A stretch of DNA of 64,000 nucleotides. Source: Microbacterium sp. SSM24 (GTDB lineage Bacteria; Actinomycetota; Actinomycetes; Actinomycetales; Microbacteriaceae). Where the stretch lies: positions 1,240,001 through 1,304,000 of the forward strand of contig NZ_JAPDNQ010000001.1 in assembly GCF_025989145.1 (NCBI RefSeq), written 5' to 3'. The position numbers and the translations under genes were made by a program. The notes below the pieces were generated by a model, which saw nothing but the letters and a program-made list of their open reading frames with translations, made no database searches and was not told the origin of the DNA. Below are positions 1 through 64,000 of this stretch, in pieces. Numbering within the stretch: position 1 is the stretch's first letter; each line of letters begins with the position of its first letter.

Positions 1-1466
1 TACGCGAGGACCGGCACGATCGTGAGTGCGACGAACAGCGACGCCGTCATGGCGATCGTCACGGTCAGCGCGAACGGGCGGAACAGCTCGCCCGTGACGT
101 CGCCGACGAACGCGATCGGCAGGAACACCGCGACCGTGACGATGGTCGACGAGGTGATCGCCGAGGCGACCTCGCGCACACCGCGGAGGATCGCCGTCTT
201 CTTGTCGGCGTCGCCGACGTAGTGCCGCTTGATGTTCTCGATGACGACGATGGAGTCGTCGACCACGCGCCCGATCGCGATCGTGATCGCACCCAGGGTG
301 AGGATGTTGAGCGAGTAGCCGAAGACCTGCAGGCCGATGAAGGTGATGAGGATGCTCGTCGGGATCGAGATCGCCGCGACCAGCGTCGAGCGCACCGACA
401 GCAGGAACGCGAAGATCACCAGCACGGCGAAGAGGAGCCCGAGCAGGCCCTCCTTCGCCAGGGTGTCGATCGACTCCTGGATGTACGGGGCCTGATCGAA
501 CACAACCGTGAACTCCGCGCCGTCGAGGGACTGCTCGAGGTCGGGCAGCGTCTCGAGCACGCCGCGCGAGACGTCCACCGTGTTGGCTGCGGGAAGCTTG
601 GTGACCGCGATCGTCAGCGCCGGCTCGCCGTTGACGCGCGAGATCGTGGTGATCGGGTCCGGCTCTTCGGCGACGGTGGCGACATCCGCGATCGTCTTCG
701 GTCCTGCGGCGAACTGATCGGCCGTCGACGGGACGAGCGGCAGCGCCCCGATCTCGTCGACCGATGCGATCTTCGACCCGGTCTGCACCGTGAGGGTCTC
801 ATCGCCCTCGGTGATCTCGCCACCGGGGAACAGCACGCCGTTCTGGTCGAGCGCGTCGCGGATGGCCTGCTGCGTGAAGCCAGCCGCCGCGAGGGCCTCC
901 TGGTCGGGCGTGATGGTGACCCGTTGGCCGACACCGCCGACGATCTGCGCCGCGTTGACGCCCGCGACGTCCTCGAGATCCGGAATGACGGATGCCTCGA
1001 GCTGAGCCTGGATCGTCTCCTGGTCGTCGAAACCGGTCACGGCCAGTTGGATCACCGGGAAGTCGTCGATGCTCGCGGAGATGACGTTCGGCTCGACGCC
1101 GTCGGGCAGCTGCGACGAGATGCGGTTGATCGCCTGCGTCATCTTCTGCTCGGCGGTCGCGAGGTCGGTGCCGTACGTGAACGACGCCTGCACGATCGAG
1201 GCGTTCGTGGTGCTGGTGGCCGTGGTCGACTCGAGACCGGGCACGCCCTGGATCGCTGTCTCGATCGGCACCGACACGTCGTTGCTCACGACCTCGGGCG
1301 AGGCTCCCGGGTACGTCGAGACGACGATGAGCGTCGGGAACTCGATCGACGGGATGAGCTCCTGCTTGAGGTTCGTGAGAGCGAGCCCGCCGAAGATCGC
1401 GGCGACGATCGTGATGAGCGCGATCAGCGCGCGGTTCTTGAGGCTGAGGACGGCGAGGTTCGACAC
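1..1466 (-). CDS. RND/HAE1-type efflux transporter, N-terminal part (cut by window edge)
   Basis: Inner-membrane proton-driven RND (AcrB/MdtB-like) exporter; about 488 N-terminal residues are present and the rest lies left of the window. The translation begins SNLAVLSLKNRALIALI, a first membrane helix, followed by a long extracytoplasmic region with RND phrases (ELIPSIEFPTLIV, YPGASPEVV). The next helices carry FAFLLSVRSTLVAAISIPTS and AIGRVVDDSIVVIENI; the latter is the family's TM4 proton-relay signature with paired Asp. The start is taken as GTG at 1466 because GAAGG lies 5 nt upstream; no ATG fits. The upstream gap holds a CGATAC-N6-GTATCG inverted repeat that could be a repressor site. 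Substrate unknown. The family is certain; the exact start is likely. Confidence 0.88.
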   Translation of the reverse strand, partial: MSNLAVLSLKNRALIALITIVAAIFGGLALTNLKQELIPSIEFPTLIVVSTYPGASPEVVSNDVSVPIETAIQGVPGLESTTATSTTNASIVQASFTYGTDLATAEQKMTQAINRISSQLPDGVEPNVISASIDDFPVIQLAVTGFDDQETIQAQLEASVIPDLEDVAGVNAAQIVGGVGQRVTITPDQEALAAAGFTQQAIRDALDQNGVLFPGGEITEGDETLTVQTGSKIASVDEIGALPLVPSTADQFAAGPKTIADVATVAEEPDPITTISRVNGEPALTIAVTKLPAANTVDVSRGVLETLPDLEQSLDGAEFTVVFDQAPYIQESIDTLAKEGLLGLLFAVLVIFAFLLSVRSTLVAAISIPTSILITFIGLQVFGYSLNILTLGAITIAIGRVVDDSIVVIENIKRHYVGDADKKTAILRGVREVASAITSSTIVTVAVFLPIAFVGDVTGELFRPFALTVTIAMTASLFVALTIVPVLA

Positions 1467-1497
1467 AGATGCCTTCGAAGGAATGGGGCGGTCGGCT

Positions 1498-1560
1498 GCA
1501 CGCGGAGCGGCGCGCCGATACGGAGATGTATCGGGTTCAGTATCTCATCCGGTGCGCGGA
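1498..1560. promoter_or_regulatory. Gap before RND gene with small inverted repeat
   Basis: Between the crcB stop and the RND start. It contains CGATAC-GGAGAT-GTATCG and an overlapping GAGAT...ATCTC pair, which could be an operator for a regulator not in view. No -10/-35 pair is clear enough to assign. Confidence 0.3.
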
Positions 1561-1569
1561 TCTCCGCCT

Positions 1570-1589
1570 GTGGGGGCGTTCACGCCCAC
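1570..1589 (-). terminator. Hairpin at end of crcB pair
   Basis: GTGGGGGCG-TTCA-CGCCCAC can fold into a compact stem that includes the crcB stop codon. It has no U-tract, so it is only a possible terminator. Confidence 0.35.
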
Positions 1590-1960
1590 GGGCCCGCGAG
1601 AACCGATCCGAGCGCGATCCCACCGGCTGCCGCAGCGGCCGCGAAGACGAGCGTCCCGAGCAGGTTGGCCGCGGCATCCGTCCATCGCCGGCGCTCGGCC
1701 AGCAGCACCGTCTCGACCGAGACCGTGCTGAACGTCGTGTAGCCGCCGAGCAGTCCGACACCGAGGACGAGCGCCGTCTCCGGCGCCAGCGCGGTGCCGA
1801 GTCCGGTGATGACGCCGAGCACGAACGACCCGCTCACATTGACCACGAGGATGCCGAAGGGGAAGCCGTCGCGCGTCCGGATGAGGCGGTCGACGACGTA
1901 GCGCAGGCCTGCACCGGCGCCGCCCGCGACCGCGAGTCCCAGGACGACGAGGAGGTTCAT
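1580..1960 (-). CDS. crcB: Fluoride channel CrcB/FluC, second subunit
   Basis: Small membrane protein (126 aa, normal for the family) that lets cytoplasmic fluoride escape. It has four predicted helices and the family landmarks NVSGSFVLGVITG in TM2 (conserved Asn) and GLLGGYTTFSTVSVET in the broken TM3 with the Phe/Thr track. Its ATG at 1960 overlaps the stop of the upstream paralogue by 4 nt (ATGA), so the two are translationally coupled. Paired genes like this usually make an antiparallel heterodimer, whereas single-gene versions are dual-topology homodimers. An in-frame upstream extension exists but lacks family sequence and was rejected. Confidence 0.93.
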   Translation of the reverse strand: MNLLVVLGLAVAGGAGAGLRYVVDRLIRTRDGFPFGILVVNVSGSFVLGVITGLGTALAPETALVLGVGLLGGYTTFSTVSVETVLLAERRRWTDAAANLLGTLVFAAAAAAGGIALGSVLAGPWA

Positions 1961-2370
1961 TCGGCGACCTCCGGCTCCACGGCCGTGCGCGGCTCTCCGC
2001 TCGCCCGGCGTCCGATCGCGAGCCCCACGACGGCCCCCGCGACGCCGGCGAAGACGGATGCCGCCGCCAGCCCGCCCGCGAGCGACGGCGTCGACAGCCA
2101 CACGGCCGCGTCGACGGCGAACGCGCTGTACGTGGTGAAGCCGCCGAGCACGCCGGTTCCGAGGAAGGCCCGGAGGCGCGGACGGCGGCCGTCGAGCATG
2201 CCGACGACCACTCCGAGCAGGAGGCTGCCGACGGCGTTGATGCCGAGCGTGACCCACGGCACCGCACCGGGATCGCTCACCGGTGCGAGCAGAGCGGCCC
2301 GGGCGAGGACCCCCGCGGCGCCCCCGGCGACGACCAGGCCGAGCGTTCGCACGTCGACCGGCTGGGGCAT
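1957..2370 (-). CDS. crcB: Fluoride channel CrcB/FluC, first subunit
   Basis: Paralogue of the downstream crcB (137 aa). TM2 shows NAVGSLLLGVVVG and TM3 shows GTGVLGGFTTYSAFAVD, the characteristic GG-x-TT-x-S stretch. The C-terminal tail is short and charged. It is first gene of the pair and probably leaderless: a TAGCGT -10 box ends 6 nt before ATG 2370, which also fixes the start. No fluoride riboswitch is visible upstream, so the usual fluoride-sensing leader appears to be absent. Confidence 0.93.
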   Translation of the reverse strand: MPQPVDVRTLGLVVAGGAAGVLARAALLAPVSDPGAVPWVTLGINAVGSLLLGVVVGMLDGRRPRLRAFLGTGVLGGFTTYSAFAVDAAVWLSTPSLAGGLAAASVFAGVAGAVVGLAIGRRASGEPRTAVEPEVAE

Positions 2371-2382
2371 CCCCTCACGCTA
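2371..2382 (-). promoter_or_regulatory. Leaderless promoter -10 of crcB pair
   Basis: On the minus strand TAGCGT is followed by GAGGGG and then ATG, so transcription should begin at or next to the start codon. Confidence 0.6.
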
Positions 2383-2402
2383 CCCGCGCCCCCGTCCCCC
2401 AT

Positions 2403-2466
2403 CCGTTTGTGCGGGCGAATGTGCGGACGCCCGGGCGTGTTGACGCACATTCGCCCGCACGAACGG
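2403..2466. repeat. Long palindrome, family B copy 1
   Basis: Two 23-nt arms (2403-2425 and 2444-2466) pair with one T/C difference around an 18-nt loop. The arm core is GTGCGGGCGAATGTGCG. A diverged copy lies at 19100-19163. It sits between the topoisomerase stop and the crcB promoter and could end topoisomerase transcription. Confidence 0.8.
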
Positions 2467-2499
2467 ACGGACGCGAGAAGCGGGGTCAGCGGCGCGGGG

Positions 2500-3468
2500 T
2501 CAGCGGCGCGGGCGGATCAGGCCGAGGATCGCGGACTCGGCCGAGATCGAGAGGTCGAGCGTCTCGCCGTCGCGGTAGCGGGTGAACACGCGGGGGTCGA
2601 TGTACGAGCCGCGCGCGACGGCCGGCGTGTTGCCGAGAGCCTCGGCGGTCGCACGCACGGCGAGCAGCTCGGCGCGCTTGCGGTCTTTCGCGGTGTCGAC
2701 GGCGCCGATGCGGGCGAGAGCCTCTGCGGCGAGGATCGTGCCCCGCAGCGTGCGGAAGTCCTTCGCGGTGAACTTCTCACCGGTCAGCGAACGCACGTAC
2801 GCGTTCACCTCGGCCGGCGTGAGCGGCACCCGTCGCCGCCCGCGATCCCACGCGAGCAGCGCCGAGCGCGGGCGCCCCGCGGCGAGCAGCTCGACGACGC
2901 CCGCCAGATCGGCGTCGTCGACCTCGAGGAGCTGGCGCTTGCCGCTCTTCCCCGGGAACGCGAGCGTGACGACGGATGCCGCCACCGACGCGTCCCGTCG
3001 CTGCAGCGTCGTCAGCCCGCGGCTTCCGTGCGCCGCGAGGTAGCGTTCGGAGCCGATGCGCGGTGCCGCCTGGTCGAGCAGCCGGAACGCCGTCGCCAGC
3101 ACCCGCTCGCGATCGAGATCGCTGCGGCGGAGCGATGTGGTGACCCGCCCGCGGGCGCGCGGCAGCGTCTGGGCGAGACGAAGCGCGCGGGCGTACTTGC
3201 GGCGGTCGCGTCCGACGGACCACTCCGGGTGGTACAGGTACTGCTTGCGGCCGGCGTCGTCGGTGCCCACGGCCTGGATGTGGCCGTCGGGACGCACGCT
3301 GATCCAGACGTCCTCCCACGCCGGAGGGATCACCAGGGCGCGAATGCGCTCGACGTCGGCGTCCGAGACAGCGGCGCCCTTCGCGTCGACGTACCGGAAT
3401 CCGGACCCTGCACGCACCCGTCGGTGCCCGGGGTCGTCGAACGGACGGACTCGTGCGAGCTTCGGCAT
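2500..3468 (-). CDS. DNA topoisomerase IB (poxvirus type)
   Basis: Relaxes supercoils by transient nicking through a 3'-phosphotyrosine. Length is 322 aa, typical of bacterial type IB enzymes. The N-terminal domain reads RVRAGSGFRYVDAKG and LVIPPAWEDVWI. The catalytic domain carries the TLRGT arginine motif, a basic FPGKSGK loop and the nucleophile Tyr289 in GSYIDPRVF. A GAGGGGGG ribosome site stands before ATG 3468. A TAGCGT -10 element lies about 35 nt further upstream, so this gene has a real leader. It is monocistronic, with palindrome B behind it. Confidence 0.93.
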   Translation of the reverse strand: MPKLARVRPFDDPGHRRVRAGSGFRYVDAKGAAVSDADVERIRALVIPPAWEDVWISVRPDGHIQAVGTDDAGRKQYLYHPEWSVGRDRRKYARALRLAQTLPRARGRVTTSLRRSDLDRERVLATAFRLLDQAAPRIGSERYLAAHGSRGLTTLQRRDASVAASVVTLAFPGKSGKRQLLEVDDADLAGVVELLAAGRPRSALLAWDRGRRRVPLTPAEVNAYVRSLTGEKFTAKDFRTLRGTILAAEALARIGAVDTAKDRKRAELLAVRATAEALGNTPAVARGSYIDPRVFTRYRDGETLDLSISAESAILGLIRPRR

Positions 3469-3529
3469 CCGCCCCCCTCGAAGTCGTTCAGGCTGCCTTC
3501 ACGCTAGATCCGGGCTCGCGCCGGAATGG

Positions 3530-3610
3530 GGGGCTTGACAGCGGCACGCGTGGTGCTCCGGGCGCCGCGCGTATGCGACTACACCCGGAAATCCGGGGTC
3601 GTCAAGCCCC
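3530..3610. repeat. Distant inverted repeat in divergent gap
   Basis: GGGGCTTGAC (3530-3539) and its exact complement (3601-3610) are 61 nt apart, between the divergent topoisomerase and small membrane gene. It may be two half-sites of a regulator; function unknown. Confidence 0.4.
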
Positions 3611-3705
3611 TCCCCGCCGCCGGGCAGCGATGCCAGCGTTGATGCGTGTCCACGAGACACCCGGTATGTCACCCCGCGTACCGATGAAGGAGAAGGAGAA
3701 CCTCC

Positions 3706-3870
3706 ATGAACCTCGCCCTGATCATCATCATCGTCGTGGCCGTCGTGCTCGCCATCGTCGGCGGACTCAACAGCGCCCTCAGCTGGCTGCTGTGGGTGGC
3801 GCTCATCGTGGGTGTCATCGCACTCATCGCGTTCCTCTTCCGCGTCATCACCGGAAGCCGACGCGCCTGA
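3706..3870 (+). CDS. Small two-helix membrane protein
   Basis: A 54-aa protein made almost entirely of two hydrophobic helices (residues about 3-22 and 26-46) with a positively charged tail ending GSRRA, which suggests an inside C-terminus. Start ATG 3706 is preceded by a strong purine-rich ribosome site (AAGGAGAAGGAGA). The family is not recognised; similar tiny hydrophobic proteins are common in Microbacteriaceae. Its strong ribosome site and clean stop argue that it is real. Confidence 0.7.
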   Translation: MNLALIIIIVVAVVLAIVGGLNSALSWLLWVALIVGVIALIAFLFRVITGSRRA

Positions 3871-3948
3871 CGAACCAGCGCTCTCGGGTTTCCTCCCGAT
3901 AGGACGGATGCCGCGACCCGACGGGTCGCGGCATCCGTGCGTCGAGGC

Positions 3949-4728
3949 TCAGAGGTTGCCCTCGGCGTAGACGCCCAGCGCGTCGCGGACGAACTCGGCG
4001 CCTTCCGTGCCGCCCGCGCCCGTCGCGTAGTTGCGACCGAAGCGAGGGTCGGCCACGTACATCTCGCCGAGCCCGATGACGTACGCCTTCACGTCGCCGC
4101 CGGGCACCGCGGCGGGCGTGCCCGGAATGCCGGTCAGCCAGTCCACGTGGCGCTTCGCGAGCGCCTGGGCCTCGTCGGAACCGGGAGCGATTCCGCTCTC
4201 GGCGGCGGCGATCCAGTCGCGCCCGAGATCGGACACCTGCTGCTGCCAGGCCGCCTTCTCCTCGGCGCTCATCGAGCGCCACCAGCGGTCGCTGTCGGCG
4301 TAGGCCTTCTCGCCCCAGCGCTCCTCGACCTCATCCTTGTACTGCGTGTGGTCGAAACCGTCGAACATGTTCTCTGCCATCAGTCGTTCACCTCCTCTCA
4401 GTGCGGTGATGGTGTTCTCGACCGATGCGACTTGGCGCATCAGCCGGTCCTGCTCCTGCCTCAGCCACGCGAGGTGGGTCTCGAGTGCGGGGATCTCGGA
4501 TGCCTCGCGCTCGATGACCTCCGCGATCTGCGGCAGTCCCAGTCCGAGGTCGCGCAGCAGCAGGATTCGCTGCAGCCGCACGAGAGCGGTCTGGTCGTAG
4601 TACCGGTAGCCGTTGTGGCCGACCCTCGACGGCACGAGCAGTCCGATGTCGCCGTAATGGCGAAGGGTGCGGCTCGTCGTGCCGGCGATCTTGCCGATCT
4701 GCTGGATCGACCACTCGGTTTCGGTCAT
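3949..4728 (-). CDS. MerR-family regulator with TipAS-like effector domain
   Basis: Transcription factor of 259 aa. Residues 1-75 form a MerR winged helix (WSIQQIGKIAGTTSRTLRHYGDIGLL, then HNGYRYYDQTALVRLQ), followed by the dimerisation coiled coil. The C-terminal half resembles TipAS, the drug-binding domain of TipAL (KDEVEERWGEKAYADSDRWW, then WLTGIPGTP). TipA-type proteins bind peptide antibiotics and activate their own promoter. Here the promoter has the matching form: a 19-nt spacer with a central palindrome. Start ATG 4728 is 7 nt after the -10 box, so the mRNA is probably leaderless. The open frame runs further upstream but through the promoter and is not family-like. Confidence 0.9.
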   Translation of the reverse strand: MTETEWSIQQIGKIAGTTSRTLRHYGDIGLLVPSRVGHNGYRYYDQTALVRLQRILLLRDLGLGLPQIAEVIEREASEIPALETHLAWLRQEQDRLMRQVASVENTITALRGGERLMAENMFDGFDHTQYKDEVEERWGEKAYADSDRWWRSMSAEEKAAWQQQVSDLGRDWIAAAESGIAPGSDEAQALAKRHVDWLTGIPGTPAAVPGGDVKAYVIGLGEMYVADPRFGRNYATGAGGTEGAEFVRDALGVYAEGNL

Positions 4729-4735
4729 GAGTACG

Positions 4736-4766
4736 ACGTTAGAGGTTGACGTTGCGTCAAGGTCAA
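4736..4766 (-). promoter_or_regulatory. MerR-type promoter and operator
   Basis: Minus strand: -35 TTGACC (4766-4761), 19-nt spacer, -10 TAACGT (4741-4736). The spacer holds the palindrome TTGAC-GCAAC-GTCAA. An over-long spacer with a central dyad is the hallmark of promoters that MerR proteins untwist to activate. Confidence 0.8.
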
Positions 4767-4784
4767 GCTGCTCGCAGCATCCGA

Positions 4785-4818
4785 TTGACAGGAACGCGAT
4801 ATATCGTGTTATTCTCGG
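4785..4818 (+). promoter_or_regulatory. Promoter of DUF4097-padR operon
   Basis: A TTGACA box at 4785-4790 is followed after 19 nt by TATTCT (4810-4815). The spacer is long and the -10 imperfect, so the exact element is uncertain. The first PadR-type operator fills the spacer. Confidence 0.5.
4794..4809. promoter_or_regulatory. Putative PadR operator 1
   Basis: ACGCGATATATCGTGT, a dyad centred on CGATATATCG, repeated identically 28 nt further on. The two copies overlap and follow the promoter of the operon that encodes a PadR protein, so autorepression is the simplest reading. Confidence 0.7.
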
Positions 4819-4821
4819 GGC

Positions 4822-4837
4822 ACGCGATATATCGTGA
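4822..4837. promoter_or_regulatory. Putative PadR operator 2
   Basis: Second exact copy of ACGCGATATATCGTG. It overlaps a GTG at 4834 that opens the same frame as the DUF4097 gene but is not favoured as its start. Confidence 0.7.
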
Positions 4838-4863
4838 ACACACCCCAACCCCTGGAGAACACC

Positions 4864-5751
4864 ATGACCCTGGAGAAGTGGATCATCCACCCGGGCGAGA
4901 CGCGCGTCATCGACATCGAGACGGTGCGGTCGCTCAAAGTCGGCCTCATCGGCGGTCAGATCGACGTCATCGCCCACGACGAGCCGAGCGCCCGCATCGA
5001 GGTGCACGGCGTCACCGTCAAGGACCTCCGCATCGAGGTCGTCGGCGACACCGTCGAGATCGATCACCCGCAGCTGCGATGGGACAACTTCCTCGAGGTG
5101 TTCCGCAACTTCACCGCGAGCGGGCCGAAGGCCGAGATCAGCGTCGCCGTGCCTCGCTCCGTCGCCCTCAACCTCGGCGTCGTCAGCGCCAGCGCCCTCG
5201 TCGCCGGGCTGCAGTACGACGCCAAGCTCAACACCGTGTCGGGCGACATCATGGTCGACGGCCTCACGGGCGACCTCACCGTCAACGCCGTGTCGGGCGA
5301 CGTGCAGGTGCGCGACCTGGTCGGCTCGCTCAACGCCAACAGCGTGTCGGGCGATGTCACCGCCACCGGCACCCTCGCCAAGGCGACGATCGATACCGTC
5401 TCCGGCTCCGCGCTGATCGACTCGGCCGGCGACCTGCAGACCGTGAACGTCAACACCGTCAGCGGCGCGGTCACCGTGCGCGTGGACGACGGCCACCCCT
5501 CCAACTACGTCGTGCGCAGCGTGAGCGGCAAGGTGCAGGTCGACGGGGTCATGCGCTCCGGGAACGGCACCGGGCCCACCACGAACTTCACCGGCTCGGT
5601 CGGCGAGCTCAGCGGCAGCTTCGCCGACGTGCGCGCCAACAGCGTGTCGGGCGACGTCACCGTGCTGCGCCGACCGGTCGCGGCGCCGGATGCTCCGGTC
5701 GAGGGAAATCCCGCCGATGGCGCTTCCGCCGCCGGCGAGGGGGAATGGTGA
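4864..5751 (+). CDS. DUF4097 family protein, beta-solenoid
   Basis: A 295-aa protein without signal peptide or membrane helix. The middle consists of repeated VSGD/VSG turns spaced about 18-20 residues apart (TVSGDIMVDG, AVSGDVQVRD, SVSGDVTATG, TVSGSALIDS, SVSGDVTV), typical of the right-handed beta-solenoid of DUF4097 putative adhesin-like proteins. ATG 4864 is chosen because CTGGAG precedes it by about 6 nt and the upstream GTG 4834 lies inside an operator. It is coupled to the PadR gene (TGATG). Such DUF4097-PadR pairs are common in actinobacteria; the biochemical role is unknown. Confidence 0.85.
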   Translation: MTLEKWIIHPGETRVIDIETVRSLKVGLIGGQIDVIAHDEPSARIEVHGVTVKDLRIEVVGDTVEIDHPQLRWDNFLEVFRNFTASGPKAEISVAVPRSVALNLGVVSASALVAGLQYDAKLNTVSGDIMVDGLTGDLTVNAVSGDVQVRDLVGSLNANSVSGDVTATGTLAKATIDTVSGSALIDSAGDLQTVNVNTVSGAVTVRVDDGHPSNYVVRSVSGKVQVDGVMRSGNGTGPTTNFTGSVGELSGSFADVRANSVSGDVTVLRRPVAAPDAPVEGNPADGASAAGEGEW

Positions 5752-6359
5752 TGAGTCCTGTCTTCTCCCACGGCGACCTGCGCCTGTACCTGCTGAACCT
5801 CCTCGACGAGGGGCCGCGGCACGGCTACGACATCATGCAGGCGCTCTCCGACCGCACCGGCGGCACGTACACGCCGAGTGCCGGCACCATCTACCCGCGG
5901 CTGGCCAAGCTCGAAGAGGAGGGACTCGTGACCAAGTCGATCGACGGTCGCAAGACCGTCTACGCGATCACCGAGGCCGGACATGCCGAGGTCCAGTCCC
6001 GCGCCGGTGAGCTCGAGGGCATCGAAGCCGGCCTCGCCGACTCCGTGCGCCTGATCGCGGACGAGGTGCGAGGCAGCGTGCGCGAGGCGATGCGGAGCCT
6101 CCGCGCCGACCTCGCCGCCGCCCGAAGCGAGGAGCGCGGGGCCGCGACGGCGCAGGCTGCGTCGGACGACCCGCGCATCCAGAGCCGGGAGCAGCTGCAC
6201 CGCGCGGATGCCGCGATCAACGACTTCCGGGTGCGTCTGCGCACCGATCTGCGCGGCCATGTCGCCCGCGGTGGCGAGCTCGCGGCATCCATGATCGACG
6301 AGCTCACGGCGGACCTCGACCGCATCGCGCGTGAGGTCACGCGCACGCTGCGCGGCTGA
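5751..6359 (+). CDS. PadR-family transcriptional regulator
   Basis: A 202-aa regulator. Residues 1-85 are the PadR winged helix (LRLYLLNLLDEGPRHGYDIMQAL, then YTPSAGTIYPRLAKLEEEGLV). The C-terminal half is long, helical and rich in Arg/Ala/Glu, probably for dimerisation. ATG 5751 shares one base with the DUF4097 stop and has GAGGGGGA upstream; ATG 5745 is an alternative. It likely represses its own operon through the two CGATATATCG dyads at 4794-4837. Confidence 0.9.
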   Translation: MSPVFSHGDLRLYLLNLLDEGPRHGYDIMQALSDRTGGTYTPSAGTIYPRLAKLEEEGLVTKSIDGRKTVYAITEAGHAEVQSRAGELEGIEAGLADSVRLIADEVRGSVREAMRSLRADLAAARSEERGAATAQAASDDPRIQSREQLHRADAAINDFRVRLRTDLRGHVARGGELAASMIDELTADLDRIAREVTRTLRG

Positions 6360-6369
6360 CACCGATGAG

Positions 6370-6406
6370 AAGGGGGCTGGTTCCGGATGCCGGAGCCGGC
6401 CCCTTC
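6370..6406. terminator. Bidirectional terminator hairpin
   Basis: A stem of about 16 bp (including GU pairs) around a 3-nt loop, between the convergent padR and usp genes. The outer pairs are G-rich/C-rich and the stem ends in CCTTC/GAAGG. Confidence 0.65.
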
Positions 6407-6412
6407 GTCACG

Positions 6413-6952
6413 TCAGGAGGGCCAGATCTCCTCGTCGTCGGCGACCGGCTCGCCGAGCGGGACCACGAGCAGCGACCGGTGCTGACGGTGCGCGAGGCGC
6501 GCGGCGACCGAGCCCGTGAAGAACTCGCGGATCGACTCGCCGATCCCCCGCTTGCGCGTGCCGACGACCAGGAGCTTCGCGTCGATCTGCTCCGCCAGGT
6601 GCTTGATGGCCATCGCCGGGTCGCCGACGAGCTGCTGCACGCTCCAGTTCACGTCGTGTCCTTCGAGGAACGCGGATGCCGTGGCCTTGACCCTGGCGAG
6701 CTCGCCCTCGCCCGCCGCGATGTTGAGATCGATCGGCGCCGAGTGCACGTAGCCGTCGGGATCTTCGTAGGTGACGAACCGCGTCACGTCGACGTGGACG
6801 ACGACGAGCGGCGCACCGAGGAGCTTCGCGTACCGGGCGCCCTCGGCGAGAACGCGGGTGGACTGATCGGGAATCACCCCGACGATCACCGCCCCGCGCA
6901 CGTCCGCCGCCTTCGTGAGGGCGTCAGCCGGGTCAGATGCCTCGTCCGTCAT
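6413..6952 (-). CDS. Universal stress protein (UspA family)
   Basis: Single Usp domain, 179 aa, cytoplasmic. It opens AVIVGVIPDQSTRVLAEGARYAKLLGAPL after a short acidic leader and ends with the ATP-binding pattern G-x2-G-x9-G-S/T (GTRKRGIGESIREFFTGS), then SLLVVPLG. This suggests an ATP-binding type. Start ATG 6952 has GAGGAG about 10 nt upstream. Monocistronic and convergent with padR. Confidence 0.9.
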   Translation of the reverse strand: MTDEASDPADALTKAADVRGAVIVGVIPDQSTRVLAEGARYAKLLGAPLVVVHVDVTRFVTYEDPDGYVHSAPIDLNIAAGEGELARVKATASAFLEGHDVNWSVQQLVGDPAMAIKHLAEQIDAKLLVVGTRKRGIGESIREFFTGSVAARLAHRQHRSLLVVPLGEPVADDEEIWPS

Positions 6953-7110
6953 GCGTCCGCGCTCCTCATGCGTCGATGCCACAACCAAGGAGGAGCCCGC
7001 CGTGGTGCGGAGGCTCCGTGTTATCCTGAATGCTACTCTTACCGGCCTCGAGCCGGCGTCGTTGCGGCGGGCATCCAGAAGCCCGCGACTCACATATGAG
7101 GGGGTCTCGC

Positions 7111-7290
7111 ATGGGGCGTGGCCGTCAAAAGGCGAAGCACACCAAGATCGCCCGCGAACTCAAGTACGACGTTCACAGCGTCAACTATGGGGCGCTGGAA
7201 CGCGAGCTCGGGCACCCCTCTGACGACGCATACGTCGACAAGTGGGCGGATCAGTACTCGGGCGAGTACGAAGACGAGAAGGCCCAGTAG
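7111..7290 (+). CDS. DUF3073 family small protein
   Basis: A 59-aa, highly charged, soluble protein: it begins MGRGRQKAKHTKIARELKY and contains DKWADQYSGEY, the conserved form of the actinobacterial DUF3073 family. Function unknown. ATG 7111 is preceded by GAGGGG. A possible -10 (TATCCT near 7022) lies about 85 nt upstream, implying a leader. Confidence 0.9.
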   Translation: MGRGRQKAKHTKIARELKYDVHSVNYGALERELGHPSDDAYVDKWADQYSGEYEDEKAQ

Positions 7291-7325
7291 TCTCTCCGCG
7301 CTCTCGCGCCGCCTGAGCGGTCGCC

Positions 7326-8558
7326 TCACCACGCGCCGTGACGACGTTCCCAGTCGTCCTCGATGGTGTGCCTGCGCGCCGCCACCGCTCCCGCGGGAAT
7401 CGCGGCGGCGACCACGCACGCGAGGATCAGCAGCGGAATCGTCCAGGAGTCGGTCCACCCGTGGATCAGGCCGATCCCGAACGGGAACAGCGCGACGATC
7501 GCATACCCGATGCTCTGAACGAACGCGCTGAGCGCGACCGCCGTCTCATGCGTGCGGGTGCGCAGTCCGAGCAGCACGAGCGTGAGCGGGAAGAGGAGCG
7601 GAGCGAGCCCGAGCAGCACCACCCACAGCCACGGCGCGGCCTGCGGGGCGAACAGCAGACCGGCGATGCCCGACAGCCCCGCGACGACCGCCACCCCGAA
7701 CAGCGCCCGCGTCGCGTTGAATCGCACGACGAGCACGGGCACGAGCAGCGAGCACGGCAGCCCCATCGCCGCGAACAGCGAGAGGAGGGCGCCGGCGGCG
7801 GCCGGCGTCACACCGGCGACATCCTGCAGCAGGGTGGGCAGCCACGCGAACGACGTGTAGGCGAGCACCCCCGATACCGTGAATCCGACGACGAGCGCCC
7901 ACGCAAGCGGCAGACGCCACATGCGCCGGAAGGCCTGCGGGCTCGCCGCCTCGATGTCGACGTCGGATGCCTGCGTCGACCTCGCGCGGATCGAGAGCGC
8001 GATCCACGGGATGCACGCGACGAGCGCGAACAGAGCCCACAGTCCCAGCGAGAGCCGCCAGTCCGCGGCATCCGCGATCGGCACCGCCACCAGCGGCGGC
8101 GTGAACGTCGCCACCGCCATCGTGGTCGAGTAGATCGTCGTCATGAGCCCGATGCGATCGGGGAAGTACTTCTTCACGAGCGGCGGCAGAAGGATGTTCC
8201 CCACTCCGACAGCCGCGAAGATCAGTGCGGTCGAGGCGAGCAGCGTCGTCGCGTCGACGGCGAGCGCGCGCCACGTCATGCCTGCGACGGCGACGACCAT
8301 CGCAGCCACCGCCAGCCGTTCCAGACCGAACCGTCGCTCCAGCTGCGGAGTGAGGATGCCGAACACGGCATAGCAGACCGGGGGTGCCGTGCCGATGAGA
8401 CCGGCGACCGCCGGCGTCACGGCGAAGTCGGCGCCGATGAAGGCGAGCACGGGCGAGAGCGAGGCGACGGCGGTCCGCAGCGAGAACGCGAAGAGGACGA
8501 TGCCGATCACGGCGAGCGCGCGCCCCTGCCAGAGCGGGCGCGCGGGCAGCGAGGTCAA
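7326..8558 (-). CDS. MFS transporter, CynX/NimT-like
   Basis: A 410-aa, twelve-helix major facilitator. The N-terminal region (LRTAVASLSPVLAFIGADF, then GLIGTAPPVCYAVFGILTPQL) matches the cyanate/nitroimidazole permease branch. The start is read as TTG 8558, which overlaps the purF stop in a TTGA arrangement; AGGAG sits only 2 nt upstream, so coupling rather than a good ribosome site probably drives translation. It is last gene of purM-purF-MFS. Export of a purine-related compound is possible from context only; substrate unknown. Confidence 0.82.
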   Translation of the reverse strand: MTSLPARPLWQGRALAVIGIVLFAFSLRTAVASLSPVLAFIGADFAVTPAVAGLIGTAPPVCYAVFGILTPQLERRFGLERLAVAAMVVAVAGMTWRALAVDATTLLASTALIFAAVGVGNILLPPLVKKYFPDRIGLMTTIYSTTMAVATFTPPLVAVPIADAADWRLSLGLWALFALVACIPWIALSIRARSTQASDVDIEAASPQAFRRMWRLPLAWALVVGFTVSGVLAYTSFAWLPTLLQDVAGVTPAAAGALLSLFAAMGLPCSLLVPVLVVRFNATRALFGVAVVAGLSGIAGLLFAPQAAPWLWVVLLGLAPLLFPLTLVLLGLRTRTHETAVALSAFVQSIGYAIVALFPFGIGLIHGWTDSWTIPLLILACVVAAAIPAGAVAARRHTIEDDWERRHGAW

Positions 8559-10015
8559 GACTCCTGGGACCCCTCGACCCAGGCCAGGTACTCCTCGGTC
8601 ACCGTTCCGGTGATGTAGCGGCCGTCGAAGCAGCTCATGTCGAGGTCCTCGACGTCGGAGCCCTCGAGGATCGCCGCCTTCAGGTCCTCGACCTCCTGGT
8701 ACACCATGTAGTCGGCGCCCAGCTCTTCGGCGATCTCGGGGATGGTGCGACCGTGCGCGACGAGCTCGTGGCGCGAGGGCATGTTGATGCCGTAGACGTG
8801 GGGGAAACGCACCGGCGGCGCGGCCGAGGCGAACGTGACCGTCTTGGCTCCGGCATCCCTCGCCATCTGGATGATCTGCTTCGACGTCGTGCCGCGCACG
8901 ATCGAGTCGTCGATGAGGAGCACGTTCTTGCCCTTGAACTCGCTCGACATCGCATTGAGCTTCTGGCGCACGCTCTTCTTGCGGGCGGCCTGTCCGGGCA
9001 TGATGAACGTCCGGCCGACGTAGCGGTTCTTGTAGAAGCCCTCGCGGTATTCGATGCCGAGCTTCCGCGCGACCTGCATCGCGGCGGGACGCGACGAGTC
9101 GGGAATGGGCATGACGACGTCGATCGTGCCGGCGGGGGTGTACTTCGCGATCGTGTCGGCGAGGCGCTCGCCCATGCGGAGCCGCGCCTCGTAGACCGAG
9201 ATGCCGTTCATGATCGAGTCGGGCCGGGCGAGGTAGACGTACTCGAACGAGCACGGGACGAGCTGGGCGTCGACGGCGCACTGATGCGTGTGCAGGTGCC
9301 CGTCGAGGTCGACGAACACGGCCTCGCCGGGGTCCACGTCGCGGACGACCTCGAACTCGCCGTTCTCGAGCACGAGCGACTCGCTCGTGACGACCCATTC
9401 GTAACTGCCGTCGGCGTTCTTGCGCGTGCCGAGGATGAGCGGACGGATGCCGTACGGGTCGCGGAAGGCCAGCAGGCCGTGTCCGGCGATGAGCGCGATC
9501 GCCGCGTACGAGCCCTCGACGCGCTCGTGCACGCGCGTGACCGCCTGGAAGATCTCCTCGGGCTCGAGATCCACGCCCGAGATGGAGGCCTGCAGCTCGT
9601 TCGCCAGGACGTTGACCAGCAGTTCCGTGTCACTGGAGGTGTTGAGGTGACGGCGGTCCTTGTGGAAGAGCTCGTCGGTGAGCTCACGCGTGTTGGTGAG
9701 GTTGCCGTTGTGCACGAGGACGATGCCGTAGGGCGCGTTCACGTAGAACGGCTGCGCCTCCTCTTCACTCGAGGCGGTGCCCTTGGTCGCGTAGCGCACG
9801 TGCCCCAGTCCGAGGTTGCCGAGGAGGGCGCGCATGTCGCGCGTGCGGAACGCCTCGCGCACCTGCCCCTTCTCTTTGTGCACGTGGAAGACGCCGTTGG
9901 TCTCGGCGGTCGCGATGCCCGTCGAATCCTGACCGCGATGCTGCAGCAGGAGGAGTGAGTCGTAGATCTCCTGGTTCACCGCTCCGCGGCCGACCATCCC
10001 GACGATTCCGCACAT
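8555..10015 (-). CDS. purF: Amidophosphoribosyltransferase PurF
   Basis: Makes phosphoribosylamine from PRPP and glutamine, the first committed step of purine synthesis. It has 486 aa and starts MCGIVGMVG, so Cys2 becomes the N-terminal nucleophile of the Ntn glutaminase domain (RGQDSTGIA follows). The C-terminal phosphoribosyltransferase domain has the PRPP loop VLLIDDSIVRGTTS. It lies 6 nt after purM and overlaps the MFS gene by 4 nt. Cysteine residues sit in the C-terminal region (DLDMSCFDG), as in B. subtilis-type enzymes with an iron-sulfur cluster. Confidence 0.97.
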   Translation of the reverse strand: MCGIVGMVGRGAVNQEIYDSLLLLQHRGQDSTGIATAETNGVFHVHKEKGQVREAFRTRDMRALLGNLGLGHVRYATKGTASSEEEAQPFYVNAPYGIVLVHNGNLTNTRELTDELFHKDRRHLNTSSDTELLVNVLANELQASISGVDLEPEEIFQAVTRVHERVEGSYAAIALIAGHGLLAFRDPYGIRPLILGTRKNADGSYEWVVTSESLVLENGEFEVVRDVDPGEAVFVDLDGHLHTHQCAVDAQLVPCSFEYVYLARPDSIMNGISVYEARLRMGERLADTIAKYTPAGTIDVVMPIPDSSRPAAMQVARKLGIEYREGFYKNRYVGRTFIMPGQAARKKSVRQKLNAMSSEFKGKNVLLIDDSIVRGTTSKQIIQMARDAGAKTVTFASAAPPVRFPHVYGINMPSRHELVAHGRTIPEIAEELGADYMVYQEVEDLKAAILEGSDVEDLDMSCFDGRYITGTVTEEYLAWVEGSQES

Positions 10016-10021
10016 GGGGTG

Positions 10022-11161
10022 TTACTTCGCTCCGTTGTTCTCGCTGTAGGCGCCGACGAGGCGCACTGCGCCGCCGTCGACCCCCTTCGCACCCTGCTCG
10101 AACTCGCCCGCCGGGCGCTCTCCGGTGCGGACGACTCCGACCTGCCAGGTCGCGATGCCTTCGGCGGTGAGGGCGGATGCCGCTGCCCCCGCCTTGTCCG
10201 CGGCCACGACCGCCAGGAACCCGATGCCGAGATTCCACGTGCCCTCCGTCGCCTGGAGCTCCAGGTCGCCGAGGTCGGCGAGGACGCGGAACACCGGAGG
10301 CGGCGACCACGTCGCGCGGTCGACCTCCACCCAGGTTCCCTGGGGCAGCACGCGGGCGAGGTTCGCCGCGATGCCGCCGCCGGTGACGTGGCTGAGAGCG
10401 TGGACCGCGTCGTCGGTCTCGGCGATGAGACGCAGGAGCGGCCGGGTGTACAGGCGCGTCGGCTCGAGCAGCGCCTCGCCCCAGGTGGTGCCGTGCGCGC
10501 CGAGGTCCGGTGCACGGTCGCCGTACTGGATGCCGGCACCGGCGACGATGTGTCGGACGAGCGAGTAGCCGTTCGAGTGCAGCCCCGAGCTCGCGAGCGC
10601 GAGGACGACGTCCCCGTCGCGCACGCGGTCGGCCCCGAGGAGCCGGTCCGCCTCGACGACGCCGGTGGCGGCGCCCGCGACGTCGTAGTCGTTGATGCCG
10701 AGCAGGCCGGGGTGCTCGGCGGTCTCGCCGCCGACGAGGGCGGTTCCGGTCTCGGCCGCGCCCTGCGCGATGCCCCGCACGATATCGGCGATGCGCTCCG
10801 GGAAGACCTTGCCGCACGCGATGTAGTCGGTCATGAAGAGCGGCTTCGCGCCGACCACCACGATGTCGTCGACGACCATGCCGACCAGGTCGAGGCCGAT
10901 CGTGTCGTGCTTGTCGATGGCCTGCGCGATCGCGACCTTGGTGCCCACCCCGTCGGTGCTCGACGCGAGGAGGGGCTTCGCGTAGGCGCGAAGCGCGCTC
11001 GCGTCGAAGAGCCCCGCGAACCCGCCGACTCCGCCCAGGACCTCGGGTCCGTGGGTGCGGCGCACGGCCGACTTCATCAGCTCGACGGCGAGATCACCGG
11101 CGGCCGTGTCGACGCCCGCTGCGGTGTACGGGTTGACGGCATCGGGGGAAGTGGAGGCCAC
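10022..11161 (-). CDS. purM: Phosphoribosylformylglycinamidine cyclo-ligase PurM
   Basis: Closes the imidazole ring, converting FGAM to AIR with ATP. It has 379 aa; ADGVGTK-type (SSTDGVGTKVAIAQ), GLDLVGMVVDDI and LVGGETAEHPG motifs are present. The GTG 11161 start is fixed by a TAGGCT box ending 6 nt upstream (leaderless). purM leads the purM-purF-MFS operon. The remaining purine genes are elsewhere in the window (purD, purC, purSQ). Confidence 0.97.
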   Translation of the reverse strand: MASTSPDAVNPYTAAGVDTAAGDLAVELMKSAVRRTHGPEVLGGVGGFAGLFDASALRAYAKPLLASSTDGVGTKVAIAQAIDKHDTIGLDLVGMVVDDIVVVGAKPLFMTDYIACGKVFPERIADIVRGIAQGAAETGTALVGGETAEHPGLLGINDYDVAGAATGVVEADRLLGADRVRDGDVVLALASSGLHSNGYSLVRHIVAGAGIQYGDRAPDLGAHGTTWGEALLEPTRLYTRPLLRLIAETDDAVHALSHVTGGGIAANLARVLPQGTWVEVDRATWSPPPVFRVLADLGDLELQATEGTWNLGIGFLAVVAADKAGAAASALTAEGIATWQVGVVRTGERPAGEFEQGAKGVDGGAVRLVGAYSENNGAK

Positions 11162-11167
11162 GACTCC

Positions 11168-11173
11168 AGCCTA
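11168..11173 (-). promoter_or_regulatory. Leaderless -10 of purM
   Basis: TAGGCT on the minus strand, then GGAGTC, then GTG 11161. Confidence 0.65.
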
Positions 11174-11178
11174 CCGGC

Positions 11179-11211
11179 GGCGCGCCCGCACGGATGCCGC
11201 GTGACGGGTGC
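11179..11211. repeat. 33-nt direct repeat, left copy
   Basis: Matches 11418-11450 with a single C/T difference; the core is ACGGATGCCGCGTGACGG. It also forms a hairpin with the following GCACCCGGCATCCGT. Confidence 0.75.
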
Positions 11212-11314
11212 CGAGCACCCGGCATCCGTCGCCCTTGACTGCTCCCGGTCTCTGCCGCGCTCGTCATCTCAACCGCGATCGTCCCTCCCCGCCGCGATCG
11301 CCCGTCACGAGCGG

Positions 11315-11376
11315 AGGAGATGTGACGAAAGGAGGACGGATGCCGCGCCCGCCGTCCTCCTTTGGTCACATCTCCT
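11315..11376. repeat. Long palindrome, family E
   Basis: Arms 11315-11339 and 11352-11376 (25 nt each, one mismatch) around a 12-nt loop; the arm begins AGGAGATGTGAC. It lies between divergent genes, so it is not simply a terminator. Confidence 0.8.
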
Positions 11377-11417
11377 CTCTTGATCACCGGCGCGCGAACC
11401 GGCCGGCGAACCGGACC

Positions 11418-11450
11418 GGCGCGCCCGTACGGATGCCGCGTGACGGGTGC
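11418..11450. repeat. 33-nt direct repeat, right copy
   Basis: Second copy of the repeat at 11179-11211. Together the copies flank palindrome E. Confidence 0.75.
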
Positions 11451-11485
11451 GCGGCCCGGCGGGGCGGGGCGGGGCGAGGCGGACC

Positions 11486-11491
11486 TACAAT
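11486..11491 (+). promoter_or_regulatory. Leaderless -10 of the 11498 gene
   Basis: TACAAT followed by GTCGGC and then ATG 11498. Confidence 0.6.
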
Positions 11492-11497
11492 GTCGGC

Positions 11498-12109
11498 ATG
11501 GGCGGCACCGGGGCTCCGGAGTGGCTGATCCGCGAGGACGCGGGTCAGCCGGTTCTGCTCGCCCTCTACCTGCGGCAGGTGCTCGGGATCCGCTCCCCGG
11601 AGGAGCTCCCGCAGCTGCGCGGCATCCCTCCGCGGGTCAACGACCGCGACGACGAGACCCAGGCGCTGCTCGAGCGGCAGTGGCGCGAGTACTGGGCCAT
11701 GACGGTCGAGCCGCAGGCCCATCCGTCACCCGTGCCGCTCGACCTCGTCGAGGGGTTCGACACCATGCTCGCGCTGGCGTCCGAGGGCGCCGAGGTGCTG
11801 CGGGCCGCCGCCACGCCGCATGCCGCCGAAGCGCTCGCGTTCGCGCAGTCCGCGCACGCGCGGTACCGGCGTGACGCCAGCCCGGGGACCGGTACGGCCT
11901 ATCGCGCGTATGCGAGCGCGATCGCGGAGCACGAGCGCCAGGTGGGTCGCCGTGCGCACTCGTTCGAGCTGAACGTGCAGGTGCTGCCGCTCGCGCAGCG
12001 GGGCGTGTGGTGGATCGGATCGCTCACGATCGCCGTCACCGACGGATTGCGGGGGGATGTCGCGGCCTTCGACGCCGCGATCCATCCGATCATCGCCGAA
12101 CTGGCGTAG
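11498..12109 (+). CDS. Conserved hypothetical protein
   Basis: A 203-aa soluble protein of no family I recognise. It has no signal peptide, membrane segment or known motif. It starts MGGTGAPEWLIREDAGQPV and has a Trp/Gly-rich segment RGVWWIGSLTIAV near the end. ATG 11498 is supported by the leaderless TACAAT box. It converges on the 12112 gene with only 2 nt between stops. Confidence 0.75.
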   Translation: MGGTGAPEWLIREDAGQPVLLALYLRQVLGIRSPEELPQLRGIPPRVNDRDDETQALLERQWREYWAMTVEPQAHPSPVPLDLVEGFDTMLALASEGAEVLRAAATPHAAEALAFAQSAHARYRRDASPGTGTAYRAYASAIAEHERQVGRRAHSFELNVQVLPLAQRGVWWIGSLTIAVTDGLRGDVAAFDAAIHPIIAELA

Positions 12110-12111
12110 CG

Positions 12112-12438
12112 CTAAGGGGTCTCGTCGACCTGGACCGATTCGCGGTCGACCGTCACGCTGTGCGTGTGGCTGCGCGAACGGCGGTCGAGCAGCAGCGCGA
12201 CGACGGCGGCGAGCGCCAGGCCCACCGGCACGCACACGAGGGCGAGGAACCCGAACACCTGACCCTGCGAGTACACGAGCCCGGTGTTGGGGCTGACGTC
12301 CTCGGTGCCGTCGAACGCGAAGGTCAGGATCATCGCGACGAGGATCCCCAGCGCGGCGCCGACCAGCAGGAAGACCGAGAACTTCGGGGCGCGGCGCACG
12401 CGCACGGTCTCGATGTGGTCCTCGACGTGCTCGGTCAT
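12112..12438 (-). CDS. Small two-helix membrane protein
   Basis: A 108-aa protein. A short charged N-terminus (EHVEDHIETVRVRRAPKF) leads into two hydrophobic helices at about residues 22-42 and 63-85, followed by a soluble acidic tail ending VDETP. Family not recognised; related small proteins are frequent in Microbacteriaceae. The start is set by GACAAT-N6-ATG (leaderless). Confidence 0.75.
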   Translation of the reverse strand: MTEHVEDHIETVRVRRAPKFSVFLLVGAALGILVAMILTFAFDGTEDVSPNTGLVYSQGQVFGFLALVCVPVGLALAAVVALLLDRRSRSHTHSVTVDRESVQVDETP

Positions 12439-12444
12439 GCTTCC

Positions 12445-12450
12445 ATTGTC
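12445..12450 (-). promoter_or_regulatory. Leaderless -10 of the 12112 gene
   Basis: GACAAT on the minus strand, 6 nt before ATG 12438. Confidence 0.55.
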
Positions 12451-12481
12451 CCACTCCCCGCGGCATCCGTCCCCGCAGGCG

Positions 12482-12539
12482 CGAGTCGCCAAGACGCGCC
12501 GACCCTGCGCACGCGAGAGCGGCGTGTTCTGGCGACTCG
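12482..12539. repeat. Long palindrome, family A copy 1
   Basis: Arms CGAGTCGCCAAGACGCGCC and its near complement (three differences) around a 20-nt loop. It lies past the htaA-like stop, oriented to end that transcript. Related copies are at 21265 and 37036. Confidence 0.8.
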
Positions 12540-12614
12540 GCGCTCCGAGCGGGCACCGGGAAGGGGACGGCGCCCCGCGAAGCCGAGCGGGGCGCCGTCC
12601 GAGAACGCCGGGGG

Positions 12615-15600
12615 TCAGTCGGCGTCGGTGCCTCCGCTGTCGCCGGCCGTCGCACGGCGGCGGGAGGTCACGATCCAGACCGCGACGCCGATCCCGAGCG
12701 CCAGGGCGAGACCGCCCACGGCCCAGGGCCACACCGGCGCCGCGTCTTCACCCGACGCGGCTTCGGTGTCGTCGGCGCCGGCCTCGGCGACCGGCACCTC
12801 GTCCACGGGCGCGGCGACCGGGGCCGCTCCGCAGTCCGCCGGGACCGGCAGCACGGCCGAGATCGGGTCGAGCGCTTCGCCCGCGGCGTACGTGCCGAAC
12901 GCTGCCGCGCCGGCGTCGGTGAGCGTTGCCGGGAGCGCGTCGAGCACGAGGCCCTCGTCGGTCAGCTCCAGGTCGGGCAGAGCGAACTCCGCCAGACGGA
13001 CCCCGGCCTGCTCGACCGCGGCGCCCTCCTGGGTCGTGCCCGACACGTCGAACACGAGGTATCCCACGTCGCCGGCGAGTTCGATCCGCGCGTTCGCGAG
13101 AGTCGTGTCGAGCGCGCCGCCGTGACCGGTGAAGCGGATGCTGCCGCCGAACGTCACGAGCCCGGTGCGGGACGCGGCATCCGTCGTGCCGGTACCCGAG
13201 CTCCACACGAACTCCGGGTACTCGTACACCACGTCGACGAGCTCCCAGCCACCCGCGGCGATGCCCTCGATGTACGTGCGGAAGCTCTTCTTGAACCCCC
13301 AGCGCAGCGTCGCGTCCGCGACGACGCAGCCGTCGGTCTCGGCCGCGGCGCGCGCGAGGGTGAAGCGGATGCCTCGGTCCACGGACCCCTGGAAGGTGAG
13401 CGTGTGCTCCCCGTCGGGCAGCGTCGCAGGGAGGGCGCCCGTCCAGGTGGCCGTGCCCGAGGCATCCGCGGTCACTTCGCCCAGCAGCGTGGGCGTCGAA
13501 TAGACCACGACCGAGATGCCGGACTCGTTCGGCGCGAAGCCCGGCACCGAGACCGTGGCGGTCCTGCCCGATGCGAGCGCGGCGAGAGTGTCGTCGTCGA
13601 GCTCGATCCCGGACGTCGCCGGGGGCGTCGACGGGATGCTCGCGACGGGCGCCTTCGGTGCGGCGGTCGCGACGGTGCCGGTGCTGCCCGCGGGAGCGGG
13701 CGCGGCGACGCCGATCGTGAAGGTCACCGGGTCGAGGGTCGTGGTGAAGCCCTGGAACACCCGGCTGCGGCCTTCCGCGGTCAATGTCGCGGGGACGCTG
13801 CGGTAGGTGACGGCCCCGCTCGCCGTGATGCGGGTCGCCGAGGCGAGGTCGAGGGTCGCGAATGCGACCTGCGATCCGCCGCTGGTCACGGACAGCGTCG
13901 CGGACGACGCCGAGGTGATGCGCACCTGCGGGTTCGCGACGGTCACGTCGAGCACGCCACCGTGGCCCGTGAACCGCACCGCGCCCGCGTACGACACGGT
14001 GCCGGTGCCGGTCGCGGCACTGTAGGTGGAGGCGGCCGACTGACCGAACTGGAAGAGCCCGTTGGCGCGGGTGGCGCCGCCGGACACCGCGATCGCGCCG
14101 TGCGCGATGTCGCCGGTGACGTATGAGGCGAAGCTCGACGAGATCGCCCACTTCAGCGAGCCCGCACCGGCGGGCGCGGTCGGCGGCGCGACCGGCGGCT
14201 TCGGGTCGACCGGCGGCTCGGGGTCGACGGGCGGCGTCGTGCCGGGGAAGAGCACCTTCCAGTGATCGGCCGTGAGCGGCACGTCGGCGCGCGCATAGAT
14301 CGTCGAGGCGCCGGGGGCGGTGTGCCCCTGCCACACGATGACCTCGTACGTCTTGGCCGGGTCGAGGTGGGCGGTCGGCGCGACGAGGGTCTTGGCGAAG
14401 CCGCCGCCGACGATGGCTCCTGGCGTCATCCAGTAGCCGAACGCGACGTAACCGCCGCCGGCGTCGACGTGCGCCTCGGTCCCCTTCTCGATGATGGCCG
14501 CGTAGGCGCCCGTGACCGATCCGAAGCCCGACCCGACGATGTCGACCGTCGCGCCGGCGGTCTGGGAGACGTCCGACACCGACAGCGTCAGCGCGGGAAC
14601 GGCCGGCGGGAACACGGCGTTCCACTGCGCGTCGCTGATCGTGACATCGGCACGCGCGTGGATCGTGACGGCGGTCGGGAGCGTGTGCTGCTGCCACGCG
14701 ATCACCTCGTACTGGGTGGTGCGGTCGAGCTTCGCGGCGGGGGCGACGAGGTCGACGGCGAAGGCGCCGCCCGCGATGCCGCGCACGTACTGCATGGCCG
14801 CGTACCCGCCGCCGGCCGTGACGGCTGCCTCGGTGCCCTTCTCGATCAGCGCGACGTACTCGCCCGTGGCGGTGCCGAACTGGCTGCCTGCGACGCGCAC
14901 GGTGAGACCGGCGTCGGTCGCGGTGACGGCGGTCGCCGAGACCTTCGCGGCCGGCGTGTAGGCGAGGGCGACGCTCTTCTCCTGCGCGGCGTTGCTCACA
15001 CCGCCGGCGCCGTACGTGTAGATGCCGTACGTGCCGCCCGCGGGCGGGGTCGCGGCATCCTTCAGCGTCAGCCGTGCGGTGAACGTGCCATCGGTCTCGA
15101 GCTCGACCCACTGTGCCCGGATCGCGCCCTGGTACTGCGAGGGCACCTGCGCGAGGACGGATGCTGCGAGCGCCCACTGCTGCGCGCCGACCGCCCGCTG
15201 CGACGAGGCCGCGCCGGCGGAGGGCTGCCATGCGGCGCCGAAGGATCCGAAGACGACGTACGTGCCCTGGGGCAGGGTGTTCGGGATCGGCACTCCGCGT
15301 CCGCCGACGTTGGCTGCCGGGTCGTAGCCCGAGCCCTCGACGACGACGACGTCGCCCGCCTTCACCGCGGTCTGACCGATCGGCGTCACGCCGTCTGCGG
15401 CGAACACCTCGAGCGTCGGCGTGAAGGTCGGCTCGGGTTCGGGCTCCGGCTCAGGCTCCGGCTCGGGTTCGGGCTGCGGCTCGGGTTCGGGCTGCGGCTC
15501 GGGTTCCGGCTCGGCGGGCGGGAAGACGGCATCCCACTGCGCGGAGCTCACGGTGACGGCGGCCCGGGCGTAGATCGTGGCGGCCGTCGGCAGCGTGTGC

Positions 15601-15971
15601 TGCTGCCACGCGATGACCTCGTACGACAGGGTGCGGTCGAGGGATGCCGCGGGCGCGGTGAGGTCGACGGAGAACGCCCCGTCGGTCAGCGACCGCACGT
15701 ACTGCATCGCCGCGAAGCCGCTGCTGGCCGTGACGGTGCCTTCCGCTCCCGCGGGGATGACCGCGACGTAGGCGCCGGGCACCGCGCCGAGCTCGGACGC
15801 GCTCGCGCGCACCGTGAGGCCGGGGGCCGCGGCCGCCGTCACCTCTGCGGTGATGGCCGGCCCCGCGGCGAGCGCCGGCGGGGCGGTGACGGCTCCGGCG
15901 ACGATGAGGAGCAGGGCGAGAACGGTCGCGACGGCGGCTCTGCCACGGTCGAGGACGGGCTGCGTGAACAC
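12615..15971 (-). CDS. HtaA-domain heme-binding surface protein
   Basis: An 1118-aa exported protein that should capture heme at the cell surface and pass it to HmuT. Residues 1-36 are a signal peptide ending PPALAAGPA. Three related modules follow (about 38-150, 345-455, 460-575), each with YEVI-x-WQ-x-HT and a W-x3-FP end. A Pro-Glu linker lies at 153-182 and another module at 187-340. Two HtaA domains occur at about 605-755 and 887-1045, each with a SF-x2-Y start and FTGHGG. A C-terminal helix (1080-1101) plus RRR anchors it; no LPxTG sortase signal is seen. GTG 15971 has GGAGA upstream. It is divergent from hmuTUV with DtxR-type boxes between. Confidence 0.85.
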   Translation of the reverse strand: MFTQPVLDRGRAAVATVLALLLIVAGAVTAPPALAAGPAITAEVTAAAAPGLTVRASASELGAVPGAYVAVIPAGAEGTVTASSGFAAMQYVRSLTDGAFSVDLTAPAASLDRTLSYEVIAWQQHTLPTAATIYARAAVTVSSAQWDAVFPPAEPEPEPQPEPEPQPEPEPEPEPEPEPEPTFTPTLEVFAADGVTPIGQTAVKAGDVVVVEGSGYDPAANVGGRGVPIPNTLPQGTYVVFGSFGAAWQPSAGAASSQRAVGAQQWALAASVLAQVPSQYQGAIRAQWVELETDGTFTARLTLKDAATPPAGGTYGIYTYGAGGVSNAAQEKSVALAYTPAAKVSATAVTATDAGLTVRVAGSQFGTATGEYVALIEKGTEAAVTAGGGYAAMQYVRGIAGGAFAVDLVAPAAKLDRTTQYEVIAWQQHTLPTAVTIHARADVTISDAQWNAVFPPAVPALTLSVSDVSQTAGATVDIVGSGFGSVTGAYAAIIEKGTEAHVDAGGGYVAFGYWMTPGAIVGGGFAKTLVAPTAHLDPAKTYEVIVWQGHTAPGASTIYARADVPLTADHWKVLFPGTTPPVDPEPPVDPKPPVAPPTAPAGAGSLKWAISSSFASYVTGDIAHGAIAVSGGATRANGLFQFGQSAASTYSAATGTGTVSYAGAVRFTGHGGVLDVTVANPQVRITSASSATLSVTSGGSQVAFATLDLASATRITASGAVTYRSVPATLTAEGRSRVFQGFTTTLDPVTFTIGVAAPAPAGSTGTVATAAPKAPVASIPSTPPATSGIELDDDTLAALASGRTATVSVPGFAPNESGISVVVYSTPTLLGEVTADASGTATWTGALPATLPDGEHTLTFQGSVDRGIRFTLARAAAETDGCVVADATLRWGFKKSFRTYIEGIAAGGWELVDVVYEYPEFVWSSGTGTTDAASRTGLVTFGGSIRFTGHGGALDTTLANARIELAGDVGYLVFDVSGTTQEGAAVEQAGVRLAEFALPDLELTDEGLVLDALPATLTDAGAAAFGTYAAGEALDPISAVLPVPADCGAAPVAAPVDEVPVAEAGADDTEAASGEDAAPVWPWAVGGLALALGIGVAVWIVTSRRRATAGDSGGTDAD

Positions 15972-16051
15972 GTGTGGGTCTCCGGGTGCCCGGGCGCGCG
16001 CCGAGGCGCACGGTTCCGGTGCGTCAGTGCGATCGGGTGGGATTTGAGAGG

Positions 16052-16070
16052 TGAGGTTAGCCTCACCTAA
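16052..16070. promoter_or_regulatory. DtxR/IdeR iron box 1
   Basis: TGAGGTTAGCCTCACCTAA matches the 19-nt DtxR/IdeR consensus (TWAGGTTAGSCTAACCTWA) at 17 positions. It lies in the htaA-hmuT divergent gap, placed to repress the surface protein when iron is plentiful. Confidence 0.85.
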
Positions 16071-16114
16071 GCTCGTTCGAGACCGTACGGCACATTCTCA
16101 GCCGGCGTCAAGTC

Positions 16115-16133
16115 TAAGGTAAGGCTTACCTAT
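16115..16133. promoter_or_regulatory. DtxR/IdeR iron box 2
   Basis: TAAGGTAAGGCTTACCTAT matches the same consensus at 16 positions. It overlaps the hmuT start codon, so binding would block transcription initiation directly. Confidence 0.8.
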
Positions 16134-17238
16134 GAAACCCCTTCCTTTCGGCGCTCTGCTCGTCGCGGCTGCCCTCGCTCTGTCGGGCTGCGCCGCGGCA
16201 TCCGCCGATGCTCCCGAGACATGCGTCGAAGCATCCGTCCCTCTCGCGGAACTCTCCCTCGCCGCCGACGCGCGCACCGCGGAGGGTCCGTCGACCGCGT
16301 GCCTGTCGTCCGACGCGATCGAGCCGGTGACGACGGATGCCGCGCCCGCCCTCCCCGTCACGGTGGTCGATGCCGAGGGCCACGAGGTCGAGGTGGCCGA
16401 TGCGAGTCGCATCCTCCCGGTCGACATCTCGGGCACGATCGCCGCCACCGTGTTCGGACTCGGCCTCGGCGACGACGTCGTCGGCCGCGACTCCTCCACG
16501 AGCTTCGCCGGGACCGAAGACCTGCCGGTCGTCACGAAGTCCGGTCACACGCTCAACGCCGAGGCGATCCTCGAGCTCGCCCCCACCGTCATGCTGACCG
16601 ACACCACGATCGGTCCCAAGGAGGTGCGCCAGCAGCTGCGCGACGCCGGCATCGCCGTGGTGGTGATCTCCAGCGAGCGGCGTGCCGACACCGTCGCCGA
16701 CCTCGTCACCGAGATCGCAGCGGCGCTCGGCGTGCCCGAGCGCGGCGACGAACTCGCGGATCGGCTGACCGCCGACATCGCCGCGGCCGCCGGCGAGGTC
16801 GCCGCGATCGCGCCGAGCGCGGCATCCGATCGTCCGCGCATGCTCTTCCTGTACGTGCGGGGCAGCGCGAACGTCTACTACATCTTCGGACGCGACTCCG
16901 GCGCGGATTCGCTGATCGAGGCCGTCGGCGGCGTCGACGTCGCCGGCGAGATCGGCTGGGAGGGCATGAAGCCGATGACGGCGGAGGCGCTGGTCGCGGC
17001 TCAGCCCGACGTTCTGGTCATGATGACCGACGGTCTGGCATCGGTCGGAGGCGTCGACGGCCTGATCGAGCGCGTGCCTGCTCTCGCGCAGACCCCCGCC
17101 GGCGAGCGCCGCCGCGTGATCGACATGGCCGACGCCGAGATCCTGAGCTTCGGGCCCCGCACGGCGGACGTGATCCGGGCGCTCGCCCGCGCCCTCTACG
17201 CCCCGCCGCCCGCACCGACTCCCACCCCTGCGACGTGA
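16132..17238 (+). CDS. hmuT: Heme ABC transporter substrate-binding lipoprotein HmuT
   Basis: A 368-aa lipoprotein. The signal peptide ends in the lipobox LSGC (Cys20). A low-complexity spacer of about 70 residues precedes the periplasmic-binding fold (ILPVDISGTIAATVFGLGLGDDVVGRD, then ILELAPTVMLTD). A conserved Tyr-rich segment YVRGSANVYYIFGRDSGAD fits HmuT-type heme binders that use His/Tyr ligands. It is first gene of hmuTUV; its start lies inside DtxR box 2. The stop overlaps hmuU by GTGA. Confidence 0.9.
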   Translation: MKPLPFGALLVAAALALSGCAAASADAPETCVEASVPLAELSLAADARTAEGPSTACLSSDAIEPVTTDAAPALPVTVVDAEGHEVEVADASRILPVDISGTIAATVFGLGLGDDVVGRDSSTSFAGTEDLPVVTKSGHTLNAEAILELAPTVMLTDTTIGPKEVRQQLRDAGIAVVVISSERRADTVADLVTEIAAALGVPERGDELADRLTADIAAAAGEVAAIAPSAASDRPRMLFLYVRGSANVYYIFGRDSGADSLIEAVGGVDVAGEIGWEGMKPMTAEALVAAQPDVLVMMTDGLASVGGVDGLIERVPALAQTPAGERRRVIDMADAEILSFGPRTADVIRALARALYAPPPAPTPTPAT

Positions 17239-18308
17239 CCTCCGAGGTCGTCACCCGGGTACCCGCGGCGCACCGGGTCTCGCGGTACGCGGCGATGATC
17301 GTGGCGCTGTCGCTCGGTCTGATCGTGGTGGTCGTCGTCTCCCTCGGCCTGGGTCAGTACGCGCTGTCTCCCGCCGACGTCGTCGGCGTGCTGCTGCAAT
17401 CCGTCGGGATCCCCTCGGCCTGGGCACCGGATGCCACCGCAGCGGCGGGCGTGATCCTCGACATCCGGCTGCCGCGCATCGTGCTCGGCCTGCTCGTCGG
17501 AGCCGCGCTCGCCGTGTCGGGTGTGCTCATGCAGGCGATTTTCGGCAACCCGCTCGCCGATGCGGCGGTCGTCGGCGTCTCGTCCGGTGCGGCTCTCGGC
17601 GCCGCCGCGAGCCTCACGTTCGGCCTCAGCGTGCTCGGGCTGTGGACGACGCCGGCGTTCGCGTTCGTGGGAGGGCTCGCCGCCGTCTTCGCCGTGTACG
17701 GCATCAGCCGTTCCGGCGGACGCACCGAGGTCGTGACGCTGCTGCTCACGGGCATCGCGGTGAACGCGATCGCGGGGGCGGGCCTGGCGTTCCTCGCGTT
17801 CGCCGGCACCACGTCGACACGCGAGCAGATCGTGTTCTGGCAGCTCGGCAGTCTCAACGGCGCCCTCTGGCAGAACATCGCGCTCGTCGCACCGCTCGTG
17901 ATGGTCGGCGTGCTCGCCGCGCTGTTCGTCGCCGGCCGGCTCGATCTCTTCGCCCTCGGCGAGCGCACGGCGCGGCACCTCGGCGTCCGCGTCGAGCTGC
18001 TGCGCGTGACCGTGATCGTGATGGTCGCGCTTCTCGTCTGCGCGGCGGTCGCGTTCGCGGGCATCATCGGCTTTGTGGGGCTCGTCGTTCCGCACCTCAT
18101 GCGGATGGCGATCGGCCCGGCCCACCTGCCGCTCGTCGTGACCAGCGCCCTCGGCGGCGCGCTCCTCATCGCGATCGCCGACCTCGTCGCCCGCACGGCG
18201 GTGCCACTGGCGGACCTGCCGATCGGCATGATCACCGCGCTCGTGGGCGGGCCGTTCTTCCTGTGGCTCCTCGTGCGCGCCCGCCGCCAGGCAGGAGGCT
18301 GGGGATGA
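17235..18308 (+). CDS. hmuU: Heme ABC transporter permease HmuU
   Basis: FecCD/BtuC-type permease of 357 aa with about ten helices. Landmarks are DIRLPRIVLGLLVGAALAVSG, the GNPLADAAVVGVSSGAALGA loop and GFVGLVVPHLMRM, the segment that contacts the ATPase. GTG 17235 overlaps the hmuT stop by 4 nt; an open frame continues upstream antisense to nothing useful and is ignored. It pairs with HmuV. Confidence 0.93.
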   Translation: MTSEVVTRVPAAHRVSRYAAMIVALSLGLIVVVVVSLGLGQYALSPADVVGVLLQSVGIPSAWAPDATAAAGVILDIRLPRIVLGLLVGAALAVSGVLMQAIFGNPLADAAVVGVSSGAALGAAASLTFGLSVLGLWTTPAFAFVGGLAAVFAVYGISRSGGRTEVVTLLLTGIAVNAIAGAGLAFLAFAGTTSTREQIVFWQLGSLNGALWQNIALVAPLVMVGVLAALFVAGRLDLFALGERTARHLGVRVELLRVTVIVMVALLVCAAVAFAGIIGFVGLVVPHLMRMAIGPAHLPLVVTSALGGALLIAIADLVARTAVPLADLPIGMITALVGGPFFLWLLVRARRQAGGWG

Positions 18309-19081
18309 CCGCCCGCCTCGTCGCCGAGACGGTGACCGTGACCCCCGACGGCGCGCCCTCGCCGGTGCTGACGGATGCCTCGATCGAGATCCGCGCCGGG
18401 GAGCTCCACGCCCTCGTCGGACCGAACGGCGCCGGCAAGTCCACGCTGTTCGCGGTGCTCGCCGGCGACGTCGTGCCGAGCGGGGGCTCGGTGAGCCTCG
18501 ACGGAAGGCCGCTGGGCGGCATCCCCCCGCGCGAGCTCGCGCGCCTGCGCGCGGTGCTGCTGCAGCAGAACGCCGTCTCGTTCTCCTTCACGGTGGAGCA
18601 GGTCGTGCGGATGGGCCGCGCGCCGTGGGCGCGCACTCCGGCCGAGGAGGACGACGATGCCGCCGTCGCGCGCGCGCTGACGCTGACCGACATGACCGGA
18701 CTCGCGCGTCGTAGGGTGACCTCGTTGTCGGGCGGAGAGCGGGCCCGGGCGGCGCTGGCGCGCGTGCTGGCGCAGGATGCCGGCATCCTGCTGCTCGACG
18801 AACCCACGGCAGCCCTCGACCTGAAGCATCAGGAGGACGTGCTGCGCATCGCCCGCGATCAGGCGCGCGAAGGATCCGCCGTCGCGGTGGTGCTGCACGA
18901 CCTCAACGCCGCGCTCGGCGTCGCCGATCGGGTCACGCTCCTCTCGCGCGGCCGGGTCGTCGCCACCGGCGCCCCGGCCGATGTGCTCACCGCCGCGGCG
19001 ATCGAGGAGGTGTACGGGCAGCCCGTCGACGTCTTCCCGCACCCTGTCTCCGGCACTCCCGTGGTGACGCCTCGCCGCTGA
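18305..19081 (+). CDS. hmuV: Heme ABC transporter ATPase HmuV
   Basis: A 258-aa ATPase. It has Walker A GPNGAGKST, a Q-loop (LLQQNAVSFSF), the signature LSGGERARAALARVLAQ, Walker B ILLLDEPTAALD and the H-loop VVLHDLNAAL. It is similar in length to other HmuV/FhuC ATPases. ATG 18305 overlaps the hmuU stop (ATGA), so hmuTUV is one coupled operon. It converges on the SCP2-like gene across palindrome B copy 2. Confidence 0.95.
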   Translation: MTARLVAETVTVTPDGAPSPVLTDASIEIRAGELHALVGPNGAGKSTLFAVLAGDVVPSGGSVSLDGRPLGGIPPRELARLRAVLLQQNAVSFSFTVEQVVRMGRAPWARTPAEEDDDAAVARALTLTDMTGLARRRVTSLSGGERARAALARVLAQDAGILLLDEPTAALDLKHQEDVLRIARDQAREGSAVAVVLHDLNAALGVADRVTLLSRGRVVATGAPADVLTAAAIEEVYGQPVDVFPHPVSGTPVVTPRR

Positions 19082-19099
19082 ACCCACCCCGCGCCCCGT

Positions 19100-19163
19100 C
19101 CGTTTGTGCGGGAGAATGCCCGCTCCGCCGGGGCGTCGTGCGCACTTTCGCCCGCACAAACGG
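19100..19163. repeat. Long palindrome, family B copy 2
   Basis: Outer arms CCGTTTGTGCGGG and complement are exact; the inner part has diverged. It lies between the convergent hmuV and SCP2-like genes, where it could terminate both. Confidence 0.75.
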
Positions 19164-19177
19164 AGGAGCCGGAGGGG

Positions 19178-19543
19178 TCAGGGGCGGAGGGGGAGCAGGT
19201 CGGAGATATCGGCGCGAATGCCGGATGCCGCGATGCGGCCCTGTGCGGCGGCATCCGCCCACGTCTCCGTGCCCGTCGCGAGGGCGACCCAAGTCGCCGC
19301 GTCGGTCTCGACCACGTTCGGGGGCGTGCCCCGCGTGTGCCGGGGGCCTTCGATCACCTGCACCGCGCCGAACGGCGGAATCCGCACCTCGACGGAGTTG
19401 CCGGGCGCCTTCTCGACGAGGAGCTGGAGCAGGTAGCGCACCGCCGTCGCGAGATCGGTACGCGAGGGAAGGGACGCGTCGCCCGCGGCCCGCACCGCTT
19501 CGAGGGCCGCGCGGCCTTCGTCGGTGCTGATTCTCCGGGGCAT
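19178..19543 (-). CDS. SCP2-like sterol-carrier-family protein
   Basis: A 121-aa soluble protein. The sequence VEVRIPPFGAVQVIEGPRHTRGTPPNVVETD and WADAAAQGRI match a small SCP2-like family seen throughout Micrococcales, usually near purine genes as here. SCP2 folds bind lipids in other proteins, but no ligand is known for this family. The start at ATG 19543 is set by TAGCGT-N6-ATG. Confidence 0.85.
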   Translation of the reverse strand: MPRRISTDEGRAALEAVRAAGDASLPSRTDLATAVRYLLQLLVEKAPGNSVEVRIPPFGAVQVIEGPRHTRGTPPNVVETDAATWVALATGTETWADAAAQGRIAASGIRADISDLLPLRP

Positions 19544-19549
19544 GCTCTC

Positions 19550-19555
19550 ACGCTA
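19550..19555 (-). promoter_or_regulatory. Leaderless -10 of SCP2-like gene
   Basis: TAGCGT on the minus strand, 6 nt before ATG 19543. Confidence 0.6.
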
Positions 19556-19593
19556 CGCCGCGCCGGGTGGCCCGGCTCCGTGCGCCCCGGCGC

Positions 19594-19750
19594 GGCGGCA
19601 TTCGCCCGGCCCGCCCCCGGCGCAGCCCGCGGCGGCATTCGCCCGGCCCGGCGGCGGGTGCGGCGGCATTCGCCCGGCCCGCCCCCGGCGCAGCCCGCGG
19701 CGGGTGCGGCGGCATTCGCCCCGCCCGCCCCCGGCGCAGCCCGCGGCGGG
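19594..19750. repeat. GC-rich minisatellite
   Basis: GGCGGCATTCGCCC recurs at 19594, 19631, 19662 and 19708. The intervals of 37, 31 and 46 nt consist of CGGCCCGCCCCCGGCGCAGC-like sequence. Four imperfect units, almost no A or T. Confidence 0.8.
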
Positions 19751-19786
19751 CGCAGCGCGGGGCCGGCGGGGCACGTGCCAACGGCG

Positions 19787-19880
19787 CCCGGCGCATAACT
19801 CCTGCAACTTCGCGCAGACCTGCGTCCTCAGGCCCGAATGCGTCGGCGCATCCCGCAAGGTGCAGGAGTTATGCGCCGGG
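19787..19880. repeat. Long palindrome, family C
   Basis: Arms 19787-19810 and 19857-19880 (24 nt, one mismatch; core GCATAACTCCTGCA) separated by a 46-nt loop that is itself partly foldable. It stands between divergent genes. Confidence 0.8.
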
Positions 19881-19945
19881 GATGGGCGCCCACCACCGCG
19901 CCCACCACCCGGGACGAGCGCCGAAATGCGCCGGATCACCCTCGG

Positions 19946-19951
19946 TAGGCT
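19946..19951 (+). promoter_or_regulatory. Leaderless -10 of purD
   Basis: TAGGCT, then GGTCGG, then GTG 19958. Confidence 0.65.
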
Positions 19952-19957
19952 GGTCGG

Positions 19958-21229
19958 GTGAAGATCCTCGTTCTCGGCTCCGGCGCGCGCGAGCACGCCA
20001 TCATCCTCGCGCTGCGGTCGGAGGATGCCGCCCACGAGGTCTTCGCGGCACCCGGCAACGCCGGCATCGGGCAGGACGCGACCCTCGTCGACCTCGACGC
20101 GAACGACCCCTCTGCGGTCACCGTCTTCGCGAACGAGAACGCGATCGACCTCGTCGTGATCGGCCCCGAGGCCCCGCTCGTCGCGGGCGTCGCCGACGCG
20201 CTGCGCGAACGCGGCATCCCGGTGTTCGGACCCGGCAAGGCGGCCGCCCAGCTCGAAGGTTCGAAGGCCTTCGCGAAGCGGATAATGGATGCCGCGGGGG
20301 TGCCCACCGGGCGGGCCGTGCGCGCTTCCACCCTCGCCGAGCTCGAGGCCGCGCTCGACGATCTCGGCTCCCCCTACGTCGTCAAGGCCGACGGACTCGC
20401 CGCGGGCAAGGGCGTCATCGTCACCGAGGACCGCGCCGACGCGATCGCCCACGCGGCGACGTACCTGCCGTCCGGACCCGTGCTCGTCGAGGAGTTCCTC
20501 GCCGGCCCCGAGGTGTCGCTCTTCTTCCTCAGCGACGGCGATCACGTCGTCCCCCTCAGCCCTGCGCAGGATTTCAAGCGCCTCCTCGACGGCGATGCCG
20601 GTCCGAACACCGGCGGCATGGGCGCCTACTCGCCGCTGCCCTGGCTGGCCGAGCGCTTCGGCGGCGAGGACGAGTTCGTCGACCTCGTCACCCGCGAGGT
20701 CGCCGAGCCGGTGATCCGCCGCCTCGACGCCGAGGGCACGCCCTTCATCGGGCTGCTCTATGCCGGCCTCATCCTCACCGACGCGGGGGTCAAGGTGATC
20801 GAGTTCAACGCGCGCTTCGGCGACCCCGAGACGCAGGTGGTGCTGCCCCGGCTCGTGGACCCGCTCTCCGAGCTGCTGCTGGCCGCGGCATCCGGCAATC
20901 TCGAATCGCACCCGCGCCCGGCGTTCGCCGACGCGGTCGCCGTCACCGTCGTCATCGCCAGCGAGGGATACCCGCAGGCTCCGGTGACCGGGCGCGCGCT
21001 CTCGGGGACGGATGCCGCAGCCGCCGTCGACGGCGTGCACCTCGCCCACGCGGCCACGGCCGAATCCGCCGACGGCCTCGTCGCCACGGGCGGCCGTGTG
21101 CTCAGCGTGGTCGGGCTCGGCTCGACCTTCGCCGAGGCCCGGGACCGCGTGTACCGCGCCGTCTCCGAGATCGGCCTCGAGGGCAGCCAGCACCGCACCG
21201 ACATCGCCGCACGCGTCGTCGAGGCCTGA
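19958..21229 (+). CDS. purD: Phosphoribosylamine-glycine ligase PurD
   Basis: Joins glycine to phosphoribosylamine with ATP (second purine step). A 423-aa ATP-grasp enzyme: N-terminal MKILVLGSGAREHAI, central PYVVKADGLAAGKGVIV nucleotide loop, then GPNTGGMGAYSPLPW and the metal-binding EFNARFGDPETQ. The leaderless TAGGCT box fixes GTG 19958. Monocistronic; palindrome A copy 2 follows the stop. Confidence 0.97.
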   Translation: MKILVLGSGAREHAIILALRSEDAAHEVFAAPGNAGIGQDATLVDLDANDPSAVTVFANENAIDLVVIGPEAPLVAGVADALRERGIPVFGPGKAAAQLEGSKAFAKRIMDAAGVPTGRAVRASTLAELEAALDDLGSPYVVKADGLAAGKGVIVTEDRADAIAHAATYLPSGPVLVEEFLAGPEVSLFFLSDGDHVVPLSPAQDFKRLLDGDAGPNTGGMGAYSPLPWLAERFGGEDEFVDLVTREVAEPVIRRLDAEGTPFIGLLYAGLILTDAGVKVIEFNARFGDPETQVVLPRLVDPLSELLLAAASGNLESHPRPAFADAVAVTVVIASEGYPQAPVTGRALSGTDAAAAVDGVHLAHAATAESADGLVATGGRVLSVVGLGSTFAEARDRVYRAVSEIGLEGSQHRTDIAARVVEA

Positions 21230-21264
21230 CCACCCTCCCGCCCGCTCGCGCCCCGTCGAGCGAT

Positions 21265-21322
21265 CGAGTCGCCAAAACACGCCGGCCGCCGAGGCGCGGA
21301 ACCGGCGTGTCTTGGCGACTCG
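21265..21322. repeat. Long palindrome, family A copy 2
   Basis: Arms CGAGTCGCCAAAACACGCC... and complement, 21 nt with one mismatch, loop 16 nt. It lies between the convergent purD and MFS genes. Confidence 0.85.
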
Positions 21323-21333
21323 GTGAATCCGGG

Positions 21334-22905
21334 CTAGACCGCGTCCTCGGCGGCCTGCCACTCGGCGGTCGGCGTGGGAACGGGACGGCGGAGGAACAGC
21401 ACCGCCACGACGCCGACGAGCATGACGGCTGCGGGCAGCAGGATCGCCTGCGACATCGCCACCGAGAACGGCTCGGCGATCTGCGGCGGCAGTGTGCCGC
21501 CCGCGAACCCGCCGGACGCCTCGGACGCGCCGGGGATGTTCGCCTCGAGTCGTGACTGCATGAACACGGCGATCGCGGCCGAGCCCAGCACCGAGCCGAT
21601 GGTGCGAGTCGTGTTGTAGATGCCGGCACCGGCACCCGCCTGACGCGGCGCCAGGTTGCGCGTCGCCGTCGTGGCGAGCGGGCCCCACATGCCGGCGTTG
21701 CCGACGCCCATGATGAACGACGGGATCAGGAACATCCAGATCGGGGTGTCGAGGTTCATGAGGAACGAGTAGAGCACCAGCGAGATCGTCACGAGCAGCA
21801 GGCCGGGAACGAGCAGCACCCGGGGGTCGGTGCGGTCGAGCCACCGGCCGGCGAGCGGCGAGAGGACGCCGGCGGCGATCGCCATCGGCACGAGCAGCAG
21901 CGCCGACTCGGTCGGGGTCAGTCCGCGACCCAGCTGGATGAAGAACATCAGCGGCAGCGACATGCTCGTGACGGTGAAGCCGACGGTCGCGATGCCGAGG
22001 TTCGCGATCGAGAAGTTTCGGTCGCGGAACAGCTCGAGCGGCACGAGCGCCTCGCTCTTCGTCTTCGCCTGCTGCCAGATGAACAGGCCCAGCACGACGA
22101 CGCCCGTGATGATCAGTCCCCACACGGTGATGGGGCCCCAGATGACGCCCCAGTCGTACGTCTCGCCCTCCTGCAGGCCGAACACGATGAGGAAGAGGGC
22201 GATCGCGCTGAGGAACACCCCGACGAGGTCGAACTTGTGCGGGTGCGTCTCGAGCTTGGGGACGAGGATCCACGCGAGCACGAAGCCGACGACTCCGACG
22301 GGGAGGTTGATGAAGAAGATCCATTCCCACCCGAAGCCGTCGACGAGCAGACCGCCGAGCAGCGGGCCGACGAGCATCGCGACGCCCGAGGTCGCGCCCC
22401 ACAGGCCCATGGCCGCTCCGCGCTGGTTCGGCGGGAACGTGCGCGTGATGACGGCCATCGTCTGCGGCGTCATCAGCGCGGCACCGAGGCCCTGCACCGC
22501 GCGGAAGGCGATGAGCGCCCCGAGCGTGGGCGACAGGCCGCACGCGAGGGAGGCGAGGGTGAAGACCGCGAGGCCGATCAGGTAGATGTTCTTCGGCCCG
22601 AAACGGTCGCCCAGGCGGCCCGTGATGAGCAGCGGCACCGCGTACGCCAGCAGGTAGGCCGAGGTGACCCACACGACGTTGTCGAGGTTGTTCGTCTCGG
22701 GGTCGAGCGCGGCCTTGATGGCCGGGTTCGCCACCGAGACGATCGTCGTGTCGACCAGGATCATGAAGAACCCGATCACCAGCGCCCACAGGGCGGGCCA
22801 CGGGCTGCGGGGCTTGTGTCCGACGGCATAGGCGCCGGTGATGGGGTGCGCGGATGCGCGGGCGGCGGGTCCGGATGCCTCCGCCTGCGTCTTCGGTTCG
22901 GTCAT
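21334..22905 (-). CDS. DHA2-family (EmrB/QacA) multidrug exporter
   Basis: A 523-aa, fourteen-helix drug/proton antiporter. Signs are FFMILVDTTIVSVANPAI in TM1 (motif D1), the TM2-3 loop LLITGRLGDRFGPKN (motif A), and GPLLGGLLVDGFGWEWIFFINLPVG (motif C region). Start ATG 22905 overlaps the stop of the upstream PadR gene by 4 nt; the longer open frame upstream is that gene's shadow. Linkage to a PadR repressor suggests induction by an exported compound. Confidence 0.93.
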   Translation of the reverse strand: MTEPKTQAEASGPAARASAHPITGAYAVGHKPRSPWPALWALVIGFFMILVDTTIVSVANPAIKAALDPETNNLDNVVWVTSAYLLAYAVPLLITGRLGDRFGPKNIYLIGLAVFTLASLACGLSPTLGALIAFRAVQGLGAALMTPQTMAVITRTFPPNQRGAAMGLWGATSGVAMLVGPLLGGLLVDGFGWEWIFFINLPVGVVGFVLAWILVPKLETHPHKFDLVGVFLSAIALFLIVFGLQEGETYDWGVIWGPITVWGLIITGVVVLGLFIWQQAKTKSEALVPLELFRDRNFSIANLGIATVGFTVTSMSLPLMFFIQLGRGLTPTESALLLVPMAIAAGVLSPLAGRWLDRTDPRVLLVPGLLLVTISLVLYSFLMNLDTPIWMFLIPSFIMGVGNAGMWGPLATTATRNLAPRQAGAGAGIYNTTRTIGSVLGSAAIAVFMQSRLEANIPGASEASGGFAGGTLPPQIAEPFSVAMSQAILLPAAVMLVGVVAVLFLRRPVPTPTAEWQAAEDAV

Positions 22906-23522
22906 AGCCGTGCGGCCTTCCTCTGTGCGAGATAGCGTTCCGAGGGCTCGGGATCGAGCCCCCACGAGAATTCGGGGTCGGCGAGACGGGCGAGCAGCCC
23001 GTCGAGCCAGGCGAGGTCTGCGGCGAGCATCGCCTCGTCGCGGTCGACCTCGAGCAGATACTGCTCGGGGACGCCCTTGTGCTGCGCGAAGCGATGCCCG
23101 TCCGCGAGCGCCGCCTGCGCCGTCTCGAGCGCGTCGCGCCGCGTCATGAGCAGGGCGACGACCTCGTCGCGCTCGAGGTTGTGCGCCTCGGCGAGAGCCA
23201 CGCGGAACTCGGCCGGGCGATCGATGCGGGGAAGCTCGCGGCGGACCCATTCGCCGACAGTGCGGGCTCCGGCATCCGTCACCGTGTAGGTGGTGCGCTC
23301 GGGGCGGTTGCCCTCGCGGTCGACGCCGACCTCGGCGACGAGACCGGCCCGTTCGAGCCGGCCGACCGTGTGGTAGACCGTGCCGTTGGTGATCGCGACC
23401 AGGCGATCGTCGCGGCGCATGCGCATCAGGCGGATCATCTCGTACGGGTGCATGTCGCCTTCGCCGAGCAGCGCGATCACCATCAGCCCGAGGGGCGTGA
23501 GGCGGTCGATGGCGTCCTTCAT
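22902..23522 (-). CDS. PadR-family repressor of the adjacent exporter
   Basis: A 206-aa regulator. The winged helix at residues 8-75 reads LTPLGLMVIALLGEGDMHPYEMIRLM, then ITNGTVYHTVGRLERAGLV. The C-terminal domain is helical (PadR-C/Vir type). ATG 23522 has GGAGG upstream. It forms an operon with the DHA2 exporter. A perfect 16-nt dyad at 23539-23554 overlaps its -10 box and is the likely operator. Confidence 0.92.
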   Translation of the reverse strand: MKDAIDRLTPLGLMVIALLGEGDMHPYEMIRLMRMRRDDRLVAITNGTVYHTVGRLERAGLVAEVGVDREGNRPERTTYTVTDAGARTVGEWVRRELPRIDRPAEFRVALAEAHNLERDEVVALLMTRRDALETAQAALADGHRFAQHKGVPEQYLLEVDRDEAMLAADLAWLDGLLARLADPEFSWGLDPEPSERYLAQRKAARL

Positions 23523-23538
23523 GATCCTCCGTGTCGAT

Positions 23539-23554
23539 TAGTCCACATGGACTA
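23539..23554. promoter_or_regulatory. PadR operator overlapping -10
   Basis: TAGTCCACATGGACTA is an exact dyad (7-nt arms, CA centre). The minus-strand -10 TATAGT (23556-23551) overlaps its edge, so a bound dimer would block initiation. Confidence 0.75.
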
Positions 23555-23575
23555 TACCTCGCCGGATGACGTATC

Positions 23576-23640
23576 GGGTTCGTCTGTGCGAAATCGACCT
23601 TCGCGGGCATCGCGAACGTCGGTTTCATACAGACGAACCC
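23576..23640. repeat. Long palindrome, family D
   Basis: 30-nt arms (23576-23605, 23611-23640) with four mismatches and a 5-nt loop; the arm begins GGGTTCGTCTGT. It is in a divergent gap, immediately before the TfoX-like promoter. Confidence 0.85.
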
Positions 23641-23658
23641 AGGGGCGGACGCCGGGGG

Positions 23659-23664
23659 TAGCGT
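23659..23664 (+). promoter_or_regulatory. Leaderless -10 of TfoX-like gene
   Basis: TAGCGT, then GGGCGC, then ATG 23671. Confidence 0.6.
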
Positions 23665-23670
23665 GGGCGC

Positions 23671-24000
23671 ATGACGGATGCCGCGGCCGCCCACGCGATC
23701 TTCGACCCGATCGCCGCGGCTTACCTCGAGCGCGACGGCGTCGACATCGGGCCGATGTTCGGAAGCGAGGGCCTGCGCATCCGCGGCAAGGTCTTCGGCT
23801 TCGTCGGCTACCGCGGCGCGCTGGTCGTGAAGCTCCCGGCCGAGCGCGTCGACGCCCTCGACGGCACCGACGGCATGGAGCGCATGGTGATGCGCGAGCG
23901 GGCGATGAGGGAGTGGATGCTGGTCCCGGCGTCCGCCGGCGACCGCTGGGATCCCCTCCTCGCCGAGGCGTTCGCCTTCGTCGACTCGATCACACCCTGA
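23671..24000 (+). CDS. TfoX N-terminal-like protein
   Basis: A 109-aa soluble protein resembling the stand-alone TfoX/Sxy N-terminal domain: VDIGPMFGSEGLRIRGKVFGFV, then VKLPAERVD and a final AFAFVDSI. In gamma-proteobacteria TfoX controls competence, but stand-alone actinobacterial versions have no proven role. Leaderless start. It lies 20 nt before purC, which has its own -10. Confidence 0.8.
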   Translation: MTDAAAAHAIFDPIAAAYLERDGVDIGPMFGSEGLRIRGKVFGFVGYRGALVVKLPAERVDALDGTDGMERMVMRERAMREWMLVPASAGDRWDPLLAEAFAFVDSITP

Positions 24001-24008
24001 GCGGCCGG

Positions 24009-24014
24009 GATAAT
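24009..24014 (+). promoter_or_regulatory. Leaderless -10 of purC
   Basis: GATAAT, then GGGCGG, then GTG 24021. Confidence 0.55.
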
Positions 24015-24020
24015 GGGCGG

Positions 24021-24974
24021 GTGACGACCCCCCTCGAACTCCCCGGCTGGCGCCATGTCTACTCCGGCAAGGTGCGCGACCTCTACGTGCCCGCCGACAC
24101 TCCCGAGGGGGGGAGGCCGGCGCGCATGCTGGTCGTCGCCAGCGACAGGGTCAGCGCGTTCGACCATGTGCTCGAGCCCGGCATCACCGACAAGGGCGTG
24201 CTGCTGACGACCCTCAGCCTGTGGTGGTTCGACCGGCTCGCCGGCGCGGACGGGGGGCGCAGCATCCCGAACCACCTGGCCGCGTCCCACGTGCTCACCG
24301 TCGGCGACGACGGCGAGGCGAACACCGCGGACGACCTGCGGTCGTTGATTCCGGATGCCGTCACCGGCCGGGCGATGGTCGTGAAAAGCCTCGACATGCA
24401 GCCGATCGAGTGCGTCGTGCGCGGCTACCTCACCGGGTCGGGCTGGGCCGAGTACCGCGAGAGCGGGACGGTGTGCGCAATCCCGCTCCCCTCCGGTCTG
24501 TCCAACGGCGACCGGCTTCCCGAGCCGCTCTACACGCCCGCGTGGAAAGCGCCGATGGGCGAGCACGACGAGAACATCTCGTACGAGCGCACGGTCGAGC
24601 TGGTGGGAGCGGAACGCGCGGCCGAGCTGCGCGACCTGTCCCTCGAGATCTACGCGCGCGCGGCGCGCACGGCCGAGAAGCACGGCGTGATCCTCGCCGA
24701 CACGAAGTTCGAGTTCGGCCTCGACGACGAGGGCGTCATGACGCTGGCCGACGAGGTGCTCACGAGCGACTCGTCGAGGTACTGGGATGCCGCGGCGTGG
24801 GCGGCGGGCACCACCCCCGAGGAGCGCATGGCCAGCTTCGACAAGCAGATCGTGCGCGACTGGCTGGCCGCGAACTGGGACAAGCAGGGCGAGCCGCCCG
24901 CTCTTCCCGCCGAGATCGTCGAGCGCACCGCCGCGCGCTACCGCGAGCTGCTCGAGCGCCTCTCCGCCGCCTGA
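24021..24974 (+). CDS. purC: SAICAR synthetase PurC
   Basis: Phosphoribosylaminoimidazole-succinocarboxamide synthase, 317 aa, the long actinobacterial/yeast-like form. Motifs: YSGKVRDLYV near the N-terminus, SDRVSAFDHVL, ECVVRGYLTGSGW, ILADTKFEFG and LTSDSSRYW. It joins aspartate to CAIR with ATP. GTG 24021 is set by the -10 box; the frame is open further upstream but reads through the TfoX-like gene. Confidence 0.97.
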   Translation: MTTPLELPGWRHVYSGKVRDLYVPADTPEGGRPARMLVVASDRVSAFDHVLEPGITDKGVLLTTLSLWWFDRLAGADGGRSIPNHLAASHVLTVGDDGEANTADDLRSLIPDAVTGRAMVVKSLDMQPIECVVRGYLTGSGWAEYRESGTVCAIPLPSGLSNGDRLPEPLYTPAWKAPMGEHDENISYERTVELVGAERAAELRDLSLEIYARAARTAEKHGVILADTKFEFGLDDEGVMTLADEVLTSDSSRYWDAAAWAAGTTPEERMASFDKQIVRDWLAANWDKQGEPPALPAEIVERTAARYRELLERLSAA

Positions 24975-25017
24975 CCCTCTCCGCCGCCGGACCCCTTCCC
25001 CGCGAGGCCCGGCCGGT

Positions 25018-26595
25018 TCAGGCGTTCTTCATCGCGCGCAGGCGCGCGAGGAGAACCGGCCCGGTGCGGTCGAGCGTGCGGCCGCCCACCGCGATTCCGG
25101 CGACGAGGACCGCGGCGCCCATCACGATGCCGATGAGCCCTCCGACCGCGCCGAGCGCGGCATCCTCGGTCACGATCGCGATCGACCCGACGACGATCGC
25201 CGGCGACGCCAGCACGAGGGCGCACAGCGAGACGCCGAGGAAGACGAGTCCCTGCACGAACGTCGTGCCGGGAACGCGCTTGAACGGATTGTCGTCGGAG
25301 CCCGGGACCGGCACGACGAGCACCGCCGAGGTGACGGCGCAGACGCCGTAGCAGGTCAGCAGGATCCCCACCGACATCCCGAGGATTCCCGGCACCTGGG
25401 CGCCGTCACCGGACAGCGCGAGGGGGAGCGCCGCGCCGATGAGGAGCGCCGGGAGCGCGACCGCCCCGGCGGCCAGCGCGCGGCCCGCGCGGTCCGCCCG
25501 GCCCGGAGCGCCCGCGGCGAGCTGCAGGCCGAACGCCGTGCCGTCGTACGAGATGTCGGCATACGAGACCATGCCGAGGACGAGGGCGATCAGCGGTGCC
25601 GCGAAGCCCAGCGCGACGACGACGTCGCCGTCCCGCGCGTACAGCCACAGCATCACCGCGACCAGGGGCACGACGACGAGCTGGCGCAGATAGCGCGGAT
25701 CGCGCGTCCAGTACGTGAGCGCCCGCGCGAAGATCGCCCCGGTGGCGTTCGCCGGCACCCGTCCGAACCAGCCGATGCGCCCCGCCGCGAGGCTGCCACC
25801 GGTGCGCTGCTTCGGGCGCACGAGCGCTCGACCCAGCGACCACCGCCACAGCGCCCACAGCGCCGCCAGCGTCCCGACGGCGATCGCGAGCTTTCCGAGA
25901 GCGCTGAGCCAATCGCCCGCCGCCGCATCTGCGGGCACCGCCCAGGCCGCCCCCAGCGGCGTCCAGCCCAGTGCGCTGACGACGCTGCGCAGCGAGTCCA
26001 CGTTCAGCGCGAACCCGGCCGTGATCCCGGCGAGGATGGGTCCGGCCAGGATCAGCGGGATGAAGACGAGGATTCCGGATGCTTCGCGCAGCCGCCGCCC
26101 GCTGCTCATCCTCGCGGCGAGCGCAGCCATCGCCCGCGATGCGACGACAGCGGTGACCGCGGCCAGCGGCGCGCAGATCAGCCATGCCGGAAGCGCGGCG
26201 GGCCAGTGCACCCACGTGGCTACCGTGGCGAGCGCCGTGAGGGAGGTGATGATGCCGGGGACGCCGGTGACTCCCGCGAGGCCGAGCGCGATCATCATGC
26301 GCCGCAGCGTCATGGGGAAGACGACGAGCCGCTCCGGGTCCAGCGTGGCGTCCACCCCGAACGCCAGGAGAGGTCCTACGACCCACCCGATGGTGATCAG
26401 GCAGCCGATGCCCGTGATCACGACGGCCGCTGTCGGCAGGTCGCCGAACCCGAGCGCCACGAGGCCGATGACCGCGCCGATCAGCAGGGCGACGCCGTAC
26501 GCCGCGCCCGCGACGAAGCCGACGAGCTGCGCGGGGTGGCGGGCCAGCTGGTTGCCGAGGACGCGGAAGCGCAGCCTCAGGAGGATCGCAACCAT
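25018..26595 (-). CDS. ABC-2-type exporter permease
   Basis: A 525-aa membrane protein with many hydrophobic segments and no recognised catalytic motif. ATG 26595 lies 19 nt inside the end of the ATPase gene, so the two are coupled. Long permeases of this kind pair with the SAGM-type ATPase upstream and are often annotated only as transporter. Substrate unknown. It converges on purC. Confidence 0.8.
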   Translation of the reverse strand: MVAILLRLRFRVLGNQLARHPAQLVGFVAGAAYGVALLIGAVIGLVALGFGDLPTAAVVITGIGCLITIGWVVGPLLAFGVDATLDPERLVVFPMTLRRMMIALGLAGVTGVPGIITSLTALATVATWVHWPAALPAWLICAPLAAVTAVVASRAMAALAARMSSGRRLREASGILVFIPLILAGPILAGITAGFALNVDSLRSVVSALGWTPLGAAWAVPADAAAGDWLSALGKLAIAVGTLAALWALWRWSLGRALVRPKQRTGGSLAAGRIGWFGRVPANATGAIFARALTYWTRDPRYLRQLVVVPLVAVMLWLYARDGDVVVALGFAAPLIALVLGMVSYADISYDGTAFGLQLAAGAPGRADRAGRALAAGAVALPALLIGAALPLALSGDGAQVPGILGMSVGILLTCYGVCAVTSAVLVVPVPGSDDNPFKRVPGTTFVQGLVFLGVSLCALVLASPAIVVGSIAIVTEDAALGAVGGLIGIVMGAAVLVAGIAVGGRTLDRTGPVLLARLRAMKNA

Positions 26596-27377
26596 GCCGG
26601 ACCCTCCGAGCGGTGGCGGCCGCCGACGAGGTCGACGAAGCGGTCCTGCAGCGACTGCCCGGCGCGCACGTCGTCGACCGAGCCCGCCACGAGCAGCCTG
26701 CCCCCCGACACGATCGCGACGTGGTCGCACATGCGCTGCACGAGGTCCATGGAGTGGCTCGACACGATGACGGTCCCGCCGCCGTCCACGTAGCCCGCGA
26801 GGATGTCCTGGATGTTCGCCGACGACACCGGGTCGACGGACTCGAACGGCTCGTCGAGGATGAGCAGTTCCGGAGCGTGGACCAGCGCGCACGCGAGCGC
26901 GATCTTCTTGGTCATGCCGGCCGAGTAGTCGATGACCAGCGTGCCCGCGGCATCCGTCATGTCCATCATCGCGAGCAGATCGGCCGTGCGGTGGGCGATC
27001 TCGTCGTGGCGCAGACCGAACAGCAGCCCCGTGTAGGTGACGAGCTGCTCGCCCGTCAGCCGGTCGAAGAGCTTGACACCGTCGGCGAGGTTGCCCACTT
27101 TCGCCTTCGCGGCGACCGGGTCACGCCACACGTCCGTGCCGTGCACGAAGGCACTCCCCGCGTCGGGCATCAGCAGACCCGTCGCCATCGAGAGCGTCGT
27201 CGTCTTGCCCGCGCCGTTGGGTCCGACGAGCCCGTAGAACGATCCGGTCGGAACGGTCAGGCTGATCCCGTCGACGGCGACCTTGTCGCCGAAGCGCTTG
27301 TGCAGCTGCCGCAGCTCGAGTGCCGCGGGTGGCGGCTCCGCGGCGGGGGGTCCCACGGGAGGGAGTGGTTCGGTCAC
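26577..27377 (-). CDS. ABC transporter ATPase
   Basis: A 266-aa ATPase of the ABC-2 exporter type. A Pro-rich N-terminus of about 22 residues is followed by Walker A GPNGAGKTTTLSMATG and Walker B LLILDEPFESVD. The signature is YSAGMTKK instead of LSGGQ, a variant seen in this exporter subgroup. The switch His is in VSSHSMDLVQ. GTG 27377 has GGAG 5 nt upstream and is preferred over a longer frame. Works with the 25018-26595 permease. Confidence 0.9.
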   Translation of the reverse strand: MTEPLPPVGPPAAEPPPAALELRQLHKRFGDKVAVDGISLTVPTGSFYGLVGPNGAGKTTTLSMATGLLMPDAGSAFVHGTDVWRDPVAAKAKVGNLADGVKLFDRLTGEQLVTYTGLLFGLRHDEIAHRTADLLAMMDMTDAAGTLVIDYSAGMTKKIALACALVHAPELLILDEPFESVDPVSSANIQDILAGYVDGGGTVIVSSHSMDLVQRMCDHVAIVSGGRLLVAGSVDDVRAGQSLQDRFVDLVGGRHRSEGPAWLRSS

Positions 27378-27523
27378 ACGGGCTCCGTCTGCTCGATCAC
27401 GTCGATCGCCCGTCGAGACCGAGAGCGCGGGTCCAGCCTCTCCGACAGGGGGCCTCGAGGGCAATCACCGCGCCCAGGCGCGCCGCGGGAATCAAAGGCG
27501 GATGCCTCGGGTTGTCTATTCGC

Positions 27524-28393
27524 ATGAATGAGAAACTCGCGGCCGACACGGGCATGGGGCCGGTGACGCTGCTCGTCGGCGATCTGGACGCCATGACGGC
27601 GTACTACCGCGACGTCGTCACCCTGCAGGTGCTCGCGGCCGACGGCGACACCGTCACGCTCGGCCGCGCGAACCGGCCGATCGTCGTGCTCCGGCACGAG
27701 CCCGCGCTGCGCCATGCGACGCCGGGCTCAGCGGGACTCTTCCACACCGCGATCCTCTTCGAGACGCAGGCCGCCCTCGCCGCCGCCCTCTACAGCGTCG
27801 CCCGGAACGCCCCGGGCACGTTCACCGGGTCGGCCGACCACCTCGTCAGTCAGGCGTTCTACTTCACCGATCCCGAGGGCAACGGCATCGAGCTGTACTG
27901 GGACCGCGCGCGCACCGAGTGGTCGTGGACGCACGGCAGCATCGAGATGGGAACGCTGTACCTGGACCCGAACGGATTCCTCGGCGAGCACCTCACCGAG
28001 GAGGCGGCGCTCGGCGCGACCGCCGGGGAGGCGGCATCCGTCGGTCACGTCCACCTGTCGGTGGGGGATGTCGCGACCGCTCGCGCGTTCTACGTCGACG
28101 CCCTCGGATTCGACGAGACGGCGGCGCTCGGCAACCAGGCCGTGTTCGTGAGCGCCGGCGGCTACCACCACCACATGGCGATGAACGTCTGGAACTCACG
28201 AGGGGCCGGACCCCGGATGCCGGCACTCGGCCTCGGCCGCGTCGACCTCGCCCTGCCCGACGAGGACGCCCTCGGCTCGCTCACCGAGCGCCTCCGCCAT
28301 CGCGGCGTCGAGGTGCGCGACGACGGACGCGCCCTGCGATTCGACGACCCCTGGGCGAACGTCCTCCAGGCGACGGCGCCCGGCCGGGCCTGA
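27524..28393 (+). CDS. VOC-family (CatE-like) two-domain dioxygenase/glyoxalase homologue
   Basis: A 289-aa cytoplasmic protein with two vicinal-oxygen-chelate halves. Residues about 8-130 carry FHTAILFE and GIELYWDR; residues about 165-285 carry VGHVHLSVGDVATARAFYVDALGF and HHHMAMNVWNS. The His/Glu positions fit metal-binding VOC enzymes of the catechol-2,3-dioxygenase-like CatE type. Substrate not predictable. Start ATG 27524. It is convergent with the LacI gene, 6 nt apart. Confidence 0.85.
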   Translation: MNEKLAADTGMGPVTLLVGDLDAMTAYYRDVVTLQVLAADGDTVTLGRANRPIVVLRHEPALRHATPGSAGLFHTAILFETQAALAAALYSVARNAPGTFTGSADHLVSQAFYFTDPEGNGIELYWDRARTEWSWTHGSIEMGTLYLDPNGFLGEHLTEEAALGATAGEAASVGHVHLSVGDVATARAFYVDALGFDETAALGNQAVFVSAGGYHHHMAMNVWNSRGAGPRMPALGLGRVDLALPDEDALGSLTERLRHRGVEVRDDGRALRFDDPWANVLQATAPGRA

Positions 28394-28399
28394 CGCGCG

Positions 28400-29413
28400 T
28401 CAGACCGATTCGCGGACGACGAGCTCGGTCTCGAGGATCGTCACGTGACGCGGATGCCGCCCTGCGAGCAGGTCGAGGAGCACGGTCGCCATGCGCTCAC
28501 CCTGGGCGAACGACGGCTGCCGCATCGTGGTGAGCAGCGGCTCGACCGACGTCGCGACCGGTGAGTCGTCGAAGCCCATGATCGCGATGTCCTCGGGCAC
28601 GCGAAGACCGGCGGCGGCGATGACGGTCAGCGCGCCGCGTGCCATGAGGTCGCTCGCGACGAAGACCGCGTCGGGCCGCTCGCCGGCTTCGAGGATGCGG
28701 CGCATCGCGTCCGCGCCGCCGTCGGCGGTGAAGTTGCCGTCGGCGATCACGCCCTCGTGCAGGTCCCACGCGCGCAGGGCATCGCGGTAGCCCTGCAGGC
28801 GGTCGACGCCGGCGGGCATCGTGAGCGGGCCGGTGATGCTGGCGATGTTCCGGTGCCCGCGCTCGATCAGGTACGTGGTCGCGTCGTGGCCGCCGCGCAC
28901 GTTGTCGACGTCGACGTAGTAGTCCCGCTCGCGCTCGCGCACCGGGCGGCCGCCGTAGACCACCGGCACGGCGTTCGCGATGCGGTCGATGAAGAGGTCG
29001 CTGGTGTGGTGCGACACGATGATCGCGCCGTCGACGGCGCCGCTGCGCACGTAGCTGGTGGTCTTGTCGCCCGGGTCGTCGTTCGCGATGAAGAGGTTGA
29101 GCACGTAGTCCGAGCGGCTCAGTCGCGCGTTGATGCCCGACACGATCGCGGCGAAGAAGGGGTCGCCGAAGAATCGGGTGGTGTCCTCGGGCACGACGAG
29201 GGCGATCGCGTGCGTCTGCCGGCTTGCGAGCGAGCGCGCCGCCCGGTTCGGCACGTAGTTGAGGTCTGCGATCGCCTTCGTGACCGCTTCGAGCGCCTCG
29301 GGGCTGACCGCAGTGGAGCCGTTCACGACACGCGAGACCGTCGACCGCGAGACCCCCGCGGCAGCGGCGACCTCCTCGATCGTGACCGTCCCGCGCAGCG
29401 CGTCCGTCGTCAT
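28400..29413 (-). CDS. cebR: LacI-family regulator, CebR-like
   Basis: A 337-aa repressor. The helix-turn-helix IEEVAAAAGVSRSTVSRVVNGS is followed by the hinge helix (NRAARSLASRQ) and a periplasmic-binding-like sensor domain ending in GFDDSPVATSVEPLLTTMRQP. It is last gene of the ceb-type operon (binding protein, permeases, GH1). Three CebR-type operators sit at the operon promoter, which supports assignment as the cello-oligosaccharide repressor. Symbol assigned by synteny and operator match, not by sequence search. Confidence 0.8.
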   Translation of the reverse strand: MTTDALRGTVTIEEVAAAAGVSRSTVSRVVNGSTAVSPEALEAVTKAIADLNYVPNRAARSLASRQTHAIALVVPEDTTRFFGDPFFAAIVSGINARLSRSDYVLNLFIANDDPGDKTTSYVRSGAVDGAIIVSHHTSDLFIDRIANAVPVVYGGRPVRERERDYYVDVDNVRGGHDATTYLIERGHRNIASITGPLTMPAGVDRLQGYRDALRAWDLHEGVIADGNFTADGGADAMRRILEAGERPDAVFVASDLMARGALTVIAAAGLRVPEDIAIMGFDDSPVATSVEPLLTTMRQPSFAQGERMATVLLDLLAGRHPRHVTILETELVVRESV

Positions 29414-29455
29414 CTCCCCTGCTTCCCTTCCGGATGCTCCGGCACCCTGTGGATG

Positions 29456-30925
29456 CTACGACCGAACGGCCGCCGTATCCCGCTCGAGCGCCCGCGCGGC
29501 GATGATCCGGCTGTACTCGCGGCCACTGTCCTTCACGGTCCGCAACTGCGTGTCGTAGTCGACCCGCACGATCCCGAACCGCTTCTCGTAGCCCCACGCC
29601 CACTCGAAGTTGTCGAGCAGCGACCAATAGAAGTATCCCCGCACATCGGCGCCGGCATCCACCGCATCGAGGATCGCGCCGAGATGCGCGGACACGAAGT
29701 CCGCACGCTCGGCGTCGTGCACGCGCACCTCGCCGTCCTCGACGACGCGCTCGTCGTCGTAGGCGGCGCCGTTCTCGGTGACGAAGAGCGTCGTGCCGGC
29801 GGGCTGGGCGTACTCGTCCCACACCCGGGTCAGCAGGCGGGTGAGCCCCTCGGGCTGCACTTCCCAGTGCATCGGGGTGCGGGGCAGCCCGCGCTCGTGC
29901 CAGTGGATGCCCTCGTGCGAGGGGAAGGGCGAGTGGCCGGGTCGGTCGGTGGGGGCGTCGCCGCCGGCCGGGGGGACCGCCGGTGCATGGCCTCCGACGA
30001 ACTCGCCGTGGTAGTAGTTCACACCGAGGGTGTCGATCGGGGTCGAGATGACCTCGAGGTCGCCCGGTCGCACTGCCGCCTCGAACGCGTCGATCGCGCC
30101 GGCGTCGACGGCGCGGATGTCTTCGACCACGTCCGCCGGGTATCCGCCGCGGAAGATCGGGTCGAGGAACCAGCGGTTGAACTGGCCGTCGATGCGGCGG
30201 GCCGCGTCGAGGTCGGCGGGATCGTTCTCGTCCACCGGGTCGGCGACCGTGAGGTTCAGCGTGATCCCGAGGTTGAGCGAAGCATCCCGCGCCCGCAGCT
30301 CGCGGACCGCCTGACCGTGGCCGAGCATCAGGTGGTGCGCGGCGAGCACGCCTTCGGTCACGCTGTAGTGGCCGGGGGCGTGGAGTCCGGCGGTGTAGCT
30401 GAGGAACGACGAGCACCACGGCTCGTTGAGGGTCGTCCACACGTTCACGCGATCGCCGAGGGCGTCGTGCATGTCGAGCGCATACTCGGTGAACAGGTCG
30501 GCCGTGTCGCGGTTCGCCCAGCCGCCCTTGTCCTGCAGCGCCTGCGGCAGATCCCAGTGGTACAGCGTGAGCCACGGCAGGATGCCGGCATCCAGCAGCT
30601 CGTCCACGAGACGCTTGTAGAAGTCCACGCCCTGGAGGTTGAGCGCACCGCCGTCGGGGCGAACGCGCGACCACGAGGTCGAGAAGCGGTAGGTCTGCAG
30701 ACCCATCGACTTCATCAGCGCGACGTCATCGCCGTACCGGTGGTAGTGATCGCACGCCACATCGCCGTTGTCGGCGTTGATGACGGCCCCCGGAACCCGG
30801 CAGAACGCATCCCAGATCGAGTCGCGGCGTCCGCCTTCGTGTGCGGCGCCCTCGATCTGGAAGGCGGCGGTGGCCGCGCCGAACAGGAAGTTCGACGGGA
30901 AGGCGCGCGCGGTGGTCGCGGTCAT
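29456..30925 (-). CDS. GH1 beta-glucosidase
   Basis: A 489-aa glycosidase of family 1, cytoplasmic (no signal peptide), for hydrolysing imported cellobiose-like sugars. It opens FPSNFLFGAATAAFQIEGA, the GH1 N-terminal signature. The acid/base is Glu168 in TLNEPW and the nucleophile Glu384 in FVTENGAAYDD. The C-terminal YFYWSLLDNFEWAWGY is the aglycone-site signature. It lies between cebG-like and cebR-like genes, matching the Streptomyces cebEFG-bglC order. Confidence 0.95.
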   Translation of the reverse strand: MTATTARAFPSNFLFGAATAAFQIEGAAHEGGRRDSIWDAFCRVPGAVINADNGDVACDHYHRYGDDVALMKSMGLQTYRFSTSWSRVRPDGGALNLQGVDFYKRLVDELLDAGILPWLTLYHWDLPQALQDKGGWANRDTADLFTEYALDMHDALGDRVNVWTTLNEPWCSSFLSYTAGLHAPGHYSVTEGVLAAHHLMLGHGQAVRELRARDASLNLGITLNLTVADPVDENDPADLDAARRIDGQFNRWFLDPIFRGGYPADVVEDIRAVDAGAIDAFEAAVRPGDLEVISTPIDTLGVNYYHGEFVGGHAPAVPPAGGDAPTDRPGHSPFPSHEGIHWHERGLPRTPMHWEVQPEGLTRLLTRVWDEYAQPAGTTLFVTENGAAYDDERVVEDGEVRVHDAERADFVSAHLGAILDAVDAGADVRGYFYWSLLDNFEWAWGYEKRFGIVRVDYDTQLRTVKDSGREYSRIIAARALERDTAAVRS

Positions 30926-30980
30926 GCGGACAGCGTCCTCTCTGGGATGGTGGTGTTCGAAAAGCGGTCGGATGCCGCGC

Positions 30981-31898
30981 TCAGCCCTTGACCGCGCCGG
31001 CCATGATCCCGCTCACGAGCTGCTTGCCGGCGAAGGCGAAGAGGATGAGGAGCGGGATCGTCGACAGGAGCACGCCCGCCAGCACGATCGAGTAGTCGAC
31101 GAAGTAGTTCGACTGCAGCAGCGAGAGCGCGACCGGGAGGGTGGGGCTCTGACGGTCGAGCACGATGAACGGCCAGAAGAAGTTGTTCCACGCGCCGACG
31201 AACGTGAACAGGAACAGCATCGCGGCAGCGGGGCGGGCGGCGGTCACGCCGACCACCCAGAACGTGCGCATCATCGACGCGCCGTCGACGCGGGCGGCCT
31301 CGATGAGCTCGTCGGGAACGGACTGCTGCAGGTACTGCGTCATCCAGAACACGCCGAACGCGCTGGTGAGCGCCGGGATGATGATGGCGCCGATCTGACC
31401 CGTCCAGCCGAGGTCGGCGAACAGGATGTACAGCGGCACGACGCCGAGCTGCATCGGCACGGCCATCGTCGCGACGACGAAGATGAGCAGCGCCTTGCTG
31501 CCGCGGAAGCGGAGCTTCGCGAACGCCCACCCGGCCAGGGTCGATGTGACGACGACGGCGGCGGCGATGAGCGTGGAGCTGTAGATCGAGTTCCACAGCG
31601 CCGGCCAGAAGTTCACGGCCGGGTCGTTCACGACCGAGAGTGCGTTGGCGATGAAGTTGCCGCCGGGGATCCACGACATGTTCGGGTCGTTGATCGTCGT
31701 CGAGTCGCCCGAGCCGATCAGGAACGACCAGTAATAGGGGAACACGGCCGACACGATGACGACGCCGAGTCCGATGTAGACCCAGAAGCCGGCGCGGTGA
31801 CCGCGGATCTTCGTCGTGCGGTTGCGGCCACGGCCTTCGGCGATGCCTGCGGTGGCGACGGTCTGCTCGACCATCGCGATGGGAGGAGTCGTGCTCAT
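30981..31898 (-). CDS. cebG: Sugar ABC permease (MalG/CebG type)
   Basis: Inner-membrane permease of 305 aa with six helices in the C-terminal 270 residues. The cytoplasmic EAA loop reads ELIEAARVDGASMMRTFW. It ends IMAGAVKG, as carbohydrate permeases of this branch do. Start ATG 31898 overlaps the previous gene (ATGA) with GGAGG upstream. It forms the channel with the cebF-like partner. No ATPase gene is present; ceb systems normally borrow a shared MsiK ATPase encoded elsewhere. Confidence 0.85.
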   Translation of the reverse strand: MSTTPPIAMVEQTVATAGIAEGRGRNRTTKIRGHRAGFWVYIGLGVVIVSAVFPYYWSFLIGSGDSTTINDPNMSWIPGGNFIANALSVVNDPAVNFWPALWNSIYSSTLIAAAVVVTSTLAGWAFAKLRFRGSKALLIFVVATMAVPMQLGVVPLYILFADLGWTGQIGAIIIPALTSAFGVFWMTQYLQQSVPDELIEAARVDGASMMRTFWVVGVTAARPAAAMLFLFTFVGAWNNFFWPFIVLDRQSPTLPVALSLLQSNYFVDYSIVLAGVLLSTIPLLILFAFAGKQLVSGIMAGAVKG

Positions 31899-32917
31899 CG
31901 GCGGAACCCCTTTCTGCGCGGTGCGGTGACCCCTCTGCCACCCTCGTCCCGGACGAGCCGGCGGGTGACGGCGAGGCTGATCAGGCCGATGACGAGGATG
32001 ATGAGGAAGAGGATCCAGGCCAGTGCGGCGGCGCGGCCGAAGTTCCACTCGCGCCAGCCGATGTTGTAGAGGAAGAGCGTGATCGTCAGCCACTGCTGCG
32101 CGGCCCCGCCCTCACCGGTGTTGTCGTACATGCGCGGCTCGTCGAAGATCTGCAGGCCGCCGATGGTCGACGTGATGATCACGAAGATGAGGGTCGGCCG
32201 CAGCGACGGCACGGTGATCGCGGTGAACTGGCGGAACGCGCCGGCGCCGTCGACGGTCGCGGCTTCGTAGTAGTCCCGCGGGATCGCCTGCATCGCGGCG
32301 AGGAGGATCAGCGCGTTGTAGCCCGTCCAGCGGAAGTTCACCATGGTCGCGATGGCGACGTGGCTCCAGAACGGGTCCTTGTGCCAGGGGATGGGCTGCA
32401 GACCGATGTCGGTGAGGATGTTGTTCACCAGACCGTGGTTGTCGCCGAACATGTTGCTGAAGATCAGCGCGACGGCGACGGGCGCCATCACGTAGGGCAG
32501 CAGCACGCCCATTCGCCAGAAGGTCTTGGAGCGGATGTTGCGGTCGAGCATCGCGGCGATGAAGACCGCGAGGATCAGCTGCGGCACCGTCGAGAGCAGG
32601 AAGATGCTGAACGTGTTGCGCAGGGCGGTCCAGAACTGCGGGTTCTGGAGGATCCAGATGTACTGGTCGAATCCGACGAATTCGCCGGAGTTGCGCACGA
32701 GGTCCCAGTTCTGGAACGAGATCACCGCGGTGTAGGCGATGGGGAAGAGACCCACGATCGCGAAGACGATGAAGAACGGCGAGATGTAGAGGTAGGGCGA
32801 GAACTTCAGATCCCACTTGCTCACCCGGTGGGAGAAGGAGATCACGCGCGGCTGGCGTTCGGGAGATGGCCGGTCGGCCGGCCCGGATGCCGCGGGGCGG
32901 GTTGCGGTCGAGGTCAC
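31895..32917 (-). CDS. cebF: Sugar ABC permease (MalF/CebF type)
   Basis: A 340-aa permease. A Pro/Ser-rich cytoplasmic tail of about 35 residues precedes six helices (first at YLYISPFFIVFAIVGLFPIAY). The EAA loop is YYEAATVDGAGAFRQF. GTG 32917 is used because GGAG sits 6 nt upstream; a longer frame begins in the preceding hairpin. Translation is coupled to cebG-like through ATGA. Confidence 0.85.
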   Translation of the reverse strand: MTSTATRPAASGPADRPSPERQPRVISFSHRVSKWDLKFSPYLYISPFFIVFAIVGLFPIAYTAVISFQNWDLVRNSGEFVGFDQYIWILQNPQFWTALRNTFSIFLLSTVPQLILAVFIAAMLDRNIRSKTFWRMGVLLPYVMAPVAVALIFSNMFGDNHGLVNNILTDIGLQPIPWHKDPFWSHVAIATMVNFRWTGYNALILLAAMQAIPRDYYEAATVDGAGAFRQFTAITVPSLRPTLIFVIITSTIGGLQIFDEPRMYDNTGEGGAAQQWLTITLFLYNIGWREWNFGRAAALAWILFLIILVIGLISLAVTRRLVRDEGGRGVTAPRRKGFRR

Positions 32918-32954
32918 CGGTGGCTCCGATTCGGTGTCGAGGTTCGAGGGGGGT

Positions 32955-32995
32955 GGAGGAGTGTGCGCGGGCGGAAGACCCGCACACACTCCTCC
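32955..32995 (-). terminator. Intercistronic hairpin between binding protein and permeases
   Basis: 17-nt arms (32955-32971, 32979-32995; one mismatch) with a 7-nt loop. Such hairpins protect or attenuate, giving more binding protein than permease from one transcript. Confidence 0.7.
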
Positions 32996-33043
32996 TCTCA
33001 GGCCTCGACCGGGCGAGCGGTCGAAGCTGTCACTGCTGGCCTA

Positions 33044-34318
33044 TCAGAAGGCCTGGACCTCCGCGACCCAGGTGTCCCACGAGGTCTGCTCGTCCTCGAC
33101 ACCGTCGAAGACGCGCGTGACCGCGTTCTGGAGCGCGTCGTGGTACTTGAAGTAGCTCGCGTCCTTGTAGGGAGCGACCGTCACGGCCTCAGCGCGCTCG
33201 CTGAGGATCTCGCCGGTCGGAGCGTCGTTGAAGTACTCGTTGGTGGCGTCGGTGAGCGTCGGGTCCTCGTACGCCTTCAGCTGGCTCGGGAACGTGCCGG
33301 CGTTGGTGAAGGCCTTGACCTGCTGCTCCGGAGCGGTGAGCCAGTCGGCGAGCGCGAGCGCCGCGTCGACGTTGGCGCCGTTCTTGGGGACGGTCAGGTA
33401 CGACCCGCCCCAGTTGCCGCCGCCGTTCGGGAAGACGTTCGCGATGTCCCAGCCGGTGACGTCGGGCGCGTTGCCCGAGATCACGCCGAGCATCCAGCCC
33501 GGGCACAGCATGGTGGCGAACTCGCCGTTGGCCATCGAGGCGAACCAGTCGTCCGACCACTGGCCGGCGTAAGCCGAGTTCGGGACGGCGCGCTCGGTGA
33601 CGAGCTCGTACGCTGCCTGGATCTCGGGGTTGTCGGTCGCGATGACGGTGCCGTCGGGCTCGGTGTAGGTGTACTCGATCTGGTTCACGATGCCCTGGAG
33701 CACCGAGTTGGCCGAGTCGATCATCGGCTTGCCGGTTGCTTCCTTGTACTGGTCCGCGACATCCAGGAAGTTCTCCCAGTCGCCGTTGAACAGATCGGCG
33801 ACGCCTTCGCGGTCGCTGGGCAGACCCGCGGCCTCGAACAGGTCGGCGCGGTAGCAGATGCCCTGCGGGCCGATGTCGGTTCCGAAGCCGACCAGACGGC
33901 CGTCGCCGTCGGTGGCGGCGGCTTCCTTCCAGTCGAGCCAGCGACCCTTGACGCTGTCGGGCGCCTCGGCGAGGAGGTCGGAGTACTGCATCGCCTCGGC
34001 GAACCAGTCGATCTCGACTGCTTCGATGTCGGCGAGACCCTCCTTGCCCAGCTTCTGGAAGTAGTTGGCACGCGCGTCGCCGGACTCGGCGGCGCGGTTG
34101 TGGACGATGGTCACGTTCGGGTGCTCGTCCATGTACTCCTGAAGGAGCTCGTCGGTGTAGCCGAAGTCGTTGAACGTGGCGATGGTGAGCGTGATGGGCT
34201 CGTCGGGGTCGGCCGAAGGCTGACCGCCGCCTCCACCGGCGCAGCCGGCGAGGACGATGGCGGAAGCCGAGAATGCGGCGACCGCTACGGCGCTTCGGCG
34301 GAAGGCACGTGAGTTCAC
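33044..34318 (-). CDS. cebE: Sugar ABC solute-binding lipoprotein (CebE-like)
   Basis: A 424-aa extracellular binding protein. The lipobox LAGC follows a signal peptide; then a Gly-rich spacer and the cluster-B binding fold ([30 protein letters not shown], later [14 protein letters not shown]). GTG 34318 has GGAG 5 nt upstream, better than GTG 34324 which abuts the same site. It is first gene of the operon driven by the CebR-box promoter, so cellobiose or cello-oligosaccharide is the expected ligand; this is inferred from operators and order. Confidence 0.85.
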
Positions 34319-34399
34319 TGTCACTCCTTTGTGTTGTCAGATCGATGTGTGTTGCAGGGGGTGTGCGTCCCGGGACGGGTTCCGGGCTGCGGCGCCCGT

Positions 34400-34413
34400 G
34401 GGAGCGTTCCCAT
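34400..34413. promoter_or_regulatory. CebR box, downstream of start site
   Basis: TGGGAGCGTTCCCA, one change from the 14-nt CebR consensus TGGGAGCGCTCCCA known from Streptomyces. Confidence 0.8.
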
Positions 34414-34427
34414 CGGACGGAACCCGA

Positions 34428-34456
34428 CGCTATGGGATCGCTCCCACGAAGTCAAG
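34428..34456 (-). promoter_or_regulatory. Promoter of ceb-type operon with spacer operator
   Basis: -35 TTGACT (34456-34451), 17-nt spacer, -10 TAGCGT (34433-34428). The spacer contains TGGGATCGCTCCCA (34434-34447), a near-perfect CebR box, so repressor and polymerase cannot both bind. Confidence 0.85.
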
Positions 34457-34469
34457 GGAGCGCTCCCAT
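34456..34469. promoter_or_regulatory. CebR box, upstream of -35
   Basis: AGGGAGCGCTCCCA abuts the -35 element; 13 of 14 positions fit the consensus. Confidence 0.8.
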
Positions 34470-34545
34470 GAGCGGGTCACGGTTTCGTCACGACTGCTGG
34501 ATGCCGCGTCATGGACACGCGACTTCGCCCAGCGCGCGCGGCCCG

Positions 34546-34551
34546 TAGACT
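34546..34551 (+). promoter_or_regulatory. -10 box of purSQ
   Basis: TAGACT lies 39 nt before the purS ATG, so this operon has a leader, unlike purM, purD and purC. Confidence 0.5.
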
Positions 34552-34590
34552 GGAGGAGACCCCCGCCCGCGGTCGCCTGGAGGACCACAC

Positions 34591-34839
34591 ATGCCCACCA
34601 TCGTCGTCGACGTCATGCCCAAGGCCGAGCTGCTCGACCCGCAGGGGAAGGCCGTGTCCGGCGCACTCGCGCGCCTGGGCCAGGAGGCCTTCACCTCCGT
34701 GCGCATCGGAAAGCGCTTCGAGCTCACCGTCGAGGGCCAGGTCACCGACGAGGTGCTCGCCACCGCGCGTCAGGTCGCGGACGAGATCCTCTCCAACTCC
34801 GTGATCGAGGACGTCGTCGCCGTCGAGGTGGTGCAGTGA
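34591..34839 (+). CDS. purS: FGAM synthetase subunit PurS
   Basis: An 82-aa small subunit that bridges PurQ and PurL in FGAM synthetase. It shows the family sequence [18 protein letters not shown], then VRIGKRFEL and [22 protein letters not shown] precedes ATG 34591. The stop overlaps purQ by GTGA. Confidence 0.95.
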
Positions 34840-35543
34840 CCACCCGCATCGGGGTCATCACGTTCCCCGGCTCGCTGGACGACCGCGACGCGCAGCGCGC
34901 CATCGCCGTCGCGGGCGCCGAGCCCGTCGCGCTGTGGCACGGATCGCACGACCTCGAGGGCGTGGACGCCCTCGTGCTGCCCGGAGGGTTCAGCTACGGC
35001 GATTACCTGCGCGCCGGCGCGATCGCCGCTCTCGCGCCGATCATGGCGGAGGTGAAGGATGCCGCAGCCCAGGGCATGCCGATCCTCGGCATCTGCAACG
35101 GCTTCCAGATGCTCGTCGAGGCGCACCTGCTCCCGGGGGGCCTGATCCGCAACGCCCACCAGCAGTTCATCCGCCGCGACCAGCGCCTGCGCGTGGAGAA
35201 CAACGACACCGCCTGGACGAGCGACTTCGCCTCCGGCCAGGAGATCGTCATCCCCCTCAAGAACGCGGACGGCGGGTACGTCGCCTCGGAGTCCGAGCTC
35301 GACCGTCTCGAGGGCGAGGGCCTCGTGGCGTTCCGCTACCTCGGTGTGAACCCGAACGGGTCGCTGCGCGACATCGCCGGCCTCACCAACGAGCGCGGCA
35401 ACGTCGTCGGCCTCATGCCGCACCCCGAGCACGCCGTCGAGGCCGGCTTCGGTCCCGACACCTCCGCCGCCATGCGGTCGGGCGTGGACGGTCTGCCGTT
35501 CTTCACCTCGGCGATCGCCGCCGTGGTCGCCGCCGCGGCCTGA
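34836..35543 (+). CDS. purQ: FGAM synthetase glutaminase subunit PurQ
   Basis: A 235-aa class-I glutaminase that supplies ammonia to Pur[15 protein letters not shown] and the nucleophile elbow ILGICNGFQ (Cys) are present, with the His-x-Glu pair in [12 protein letters not shown] 34836 overlaps the purS stop. purL does not follow: the next gene is convergent, so the large subunit must be elsewhere. Confidence 0.96.
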
Positions 35544-35564
35544 GACGCGGTATCCGGGCACCGC

Positions 35565-35993
35565 TCAGACGGTGCCGATGGGGGGCCACACCCCGATGAT
35601 GATCGCCATGATCACGATCGTCACCAGCTCGTGCGCGATGTTGAGCACCGTCAGCGACGACGGCCGGCCCTCGAAGGCGTCGTGGGTGATGAAGCGCGCC
35701 GCGGTGAATCCGGCCCACAGGATCACGCCGGTGCCGACCGCGGCGAGCAGATAGCCGCCGCCGTAGAAATCCCACGCGAGATACGTCGAACCGGCCAGCA
35801 CCCACGCGGTGATGAAGCTCACCAGCAGTGTGACCAGGATCGGCACCACGGCGCTGCCGCCACGGTCCATGTCGACCCGCGCGAGCTTCGCCCAGCGCTT
35901 GCCGAACACCTTCATCGAGTACCAGATCGCGCCGACGGCCATGCTCGACAGGGTCGCGAGCAGCACCGCCCAGTAGTTGATCTCGGGAACCAT
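35565..35993 (-). CDS. DUF1761-like membrane protein
   Basis: A 142-aa protein with four hydrophobic segments. It begins MVPEINYWAVLLATLSSMAVGAIWY, with a Tyr/Trp motif typical of DUF1761 proteins; the VFGKRWAKL loop follows. Function unknown. ATG 35993 has GGAGG upstream. A much longer open frame upstream overlaps the dehydrogenase antisense and is rejected. Confidence 0.8.
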   Translation of the reverse strand: MVPEINYWAVLLATLSSMAVGAIWYSMKVFGKRWAKLARVDMDRGGSAVVPILVTLLVSFITAWVLAGSTYLAWDFYGGGYLLAAVGTGVILWAGFTAARFITHDAFEGRPSSLTVLNIAHELVTIVIMAIIIGVWPPIGTV

Positions 35994-36083
35994 CCCGCAC
36001 CTCCTCGTCGGGGCGGCACGGGCACATCGCCGCTCGTCGCGAGCGTATCGCCGGGGTCCGACGCCCGACCGGCACCGCGCCGA

Positions 36084-36089
36084 TAGCGT
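36084..36089 (+). promoter_or_regulatory. Leaderless -10 of dehydrogenase gene
   Basis: TAGCGT, then 6 nt, then GTG 36096. Confidence 0.6.
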
Positions 36090-36095
36090 AGAAGG

Positions 36096-37037
36096 GTGAG
36101 CCGAGGCATCCGGAATCTGATCGTGAGCGTGCCGACCGAGGATCTCGCCGCCGATGTGGGGACTCTCCCCGACGGCGTCGAGCTGGTCGTCTGGCCGATG
36201 GACGGACCCGCGCCCCGCGAGCGATTCGACATCGTCGTGCCGCCGTACATGTCGATGGCGCGCGTGCTCGCGCGGCTCGAGGGGGTGGAGGTCGGGCTCG
36301 TGCAGGGGCAGTCGATCGGGTACGACGGCGTCGCCGACATCCTTCCCGACGGCCTGGTCTTCGCGAACGCCGCGAGCGTGCACGAGACCTCGACCGCCGA
36401 GCTCGCCGTCGGCCTCGCGATCGCGGCACAACGTCGCATCGACGTGTTCGCACGCGACACCGCCGACGGCCGATGGGCTGCGCAGTTCACGCAGAGCCTC
36501 GCCGACCGCCGCGTGCTGCTTCTCGGCTACGGAGGCGTCGGCAAGGCCGTGGCGGCGCGGCTGGCCCCGTTCGAGGTGCAGCTGACCGCCGTCGCCCGGC
36601 GCCCGCGCGTCGAGGAAGGGATGCCGGTGCACGGCGTCGACGAGCTCCCCGAGCTCCTGGGCGAGGCCGAGATCGTCATCGTGACCCTTCCCGGCGGCGC
36701 CGAGACCCGGCACATCGTGGACGACGCGTTCCTGTCGGCCCTTCCCGACGGCGCGCTGCTGGTGAACGTGGGCCGCGGATCGCTCGTCGACACGGACGCG
36801 CTCGTCGCGCACGTGCGGCGCGGACGCATCCGCGCGGCGCTCGACGTGACGGAGCCCGAGCCGCTCCCGGCCGGCCACCCGCTGTGGGCGCTCCCCGGCG
36901 TGCTCGTGACGCCGCACGTGGGCGGCGACTCGAGCGCGATGGCCCCGCGCATCGCGAAGCTGGTGCGCACGCAGATCGAGCGCATGGCGCGCGGCGAGGC
37001 GCCGGTCAACGTCGTGCTCGGCGGCTCCTCGGACTGA
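36096..37037 (+). CDS. D-2-hydroxyacid dehydrogenase family protein
   Basis: A 313-aa NAD(P)-dependent enzyme. The Rossmann core has GYGGVGKAVAARL; the catalytic set is Arg in NVGRGSLVDTDAL, Glu in DVTEPEPLP and His in VTPHVGGDSS. The N-terminal substrate half is short and diverged, so the substrate cannot be named. Leaderless GTG start. It converges on apt across palindrome A copy 3, which begins at its stop codon. Confidence 0.9.
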   Translation: MSRGIRNLIVSVPTEDLAADVGTLPDGVELVVWPMDGPAPRERFDIVVPPYMSMARVLARLEGVEVGLVQGQSIGYDGVADILPDGLVFANAASVHETSTAELAVGLAIAAQRRIDVFARDTADGRWAAQFTQSLADRRVLLLGYGGVGKAVAARLAPFEVQLTAVARRPRVEEGMPVHGVDELPELLGEAEIVIVTLPGGAETRHIVDDAFLSALPDGALLVNVGRGSLVDTDALVAHVRRGRIRAALDVTEPEPLPAGHPLWALPGVLVTPHVGGDSSAMAPRIAKLVRTQIERMARGEAPVNVVLGGSSD

Positions 37038-37091
37038 GTCGCCAGAACACGCCGAACGCCGCTCACCGCCGCCGGCGTGTCTTGGCGACTG
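37036..37091. repeat. Long palindrome, family A copy 3
   Basis: Arms GAGTCGCCAGAACACGCCG and its near complement, between the convergent dehydrogenase and apt genes. Confidence 0.85.
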
Positions 37092-37097
37092 GTGGGT

Positions 37098-37616
37098 TCA
37101 GGCCGTGAAGACCGTGTGCACGTCGCCGACGACGGCGCGGCCGCCGAGGGCCTCGAGCTCCATCAGCACGGCCGTGCCGACCACGGTTCCGCCGAGGGTC
37201 TCCACCAGACTGCGGGCGGCCGCGAGCGTGCCTCCGGTGGCGAGCACGTCGTCCACGAGCAGCACGCGGGTGCCGTCCGTGATGTCGTCGTGGGCCTCGA
37301 TCGTCGCCGTCCCGTACTCGAGGGCGTAGTCGACGGATGCCGCGGGCCGGGGCAGCTTGCCCGCCTTGCGGATCGGCACCAGCCCGGTGCCGGACTCCAT
37401 CGCGGCCGCCCCCGCCAGCAGGAAGCCGCGCGCCTCGACACCGGCCACGACGTCGAAGTCGCCCTCGAACGGGGCGATCATGGCGTGGATCACCGTGCGG
37501 AGGGCCGAAGCATCCGCCAGCAGCGGCGTGATGTCGCGGAACATCACCCCCGCTTCGGGGTAGTCCGGGATGGTGCGGATGAGGGACTCGGCGCGGATCA
37601 GGGCTTCGGACGGCAC
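37098..37616 (-). CDS. apt: Adenine phosphoribosyltransferase Apt
   Basis: Salvages adenine to AMP with PRPP. A 172-aa protein: IPDYPEAGVMFRDITPLL at the N-terminus, GVEARGFLLAGA in the adenine site and the PRPP loop VLLVDDVLATGGT. GTG 37616 is fixed by TATCGT-N6-GTG. The frame stays open far upstream through the protease gene, which is an artefact of high GC. Confidence 0.95.
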   Translation of the reverse strand: MPSEALIRAESLIRTIPDYPEAGVMFRDITPLLADASALRTVIHAMIAPFEGDFDVVAGVEARGFLLAGAAAMESGTGLVPIRKAGKLPRPAASVDYALEYGTATIEAHDDITDGTRVLLVDDVLATGGTLAAARSLVETLGGTVVGTAVLMELEALGGRAVVGDVHTVFTA

Positions 37617-37622
37617 GCGCCC

Positions 37623-37628
37623 ACGATA
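37623..37628 (-). promoter_or_regulatory. Leaderless -10 of apt
   Basis: TATCGT on the minus strand, 6 nt before GTG 37616. Confidence 0.6.
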
Positions 37629-37699
37629 GTCCGCCGCACCGGCGCCCACGCGCGGAGACGCCGCCGAACCCCCATCGGCGGCGTCTCCCTGCGCAGCGC

Positions 37700-39613
37700 T
37701 CAGGTGATCCCGAGCTGGAACCATCCGGCCCAGCCGCCGGCCGCGTTCCACCACGTGCTGTAGGCGAGATCGTCGGTGCCGGTCACGAAGACGTCGATCT
37801 GCTCGGCGACGCGACTGATGGCCGCCACCTGTCCGCCGGGCTTCCCGACGCCGCCCGACACGTTGAACCAGCCCGCCCAGTTGCCGCCCTCGTGCCACCA
37901 CGTCGAGTACACGCGGTTGTCGGTGCCGATGACGAACAGGTCGAGGTGACCCGAGTACCGCGCGATCGCCGTGACGTCCGAGCCCGGCGAGGCGACGCCG
38001 CCCGACACCTGGAACCAGCCCTGAGCCCAGCCTCCGGTCGAGTTCCACCAGGTCGACATGATGCGCCCGCTGCTGTCGGTGGTGAACAGATCCAGCTGAT
38101 CCGGATGCCGCGCCACGACGGTCACCGTGGAGTCCGGCCGGCACGTGATGCCGTTGATCGGGAACCATCCCGACCACCCCGACCGCTGGTCCCACCACGC
38201 CGAGTAGACCCGGTTGTCGGTGCCGACGGTGAAGATGTCGAGGTGGTGCGGACGACGGGCTACGGCCGTCACGGGCGCCCCGTTCGCCGCGACGCCGCCG
38301 CCGATGTGCACCCAGTCGTTCGCCCAGCCTCCTCCGCCGTTCCACCAGATCGTCATCGTGCGGCCGTTCTGGTCGGTCGTGAAGAGGTCGATCTGATCGG
38401 TGTAGCGGGCGAGGGCGGTGACGACCGACCCGGGGCGGCACCGGATGCTGCCCAGCGGGAACCAGTTCGACCAGCCGGCGGAGGCATCCCACCACGCCGA
38501 GTAGACGCGGTTGTCGGTGCCGACCGTGAACAGGTCGAGGTGGCGGTCGTATCGCGAGATCGCCGTGATCGGCGAGCCCGCACCGCCGGGAGCGGCGACG
38601 CCGCCCATGAGCGAGAACCATCCCGCCCAGCCGGATCCGGCATCCCACCAGTCCGACACGCAGCGGCCGTCCGGCGCCACCGCGAACACGTCGAGGTGCT
38701 CGGGGTAGCGTGCCACGACCGACATGACCGCGCTCGCTCGGACCGGCTGTGTCATGAGCGGTCGGAACCGGTTCCAGATCACGGCCTTGCAGATGGCGCA
38801 GAACTCGACGCCGAGGTTGCGCATCTTGCAGTTCCACTCGGGCCGGTATGCGCCGGCGTGGTAGTAGTGCGCGCCCTCGAACGTCCCGACCGTCCCGGCC
38901 GGAACCGGGCTCGCCGAATAGTCCTCGACGGCCGGATTCGGGTTGGTCTGCGTGGGGATGGGCGTGTTCGCCGCCACCGCCCAGCGCCACTTGAGCGTGT
39001 TGCGGTCGGTGTTGATCGTCACGTTCGGCTCGCCGGGCTCGACGGCGGGATGCTGCTGACGGTCCGCCTCGTTGCCGCCCGCCCAGTAGGGGTACTCGTC
39101 CGCCAGTCCGAACGCCGTGTGGACGGCCTCGTGGATCGCGATCTCGGTTGCGCCTCCCGCGAGCGAGTAGGTGCCGATCGCGCCGCCCGCGCCGCCGTAG
39201 ACGGTCGAGTTCACCACCAGGAGCGCGAGCGTGAACTCGGGGACCTGCGCGGCCGCGGTCGTCAGCACCGTCGTGGTGTCGGCGAGAAGGAGACGACGGA
39301 TGCCGCCACCGCCGAAGGTCGCATCGAAGAACGTGCGGGCTGTGGCCCCGGTTCCTCCAGGCCCGACCGGATCGTCGGCACCGCTGTCGGTGGAGCGGAC
39401 GTTCACCCGGAAGACGTTGATGACCGACCGGAGCTGCCCGAACGGGTCCGTCGCGAGCAGCGCGGTGACGAAGTCCGTCGCCGCCGTGTCGAACGCCCCC
39501 TGCTGCGCCGCGGTGAACCCGTCGCCGAGCAGGACGATGTTGAACGCCTTGTTCCGCGGGGCGTTCCCGTGGATCTGCGTCGTGCCGATGACGGCACCGT
39601 CTGCGGTGGTCAT
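37700..39613 (-). CDS. M64-type metallopeptidase fused to a seven-blade beta-propeller
   Basis: A 637-aa protein. Residues 1-290 resemble peptidase family M64 (IgA-protease-like): FNIVLLGDGFTAAQQGAF at the start and the zinc site HEAVHTAFGLADE, with His161, Glu162 and His165. A Cys cluster (CKMRNLGVEFCAIC) closes the domain. Residues about 296-637 are seven repeats of about 49 residues (x-VTA-x-AR, LDLF, GTDNRVYS, WW, GW-x2-WF), a PLL/DUF346-type lectin-like propeller. No signal peptide is visible. It is coupled to the upstream 153-aa gene by ATGA. The domain pairing suggests glycan-directed proteolysis; this is inference. Confidence 0.8.
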   Translation of the reverse strand: MTTADGAVIGTTQIHGNAPRNKAFNIVLLGDGFTAAQQGAFDTAATDFVTALLATDPFGQLRSVINVFRVNVRSTDSGADDPVGPGGTGATARTFFDATFGGGGIRRLLLADTTTVLTTAAAQVPEFTLALLVVNSTVYGGAGGAIGTYSLAGGATEIAIHEAVHTAFGLADEYPYWAGGNEADRQQHPAVEPGEPNVTINTDRNTLKWRWAVAANTPIPTQTNPNPAVEDYSASPVPAGTVGTFEGAHYYHAGAYRPEWNCKMRNLGVEFCAICKAVIWNRFRPLMTQPVRASAVMSVVARYPEHLDVFAVAPDGRCVSDWWDAGSGWAGWFSLMGGVAAPGGAGSPITAISRYDRHLDLFTVGTDNRVYSAWWDASAGWSNWFPLGSIRCRPGSVVTALARYTDQIDLFTTDQNGRTMTIWWNGGGGWANDWVHIGGGVAANGAPVTAVARRPHHLDIFTVGTDNRVYSAWWDQRSGWSGWFPINGITCRPDSTVTVVARHPDQLDLFTTDSSGRIMSTWWNSTGGWAQGWFQVSGGVASPGSDVTAIARYSGHLDLFVIGTDNRVYSTWWHEGGNWAGWFNVSGGVGKPGGQVAAISRVAEQIDVFVTGTDDLAYSTWWNAAGGWAGWFQLGIT

Positions 39614-40071
39614 GACTCCACCTCGTCGATCGCGTCATCCGAGAGGACGATCGGACCGGGTGCACGGAACGCCCGCTCGCCGGGCGGGGGTGCGGCATCC
39701 GGCGAGAGCGGACGCTGGAGCACCACGCGCGCGGCCGTGCGCGGTGCGGGCACCACGACGGTGAACGCGCCGCGGCGCATCGGATCGGGGACGCGCGAGA
39801 TCGCCTCGCCCGGTTCGCCGAAGACCTCGACGGAGTCGGGGAGCGCATCCCGCACGCGGACGCGTGAGAGGGCGACGCCTTCGGCATCCCGCACCTCGAC
39901 GTGGTCGACGCTCGGCGCTTCGTCGAGGTCGAACCCCGGCACCGCGACGTCGACGCGCTGCTGACTGACGAGGCGCACCTCGCCGTCTTCGTACTCGTAG
40001 ATGAGACGGAGGGCGGCGCCCCGCGTCTCGTCGTCGTCGCCGGGCGAACCCGGCAGGTCGGGAGAGCTCAT
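39610..40071 (-). CDS. Hypothetical partner of the M64-propeller protein
   Basis: A 153-aa acidic soluble protein without family I recognise. It predicts as mainly beta strand (LRLIYEYEDGEVRLVSQQRVDVAVPG, then RGAFTVVVPAPRTAARVVLQRPL) with a Pro-rich end. It overlaps the protease gene by 4 nt, so both are made together; it could be an inhibitor, chaperone or delivery partner. No signal peptide. Confidence 0.7.
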   Translation of the reverse strand: MSSPDLPGSPGDDDETRGAALRLIYEYEDGEVRLVSQQRVDVAVPGFDLDEAPSVDHVEVRDAEGVALSRVRVRDALPDSVEVFGEPGEAISRVPDPMRRGAFTVVVPAPRTAARVVLQRPLSPDAAPPPGERAFRAPGPIVLSDDAIDEVES

Positions 40072-40260
40072 GGCTGCACCTCGGATCGATGGATGAGTGG
40101 CGGATCGGCGGATGAGCGTTCCCGCGGATCGATGCTCCGCGTGACGCCCGCCGATCCGGCGGGACGACAGACCCCGATGCAGGAAGAGAGGCGTGCGGGG
40201 TCACCGCTGATACCCGCCCGGCGGCATCCGGTGATCTGCCGGTGTGCGGGCATGGGCCGA

Positions 40261-40274
40261 TGTAAGCGCTTGCA
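40261..40274. promoter_or_regulatory. LacI-type operator of glucosidase operon
   Basis: TGTAAGCGCTTGCA, a near-perfect dyad around AAGCGCTT typical of LacI-family sites. It directly precedes the -10 box of an operon that encodes a LacI protein. Confidence 0.8.
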
Positions 40275-40275
40275 G

Positions 40276-40281
40276 TACACT
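40276..40281 (+). promoter_or_regulatory. Leaderless -10 of GH13 gene
   Basis: TACACT, then GGCCCG, then ATG 40288. Confidence 0.65.
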
Positions 40282-40287
40282 GGCCCG

Positions 40288-41970
40288 ATGACTTCCCCGC
40301 AGACCGCCGAGCGCGTCGATGCGCCGTCCACCGCAGCCGGCCGCGAGTGGTGGCGCACCGCCGTCATCTACCAGATCTACCCCCGGTCGTTCTCCGACAG
40401 CACGGGCGACGGCGTCGGCGACCTGCCCGGCATCACGTCGCGGCTCGACGATCTGCGCGACCTCGGCGTCGACGCACTGTGGCTGAGCCCGTTCCAGCGC
40501 TCCCCGCAGAAGGACGCCGGCTACGACGTCGCCGATTACTGCGACGTCGACCCGCTCTTCGGCACGCTCGCCGACTTCGACGAGATGCTCGCGCAGGCGC
40601 ACGCGCGCAGCATCCGCCTCATCGTCGACCTGGTTCCGAACCACTCGTCCGACCAGCACGTGTGGTTCCAGCAGGCGCTGGCCGCGGCGCCCGGAAGCGT
40701 CGAGCGCGCGCGCTACATGTTCCGCGACGGCCGAGGCGTCGAGGGCGAGCTCCCGCCGAACAACTGGGAGTCCGTGTTCGGCGGCCCCGCGTGGACCCGG
40801 GTGGTCGAGCCCGACGGCACCGCGGGCCAGTGGTACCTGCACCTGTTCGACTCGTCGCAGCCCGACTTCGACTGGTCCAACGAAGAGGTGCGCGAGGAGT
40901 TCCGCCGCATCCTGCGGTTCTGGCTCGACCGCGGTGTCGACGGCTTCCGCGTCGATGTCGCACACGGCCTGGTGAAGGCTGCGGGCCTCCCCGACTACAC
41001 GCCCGACCCCGAGTCCGGCTCGATGGGCGGCGAAGAGGCGAACGTGCCCTACTGGGGCCAGGACGGCGTGCACGAGGTGTACCGCGACTGGCACAACCTG
41101 CTCGCCGAGTACGACGGCGACCGCGCCCTGTGCGCCGAGGCGTGGCTGCCCACGCCTGAGAAGACCGCGCTGTGGGTGCGCCCCGACGAGATGCACCAGG
41201 CGTTCAACTTCGCCTACCTCGAGACGACGTGGGAGGCCCCCGCCCTCCGTGCCGTGATCGCCGAGTCGATCGCCGCCTACGCGGCCGTCGGCGCGCCGAG
41301 CACGTGGGTGCTCTCGAACCACGACGTCGTGCGCCACGCCTCCCGCCTCGCCCTCACCGCCGAGAACCCGCAGGGTCACGGCATCGGCCCCGACTCCCCC
41401 GGCAAGCCGATCCCCGAGGTCGGTCTGCGCCGCGCCCGCGCCGCGACGACGCTCATGCTCGCGCTGCCCGGCTCCGCCTACCTCTACCAGGGCGAGGAGC
41501 TCGGCCTTCCCGAGGTCATCGACATCCCCGGCGACGCCCGTCAGGACCCGACCTGGTTCCGCACGAACGGCGAGCGCTACGGCCGTGACGGCTGCCGCGT
41601 GCCGATCCCGTGGTCGGCCGACGCGCCCGCGTACGGCTTCAGCCCGAACGGCGCGGCGTGGCTTCCCCAGCCCGCTGAGTGGGCGACGCTCGCCCGCGAC
41701 GCCCAGGCGGGCGACCCCGGATCGACGCTGTCGCTGTACCGTTCGCTCATCGCAGCGCGCCGCGCGCGCGGTCTCGGTGACGGCACGCTCGAGTGGCTGA
41801 AGGGCTTCGGAACGGATGCTGTCGCCTTCCGCAACGGGAACGTGACCGTCGTCGGCAACACCGGTGCCACGCCGATCCCCCTGCCGGACGGTATCGTGAT
41901 CGCGGCGAGCGGCCCGATCGACGGCGGTGAACTGCCGGCCGACACGACGGTCTGGCTCGCGAACGACTGA
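40288..41970 (+). CDS. GH13 alpha-glucosidase
   Basis: A 560-aa cytoplasmic enzyme of the oligo-alpha-glucosidase group. It starts TAVIYQIYPRSFSDSTGDGVGDLPGI, with the conserved regions DLVPNHSS, GFRVDVAHG (nucleophile Asp223), CAEAW (acid/base Glu284) and SNHDVVR (Asp346). QPDFDWSN-type sequence and the missing signal peptide fit use of imported alpha-glucosides such as maltose, isomaltose or trehalose-like sugars. ATG is set by the -10 box. The lacI gene follows after 41 nt in one operon. Confidence 0.95.
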   Translation: MTSPQTAERVDAPSTAAGREWWRTAVIYQIYPRSFSDSTGDGVGDLPGITSRLDDLRDLGVDALWLSPFQRSPQKDAGYDVADYCDVDPLFGTLADFDEMLAQAHARSIRLIVDLVPNHSSDQHVWFQQALAAAPGSVERARYMFRDGRGVEGELPPNNWESVFGGPAWTRVVEPDGTAGQWYLHLFDSSQPDFDWSNEEVREEFRRILRFWLDRGVDGFRVDVAHGLVKAAGLPDYTPDPESGSMGGEEANVPYWGQDGVHEVYRDWHNLLAEYDGDRALCAEAWLPTPEKTALWVRPDEMHQAFNFAYLETTWEAPALRAVIAESIAAYAAVGAPSTWVLSNHDVVRHASRLALTAENPQGHGIGPDSPGKPIPEVGLRRARAATTLMLALPGSAYLYQGEELGLPEVIDIPGDARQDPTWFRTNGERYGRDGCRVPIPWSADAPAYGFSPNGAAWLPQPAEWATLARDAQAGDPGSTLSLYRSLIAARRARGLGDGTLEWLKGFGTDAVAFRNGNVTVVGNTGATPIPLPDGIVIAASGPIDGGELPADTTVWLAND

Positions 41971-42011
41971 CAGGCGACCGGCTGCGGGCCGGAGCGAGAG
42001 GTGAGGGCGAC

Positions 42012-43031
42012 GTGGTCAGCATCGACGAGGTGGCGCGGCATGCCGGCGTCTCGACGGCGACCGTCTCGCGCGCCCTGAGCGGTCGCGGCCACGTCTCCGA
42101 TGCGACCAAGGCGCGCGTGGAGGCGGCGGCCAAGAGTCTCGGCTACGTCGTCTCGGCATCCGCATCGAGTCTCGCCTCCGGCCGCACCCGCAACATCGGG
42201 GTGCTCGTGCCCTTCCTCGATCGCTGGTTCTTCTCGACCGTGCTCTCGGGCATCGCGTCCGCTCTCATGCGTCGCGGGTACGACATCACCCTGTATGCGC
42301 TCACCGCCGACCGCGGCGAGCGCCGAGACGTGTTCGACACGTTCCTGCGCCGTCAGCGGGTGGACGGCGTGATCGCGATCTCGATCGAGCTCGGCGAGGA
42401 GGAGACCCGCCAGCTGATCGAGCTCGACCTCCCCGTGATCGCGATCGGCGGACCCAACCCGAGGCTCACGACCCTGACGGTCGACGACGTCGCCGTCGCA
42501 CGGCTGGCCACCGAGCACCTGCTCGCGCTCGGTCACCGCGAGATCGCGCACATCGGCGCCAGCCCCGAGTTCGACATCGACTTCCACATCCCCACGCATC
42601 GCCGGCAGGGCTTCGAGCTCGCACTGGCGGATGCCGGCATCCCGGTGAAGCCGTCGCTGTTCGAGCCCGCCGACTTCACGATCGAGGGCGGGTTCCGCGC
42701 CGCGAAGCAGCTCCTCGGCCAGCCGGGCGGACGGCCGACGGCGATCTTCGCGGCATCCGACGAGATGGCCATCGGCGCGCTGCTGGCCGCACGCGAGCTG
42801 GGGTACCGCGTGCCCGAGGACCTCTCGGTCGTCGGCATCGACGGTCACGAGCTCGGCGAGTTCTTCCGTCTGACGACGGTCGACCAGTTCCCGCTCGGCC
42901 AGGGCGAGCGGGCCGCCGACGCGATCCTCGCCGAGCTGGAGTCGAAGGGTGCCGCGGCCCCGGTGCACCAGCCCGGCGAGCTTCCGTACGAACTGATCGT
43001 GCGCGGCTCGACCGCCCGCCTGTCCGGCTGA
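42012..43031 (+). CDS. LacI-family regulator of the alpha-glucosidase operon
   Basis: A 339-aa repressor. It begins directly with the helix-turn-helix SIDEVARHAGVSTATVSRALSG, then a hinge (ASSLASGRT) and the sugar-sensing domain (FFSTVLSGIASALMRRGYDITLYA, later VVGIDGHELGEFFRLTTVDQ). GTG 42012 has GAGGGCG-type purines upstream. The matching AAGCGCTT operator at 40261 implies autoregulation with the glucosidase. Confidence 0.9.
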   Translation: MVSIDEVARHAGVSTATVSRALSGRGHVSDATKARVEAAAKSLGYVVSASASSLASGRTRNIGVLVPFLDRWFFSTVLSGIASALMRRGYDITLYALTADRGERRDVFDTFLRRQRVDGVIAISIELGEEETRQLIELDLPVIAIGGPNPRLTTLTVDDVAVARLATEHLLALGHREIAHIGASPEFDIDFHIPTHRRQGFELALADAGIPVKPSLFEPADFTIEGGFRAAKQLLGQPGGRPTAIFAASDEMAIGALLAARELGYRVPEDLSVVGIDGHELGEFFRLTTVDQFPLGQGERAADAILAELESKGAAAPVHQPGELPYELIVRGSTARLSG

Positions 43032-43068
43032 CCGACCGAGTCCGCGGATCCCACGCCCGCGCCGAGAC

Positions 43069-43132
43069 CCGCGCGTACCGAACTCCGCGCGTACCGAACT
43101 CCGCGCGTACCGAACTCCGCGCGTACCGAACT
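43069..43132. repeat. Four perfect 16-nt tandem repeats
   Basis: CCGCGCGTACCGAACT occurs four times head to tail without a mismatch. The last unit runs into the left arm of palindrome F. Confidence 0.9.
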
Positions 43133-43208
43133 CAGGACGAATGGCGCCCCGACGGAGCTGGGCGGCGATGTGCGTGGTCACCGGCCGCCGCCATCCTGAG
43201 TTGGGTAC
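43123..43208. repeat. Palindrome, family F
   Basis: GTACCGAACTCAGGA (43123-43137) pairs with 43194-43208 (one mismatch); ATGGCG next to it also pairs. The loop is about 56 nt. It stands between the LacI gene and the amidohydrolase promoter. Confidence 0.7.
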
Positions 43209-43241
43209 ATCGGCCCGACTCGCCGGCCGACAGGCCCCGGT

Positions 43242-43247
43242 TAGGCT
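43242..43247 (+). promoter_or_regulatory. Leaderless -10 of amidohydrolase
   Basis: TAGGCT, then 7 nt, then ATG 43255. Confidence 0.6.
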
Positions 43248-43254
43248 CGGACAC

Positions 43255-44484
43255 ATGACGATCGACCTCGAGGCCCTGTACATCGACCTGCACCGGCATC
43301 CGGAGCTCTCGTTCCAGGAGACCCGCACGGCGGGGGTCGTCGCGAAGCACCTCGAGGAACTCGGCCTCGAGTTCGAGGAGGGAATCGGCAAGACCGGCGT
43401 GGCCGCGGTGCTGCGAAACGGCGACGGCCCGGTCGTGTGGCTGCGAGCCGACATGGACGCGCTCCCCGTGCCGGAGCAGACCGGTCTCGAATACGCGAGC
43501 ACCGCGCGCGGCACGGACCCCGCGGGCACCGACGTCCCCGTCATGCACGCGTGCGGCCACGACATGCACGTCTCGGCGCTGCTCGGCGCCCTCGAGCAGC
43601 TCGTCGCGACGAAGGACGAATGGAGCGGCACGATCGTGGCCGTCTTCCAGCCCGCCGAGGAGTACGGCGCCGGGTCTCAGGCGATGATCGCCGACGGCGT
43701 GCTCGACCGGTTCCCGAAGCCCGACATCGTGCTCGGGCAGCACGTCACCCCGCTCCCCGCCGGCACGATCGGCGTGCGCAGCGGAACCCAGATGGCGGCA
43801 TCCGACGGACTCACCGTGACCCTGCTCGGTCGCGGCGGACACGGGTCGCGCCCCCACTCGACCATCGACCCGGTGGTGATGGCGGCCGCGACGGTCATGC
43901 GCCTGCAGACCGTCGTGTCGCGCGAGGTCGATCCGCGGGACGTGGCCGTGGTCACGGTCGGCTCGATCCACGCGGGCCTCAAGAACAACATCATCCCGGC
44001 GGAGGCGAGGCTCGAGCTGAGCCTGCGCTATCCCGACGACGAGGCGCGAGCCCGCATCCTCGAGAAGGTGGAGCGCGTCGTGCGCGCCGAAGCGCAGGCA
44101 TCCGGTGCCGAGGAGCCGCCCGTGATCGAGATCGACCACTCCCTGCCGCCGACGATCAACGACGTCGACGCCACCGCGCGCCTGCGCCTCGCGTTCGACA
44201 GGGCCTTCGGCGAGGGCACCGTGATCGACCCCGGCATGTTCACGGGCAGCGAGGACGTGTCGTGGTTCGCGCGCGAGTCCGGGGTGCCTCTCGTCTTTTG
44301 GTTCTGGGGCGGCGTCGACCCGGCCGCCTACGCGGCGGCGACGGCGGCCGGCACGGTCGAGCGCGACATCCCCACCAATCACTCGCCGTTCTTCGCGCCG
44401 GTTCTCCAGCCGACGCTCGACAACGGCGTGCGCAACCTCGTGGTCGCCGCGCGCGAGTTCCTGGGATCTGCCGCCGGCGAGTGA
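43255..44484 (+). CDS. M20D-family amidohydrolase
   Basis: A 409-aa cytoplasmic metal-dependent hydrolase of the hippurate/N-acyl-amino-acid/indole-acetyl-conjugate type. Motifs: DLHRHPELSFQETRT, RADMDALPVPE, the metal site HACGHDMH (His98, Cys100, His102), FQPAEEYGAGS and FTGSEDVSWF near the end. The lid domain shows GRGGHGSRPH. ATG is set by the -10 box. Its last 24 nt are part of a 68-nt repeat that recurs after the insert. Confidence 0.93.
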   Translation: MTIDLEALYIDLHRHPELSFQETRTAGVVAKHLEELGLEFEEGIGKTGVAAVLRNGDGPVVWLRADMDALPVPEQTGLEYASTARGTDPAGTDVPVMHACGHDMHVSALLGALEQLVATKDEWSGTIVAVFQPAEEYGAGSQAMIADGVLDRFPKPDIVLGQHVTPLPAGTIGVRSGTQMAASDGLTVTLLGRGGHGSRPHSTIDPVVMAAATVMRLQTVVSREVDPRDVAVVTVGSIHAGLKNNIIPAEARLELSLRYPDDEARARILEKVERVVRAEAQASGAEEPPVIEIDHSLPPTINDVDATARLRLAFDRAFGEGTVIDPGMFTGSEDVSWFARESGVPLVFWFWGGVDPAAYAAATAAGTVERDIPTNHSPFFAPVLQPTLDNGVRNLVVAAREFLGSAAGE

Positions 44485-44525
44485 GATCCCGGATGCTTCG
44501 GCACGAGGCATCCGCTCGTCATCGC
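44458..44525. repeat. 68-nt direct repeat, left copy (attachment-like)
   Basis: It covers the amidohydrolase 3' end and the following hairpin (GGATGC...GCATCC). It matches 45918-45985 with six differences; the last 33 nt are nearly identical. Confidence 0.8.
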
Positions 44526-44702
44526 GAGCGCCGCGTCGCGACGACAGTGCGGGGTTCGGACCCCGCACCCCTTCGGAAGCCAGACGAGGTACCGAGACTG
44601 GAGCCGCCTCCGGTGCCTCAATCAGCACGGCGCTTGAAGCCCGGTGAGACGGTCCGGATCACTTGACAGACCATCCCACCGATCTCTGTTAGTGGCGGCC
44701 TC
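44526..44702. other. Left part of insert, no gene seen
   Basis: Contains a hairpin GTGCGGGG-TTCGGA-CCCCGCAC (about 44549-44570) and nothing else that I can name. Confidence 0.5.
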
Positions 44703-45353
44703 CTATTCGTCGATGATCATGTCGCTCGCTGGCTGCGTGATCGTCGATCCGTATCCCGCCGTGTAGCCGGTCGATGTGGCCGTGGACTGGGAGCTTCGTG
44801 CTGCGGCCGAGCCGGGAGGGCGATTCCCATTTGCGAAGGCGGTGTCAACCCACCACGGGCATGCGTCAGCCTTGTTGGCATTGACACAGTAGGTCGTGAG
44901 CACTCCTGGCGACGCGTTGAGGCGGACGTTGTAGTACAGCGACTTCGTAGCGGTTTCGACGACCGTTCTCACCTCGACTTCGGCGGTGATTGTCCACCGC
45001 CCGTTGATGACCTGCCATTTTTGCGCCCACGCCTTGTAGAGACGTTGTGTTCCCTGAGCCGTTCCGCCGTCGGGATTGAGAGTGGGAAACTTCACGGTGT
45101 TGTACTTCGTAATCGCGTGCTTGCCCTTGATCTTCGCCCAGCCAAAGCCCGCCTTCGTCGAAGTGTTGTATGTCCCCTGGTACAAGACGACGTTTCGACC
45201 CTTGGAGTCCTTCCACGCTGACGCCACGGTGTTTCCTGCCGCCACGGCGGCTCCTGCCGGAATCAAAACCACCAAGAGCGTGGCGAGCATCATGGTGAGC
45301 AGGCTCTTGCGCGCGAAGGGACGAACTCGTGTCGTCGTGTCCATCTGTGTCAT
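44703..45353 (-). CDS. Secreted protein of unknown function (insert)
   Basis: A 216-aa protein with a clear signal peptide: basic start, hydrophobic LLTMMLATLLVVLIPAGAAV, cleavage after AVAA. The mature part is beta-rich with many Lys/Tyr/Trp (WKDSKGRNVVLYQGTYNTST, WAQKWQVINGRWTITAEVEV), two Cys (YCVNANKADACPWW) and a Ser/Thr-rich tail. ATG 45353 has GGGAG 5 nt upstream and overlaps the previous stop. Codons are less GC-biased than in neighbours. I do not recognise the family. Confidence 0.7.
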   Translation of the reverse strand: MTQMDTTTRVRPFARKSLLTMMLATLLVVLIPAGAAVAAGNTVASAWKDSKGRNVVLYQGTYNTSTKAGFGWAKIKGKHAITKYNTVKFPTLNPDGGTAQGTQRLYKAWAQKWQVINGRWTITAEVEVRTVVETATKSLYYNVRLNASPGVLTTYCVNANKADACPWWVDTAFANGNRPPGSAAARSSQSTATSTGYTAGYGSTITQPASDMIIDE

Positions 45354-45739
45354 CCAATCTCCCATCGGTCGATGGGGAGTGGTCCATGCCAACCGATTGG
45401 CTCATCGGTTCCAGCGAGTTCTTGCGCCCAAGGCCAGGAGTGTCGGCTGCCCGGCCCGGATGGGTCAGTAAGGTCGCCTGCGACGGCGGTGTCGGCGATA
45501 TCTTCTGGCGAAGAGGGAAAGAACGACCGAATCTGATCCGCAGCTTCATAAACGCGACCAACTAGTGGCGCGCTGGGCCCCTCTTCCCGGTAGATCACCA
45601 CCGCGTGCGTTCCATCGAACACCGCGCCCGCGACCCAGACGAACGGCAGGACGGTACTCGTCGAGCGGCTCTGCACCTGAGCGAGAAACCGCTTACACCA
45701 ATCCTCCGTCGCAACTGACCCATCATCCATCCGATTCAT
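45350..45739 (-). CDS. Small soluble protein of unknown function (insert)
   Basis: A 129-aa protein without signal peptide or helix, beginning MNRMDDGSVATEDWCKRFL; ends PLPIDRWEIG, Trp-rich. ATG 45739 has GAGG 6 nt upstream; TTG 45745 is a weaker choice. It is coupled by ATGA to the secreted protein gene. Possible partner or immunity protein for it; that is speculation. Low-GC codon use relative to the surroundings. Confidence 0.65.
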   Translation of the reverse strand: MNRMDDGSVATEDWCKRFLAQVQSRSTSTVLPFVWVAGAVFDGTHAVVIYREEGPSAPLVGRVYEAADQIRSFFPSSPEDIADTAVAGDLTDPSGPGSRHSWPWAQELAGTDEPIGWHGPLPIDRWEIG

Positions 45740-45854
45740 CAGCAACCTCGTCCTCCTAGCCGACGACCGTCAAACCTAGCCTCCACGTAAGCAAAACCCT
45801 CGAACCACGCCTCCACACAAAGAGACGGCGAGACACCCTCGTTCATGACGTCGT

Positions 45855-45884
45855 GCTCGTGTCCCATCTTCGGTGGACACGAGC
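45855..45884. repeat. Perfect 10-bp hairpin in insert
   Basis: GCTCGTGTCC-N10-GGACACGAGC, upstream of the 45739 gene and next to the right direct repeat. It could terminate transcription entering from the vanZ side or be an operator. Confidence 0.5.
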
Positions 45885-45917
45885 GATCCATCCATGAGTG
45901 GGTCGGATGAGCCAGCC

Positions 45918-45985
45918 TGTCCTCGGGTCCGCCGCCGCCGAGTGAGATTCCGGATGCGTCGGCACGAGGCATCCGCTCGTCATCG
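45918..45985. repeat. 68-nt direct repeat, right copy (attachment-like)
   Basis: Copy of 44458-44525 at a distance of exactly 1460 nt. It even retains the GAG-TGA codons of the amidohydrolase end. It runs into the vanZ stop. Confidence 0.8.
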
Positions 45986-47074
45986 CCAGTGCGCAGCCGG
46001 GCGGCGCGGCGGCGTGTCGGGGTCGATCGGCTCGCGTGCGTCGACGACGCGCTGCCCCGACACCAGCCCGGGCAGGCCGCGGGCATCGCGGGTCGTGAAG
46101 ACCAGCACGATCGAGGCCACGGCGTAGAGCCAGCCGATGAGATCCCATGCGCCGGGCAGGGCGAACAGCACCAGGAAGCCGCCGATGCCACCGGCGAAGC
46201 GGAGCGTGCGCGCCAGACCCTCGGGGAGGACGCCTCCCTCGTACCGCAGCTGGACGGCGAGATCGCCGACGGTGCGTCCGGTGACGAGGACCACCACGAA
46301 CCACACCGCGATGCCCGCCGTCGACGCGACCGTCGTGGCGGCGCTGCCGTCACGGACCTCGACGTCGGCGCCGAGCGCCGCCAGAGCGATCTGGAAAGCG
46401 ACCCCGACCGCGAGCGAGACGAGCCACGCGCCGACGGCGTCGCACACCATCACCAGCAGCCGGCGCGACCGGGTCACGGGACGCGGCAGGTACGCGTCGG
46501 GAGACCGGACCATGCCTCGGTGACGACGCGGCACGGCCAGGCCGAGGAGAGAGCCGACCACGGCGCCGATCGTGTTGGTGAGGAGGTCGTCGACGTCGAA
46601 CACGCGATAGGCGCACGGGTACAGCCCCCACACCCCGGTCAGCTGCGTGAACTCGACGAACCCCGAGACACCGAGGCCGGTGAGGGTGGCGACCACCACG
46701 CCACGGCCACCGAGGACCCGGACAAAGAAGCCGAGCGGGACGAACAGCAGCACGTTGAGCAGAAGCTGCAGAGCGGCCGGGTCGGTGAGTGCGGTCGTGG
46801 GTCGCGACGCGACACCGCGCAGATCGTCGACGAAGGCGAACAGTTCCGTGTTCGTCCCCGCACACACCATCGCCTGGGGATCGGGGAGGGGGAGGAGCGT
46901 GTGCGTCCAGATCGCCATGAAGTACACGAGGGCCGCGGCCCACAGGGTGAACCGGCCGAAGGTGAGACCGCCGCGCCGGCGATAGCTGACGGCGACGAAG
47001 GGGACGAAGAGGATCACGCCCGCCGCGAAGCCGAGCGCGATCGCGAACCCTCCCAGCAGGAGCCGATCGTCCAC
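45980..47074 (-). CDS. VanZ-RDD fusion membrane protein
   Basis: A 364-aa membrane protein. Residues about 1-180 are VanZ-like (LWAAALVYFMAIWTHTLLPLP, LNVLLFVPLGFFVRVL, EFTQLTGVWGLYPCAYRVFDVDDLLTNTIGA). Residues about 195-350 form an RDD-like three-helix unit (RPVTRSRRLLVMVCDAVGAWLVSL, then GRTVGDLAVQLR). VanZ proteins give low-level glycopeptide or lipoglycopeptide resistance in some hosts, but most have no known role. GTG 47074 is chosen for GGGAGGA 7-8 nt upstream; ATG 47104 lies inside palindrome G. Confidence 0.85.
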   Translation of the reverse strand: MDDRLLLGGFAIALGFAAGVILFVPFVAVSYRRRGGLTFGRFTLWAAALVYFMAIWTHTLLPLPDPQAMVCAGTNTELFAFVDDLRGVASRPTTALTDPAALQLLLNVLLFVPLGFFVRVLGGRGVVVATLTGLGVSGFVEFTQLTGVWGLYPCAYRVFDVDDLLTNTIGAVVGSLLGLAVPRRHRGMVRSPDAYLPRPVTRSRRLLVMVCDAVGAWLVSLAVGVAFQIALAALGADVEVRDGSAATTVASTAGIAVWFVVVLVTGRTVGDLAVQLRYEGGVLPEGLARTLRFAGGIGGFLVLFALPGAWDLIGWLYAVASIVLVFTTRDARGLPGLVSGQRVVDAREPIDPDTPPRRPAAHWR

Positions 47075-47100
47075 GGTCAGATCCTCCCAAAATTCCGCCC

Positions 47101-47151
47101 GCATGGATTCCGTGAGGATGGCCGTCTCGATGGATCCTCACGGAATCCATG
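47101..47151. repeat. Palindrome, family G
   Basis: Perfect 19-nt arms (GCATGGATTCCGTGAGGAT and complement) around a 13-nt loop, in the centre of the divergent vanZ/kimA gap. It overlaps two ATG codons, one on each strand, which are therefore doubtful starts. Confidence 0.85.
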
Positions 47152-47169
47152 CGAGTAACATCGCCCGCC

Positions 47170-49284
47170 GTGACGATCGAAAACCGCGAGCCGACGGAAG
47201 AGCCGCCGCGCGCGAAACGCCTGATCCTCGGCGACCCCCTCACCTCCGAGAAGCTCGACGACCAGCTGCTGCCCAAGCGCCGCGCGCTGCCGATCTTCGC
47301 ATCCGACGCGCTGAGCTCCGTGGCCTACGCCCCGCAGGAGCTGCTCATGATCCTGCTCATCGGCGGGACCGCGTTCCTCGCGTTCGCACCGTGGGTCGCG
47401 ACGGCGGTCGTCGTGCTCCTCATCGTCGTCGTGCTCAGCTATCGCCAGCTCATCAAGGCGTATCCGTCGGGCGGTGGCGACTACGAGGTCGCCCGCAAGA
47501 ACCTCGGCGAGAAGTCGGGTGTGGTCGTCGCCGCCGCGCTGCTCGTGGACTACGTGCTCACCGTCGCCGTGTCGGTGGCATCCGGCGTCGACAACATCAT
47601 CTCAGCGATCCCCGAACTCGATCCGGGGCGCATCGAACTCGCCGTCGGATTCGTCATCCTCATCGTCATCGTGAACCTCCGTGGGGTGCGCGAGGCCTCG
47701 TTCGCGTTCGCGATCCCCACATACGTGTTCATCGGCTCCGTCGCGGTGATGATCGTCGTCGGACTCGCCCGCACGGCGCTCGGCGACCCGCCCGTGGCAT
47801 CCAGCGCGGAGTTCGCCGTCCACGGCGAGGAGCTGACGCAGGCGGCGATGATCCTGCTGGTGCTTCGTGCGTTCTCTTCGGGATGCTCCGCCCTCACCGG
47901 CGTCGAGGCGGTGTCGAACGGCGTGCCCGCGTTCCGCCGCCCCAAGGTGGGCAACGCGCAGATGACGCTCGTGCTCATGGGCAGCATCGCGATCGTGCTC
48001 TTCGCGGGCCTCACGGCTCTGGGTCTCATCTCGGGCGTGCACTACGCGGAGAATCCCTGTCACCTCATCGGGTTCGACTGCGCGACGCAGGTGCAGCCCA
48101 GCCTCATGGCGCAGATCGCCGCCGGAACGTTCGGCATGGGCTCGATCCCGTTCTACGTCATCCAGGCGGCCACGGCGTGCGTGCTGCTTCTCGCCGCGAA
48201 CACCGCCTTCAACGGGTTCCCGCTGCTCGGGTCGGTGCTCGCCCGCGACGGCTACGCGCCCAAGGCGCTCAACACCCGCGGCGACCGGCTCGTGTACTCG
48301 AACGGCATGATCATCCTCGGCATCGCGGCGATCGCGGTGCTCGTGATCTATCAGGCCAACCTGACCACTCTCATCCAGCTGTACATCATCGGCGTCTTCG
48401 TGTCGTTCTCGCTCGGACAGATCGGCATGGTGCGGCACTGGCGCAGGTCGCTGCGCGAGCTTGCGGCGCTGCCGCCGGATGCTGCGTCCCAGGAGTCCGC
48501 GGCGGCCACGCGCCGTGCCGCGTACACCGGGCTCGTCATCAACGGCATCGGGGCGGCGATGACCATCTCGGTGCTGCTGATCGTGACCATCACCAAGTTC
48601 ACGCACGGCGCCTGGCTGGTGTTCATCGCGATCCCGATCCTCGCGATCCTCATGGTCGGCGTGAACCGGTACTACCGCGACGTCGAGCACGAGATCGAGG
48701 TCGACGACAGCACGCACTTCGGCGCGGAGGGCGACGTCGCGCTCGTCCTCGTGAACAGGCTGCAGAAGCCGGTGATCAAGGCGATCGACTACGCCCTGGC
48801 CGCCAAGCACGAGAACACCTTCGCGGTTCACGTGGCCGTGAGCGCCGAGGAGTCGGCCGCGCTGCAGCGGCAGTGGGACGAGCACCGCATCCCGATGAAG
48901 CTGGTCATCATCGAGTCGCCGTACCGCTCGTACGCGGCGCCGATCGCGAAGTTCATCAAGAAGTACCGGGAGTCGCACGGCTCGTCGGTGGTCACCGTCT
49001 ACCTGCCGCAGTACATCGTCGGCCACTGGTGGGAGTCGCTGCTGCACAACCGCCGCTCCCGCCGCATCGCGCAGCAGCTGATGCTGGTGCACGGCGTGAG
49101 CATCACGCTCGTGCCGTGGCTGCTCGACTCGTCCGAGCTCATCTACGGCCGCCGCTCGCGCCCGCTGCCCGGCGAGGATCGCGCGGGACGCCCGTCGACA
49201 CCCGAGATCCATCGTGCCGGCCGGCGGGCGACTCGGCCCGCGGGTCCCCCGCTCCCAGAGAAGGAGCCCGTCTCCGGGGCATGA
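47170..49284 (+). CDS. KimA-like potassium importer (APC superfamily)
   Basis: A 704-aa protein. Residues about 30-490 are a twelve-helix APC transporter with the KimA/YdaO landmarks FASDALSSVAYAPQE, SYRQLIKAYPSGGGDYEVARKNLG, LLVDYVLTVAVSVASG and SSGCSALTGVEAVSNGVPAF. The C-terminal 200 residues are a soluble Usp-like domain (VALVLVNRLQKPVIKAIDYALA), followed by a basic tail. KimA is a proton-potassium symporter inhibited by c-di-AMP in Firmicutes. GTG 47170 is preferred (TAACAT 8 nt upstream); ATG 47149 would add seven residues from a palindrome arm. No c-di-AMP riboswitch is seen. Confidence 0.85.
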   Translation: MTIENREPTEEPPRAKRLILGDPLTSEKLDDQLLPKRRALPIFASDALSSVAYAPQELLMILLIGGTAFLAFAPWVATAVVVLLIVVVLSYRQLIKAYPSGGGDYEVARKNLGEKSGVVVAAALLVDYVLTVAVSVASGVDNIISAIPELDPGRIELAVGFVILIVIVNLRGVREASFAFAIPTYVFIGSVAVMIVVGLARTALGDPPVASSAEFAVHGEELTQAAMILLVLRAFSSGCSALTGVEAVSNGVPAFRRPKVGNAQMTLVLMGSIAIVLFAGLTALGLISGVHYAENPCHLIGFDCATQVQPSLMAQIAAGTFGMGSIPFYVIQAATACVLLLAANTAFNGFPLLGSVLARDGYAPKALNTRGDRLVYSNGMIILGIAAIAVLVIYQANLTTLIQLYIIGVFVSFSLGQIGMVRHWRRSLRELAALPPDAASQESAAATRRAAYTGLVINGIGAAMTISVLLIVTITKFTHGAWLVFIAIPILAILMVGVNRYYRDVEHEIEVDDSTHFGAEGDVALVLVNRLQKPVIKAIDYALAAKHENTFAVHVAVSAEESAALQRQWDEHRIPMKLVIIESPYRSYAAPIAKFIKKYRESHGSSVVTVYLPQYIVGHWWESLLHNRRSRRIAQQLMLVHGVSITLVPWLLDSSELIYGRRSRPLPGEDRAGRPSTPEIHRAGRRATRPAGPPLPEKEPVSGA

Positions 49285-49322
49285 CCGAGGACTGCGGCAG
49301 CCCGCGGGCGGGCGGCACGGCG

Positions 49323-51058
<1,736 letters not shown>

Positions 51059-51151
51059 TCCCCTGAACCGCCGCGGCGCGTGCCGCGAGGATCATCCTTC
51101 CGATGGACCCGCATGCGTCCGGGGACGGATGCCGCCGCCCGCGCGACTTCG

Positions 51152-51157
51152 TAGCGT
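51152..51157 (+). promoter_or_regulatory. Leaderless -10 of small gene 51164
   Basis: TAGCGT, then CGAAGC, then ATG 51164. Confidence 0.55.
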
Positions 51158-51163
51158 CGAAGC

Positions 51164-51349
51164 ATGATGCACTCGACCGCGACCACGGCCCTCTCACGCG
51201 GTCGGGCGCCGCGGGCGTCCGCAGTAGGCGCGGCACTCCTCGCGATCGCCGGGAATGTGCTGGTCGTCGCGATCCTCGGCCTCGCCGCGCTCGTCACGCT
51301 CGCCGCTGCGGTGCTCGTGTTCGGCGGAGGTCTCGCCGACCTGGTCTGA
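51164..51349 (+). CDS. Small membrane protein
   Basis: A 61-aa protein with one or two hydrophobic stretches (ALLAIAGNVLVVAILGLAALVTLAAAVLVF) after a basic, Ser/Thr/Ala-rich start. Not recognised. The well-placed leaderless -10 box makes it credible in spite of its size. It lies ahead of kdp but about 300 nt from it. Confidence 0.6.
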   Translation: MMHSTATTALSRGRAPRASAVGAALLAIAGNVLVVAILGLAALVTLAAAVLVFGGGLADLV

Positions 51350-51645
51350 CCCCGTTCGCGCGGTCGATTCCGGCATCCGCGTATGTTGCGCGGACACGCG
51401 GATGCAGGAACCGTGCGCGCGAGGCGCGAGCGGCGGGCCGAGGCCTCCGCTCGAGACGCGGGATGTCGTAGGCACGGCGTGAGGGCGGCGTGAGCGTCCC
51501 GTGAGGGCGGCCTCGACGGCCGCATGGATCCCGTGAGTGCGCACCGGGCGGCATCGGCCCCGGTGTTGCATCGGAGACGTGTCCGCGCCACCGCGGACGA
51601 CCGTGCGGCCACTGCCGCGCGGGCCGCGTCCCCCTGGAGTCCTCC
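51350..51645. promoter_or_regulatory. kdp upstream region
   Basis: A 296-nt gap. It holds a run of CGTGAG direct repeats (51478-51537) suited to KdpE; I do not see a convincing -35/-10 pair or another gene. Confidence 0.5.
51478..51510. promoter_or_regulatory. Direct repeats, putative KdpE sites
   Basis: CGTGAGGGCGG, CGTGAGCGTCC, CGTGAGGGCGG: three contiguous 11-nt units, with a fourth CGTGAG at 51532. About one helical turn per unit, the pattern OmpR-family regulators bind. Confidence 0.6.
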
Positions 51646-51774
51646 GTGCTCGATGTCATCTACCTCGTCGCGACGTTCGTGCTCTTCGCACTCGTCGGCC
51701 TGATCGCGAAGGGCGCCGAACGGCTCGTCGCCGACGACGGCGCACCCGCGTCGAGATCGGAGGATCGCCCGTGA
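51646..51774 (+). CDS. Small membrane protein preceding kdpF
   Basis: A 42-aa peptide: one hydrophobic helix ([20 protein letters not shown]) and a charged tail ending SEDRP. GTG 51646 has GGAG 6 nt upstream, and the stop overlaps kdpF by GTGA, so it is translated with the kdp operon. Not a named Kdp subunit; possibly a second small accessory like KdpF. Confidence 0.7.
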
Positions 51775-51860
51775 TCGTCTTCTCGCTCGCCGGCGCCGCA
51801 CTCGGCGTCGCGGCGATCGTCTATCTCGTGATCGCTCTCGTGAAGCCGGAGAAGTTCTGA
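51771..51860 (+). CDS. kdpF: KdpF, small Kdp subunit
   Basis: A 29-aa single-helix peptide ([29 protein letters not shown] contains the typical YL-x2-AL-x2-PEKF ending). It stabilises the KdpABC complex. GTG 51771 has GGAGG 7 nt upstream; its stop overlaps kdpA by one nt. Confidence 0.9.
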
Positions 51861-53542
51861 TGGATGCCGCGACAGTGTGGACCGGCATCCTTCAGATCGC
51901 CACCGTCCTGCTCGTCCTCGCCCTGATCTATCGCCCGCTCGGCGACTGGATCGCCCGCACCTTCAGCGGCGGCGCGGACTGGCGCGTCGAGCGGGGCATG
52001 TACCGCCTCGTCGGCGTGGACTCGGGCTCCGAGCAGACGTGGCAGGCCTACACGCGCGGCGTGCTGGCCTTCTCAGTCGTGGGGGTGCTCTTCGTCTACG
52101 CCCTGCAGCGGCTGCAGAGCGTGCTCCCGTACTCGATGGGGCTGCCGGCCGTGCCCGAGGGGCTCGCCTTCAACACCGCGGTGTCGTTCGTCACCAACAC
52201 GAACTGGCAGTCGTACTCGCCCGAACTCACGCTGGGCTACACCGTCCAGCTCGCCGGCCTCGCGGTGCAGAACTTCGTCTCGGCCGCGGTCGGCATCGCC
52301 GTGGCCGTCGCCCTGGTGCGGGCCTTCGCGCGGCGCGGCGCACCGACGATCGGGAACTTCTGGGTCGATCTCACACGCGGACTCACCCGGGTGCTGATCC
52401 CCCTCGCCATCGTCTCGGCGGTGGCCCTGATGGTCGCCGGCGTCGTGCAGAACGTCAACGGCTTCGTCGGCGTCGACACGATCAGCGGCGGGACGCAGAC
52501 GATCCCCGGCGGTCCGATGGCGTCGCAGGAGGCCATCAAGCTGCTCGGCACCAACGGCGGCGGGTTCGCGAACGCGAACTCGGCCCACCCCTTCGAGAAC
52601 CCCACGCCATGGTCGAACGTCCTCGAGATCCTGCTGCTGCTCGCGATTCCCGTCGCCCTTCCGCGCGCCTTCGGCCGGATGGTCGGCGACAACCGCCAGG
52701 GCTACGCGATCCTGGCGGCGATGGCCTCGATCGCGATCGTCTCGATCGCCGCCGTGACGTGGCTCGAGTCGCTCGGGCTCGGCACCGCGCCGCAGCTGGC
52801 AGGCTCCGCGATGGAGGGCAAGGAGGTCCGCTACGGCATCTTCGGCTCCACCCTGTTCGCGGGGGCGACCACGCTCACCTCGACCGGTGCGGTCAACTCG
52901 ATGCACGACTCCTACACCGCGCTCGGCGGCATGATCCCGATGGTCGACATGATGCTCGGCGAGATCGCTCCGGGCGGTGTGGGCTCGGGCCTGTACGGAA
53001 TGCTCGTGCTCGCCGTCATCGCGGTCTTCGTCGGCGGTCTGCTCGTGGGACGCACGCCCGAGTACCTGGGCAAGAAGATCGGACCCACGCAGATCAAGCT
53101 CGCGAGCCTGTACATCCTGGTGACGCCGGCGCTCGTTCTGGCGGGAACTGCGCTGAGCTTCGCGATCCCGGCGATCCGCGCCGACGTCGAATCGACGTCG
53201 ATCTGGAACCCCGGCGTGCACGGACTCGGCGAGGTGCTCTACGCCTTCACCTCCGCGGCGAACAACAACGGGTCGGCGTTCGCCGGTCTCACCGCGAACA
53301 CCCCGTGGTTCAACACGGCGCTCGGTGCCGCGATGCTGCTCGGCCGGTTCATCCCGATCGTGCTCGTGCTCGCCCTCGCGGGATCGCTCGCCGCGCAGCA
53401 GTCCGTGCCGTCGACCTCGGGCACGCTTCCCACCTATCGCCCGCAGTTCGTCGGCCTGCTCGCCGTCGTCGCAGTCGTCATCACCGCACTCACCTACTTC
53501 CCCGTTCTCACGCTGGGTCCCCTGGCGGAAGGGCTCGTCTGA
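51860..53542 (+). CDS. kdpA: Kdp potassium-binding subunit KdpA
   Basis: A 560-aa membrane channel subunit with about ten helices that selects potassium. The selectivity-filter segments are recognisable: [45 protein letters not shown] and [17 protein letters not shown] 51860. It belongs to KdpFABC, which pumps potassium at very low external levels. Confidence 0.98.
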
Positions 53543-53545
53543 CAC

Positions 53546-55717
53546 ATGTCCACCTTCACTCTCGTACCGACCGATGGGCCCGTCTCGGGCTCGGCGACGG
53601 TCACTCCTGCCCGGTCCTCGTCGCGCGCGTTCAGCGCTGCCCAGCTGTGGGCCGCGCTCCCGGGGGCGCTGCGCAAGCTGAACCCGGCTGCGCTGTGGCG
53701 CAATCCCGTGATGTTCCTCGTCTGGGTCGGCGCCGCGCTGACCACCGTCATCGCGATCGCCGAGCCCTTCGTCGGCGGCCCCGAGTCCTCGGGCGGCACC
53801 GAGGTGCCGTTCGGATTCACCTGGGGGATAGCGATCTGGCTCTGGCTGACCGTGCTCTTCGCGAACCTCGCGGAGTCGGTGGCCGAGGGCCGCGGCAAGG
53901 CGCAGGCGGCGACGCTCCGGGCGACGCGGACCTCCACGATGGCGCGACGGCTCGCCGGATACGACGCGACGGCGGATCCCTCCGCCGAGCTCGCCGAGTC
54001 CGTCGACGTCCCCTCGTCCGAGCTCAGGCTCGGGGACGTCGTCGTCGTCACGGCCGGCGAGCTCATCCCCGGCGACGGTGACATCGTCGACGGCATCGCG
54101 ACCGTCGACGAGTCGGCGATCACGGGTGAGTCCGCGCCGGTGGTGCGCGAATCCGGCGGAGACCGCTCGGCCGTCACCGGCGGGACGCGAGTGCTGTCCG
54201 ACCGCATCGTCGTCCGCATCACCTCGAAGCCCGGCGAGACGTTCGTCGACCGCATGATCGCGCTCGTCGAGGGGGCGAGCCGGCAGAAGACGCCGAACGA
54301 GATCGCGCTGAACATCCTGCTGGCCAGCCTGTCGATCGTGTTCGTGATCGTCGTCCTCACCCTCAACCCCATCGCGTCGTACGCGGCGTCGCCGGTGAGC
54401 GTTCCCGTGCTCGTCGCGCTGCTGATCTGCCTCATCCCGACCACGATCGGGGCCCTGCTGTCCGCCATCGGGATCGCGGGAATGGACCGCCTCGTGCAGC
54501 GCAACGTGCTGGCGATGTCGGGCCGCGCCGTCGAGGCCGCGGGCGATGTCACCACGCTGCTGCTCGACAAGACCGGGACGATCACCTACGGCAACCGCCG
54601 CGCATCGGACTTCGTCACGCTCCCGGGCGCGACCGACGGCGAGCTCGCAACGGCCGCCGCCCTCTCGTCTCTCGCCGACCCGACGCCCGAGGGTGTCTCC
54701 GTGGTCGAGCTGGCGGCGATCCGCGGCATCCGTGTGACGGCTCCCGATGGCGCGACGAGCGTGCCCTTCACCGCGCAGACGCGCATGAGCGGCGTCGACC
54801 TCGCCGACGGCACGCAGGTGCGCAAGGGCGCCGGATCGGCCGTGCTCGCCTGGCTCGAGGCATCCGGTTCCCCCGTCTCGCCGTCCGCGCGCTCCCTGCT
54901 CGTCAGCGAGACGGATGCCATCGCTCAATCCGGCGGCACGCCGCTCGTCGTCGCGACGATCGACGCCACCGGAACCGGACGCCCCCTCGGCGTCGTGCAC
55001 CTCAAGGACATCGTCAAGGACGGTCTGCGCACGCGGTTCGCGGAGCTGCGTGAGATGGGCATCCGCACGGTCATGATCACCGGCGACAACCCGCTGACGG
55101 CCGCCGCGATCGCGAAGGAGGCCGGTGTCGACGACTACCTCGCCGAAGCGACCCCCGAAGACAAGCTGGCGCTCATCCGGCGGGAGCAGGCGGGCGGAAA
55201 CCTCGTCGCGATGACCGGTGACGGCACGAACGACGCCCCGGCACTCGCGCAGGCGGATGTCGGAGTGGCGATGAACACCGGCACCTCGGCTGCGAAAGAG
55301 GCCGGGAACATGGTCGACCTCGACAGCGACCCGACCAAGCTCATCGACATCGTGCGGATCGGGAAGCAGCTGCTCATCACGCGCGGCGCCCTCACGACGT
55401 TCTCCCTCGCGAACGACATCGCGAAGTACTTCGCGATCATCCCGGCGATGTTCATGGGGATCTTCCCGGGACTCGCGGCGCTCAACATCATGCAGCTGAG
55501 CTCGCCCGCATCGGCGGTGACGAGCGCGATCATCTTCAACGCGGTCGTCATCGTCGCACTCATCCCGCTGGCGCTCCGGGGTGTGAAGTACCGCGCGGCG
55601 AGTGCGTCGAGCACGCTCAGCCGCAACCTGCTGATCTACGGACTCGGCGGGATCATCGCCCCCTTCGTCGGCATCAAGCTCATCGACCTCGTCGTGAGCC
55701 TCATCCCCGGCTTCTGA
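53546..55717 (+). CDS. kdpB: Kdp ATPase subunit KdpB
   Basis: A 723-aa P-type ATPase. The phosphorylated Asp341 is in [22 protein letters not shown] is the TGES-type dephosphorylation motif (here [20 protein letters not shown]); [12 protein letters not shown] is the hinge. The Lys of the intramembrane site is in the last helices. It lies 3 nt after kdpA. The N-terminus is extended by about 35 residues (Thr/Ser/Pro-rich) relative to E. coli. Confidence 0.98.
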
Positions 55718-55736
55718 GCCCGGATCGGAGACGCAC

Positions 55737-56351
55737 ATGTCCACCACCACCCGCACCACCGTCCGCACCGCCGGCGTCGCCGTCCGCGCGATGCTCGTCT
55801 TCACCGTCGTGCTCGGCCTCGGCTACGCGCTCCTGATCACGGGCATCGGCCAGTTCGCCCTCCCGTGGCAGGCGAACGGGTCGCTCGTGCGCGACGCCGA
55901 CGGCGAGACGGTCGGGTCGGCCCTCATCGGCCAGTCCTTCACGGATGCCGACGGGGCTCCGCTCCCCGAGTACTTCCAGTCCCGCCCGTCCGCGGCCGGC
56001 GACGGCTACGACGGCGGCGCCTCGAGCGGCTCGAACCTGGGTCCGGAGAACAGCGACCTCGTCACCGCCATCGAGGACCGCCTGGCCGCGATCGCCGAGC
56101 TCGAGCGGGTCGACGTGTCGGAGATCCCGGCCGACGCGGTCACGGCCTCGGGCTCCGGCCTCGACCCGCACATCAGCCCCGCGTACGCGCAGCTGCAGGT
56201 CCCGCGCATCGCGGCGGAGCGCGGCCTCGATGAGTCCGCCGTGCGCGACCTGGTGGCGCAGCACACCGCGGGCCGCGACCTCGGGTTCCTCGGCGAGCCC
56301 CGGGTGAACGTGCTCGCACTGAACCTCGCCCTCGACGGGCTCGTCCGGTGA
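55737..56351 (+). CDS. kdpC: Kdp chaperone subunit KdpC
   Basis: A 204-aa single-span subunit. The hydrophobic N-terminal helix ([25 protein letters not shown]) is followed by the periplasmic domain with [22 protein letters not shown] and [19 protein letters not shown] signatures, and [10 protein letters not shown] near the end. GGAGA precedes ATG 55737. Confidence 0.97.
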
Positions 56352-56366
56352 CGCTCGAGCGGGTCG

Positions 56367-56372
56367 TAGGGT
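56367..56372 (+). promoter_or_regulatory. Leaderless -10 of kdpD
   Basis: TAGGGT, then GATCAC, then GTG 56379. kdpDE therefore probably has its own basal promoter besides read-through. Confidence 0.6.
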
Positions 56373-56378
56373 GATCAC

Positions 56379-58898
56379 GTGAAGCGCGGGAAGCTCAGGG
56401 TCCTGCTCGGCGCCGCCCCCGGCGTCGGCAAGACCTTCGAGATGCTCGAGGAGGGTCGCAGGCTCTCGGCCGAAGGTCGCGATGTCGTCATCGGCTTCGT
56501 CGAGACCCACGGGCGCGCGGCCACCGCCGAGCAGGCCGACGGGCTCGAGCTCGTGCCGCGGGCGCTCGTGTCGCACCGCGGGGTGGAGCTGCCCGAGCTC
56601 GACGTCGACGCAGTGGTGACGAGGCATCCGGATGTCGCTCTCGTCGACGAGCTCGCCCACAGCAACGCCCCCGGTTCAGCCCACGCCAAGCGATGGCAGG
56701 ACGTCGATCGGATCCTCGACGCCGGCATCGACGTGATCACGACCGTCAACGTCCAGCACATCGAGTCCCTGAACGGTGTCGTCGAGCAGATCACCGGCGT
56801 CACGCAGCGCGAGACGATACCGGATGCCGTGGTGCGCGGCGCCGATCAGATCGAACTCGTCGACCTCGCCCCTCAGTCGCTGCGCGACCGCCTCTCCGGC
56901 GGGCTCGTCTACCCGGCGGAGCGCATCGACGCAGCACTGTCGAACTACTTCCGCCTCGGCAACCTCACCGCTCTGCGCGAACTGGCGCTGCTCTGGCTCG
57001 CCGACGAGGTCGACAGCGCCTTGCGGTCCTATCGCGCCGAGCACGGGATCGACGGGACCTGGCAGGCTCGCGAACGGGTCGTCGTCGCCCTCACCGGCGG
57101 AGACGAGGGTGAGACCCTCCTCCGGCGCGGGGCACGCATCGCCGCGCGCTCGGCCGGCGGGCAGCTGCTGGCGGTGCACGTGTCGGGGCAGGACGGTCTG
57201 CGCCGCGGCGACCCGGGTGCGCTCGCCGAGCAGCGGGCACTCGTCGAGTCGCTCGGCGGCAGCTACCACCAGGTGGTCGGTGACGACATCCCGCGCACGC
57301 TCGTGGAGTTCGCCCGCTCGGTCGACGCGACGCAGCTCGTGATGGGAGCCAGCCGCCGCGGCCGGGTCGCCGCCGCCCTCACCGGACCCGGAATCGGCGC
57401 GACGGTGATCCGCGAATCGGGCGACATCGACGTGCACATGGTGACCCACGCGGCTGCGGCGCGCAGGTACCTGCTGCCGCGCCTCAGCGGCGGCGCGCTG
57501 AGCGTGAAGCGACGCGTGCTCGGCTTCACGGTCGCCCTCGTCGGCGGACCGCTGCTGACCTGGCTCCTCGTGGCGACGCGCACCGAGGAGACGATCACCA
57601 GCGACGTCCTCGCCTACCAGCTGCTCGTCGTGATCGTCGCCCTCGTCGGCGGGATCTGGCCGGCGGTGTTCGCCGCCGTCATGTCGGGACTCACGCTCAA
57701 CTACTTCTTCGTCGAGCCGTTCCACACCGTCTCGATCGCCGATCCGCGCAACGCGTGGGCCCTCGCGCTGTACGTCGTCATCGCCGTGCTCGTGAGCTTC
57801 ATCGTCGACCGCGCCGCTCGCGCGGCGCGCGCCGCTCGTCGCTCGGCTGCAGAGTCCGAGCTCCTCGCCACCGTCGCGGGCAGCGTGCTGCGCGGCCAGA
57901 GCGCCGTGCCGGCGATGGTCAGCCGCACGCGCGAGTCCCTCGGCCTCGCCGGGGTGCGACTCATCGCCGCCGACGGGCGCGTGCTCGCCACCGACGGCGA
58001 ACCCGTGCGCGACGGGCGCTACGAGGCGGTGCCCGTCGGCTGGCTGAGCGGCGGCGGTCCGCGCGCGACCCTCGAGCTCCACGGAAACACGCTGGACTCG
58101 TCGGAGCGGCGACTCGTCGACGCGATCGTCGCGCAGCTCTCCGCGGCGCTCGAGCACTCCGACCTCGCCGAGACGGCCCGCGAAGCGAGCATCCTCGCCG
58201 AGACCGATCAGGTGCGCTCGGCCCTCCTCTCCGCGGTCAGTCACGACCTGCGTCGCCCGCTCGCTGCCGCGGTCGCCGCGATCGGCGGCATCCGTGCAGC
58301 CGGTCCGGGATTGTCCGTCGCCGACCGGGAAGAGCTGCTGGCGACCGCCGACGAGTCGCTCGGCACGCTGTCGGCCCTCGTGACCGACCTCCTCGACGTG
58401 AGCAGGGTGCAGGCGGGAGTGCTCGCGGTGTCCCTCGCCTCGGTCGATACGGCCGAAGTCGTCATGGCCGCGCTGGACGAGCTGGGCGCCGGGCCTGCCA
58501 GCGTCGAGCTCGCCCTCGACCCCGCGCTCCCGCCCGTCGACGCCGACCCGGTGCTCCTGCAGCGGGTGTTCGTGAATGTGCTCGCGAACGCGCTCCGCCA
58601 CTCGCCCCAGGGCGCGCGCGTGCGCGTCGCGACGAGCCAGCTGGGCGGTACCGCCGAGGTTCGCATCGTCGATCACGGTCCGGGCATCGCGGCCGAGCGC
58701 CGTGAGGACATGTTCGCTCCGTTCCAGCGCCTCGGCGACGTGGACAACACCACGGGTCTGGGCCTCGGTCTCGCCCTGTCGAGGGGTTTCACCGAAGGCA
58801 TGGGCGGAGCCCTGACCCCCGAGGACACCCCCGGCGGGGGCCTCACCATGGTGATCGCGCTCCCGGTCGCGGTCGCCGATCGCGAAGGAGTGTCGTGA
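56379..58898 (+). CDS. kdpD: Potassium sensor histidine kinase KdpD
   Basis: An 839-aa membrane kinase. N-terminal KdpD domain with Walker A GAAPGVGKTFEMLEEG, then a Usp domain, four helices around residues 385-490 (VAFF-type YFFVEPFHTVSIAD in a loop), a GAF-like region and the kinase core: phospho-acceptor His622 in SHDLRRPLAA and the ATP-binding N and G boxes (NVLANALRHSP, GLGLGLALS). GTG start. The stop overlaps kdpE by GTGA. Confidence 0.97.
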   Translation: MKRGKLRVLLGAAPGVGKTFEMLEEGRRLSAEGRDVVIGFVETHGRAATAEQADGLELVPRALVSHRGVELPELDVDAVVTRHPDVALVDELAHSNAPGSAHAKRWQDVDRILDAGIDVITTVNVQHIESLNGVVEQITGVTQRETIPDAVVRGADQIELVDLAPQSLRDRLSGGLVYPAERIDAALSNYFRLGNLTALRELALLWLADEVDSALRSYRAEHGIDGTWQARERVVVALTGGDEGETLLRRGARIAARSAGGQLLAVHVSGQDGLRRGDPGALAEQRALVESLGGSYHQVVGDDIPRTLVEFARSVDATQLVMGASRRGRVAAALTGPGIGATVIRESGDIDVHMVTHAAAARRYLLPRLSGGALSVKRRVLGFTVALVGGPLLTWLLVATRTEETITSDVLAYQLLVVIVALVGGIWPAVFAAVMSGLTLNYFFVEPFHTVSIADPRNAWALALYVVIAVLVSFIVDRAARAARAARRSAAESELLATVAGSVLRGQSAVPAMVSRTRESLGLAGVRLIAADGRVLATDGEPVRDGRYEAVPVGWLSGGGPRATLELHGNTLDSSERRLVDAIVAQLSAALEHSDLAETAREASILAETDQVRSALLSAVSHDLRRPLAAAVAAIGGIRAAGPGLSVADREELLATADESLGTLSALVTDLLDVSRVQAGVLAVSLASVDTAEVVMAALDELGAGPASVELALDPALPPVDADPVLLQRVFVNVLANALRHSPQGARVRVATSQLGGTAEVRIVDHGPGIAAERREDMFAPFQRLGDVDNTTGLGLGLALSRGFTEGMGGALTPEDTPGGGLTMVIALPVAVADREGVS

Positions 58899-59575
58899 AG
58901 GTCCTGATCGCCGACGACGACCCGCAGCTCGTGCGCGCGCTGCGCATCACGCTCGCCGCCCACGCGTACGACGTCGTCGCCGCCCCGGATGGCCAGGCCG
59001 CCATCGCCCTCGCGGCGAAGGAGCACCCCGACATCGTGATGGTGGACCTCGGGATGCCGCGCCTCGACGGGGTGCGCGTGATCGAGGCCCTGCGCGGGTG
59101 GACCTCGGTGCCGATCATCGTCGTGTCCGGCCGCACGGGCTCGGCCGACAAGGTGGAGGCTCTGGACGCCGGCGCAGACGACTACGTCACCAAGCCGTTC
59201 CAGATCGATGAGCTGCTGGCCCGCCTGCGGGCGCTCTCCCGGCGCACCGCGGCGAGCGCCAACGAGCCCGTGGTGTCGTTCGGCGACGTCCGCGTCGACC
59301 TCGCGGCGAAGCTCGTCACCCGCGGCGGGTCGCCCGTGCATCTGACGCCGACCGAGTGGCGCATCCTCGAGTTCCTCGCCCGCAACGCCGGCGCCCTGGT
59401 GACGCGCCAGGCTCTGCTGAAGGACATCTGGGGCACCGAGCAGGTCACCGACACGGGTTACCTGCGGCTGTACCTGTCCCAGCTGCGGAAGAAGCTCGAG
59501 ACCGACCCCGGCCGCCCCCGCCACCTCTTGACGGAGTCGGGCATGGGCTACCGCCTGGTGCTCGACCCCGCCTGA
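58895..59575 (+). CDS. kdpE: Response regulator KdpE
   Basis: A 226-aa OmpR-type regulator. The receiver domain has the acidic pair IADDDP and phospho-Asp51 in VMVDLGMPRLDG, with Lys in YVTKPFQIDELLARL. The C-terminal winged helix reads LTPTEWRILEFLARNAGALVTR, then DTGYLRLYLSQLRKKLE. It should act on the CGTGAG repeats upstream of kdp. Confidence 0.97.
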   Translation: MKVLIADDDPQLVRALRITLAAHAYDVVAAPDGQAAIALAAKEHPDIVMVDLGMPRLDGVRVIEALRGWTSVPIIVVSGRTGSADKVEALDAGADDYVTKPFQIDELLARLRALSRRTAASANEPVVSFGDVRVDLAAKLVTRGGSPVHLTPTEWRILEFLARNAGALVTRQALLKDIWGTEQVTDTGYLRLYLSQLRKKLETDPGRPRHLLTESGMGYRLVLDPA

Positions 59576-59608
59576 TCCCTGCGCAGCGCGGAGCGTCCCG
59601 CGCGCGGG

Positions 59609-60157
59609 TCAGCCGAAGGCGGAGATGCCGGCGGCGAGGCTGACTCCCGCGAGCACCAGCAGGATCGGGGCCGCGAGGATGCCCGACCAGAAGCTCGGCG
59701 CGGCGATGCGCTGCGGCAGGAACGCCGCGGCTACGCCGCCCGCCGTCAGCAGGACAGCGGCGATCAGCAGGATCCACTGCGCGAAGACGAATGCGAGCGG
59801 CACGAAGTGGAGCCCGACGACGGTGAGCACGAGCGGTGCGATCAGGGCACCTCGCCCGGTCTTCACGAAGTAGATCGAGAAGCCGACGATCGCGACCACC
59901 TCGAGCCAGAACACAACGATGTACCAGACGAGGGCGGCGCTGGCGGTGGCCAGGGCGGTGGGGGTCTCCCAGTTCTGCACGGCGATCGGGATGCCGAAGG
60001 CCAGGATCGCGAGGCCGATGAGCTGCAGCAGCACGAGGACGATCCGCCACAGGACGCCCTTCGGCGGCCGCTCCTGCGCCCATCCGGCCCACACGAACGC
60101 GGCACCACTGAAGATGACGGCGATCATCACGAGATCGCGGCCGTACTCGAGGTTCAC
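59609..60157 (-). CDS. Multi-helix membrane protein
   Basis: A 182-aa protein with about six hydrophobic helices and few loops (VMIAVIFSGAAFVWAGWAQERPP at the start). No catalytic motif and no family I recognise. GTG 60157 follows CAGGAGG by 11 nt; it is the best start available. It converges on kdpE and lies downstream of terC in the same direction. Confidence 0.7.
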   Translation of the reverse strand: MNLEYGRDLVMIAVIFSGAAFVWAGWAQERPPKGVLWRIVLVLLQLIGLAILAFGIPIAVQNWETPTALATASAALVWYIVVFWLEVVAIVGFSIYFVKTGRGALIAPLVLTVVGLHFVPLAFVFAQWILLIAAVLLTAGGVAAAFLPQRIAAPSFWSGILAAPILLVLAGVSLAAGISAFG

Positions 60158-60197
60158 GATGGGGACCACCTCCTGACGGTCAGGGTAGCGGCCTGCG

Positions 60198-61100
60198 TCA
60201 GCCCAGGCCCTGGCGCTCCTCGTCGACGGCGGATGCGGCATCCCCCGCCACGGGCTTGCTCGACAGGCCCACCGATCCGCCCGACGCTCCGCCCGAGAGC
60301 GCGGCGGAAACCGCGACCGACTCGTCGACGTCGGGGTACTGCGGGCGCAGCTGCACGGCGTGGTGGCGCTTCTGCTCGCGCTTGGCCTTGCGGGCCGAGG
60401 CGGCGAGGTTGAGCGCCTCGACGAAGATCGCGAACGCCATCGGCCCGTAGATGAACGCCTTGTCGATCTTGATCTCGAAGCCCTCGGCGACGAGGAAGAC
60501 ACCGATGAGCAGGAGGAACGACAGCGCCAGCATCTTCACCGTGGGGTGCTTGTTCACGAACGCGAAGATGTAGCGCGACGCGAAGAGCATGATGCCGAAC
60601 GACAGCACGACGACGGTGATGATGACCACGAGGCTCTCGGTCATGCCGACCGCCGTGATGACCGAGTCGAGCGAGAACACCAGGTCGAGCAGCAGGATCT
60701 GGATGAGCACCGATCCGAACGTGACCGTCTTGCGCCCGACGCCGCCGTGCTCGTCCTCGGCACCCTCGAGCTTGTGGTGGATCTCGGTGACGGCCTTGTA
60801 GACGAGGAACAGACCGCCCGCGATGAGGATCAGGTCCTTCCACGAGAAGCCCATCTCGCCGATGAAGAAGACGTCCTCCTTCAGCGTGATGATCCAACCG
60901 GCGAACAGCACCAGGATCACGCGCATCACCATCGCGAGGGTCAGGCCCAGGTTGCGGGCCCTGGCCTGCTGCTCCTTGGGGAGCTTCGACGCGAGGATCG
61001 AGATGAAGATCACGTTGTCGACGCCGAGCACCACCTCGAGCACGAAGAGCGTGAGGAAGACGGCGACCAGGTCCGGGGTGAATTCGAGGGAGAAGTCCAC
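60198..61100 (-). CDS. TerC-family integral membrane protein
   Basis: A 300-aa, seven- to nine-helix protein of the TerC/Alx family, linked to metal (manganese) homeostasis or tellurite resistance. Signatures: LEVVLGVDNVIFISILASKLP with acidic membrane residues, and LLDLVFSLDSVITAVGMTE, the paired NDxxF/SxDS motifs. The C-terminal 60 residues are polar and Ser/Ala-rich. GTG 61100 is set by TACGAT-N6-GTG. Confidence 0.92.
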   Translation of the reverse strand: MDFSLEFTPDLVAVFLTLFVLEVVLGVDNVIFISILASKLPKEQQARARNLGLTLAMVMRVILVLFAGWIITLKEDVFFIGEMGFSWKDLILIAGGLFLVYKAVTEIHHKLEGAEDEHGGVGRKTVTFGSVLIQILLLDLVFSLDSVITAVGMTESLVVIITVVVLSFGIMLFASRYIFAFVNKHPTVKMLALSFLLLIGVFLVAEGFEIKIDKAFIYGPMAFAIFVEALNLAASARKAKREQKRHHAVQLRPQYPDVDESVAVSAALSGGASGGSVGLSSKPVAGDAASAVDEERQGLG

Positions 61101-61106
61101 GGAGCC

Positions 61107-61112
61107 ATCGTA
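61107..61112 (-). promoter_or_regulatory. Leaderless -10 of terC-like gene
   Basis: TACGAT on the minus strand, 6 nt before GTG 61100. Confidence 0.55.
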
Positions 61113-61357
61113 CGGGGACGGATGCCGCACCCCAGCGGAGTCGCATTGTCAAGGGCCTCCGCCTGGGGGTGCGCCCGGAGCATGCTGACGATCACCACCG
61201 CATGCCGGTCCGGCCATACTCACCCGCGTAGTGTGAGCCTCAGCGATCGGCATCCGCCTGTGGCTCCGCGTCGACCAGATGTCGGCATCCGAACCAGAGC
61301 AGGTGCATCATCGCCACCATCACCGCAGTCGCACCGACCGAAGCCCGTCTCGGCGCC

Positions 61358-62428
61358 GTGCGCCAGACGTATGCCGGAGCGGAGACGTTCCCGCCCGTCG
61401 CCCGTGCGTACACCGAGGTCTCGCAGGTCGTGCGCGAGACGGGGCTGCTGCAGCGGGCCCGCTGGTTCTACGCGCTCGTGGGCGTCGCGCTCATCCTCGC
61501 CTTCGGCGGCGCGGTCACCGGATTCATCCTGCTCGGCGACACCTGGTACCAGCTGCTCATTGCCGGCGCCCTCGGCCTGATCTTCACGCAGGTCGCGTTC
61601 CTCGCGCACGAGGCCGCGCACCGGCAGATCCTCGTGTCGGGACCCGCGAACGACCGGCTGGGCCGGATCCTCGCCGCCGGCGTCGTCGGCATCAGCCTCT
61701 CCTGGTGGAACAACAAGCACAACCGCCACCACGCCAACCCCAACCGGGTGGGCAAGGACCCCGACATCGAGGTCGACACGATCCGATTCCTCGAGGAGGA
61801 TGCCGCGAAGGTGAGCCGCCTCGGCGCGCTGATCACCCGCAAGCAGGGATGGCTGTTCTTCCCGCTCCTCACGCTCGAGGGTGCGAACCTGCACGCGCTC
61901 GGCCTCAAGCACCTCTTCTCCCGCGGCGAGGTGAAGGGCCGCTGGATCGAGCTCGGCCTCATCGCGATGCGGTTCTCGCTCTACCTCACGCCCATCTTCC
62001 TGTTCCTGCCCGTCGGCATGGCGTTCGCCTTCCTGGGCGTGCAGCTGGCCGTGTTCGGCGTCTACATGGGGGCGTCGTTCGCGCCGAACCACAAGGGCAT
62101 GCCGATCATCGCCCCCGACGCCAAGCTCGACTTCTTCTCGAAGCAGGTGCGGACCTCGCGCAACATCCGTGGCGGCTGGTGGGCCACCACGCTCATGGGC
62201 GGCCTCAACTACCAGGTCGAGCACCACCTCTTCCCGAGCATGGCGCGCCCGTACCTCGCCAAGACGCGCGAGATCGTGATGGAGCAGTGCCGCACCCGTG
62301 GCGTGCCCTACACCGAGACGAGCCTGATCCAGTCGTACGGGATCGTCATCGCCTACCTGAACCGCGTCGGCCTGGCCGCGCGCGACCCGTTCGACTGCCC
62401 GATGGTGAACCGCTTCCGCCAGGCCTGA
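61358..62428 (+). CDS. Membrane fatty acid desaturase
   Basis: A 356-aa di-iron desaturase acting on acyl lipids in the membrane. All three histidine boxes are present: HEAAH (84-88), HNRHH (121-125) and QVEHH (286-290), the last being the QxxHH variant of front-end/linoleoyl-type enzymes. The start is uncertain: GTG 61358 is the first usual start in frame but lacks a good ribosome site, and the frame continues upstream without ATG, so an unusual start is possible. Confidence 0.88.
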   Translation: MRQTYAGAETFPPVARAYTEVSQVVRETGLLQRARWFYALVGVALILAFGGAVTGFILLGDTWYQLLIAGALGLIFTQVAFLAHEAAHRQILVSGPANDRLGRILAAGVVGISLSWWNNKHNRHHANPNRVGKDPDIEVDTIRFLEEDAAKVSRLGALITRKQGWLFFPLLTLEGANLHALGLKHLFSRGEVKGRWIELGLIAMRFSLYLTPIFLFLPVGMAFAFLGVQLAVFGVYMGASFAPNHKGMPIIAPDAKLDFFSKQVRTSRNIRGGWWATTLMGGLNYQVEHHLFPSMARPYLAKTREIVMEQCRTRGVPYTETSLIQSYGIVIAYLNRVGLAARDPFDCPMVNRFRQA

Positions 62429-62437
62429 CCTCGCAGG

Positions 62438-62456
62438 CCTCGGCGATCAGCCGAGG
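62438..62456. terminator. Hairpin between convergent genes
   Basis: CCTCGGC-GATCA-GCCGAGG, a perfect 7-bp stem, overlaps the hydrolase stop; may end both transcripts. Confidence 0.5.
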
Positions 62457-63325
62457 ACGTCGCGGAGGCGGGCGGCGAAGCCCACCGGATCGCTCGGGTA
62501 CCCGGGCTGCTCCGTGAAGCCGCCGTGATGGCTCGGGAAGTCGGTCACCCGGACGCCCAGATGCGCGGCGACGGCGCGGGCGCCGCGCGCCGCGAACGTG
62601 TCACCCGACTCGACTCCCGCGGCGACGACGAGTCGATCCCCGAGACTGCGCAGGGACTCGACATCGATGGCGTACTCGATGATCGCGGGCATGTTGCGCA
62701 GCAGCGGATTCGTCCGCGTGCCGTCGTCGGCAGCCGACATCCCGAACATGGCCGGGTCGGGCGCGGGCTGCTCGAGGTAGTCGTCGGGCACGAGCCCGTC
62801 GAGCATCACGAACGGGATGAACTTCGCCATCGCGGCACCATCGCCCTGCTCCGCGTACGTGCGCTTCATGTCGGTGACCACGGCGAGCACCGCGTCGCGA
62901 TCGGGGAGGCCGGCGGCGAGCGGCGGCTCGTGCACCACCGCGATCCGCACGTCGTCCGGATGGGCCGCGAGCAGGCCGAGCAGGTTGACCGCCCCGCCGC
63001 TCGACCCGAAGGCGTCCACCGGCCCGGCGCCGACCGCCTGGATCACCCGGTGCAGATCGTCGGCATGCTGCTCGACGGTGATGTCGCTCGTCCCGAGGGG
63101 GTTGCGACCGGCTCCGCGCGGGTCGTAGGTCACGACGGGACGGTCGTCGATCAAGCCGGCCAGCGTCGCGAGCCCCGTCGCATCCATGGGCGCGGCGAAC
63201 AGGAACAGCGCCGGCCTCTCGGCGGTCGCCGTGGCGGGGTCGCCGTAGACGTCGTAGGTGATCGCGTCGTCGCCTTGGCCCACGACGTGGGTGGTCCGCG
63301 TGCGCTCGGCGGTGCTCCCGGTCAT
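62447..63325 (-). CDS. Alpha/beta hydrolase
   Basis: A 292-aa soluble hydrolase-fold protein. TYDPRGAGRNPLG matches strand 4/oxyanion region; the nucleophile elbow is AFGSSGGAVNLLG (G-x-S-x-G, Ser in GSSGG); the catalytic His is probably in SHHGGFTEQP. Substrate unknown. ATG 63325 overlaps the SRPBCC stop (ATGA), so the two are co-translated. Confidence 0.88.
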   Translation of the reverse strand: MTGSTAERTRTTHVVGQGDDAITYDVYGDPATATAERPALFLFAAPMDATGLATLAGLIDDRPVVTYDPRGAGRNPLGTSDITVEQHADDLHRVIQAVGAGPVDAFGSSGGAVNLLGLLAAHPDDVRIAVVHEPPLAAGLPDRDAVLAVVTDMKRTYAEQGDGAAMAKFIPFVMLDGLVPDDYLEQPAPDPAMFGMSAADDGTRTNPLLRNMPAIIEYAIDVESLRSLGDRLVVAAGVESGDTFAARGARAVAAHLGVRVTDFPSHHGGFTEQPGYPSDPVGFAARLRDVLG

Positions 63326-64000
63326 GCCGACACCAGCGTCCGCTCGAGCCGCGCGTAGCTGGCTTCCATGCCGTCCGTCATGCCGGTTGCGAGCACCATG
63401 TCGCGCGTCTCCTTGTCGGGGTACTCGATGAGAAGCGTGATGAGGGTGGCGCCGTCCTCCTCCTCGAGGTTGAGGTCGTTGAGCGTGGACGGGAAGTCGG
63501 TGCCCGTCATGTGCTCGGTCGTCACGGCCCGGCGGGGCGCCTCCGACAGCAGGGTCTCGCCGTCGAATCCGAAGGCCTGGCCCTCCGTGCCGCCGACCGG
63601 CTCCCACCGGTAGCGGTAGCGACCGCCCACAGCAGGGTCGACCTCGGCGACGGCGAGACGCCAGCCGTCGGGTCCGAGCAGCCACTTCTTGAGCAGCTCG
63701 GGCTCCTGGTGGGCACGCCACACGAGCTCGATCGGTCCCTCCACGAGCCGCGTGATGCGCACGTGCGTGTCGTCGAGGATCTCGGTCTCGGTGCCCTTGC
63801 CGGCGGAGTACTCGCGAAGGCCGGCGAGCACGCGGTCGAGCTGGTTGATCGCCATGGTCGAGCCCTCGACCATGCCCATCGCCACGACCTTCTCGAGAGC
63901 CTCGGCCGTCTCGAAGTAGGTCGTGTTGACCAGACGCGACCCGGTGGGGGTCTCGTCGAAGGCGAACACCATGCGCGAGGTGGGAAGGTCGGCGACCACT
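63322..64000 (-). CDS. SRPBCC/AHSA1-domain protein, C-terminal part (cut by window edge)
   Basis: At least 226 residues. The segment starts inside one SRPBCC (activator-of-Hsp90-like) domain (TYFETAEALEKVVAMGMVEG, INQLDRVLA) and contains a complete second one (RLVEGPIELVWRAHQEPELLKKWLLGPDGW, then TLLIEYPDKETRDMVLATGM). The protein thus has tandem domains and the start lies right of the window. Such proteins often sit beside ArsR-type regulators. Coupled to the hydrolase. Confidence 0.88.
   Translation of the reverse strand, partial: VVADLPTSRMVFAFDETPTGSRLVNTTYFETAEALEKVVAMGMVEGSTMAINQLDRVLAGLREYSAGKGTETEILDDTHVRITRLVEGPIELVWRAHQEPELLKKWLLGPDGWRLAVAEVDPAVGGRYRYRWEPVGGTEGQAFGFDGETLLSEAPRRAVTTEHMTGTDFPSTLNDLNLEEEDGATLITLLIEYPDKETRDMVLATGMTDGMEASYARLERTLVSA

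Follow-up and report, generated by a model that had tools for sequence, protein, structure and literature searches.

A propeller-headed M64 metallopeptidase and its constant small partner gene in Microbacterium and distant bacteria

The described M64 metallopeptidases closest to the enzyme reported here are BF3526 and BACOVA_00663 (PDB 4df9, 9qdi, 3p1v). PMC12402451 gives the zinc motif as HEXXHXXXGXXD and describes a second, structural zinc site in M64 structures. According to the same paper, the N-terminal beta-sandwich domain of BF3526 (M64_N) flanks the active site and restricts access to it, the catalytic domain failed to express alone, and chymotrypsin cleavage separating the N-terminal domain led to non-specific IgA cleavage. 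ThomasA, an IgA protease covered there, carries its M64 catalytic domain among beta domains; it is secreted, bears a potential sortase site and has a different N-terminal domain (DUF6273). Seven-bladed propellers are known from the stand-alone PLL/PHL lectins of Photorhabdus (5mxe, 6rfz). In PMC12203525, PLL signal peptides are described as not recognised, and PLL2 and PLL3 are nevertheless reported from the extracellular fraction. Two surveys of extracellular contractile injection system (eCIS) toxins (PMC8213781, PMC11297309) mention peptidases in general, and their main text names no lectin, propeller, Arthrobacter or Microbacterium. No description of the gene pair presented below was found in open-licence PMC papers.

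The pair lies in a 64,000-nucleotide stretch of the 3.4-Mb genome of Microbacterium sp. SSM24 (the window, C1:1240001-1304000), with all its features on the minus strand. Its first gene (39610..40071) encodes a beta-rich protein of 153 aa, and its second (37700..39613) encodes a 637-aa M64 metallopeptidase with a PLL-type propeller, identified by open reading frame, Pfam, NCBIfam and alignments with PDB entries. Frame coordinates and DNA place the stop of the small gene and the start of the protease gene in one ATGA (39610..39613), from which we infer translational coupling. A ribosome-binding-like GAGGTG stands 5 nt upstream of both ATGs in the DNA, at 40077..40082 for the small gene and, within the small gene's 3' end, at 39619..39624 for the protease gene. 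The small protein has no family match in Pfam, NCBIfam or PADLOC, and no PADLOC profile for anti-phage defence matched the pair. The flanking genes resemble apt and a GH13 enzyme, judged by eye from translations. The nearest of the related loci found belongs to Microbacterium sp. Root180 (96% identity).

The catalytic domain occupies about residues 1-289 of the protease (38747..39613) according to the Peptidase_M64 match (PF09471, E 1.4e-40, 139.8 bits against a curated cut-off of 26) and the alignment with 3p1v. Residues 21-279 align with M64 structures, residues 23-279 corresponding to residues 157-398 of 3p1v. By sequence and alignment, the zinc motif HEAVHTAFGLAD (HEXXHXXXGXXD) covers residues 161-172 (39098..39133) within HEAVHTAFGLADE (residues 161-173), and the pattern HE..H...G.[AG]DE recurs in 116 of the 120 protease relatives listed. 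Three cysteines, C262, C272 and C275 (38789..38830), are invariant across 35 aligned proteins, align with cysteines of 3p1v and are predicted to form the second, structural zinc site. M64_N is absent in front of the window's catalytic domain, which begins at the N-terminus and has no PF16217 match there. BF3526 and BACOVA_00663 thus share the catalytic motif and the cysteine triad with the window protease, and in them, as in the window pair, a beta-rich domain is encoded directly ahead. However, their N-terminal domain is fused and no propeller follows, whereas the candidate front domain of the window enzyme is a separate protein and lacks a signal peptide. ThomasA resembles the window enzyme in its surrounding beta domains, but differs in its secretion, potential sortase site and N-terminal domain (PMC12402451), and nothing in the window enzyme points to IgA cleavage.

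From about residue 294 to residue 637 (37703..38734), the protease consists of a seven-bladed PLL-type propeller, delimited by NCBIfam, alignments with PDB entries and WW motifs. WW occurs at residues 322, 374, 423, 473, 522, 572 and 621, and this spacing of 49-52 residues indicates seven blades. The propeller scored 216.8 bits with the NCBIfam model beta_propeller_lectin (NF052348; cut-off 200), and did not match the CV39L (190 against 350) or BP39L (112 against 400) equivalogs. It shares the seven blades with the Photorhabdus lectins (E about 1e-21 for 5mxe and 2e-20 for 6rfz), but those lectins stand alone, whereas the window propeller is the C-terminal head of a protease and its sugar sites are putative. 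An earlier note made from the letters alone had described an M64 zinc site, seven regular repeats forming a complete propeller, and a 4-nt overlap with a 153-aa beta-rich gene, and all three descriptions hold.

The same note had stated that neither gene encodes a signal peptide, which agrees with the start codons and hydropathy of both frames. Only seven codons separate the upstream stop from the ATG of the protease, none of them a start (ATG, GTG or TTG), and the 43 upstream codons of the small frame contain no ATG, GTG or TTG either, so a missed upstream start of these types is rejected for both. The first 30 residues of the small protein reach a 12-residue Kyte-Doolittle mean of at most -0.04, and the highest mean in the first 22 residues of the 120 protease relatives listed is 1.5. 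The note had found such an absence odd for a PLL-type propeller. Since PLL lectins of Photorhabdus likewise have no recognised signal peptide (PMC12203525), it is not anomalous in the window pair.

Conservation across genomes confirms that the two genes form one constant unit and that their partnership is real. Two peptide patterns, biased towards close kin, retrieved 48 genome loci, 28 of which hold this M64 type (at least 60% identity). A small-family profile matched just upstream of the protease in 28/28 of these, the match in one (L031) being partial and the copy broken. Among 27 loci measured, L032 included, the genes overlap by 4 nt in 11 and are 9 to 27 nt apart in 16. Within the other 20 loci, the only small-gene match accompanies a planctomycete M64 of 39% identity (L032); the remaining 19 lack such a match and hold parts of a propeller, proteases of other kinds or secreted-type M64s. 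Whole-genome searches of 29 genomes, a set leaving out the genome of L004, recovered 28 small genes in 27 genomes, every one within a pair locus, and in the two negative genomes the propeller is present only on another protease. The small partner, which had been called obligate-looking from one locus, is found upstream in all 28 close loci, and the survey of co-occurrence that the note had proposed turned up no close homologue without it.

Wider searches outlined both families. Of 8000 proteins scored, 836 were related to the protease at E 0.001 or better, and the 120 listed were each 100% covered at 68-92% identity. A widened query returned 551 small-protein relatives at the same threshold (120 listed); the members tested matched no Pfam or NCBIfam family, yet the small gene stands beside every close-type M64 examined. 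In 396 actinobacterial genomes, the small-family profile matched three times: in the window genome, in G108 beside an adjoining M64, and as a 31-residue scrap in G002 (L068), where the surrounding 3 kb contain no M64. A single-sequence search of 247 Microbacterium genomes gave four matches, namely the window genome, G583, G758 (a divergent pair) and G646, the last of which was dropped because it found no profile support on re-test. The small gene thus also adjoins divergent M64s (L032, G108, G758), and a small-like gene at the same position with a 4-nt overlap in G326, recognised by eye, probably accompanies a fourth. Two signal-less M64s with FG-GAP-type tails, L055 and L057 (L166, L167; tails assigned by Pfam and by eye, respectively), have no significant small-gene match, which speaks against the small partner being a general rule for signal-less M64s. 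No third gene is conserved: leaving aside the two genes and the frames that overlap them, no cluster occurred in more than 4/30 loci. A long open frame in G400 looked like a natural fusion of the pair, but its DNA has a stop between the two genes and the reading was rejected. Distances between small proteins correlate with those between large proteins (Mantel r 0.75, 22 pairs, 0/5000 permutations as high), as expected for a co-inherited single cassette, and this correlation alone does not prove interaction.

Comparison of loci ties the small gene to the catalytic domain and not to the propeller. The small gene is kept where the C-terminal head is a tectonin propeller (L030), hemopexin repeats (L028), DUF346 repeats (L029) or VWA (L032), and by eye L026 carries a tectonin head like that of L030. 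Conversely, the same or similar propellers on astacin-like (L023, L025), M28 (L043) and M43 (L035) proteases have no small-gene match by profile. The two astacin-like proteases are from Mucilaginibacter, bear nearly the same propeller (63-64% identity) and show no signal peptide by eye. In the catalytic-domain tree, two tectonin-headed Streptomyces sequences nest inside the PLL-headed Streptomyces (0.91 and 0.99), whereas in the small-protein tree they fall beside that group, not inside it (0.90); the timing of the head swap is unsure because the trees differ.

The small gene and a fused M64_N domain do not overlap in distribution. By profile search, the small gene was absent beside 64/64 M64s with M64_N in the same frame. 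These comprise 29 from Bacteroidota (30 loci chosen by PF16217, the thirtieth of which had no M64 match), 30 from Acidobacteriota (the best M64 loci from 88 genomes) and five of 12 further Acidobacteriota regions. Of the seven other regions, the small gene is present in one (L165, the L029 locus), and neither feature was found in the remaining six. The M64_N profile found no match in any pair locus tested. Neither feature was detected in eight secreted-type actinobacterial M64 loci (L034, L036-L041, L044), or in L055 and L057. As the M64 loci were not randomly selected, this mutual exclusion is to be read as a pattern and not as a frequency.

In position and beta-rich make-up, the small protein matches M64_N, and profile comparisons suggest, short of demonstrating, that the two are homologous. 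The small protein does not match PF16217 at E up to 10. Aligning the small family with Bacteroidota M64_N alone (hhalign) gave P 0.22-0.23, which fell to 0.029-0.037 with a colinear alignment after Acidobacteriota M64_N sequences were added. With trimmed columns and the widened M64_N set, P was 0.018-0.023, against 0.25-0.31 for the reversed alignment; the score was reached by 3/200 column shuffles and by 16-18/200 ten-column block shuffles. An M64_N profile scored the small proteins above the reversed control (1.6 versus -2.9 bits), whereas M64_N proteins scored with the small-family profile did not exceed their reversed counterparts (best -1.0 versus 0.1 bits). Chou-Fasman strand plots were too crude to decide. 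In a search against PDB sequences, the best match of the small family was to a 29-residue stretch in a designed protein (E 0.0026), which we judged to be chance.

We hypothesize that the two genes encode one two-subunit M64 zinc protease. The protease begins at its catalytic domain, and the small beta protein would take the place of M64_N in trans, helping the enzyme to fold and gating it. The propeller would serve as an exchangeable head directing the protease to glycan-bearing targets, and the complex, made in the cytosol, would act once outside the cell, released by lysis or, in certain hosts, in an injection particle. This tentative reading is the one we prefer, and we hold it to be quite possible, if somewhat short of probable, whereas the existence of the pair and its modular make-up have good support. 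The earlier note had proposed an uncharacterised protease-inhibitor or protease-targeting system: the two-gene unit stands, and the partner follows the M64 domain. A plain inhibitor or targeting subunit is not favoured, and an N-terminal M64 domain that has become detached seems the likelier identity. Were the small protein a front domain in trans, it would offer a natural, separable version of the domain whose removal stopped expression of BF3526 (PMC12402451), so that any part it plays in folding, gating or substrate selection could be tested by combining two proteins. Such a finding would further establish a single protease core as the base of a modular set of heads. A broader proposal, less likely than the reading we prefer, is that the pair is a mobile cassette across at least five phyla, uniting a constant M64 core, a gate in trans and interchangeable heads with the injection particles of some hosts, in which loss of the gate outside the cell would turn restricted into general proteolysis.

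The small protein might instead be a dedicated inhibitor that keeps the signal-less protease inactive in the cytosol, the block ending once the complex has been released and is diluted or cleaved. This idea overlaps with that of a gate, which also restrains, and it fits a gene that is encoded first and overlaps a protease without signal peptide, and a close-type protease that never occurs without the small gene (28 loci). Yet the two signal-less FG-GAP-type M64s do without it, and no small gene occurs outside a pair in the 29 genomes, whereas free inhibitors often stray. A free inhibitor would also have to be reconciled with the absence of the small gene beside the 64 M64s with fused M64_N, and with the N-termini of its own family. 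Among 167 small proteins, 32 carry at least 25 residues before the domain, in 19 cases with a strongly hydrophobic stretch that would part the small protein from its signal-less protease. We therefore regard a dedicated inhibitor as unlikely. The 19 in-frame signal-like extensions (P0137, P0183, P0238, P0266 and 15 others) include several shaped, by eye, like Sec or lipoprotein signals.

The same extensions bear on a role of the small protein as an adaptor for export, by Sec hitch-hiking in Gram-negatives, or for loading into contractile particles, which appears improbable. In its favour, two Nitrospira and one acidobacterium have a signal-like extension on the small frame and none on the protease. 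However, the small frames of L002, L005 and L029, whose proteases have no signal-like extension, contain after the hydrophobic stretch an inner ATG with a good and clearer ribosome-binding-like site, and the small protein may thus be made in an exported as well as a cytosolic form.

Contractile-injection genes, which the earlier note had suggested looking for near the pair in relatives, were found beside it in one, Arthrobacter sp. H20 (G403). There, an eCIS cluster that includes an eCIS_core protein, a sheath and gp25 (its other members being judged by eye) has an M64-PLL pair on either side, an arrangement that would favour a loading adaptor. The pairs lie on scaffold25 (L111-L114) at 4794-7174 and about 39900-42279, the second looking decayed. 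Ahead of each lie a BTAD-type regulator region, an unknown gene and an inverted subtilase (the second set identified by family search, the first by similarity). The window pair differs in having no eCIS_core domain and in lying on another contig than the eCIS-type locus of its own genome, which is outside the window at C2:137474 to about 160000 (L101, L102) and comprises two sheath-like genes (one below cut-off), a CIS tube gene and gp25. The regulator preceding this locus is similar (33.6% identity) to the BTAD gene found next to the pairs in Arthrobacter.

Sheath matches, from a model that misses sheaths (16.6 bits against a cut-off of 31.4 for that of H20), occurred in 15/29 pair genomes, that is, 15/27 close-type genomes and 0/2 for G108 and G326, and 10 of the 12 close-type genomes without a match also had no gp25. 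Across the phylum, 37/396 genomes matched, and the crude excess in close-type pair genomes was large (15/27 versus 36/395 other genomes, P about 1e-8). Among nearer taxa only, it was not significant (11/22 versus 8 of at least 28, P 0.15), and dependence of the pair on eCIS was consequently kept as a lead only. In Microbacterium, 3/3 pair-bearing genomes had a sheath match against 16/244 others, which would suit an adaptor, but two of the three are close kin.

That the pair works within the producing cell, on that cell's own proteins and with no delivery role, accords with the lack of signal peptides in both window proteins but is very improbable, given that heads of the lectin-type propeller, hemopexin and tectonin kinds usually serve exported proteins as binding modules, and that the distribution of the pair fits an accessory, moving cassette. 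Pairs occur in Microbacterium and kin, Nitrospira, Variovorax, an acidobacterium and a planctomycete, which we take to represent five phyla. In the catalytic-domain tree, Variovorax groups with Nitrospira among actinobacterial sequences (0.94), which points to horizontal transfer. A phage origin was rejected, as viral contigs held no locus related to the small protein and only 2/50,697 phage records matched the protease, over about 41% of it; plasmid carriage was rejected likewise (21 records matched, none over 80% of the query). The spread is patchy even within one genus, with two close pairs and one divergent pair among the 247 Microbacterium genomes. In the divergent Microbacterium pair (L106/L108, G758), the small protein is extended at its C-terminus by roughly 90 residues.
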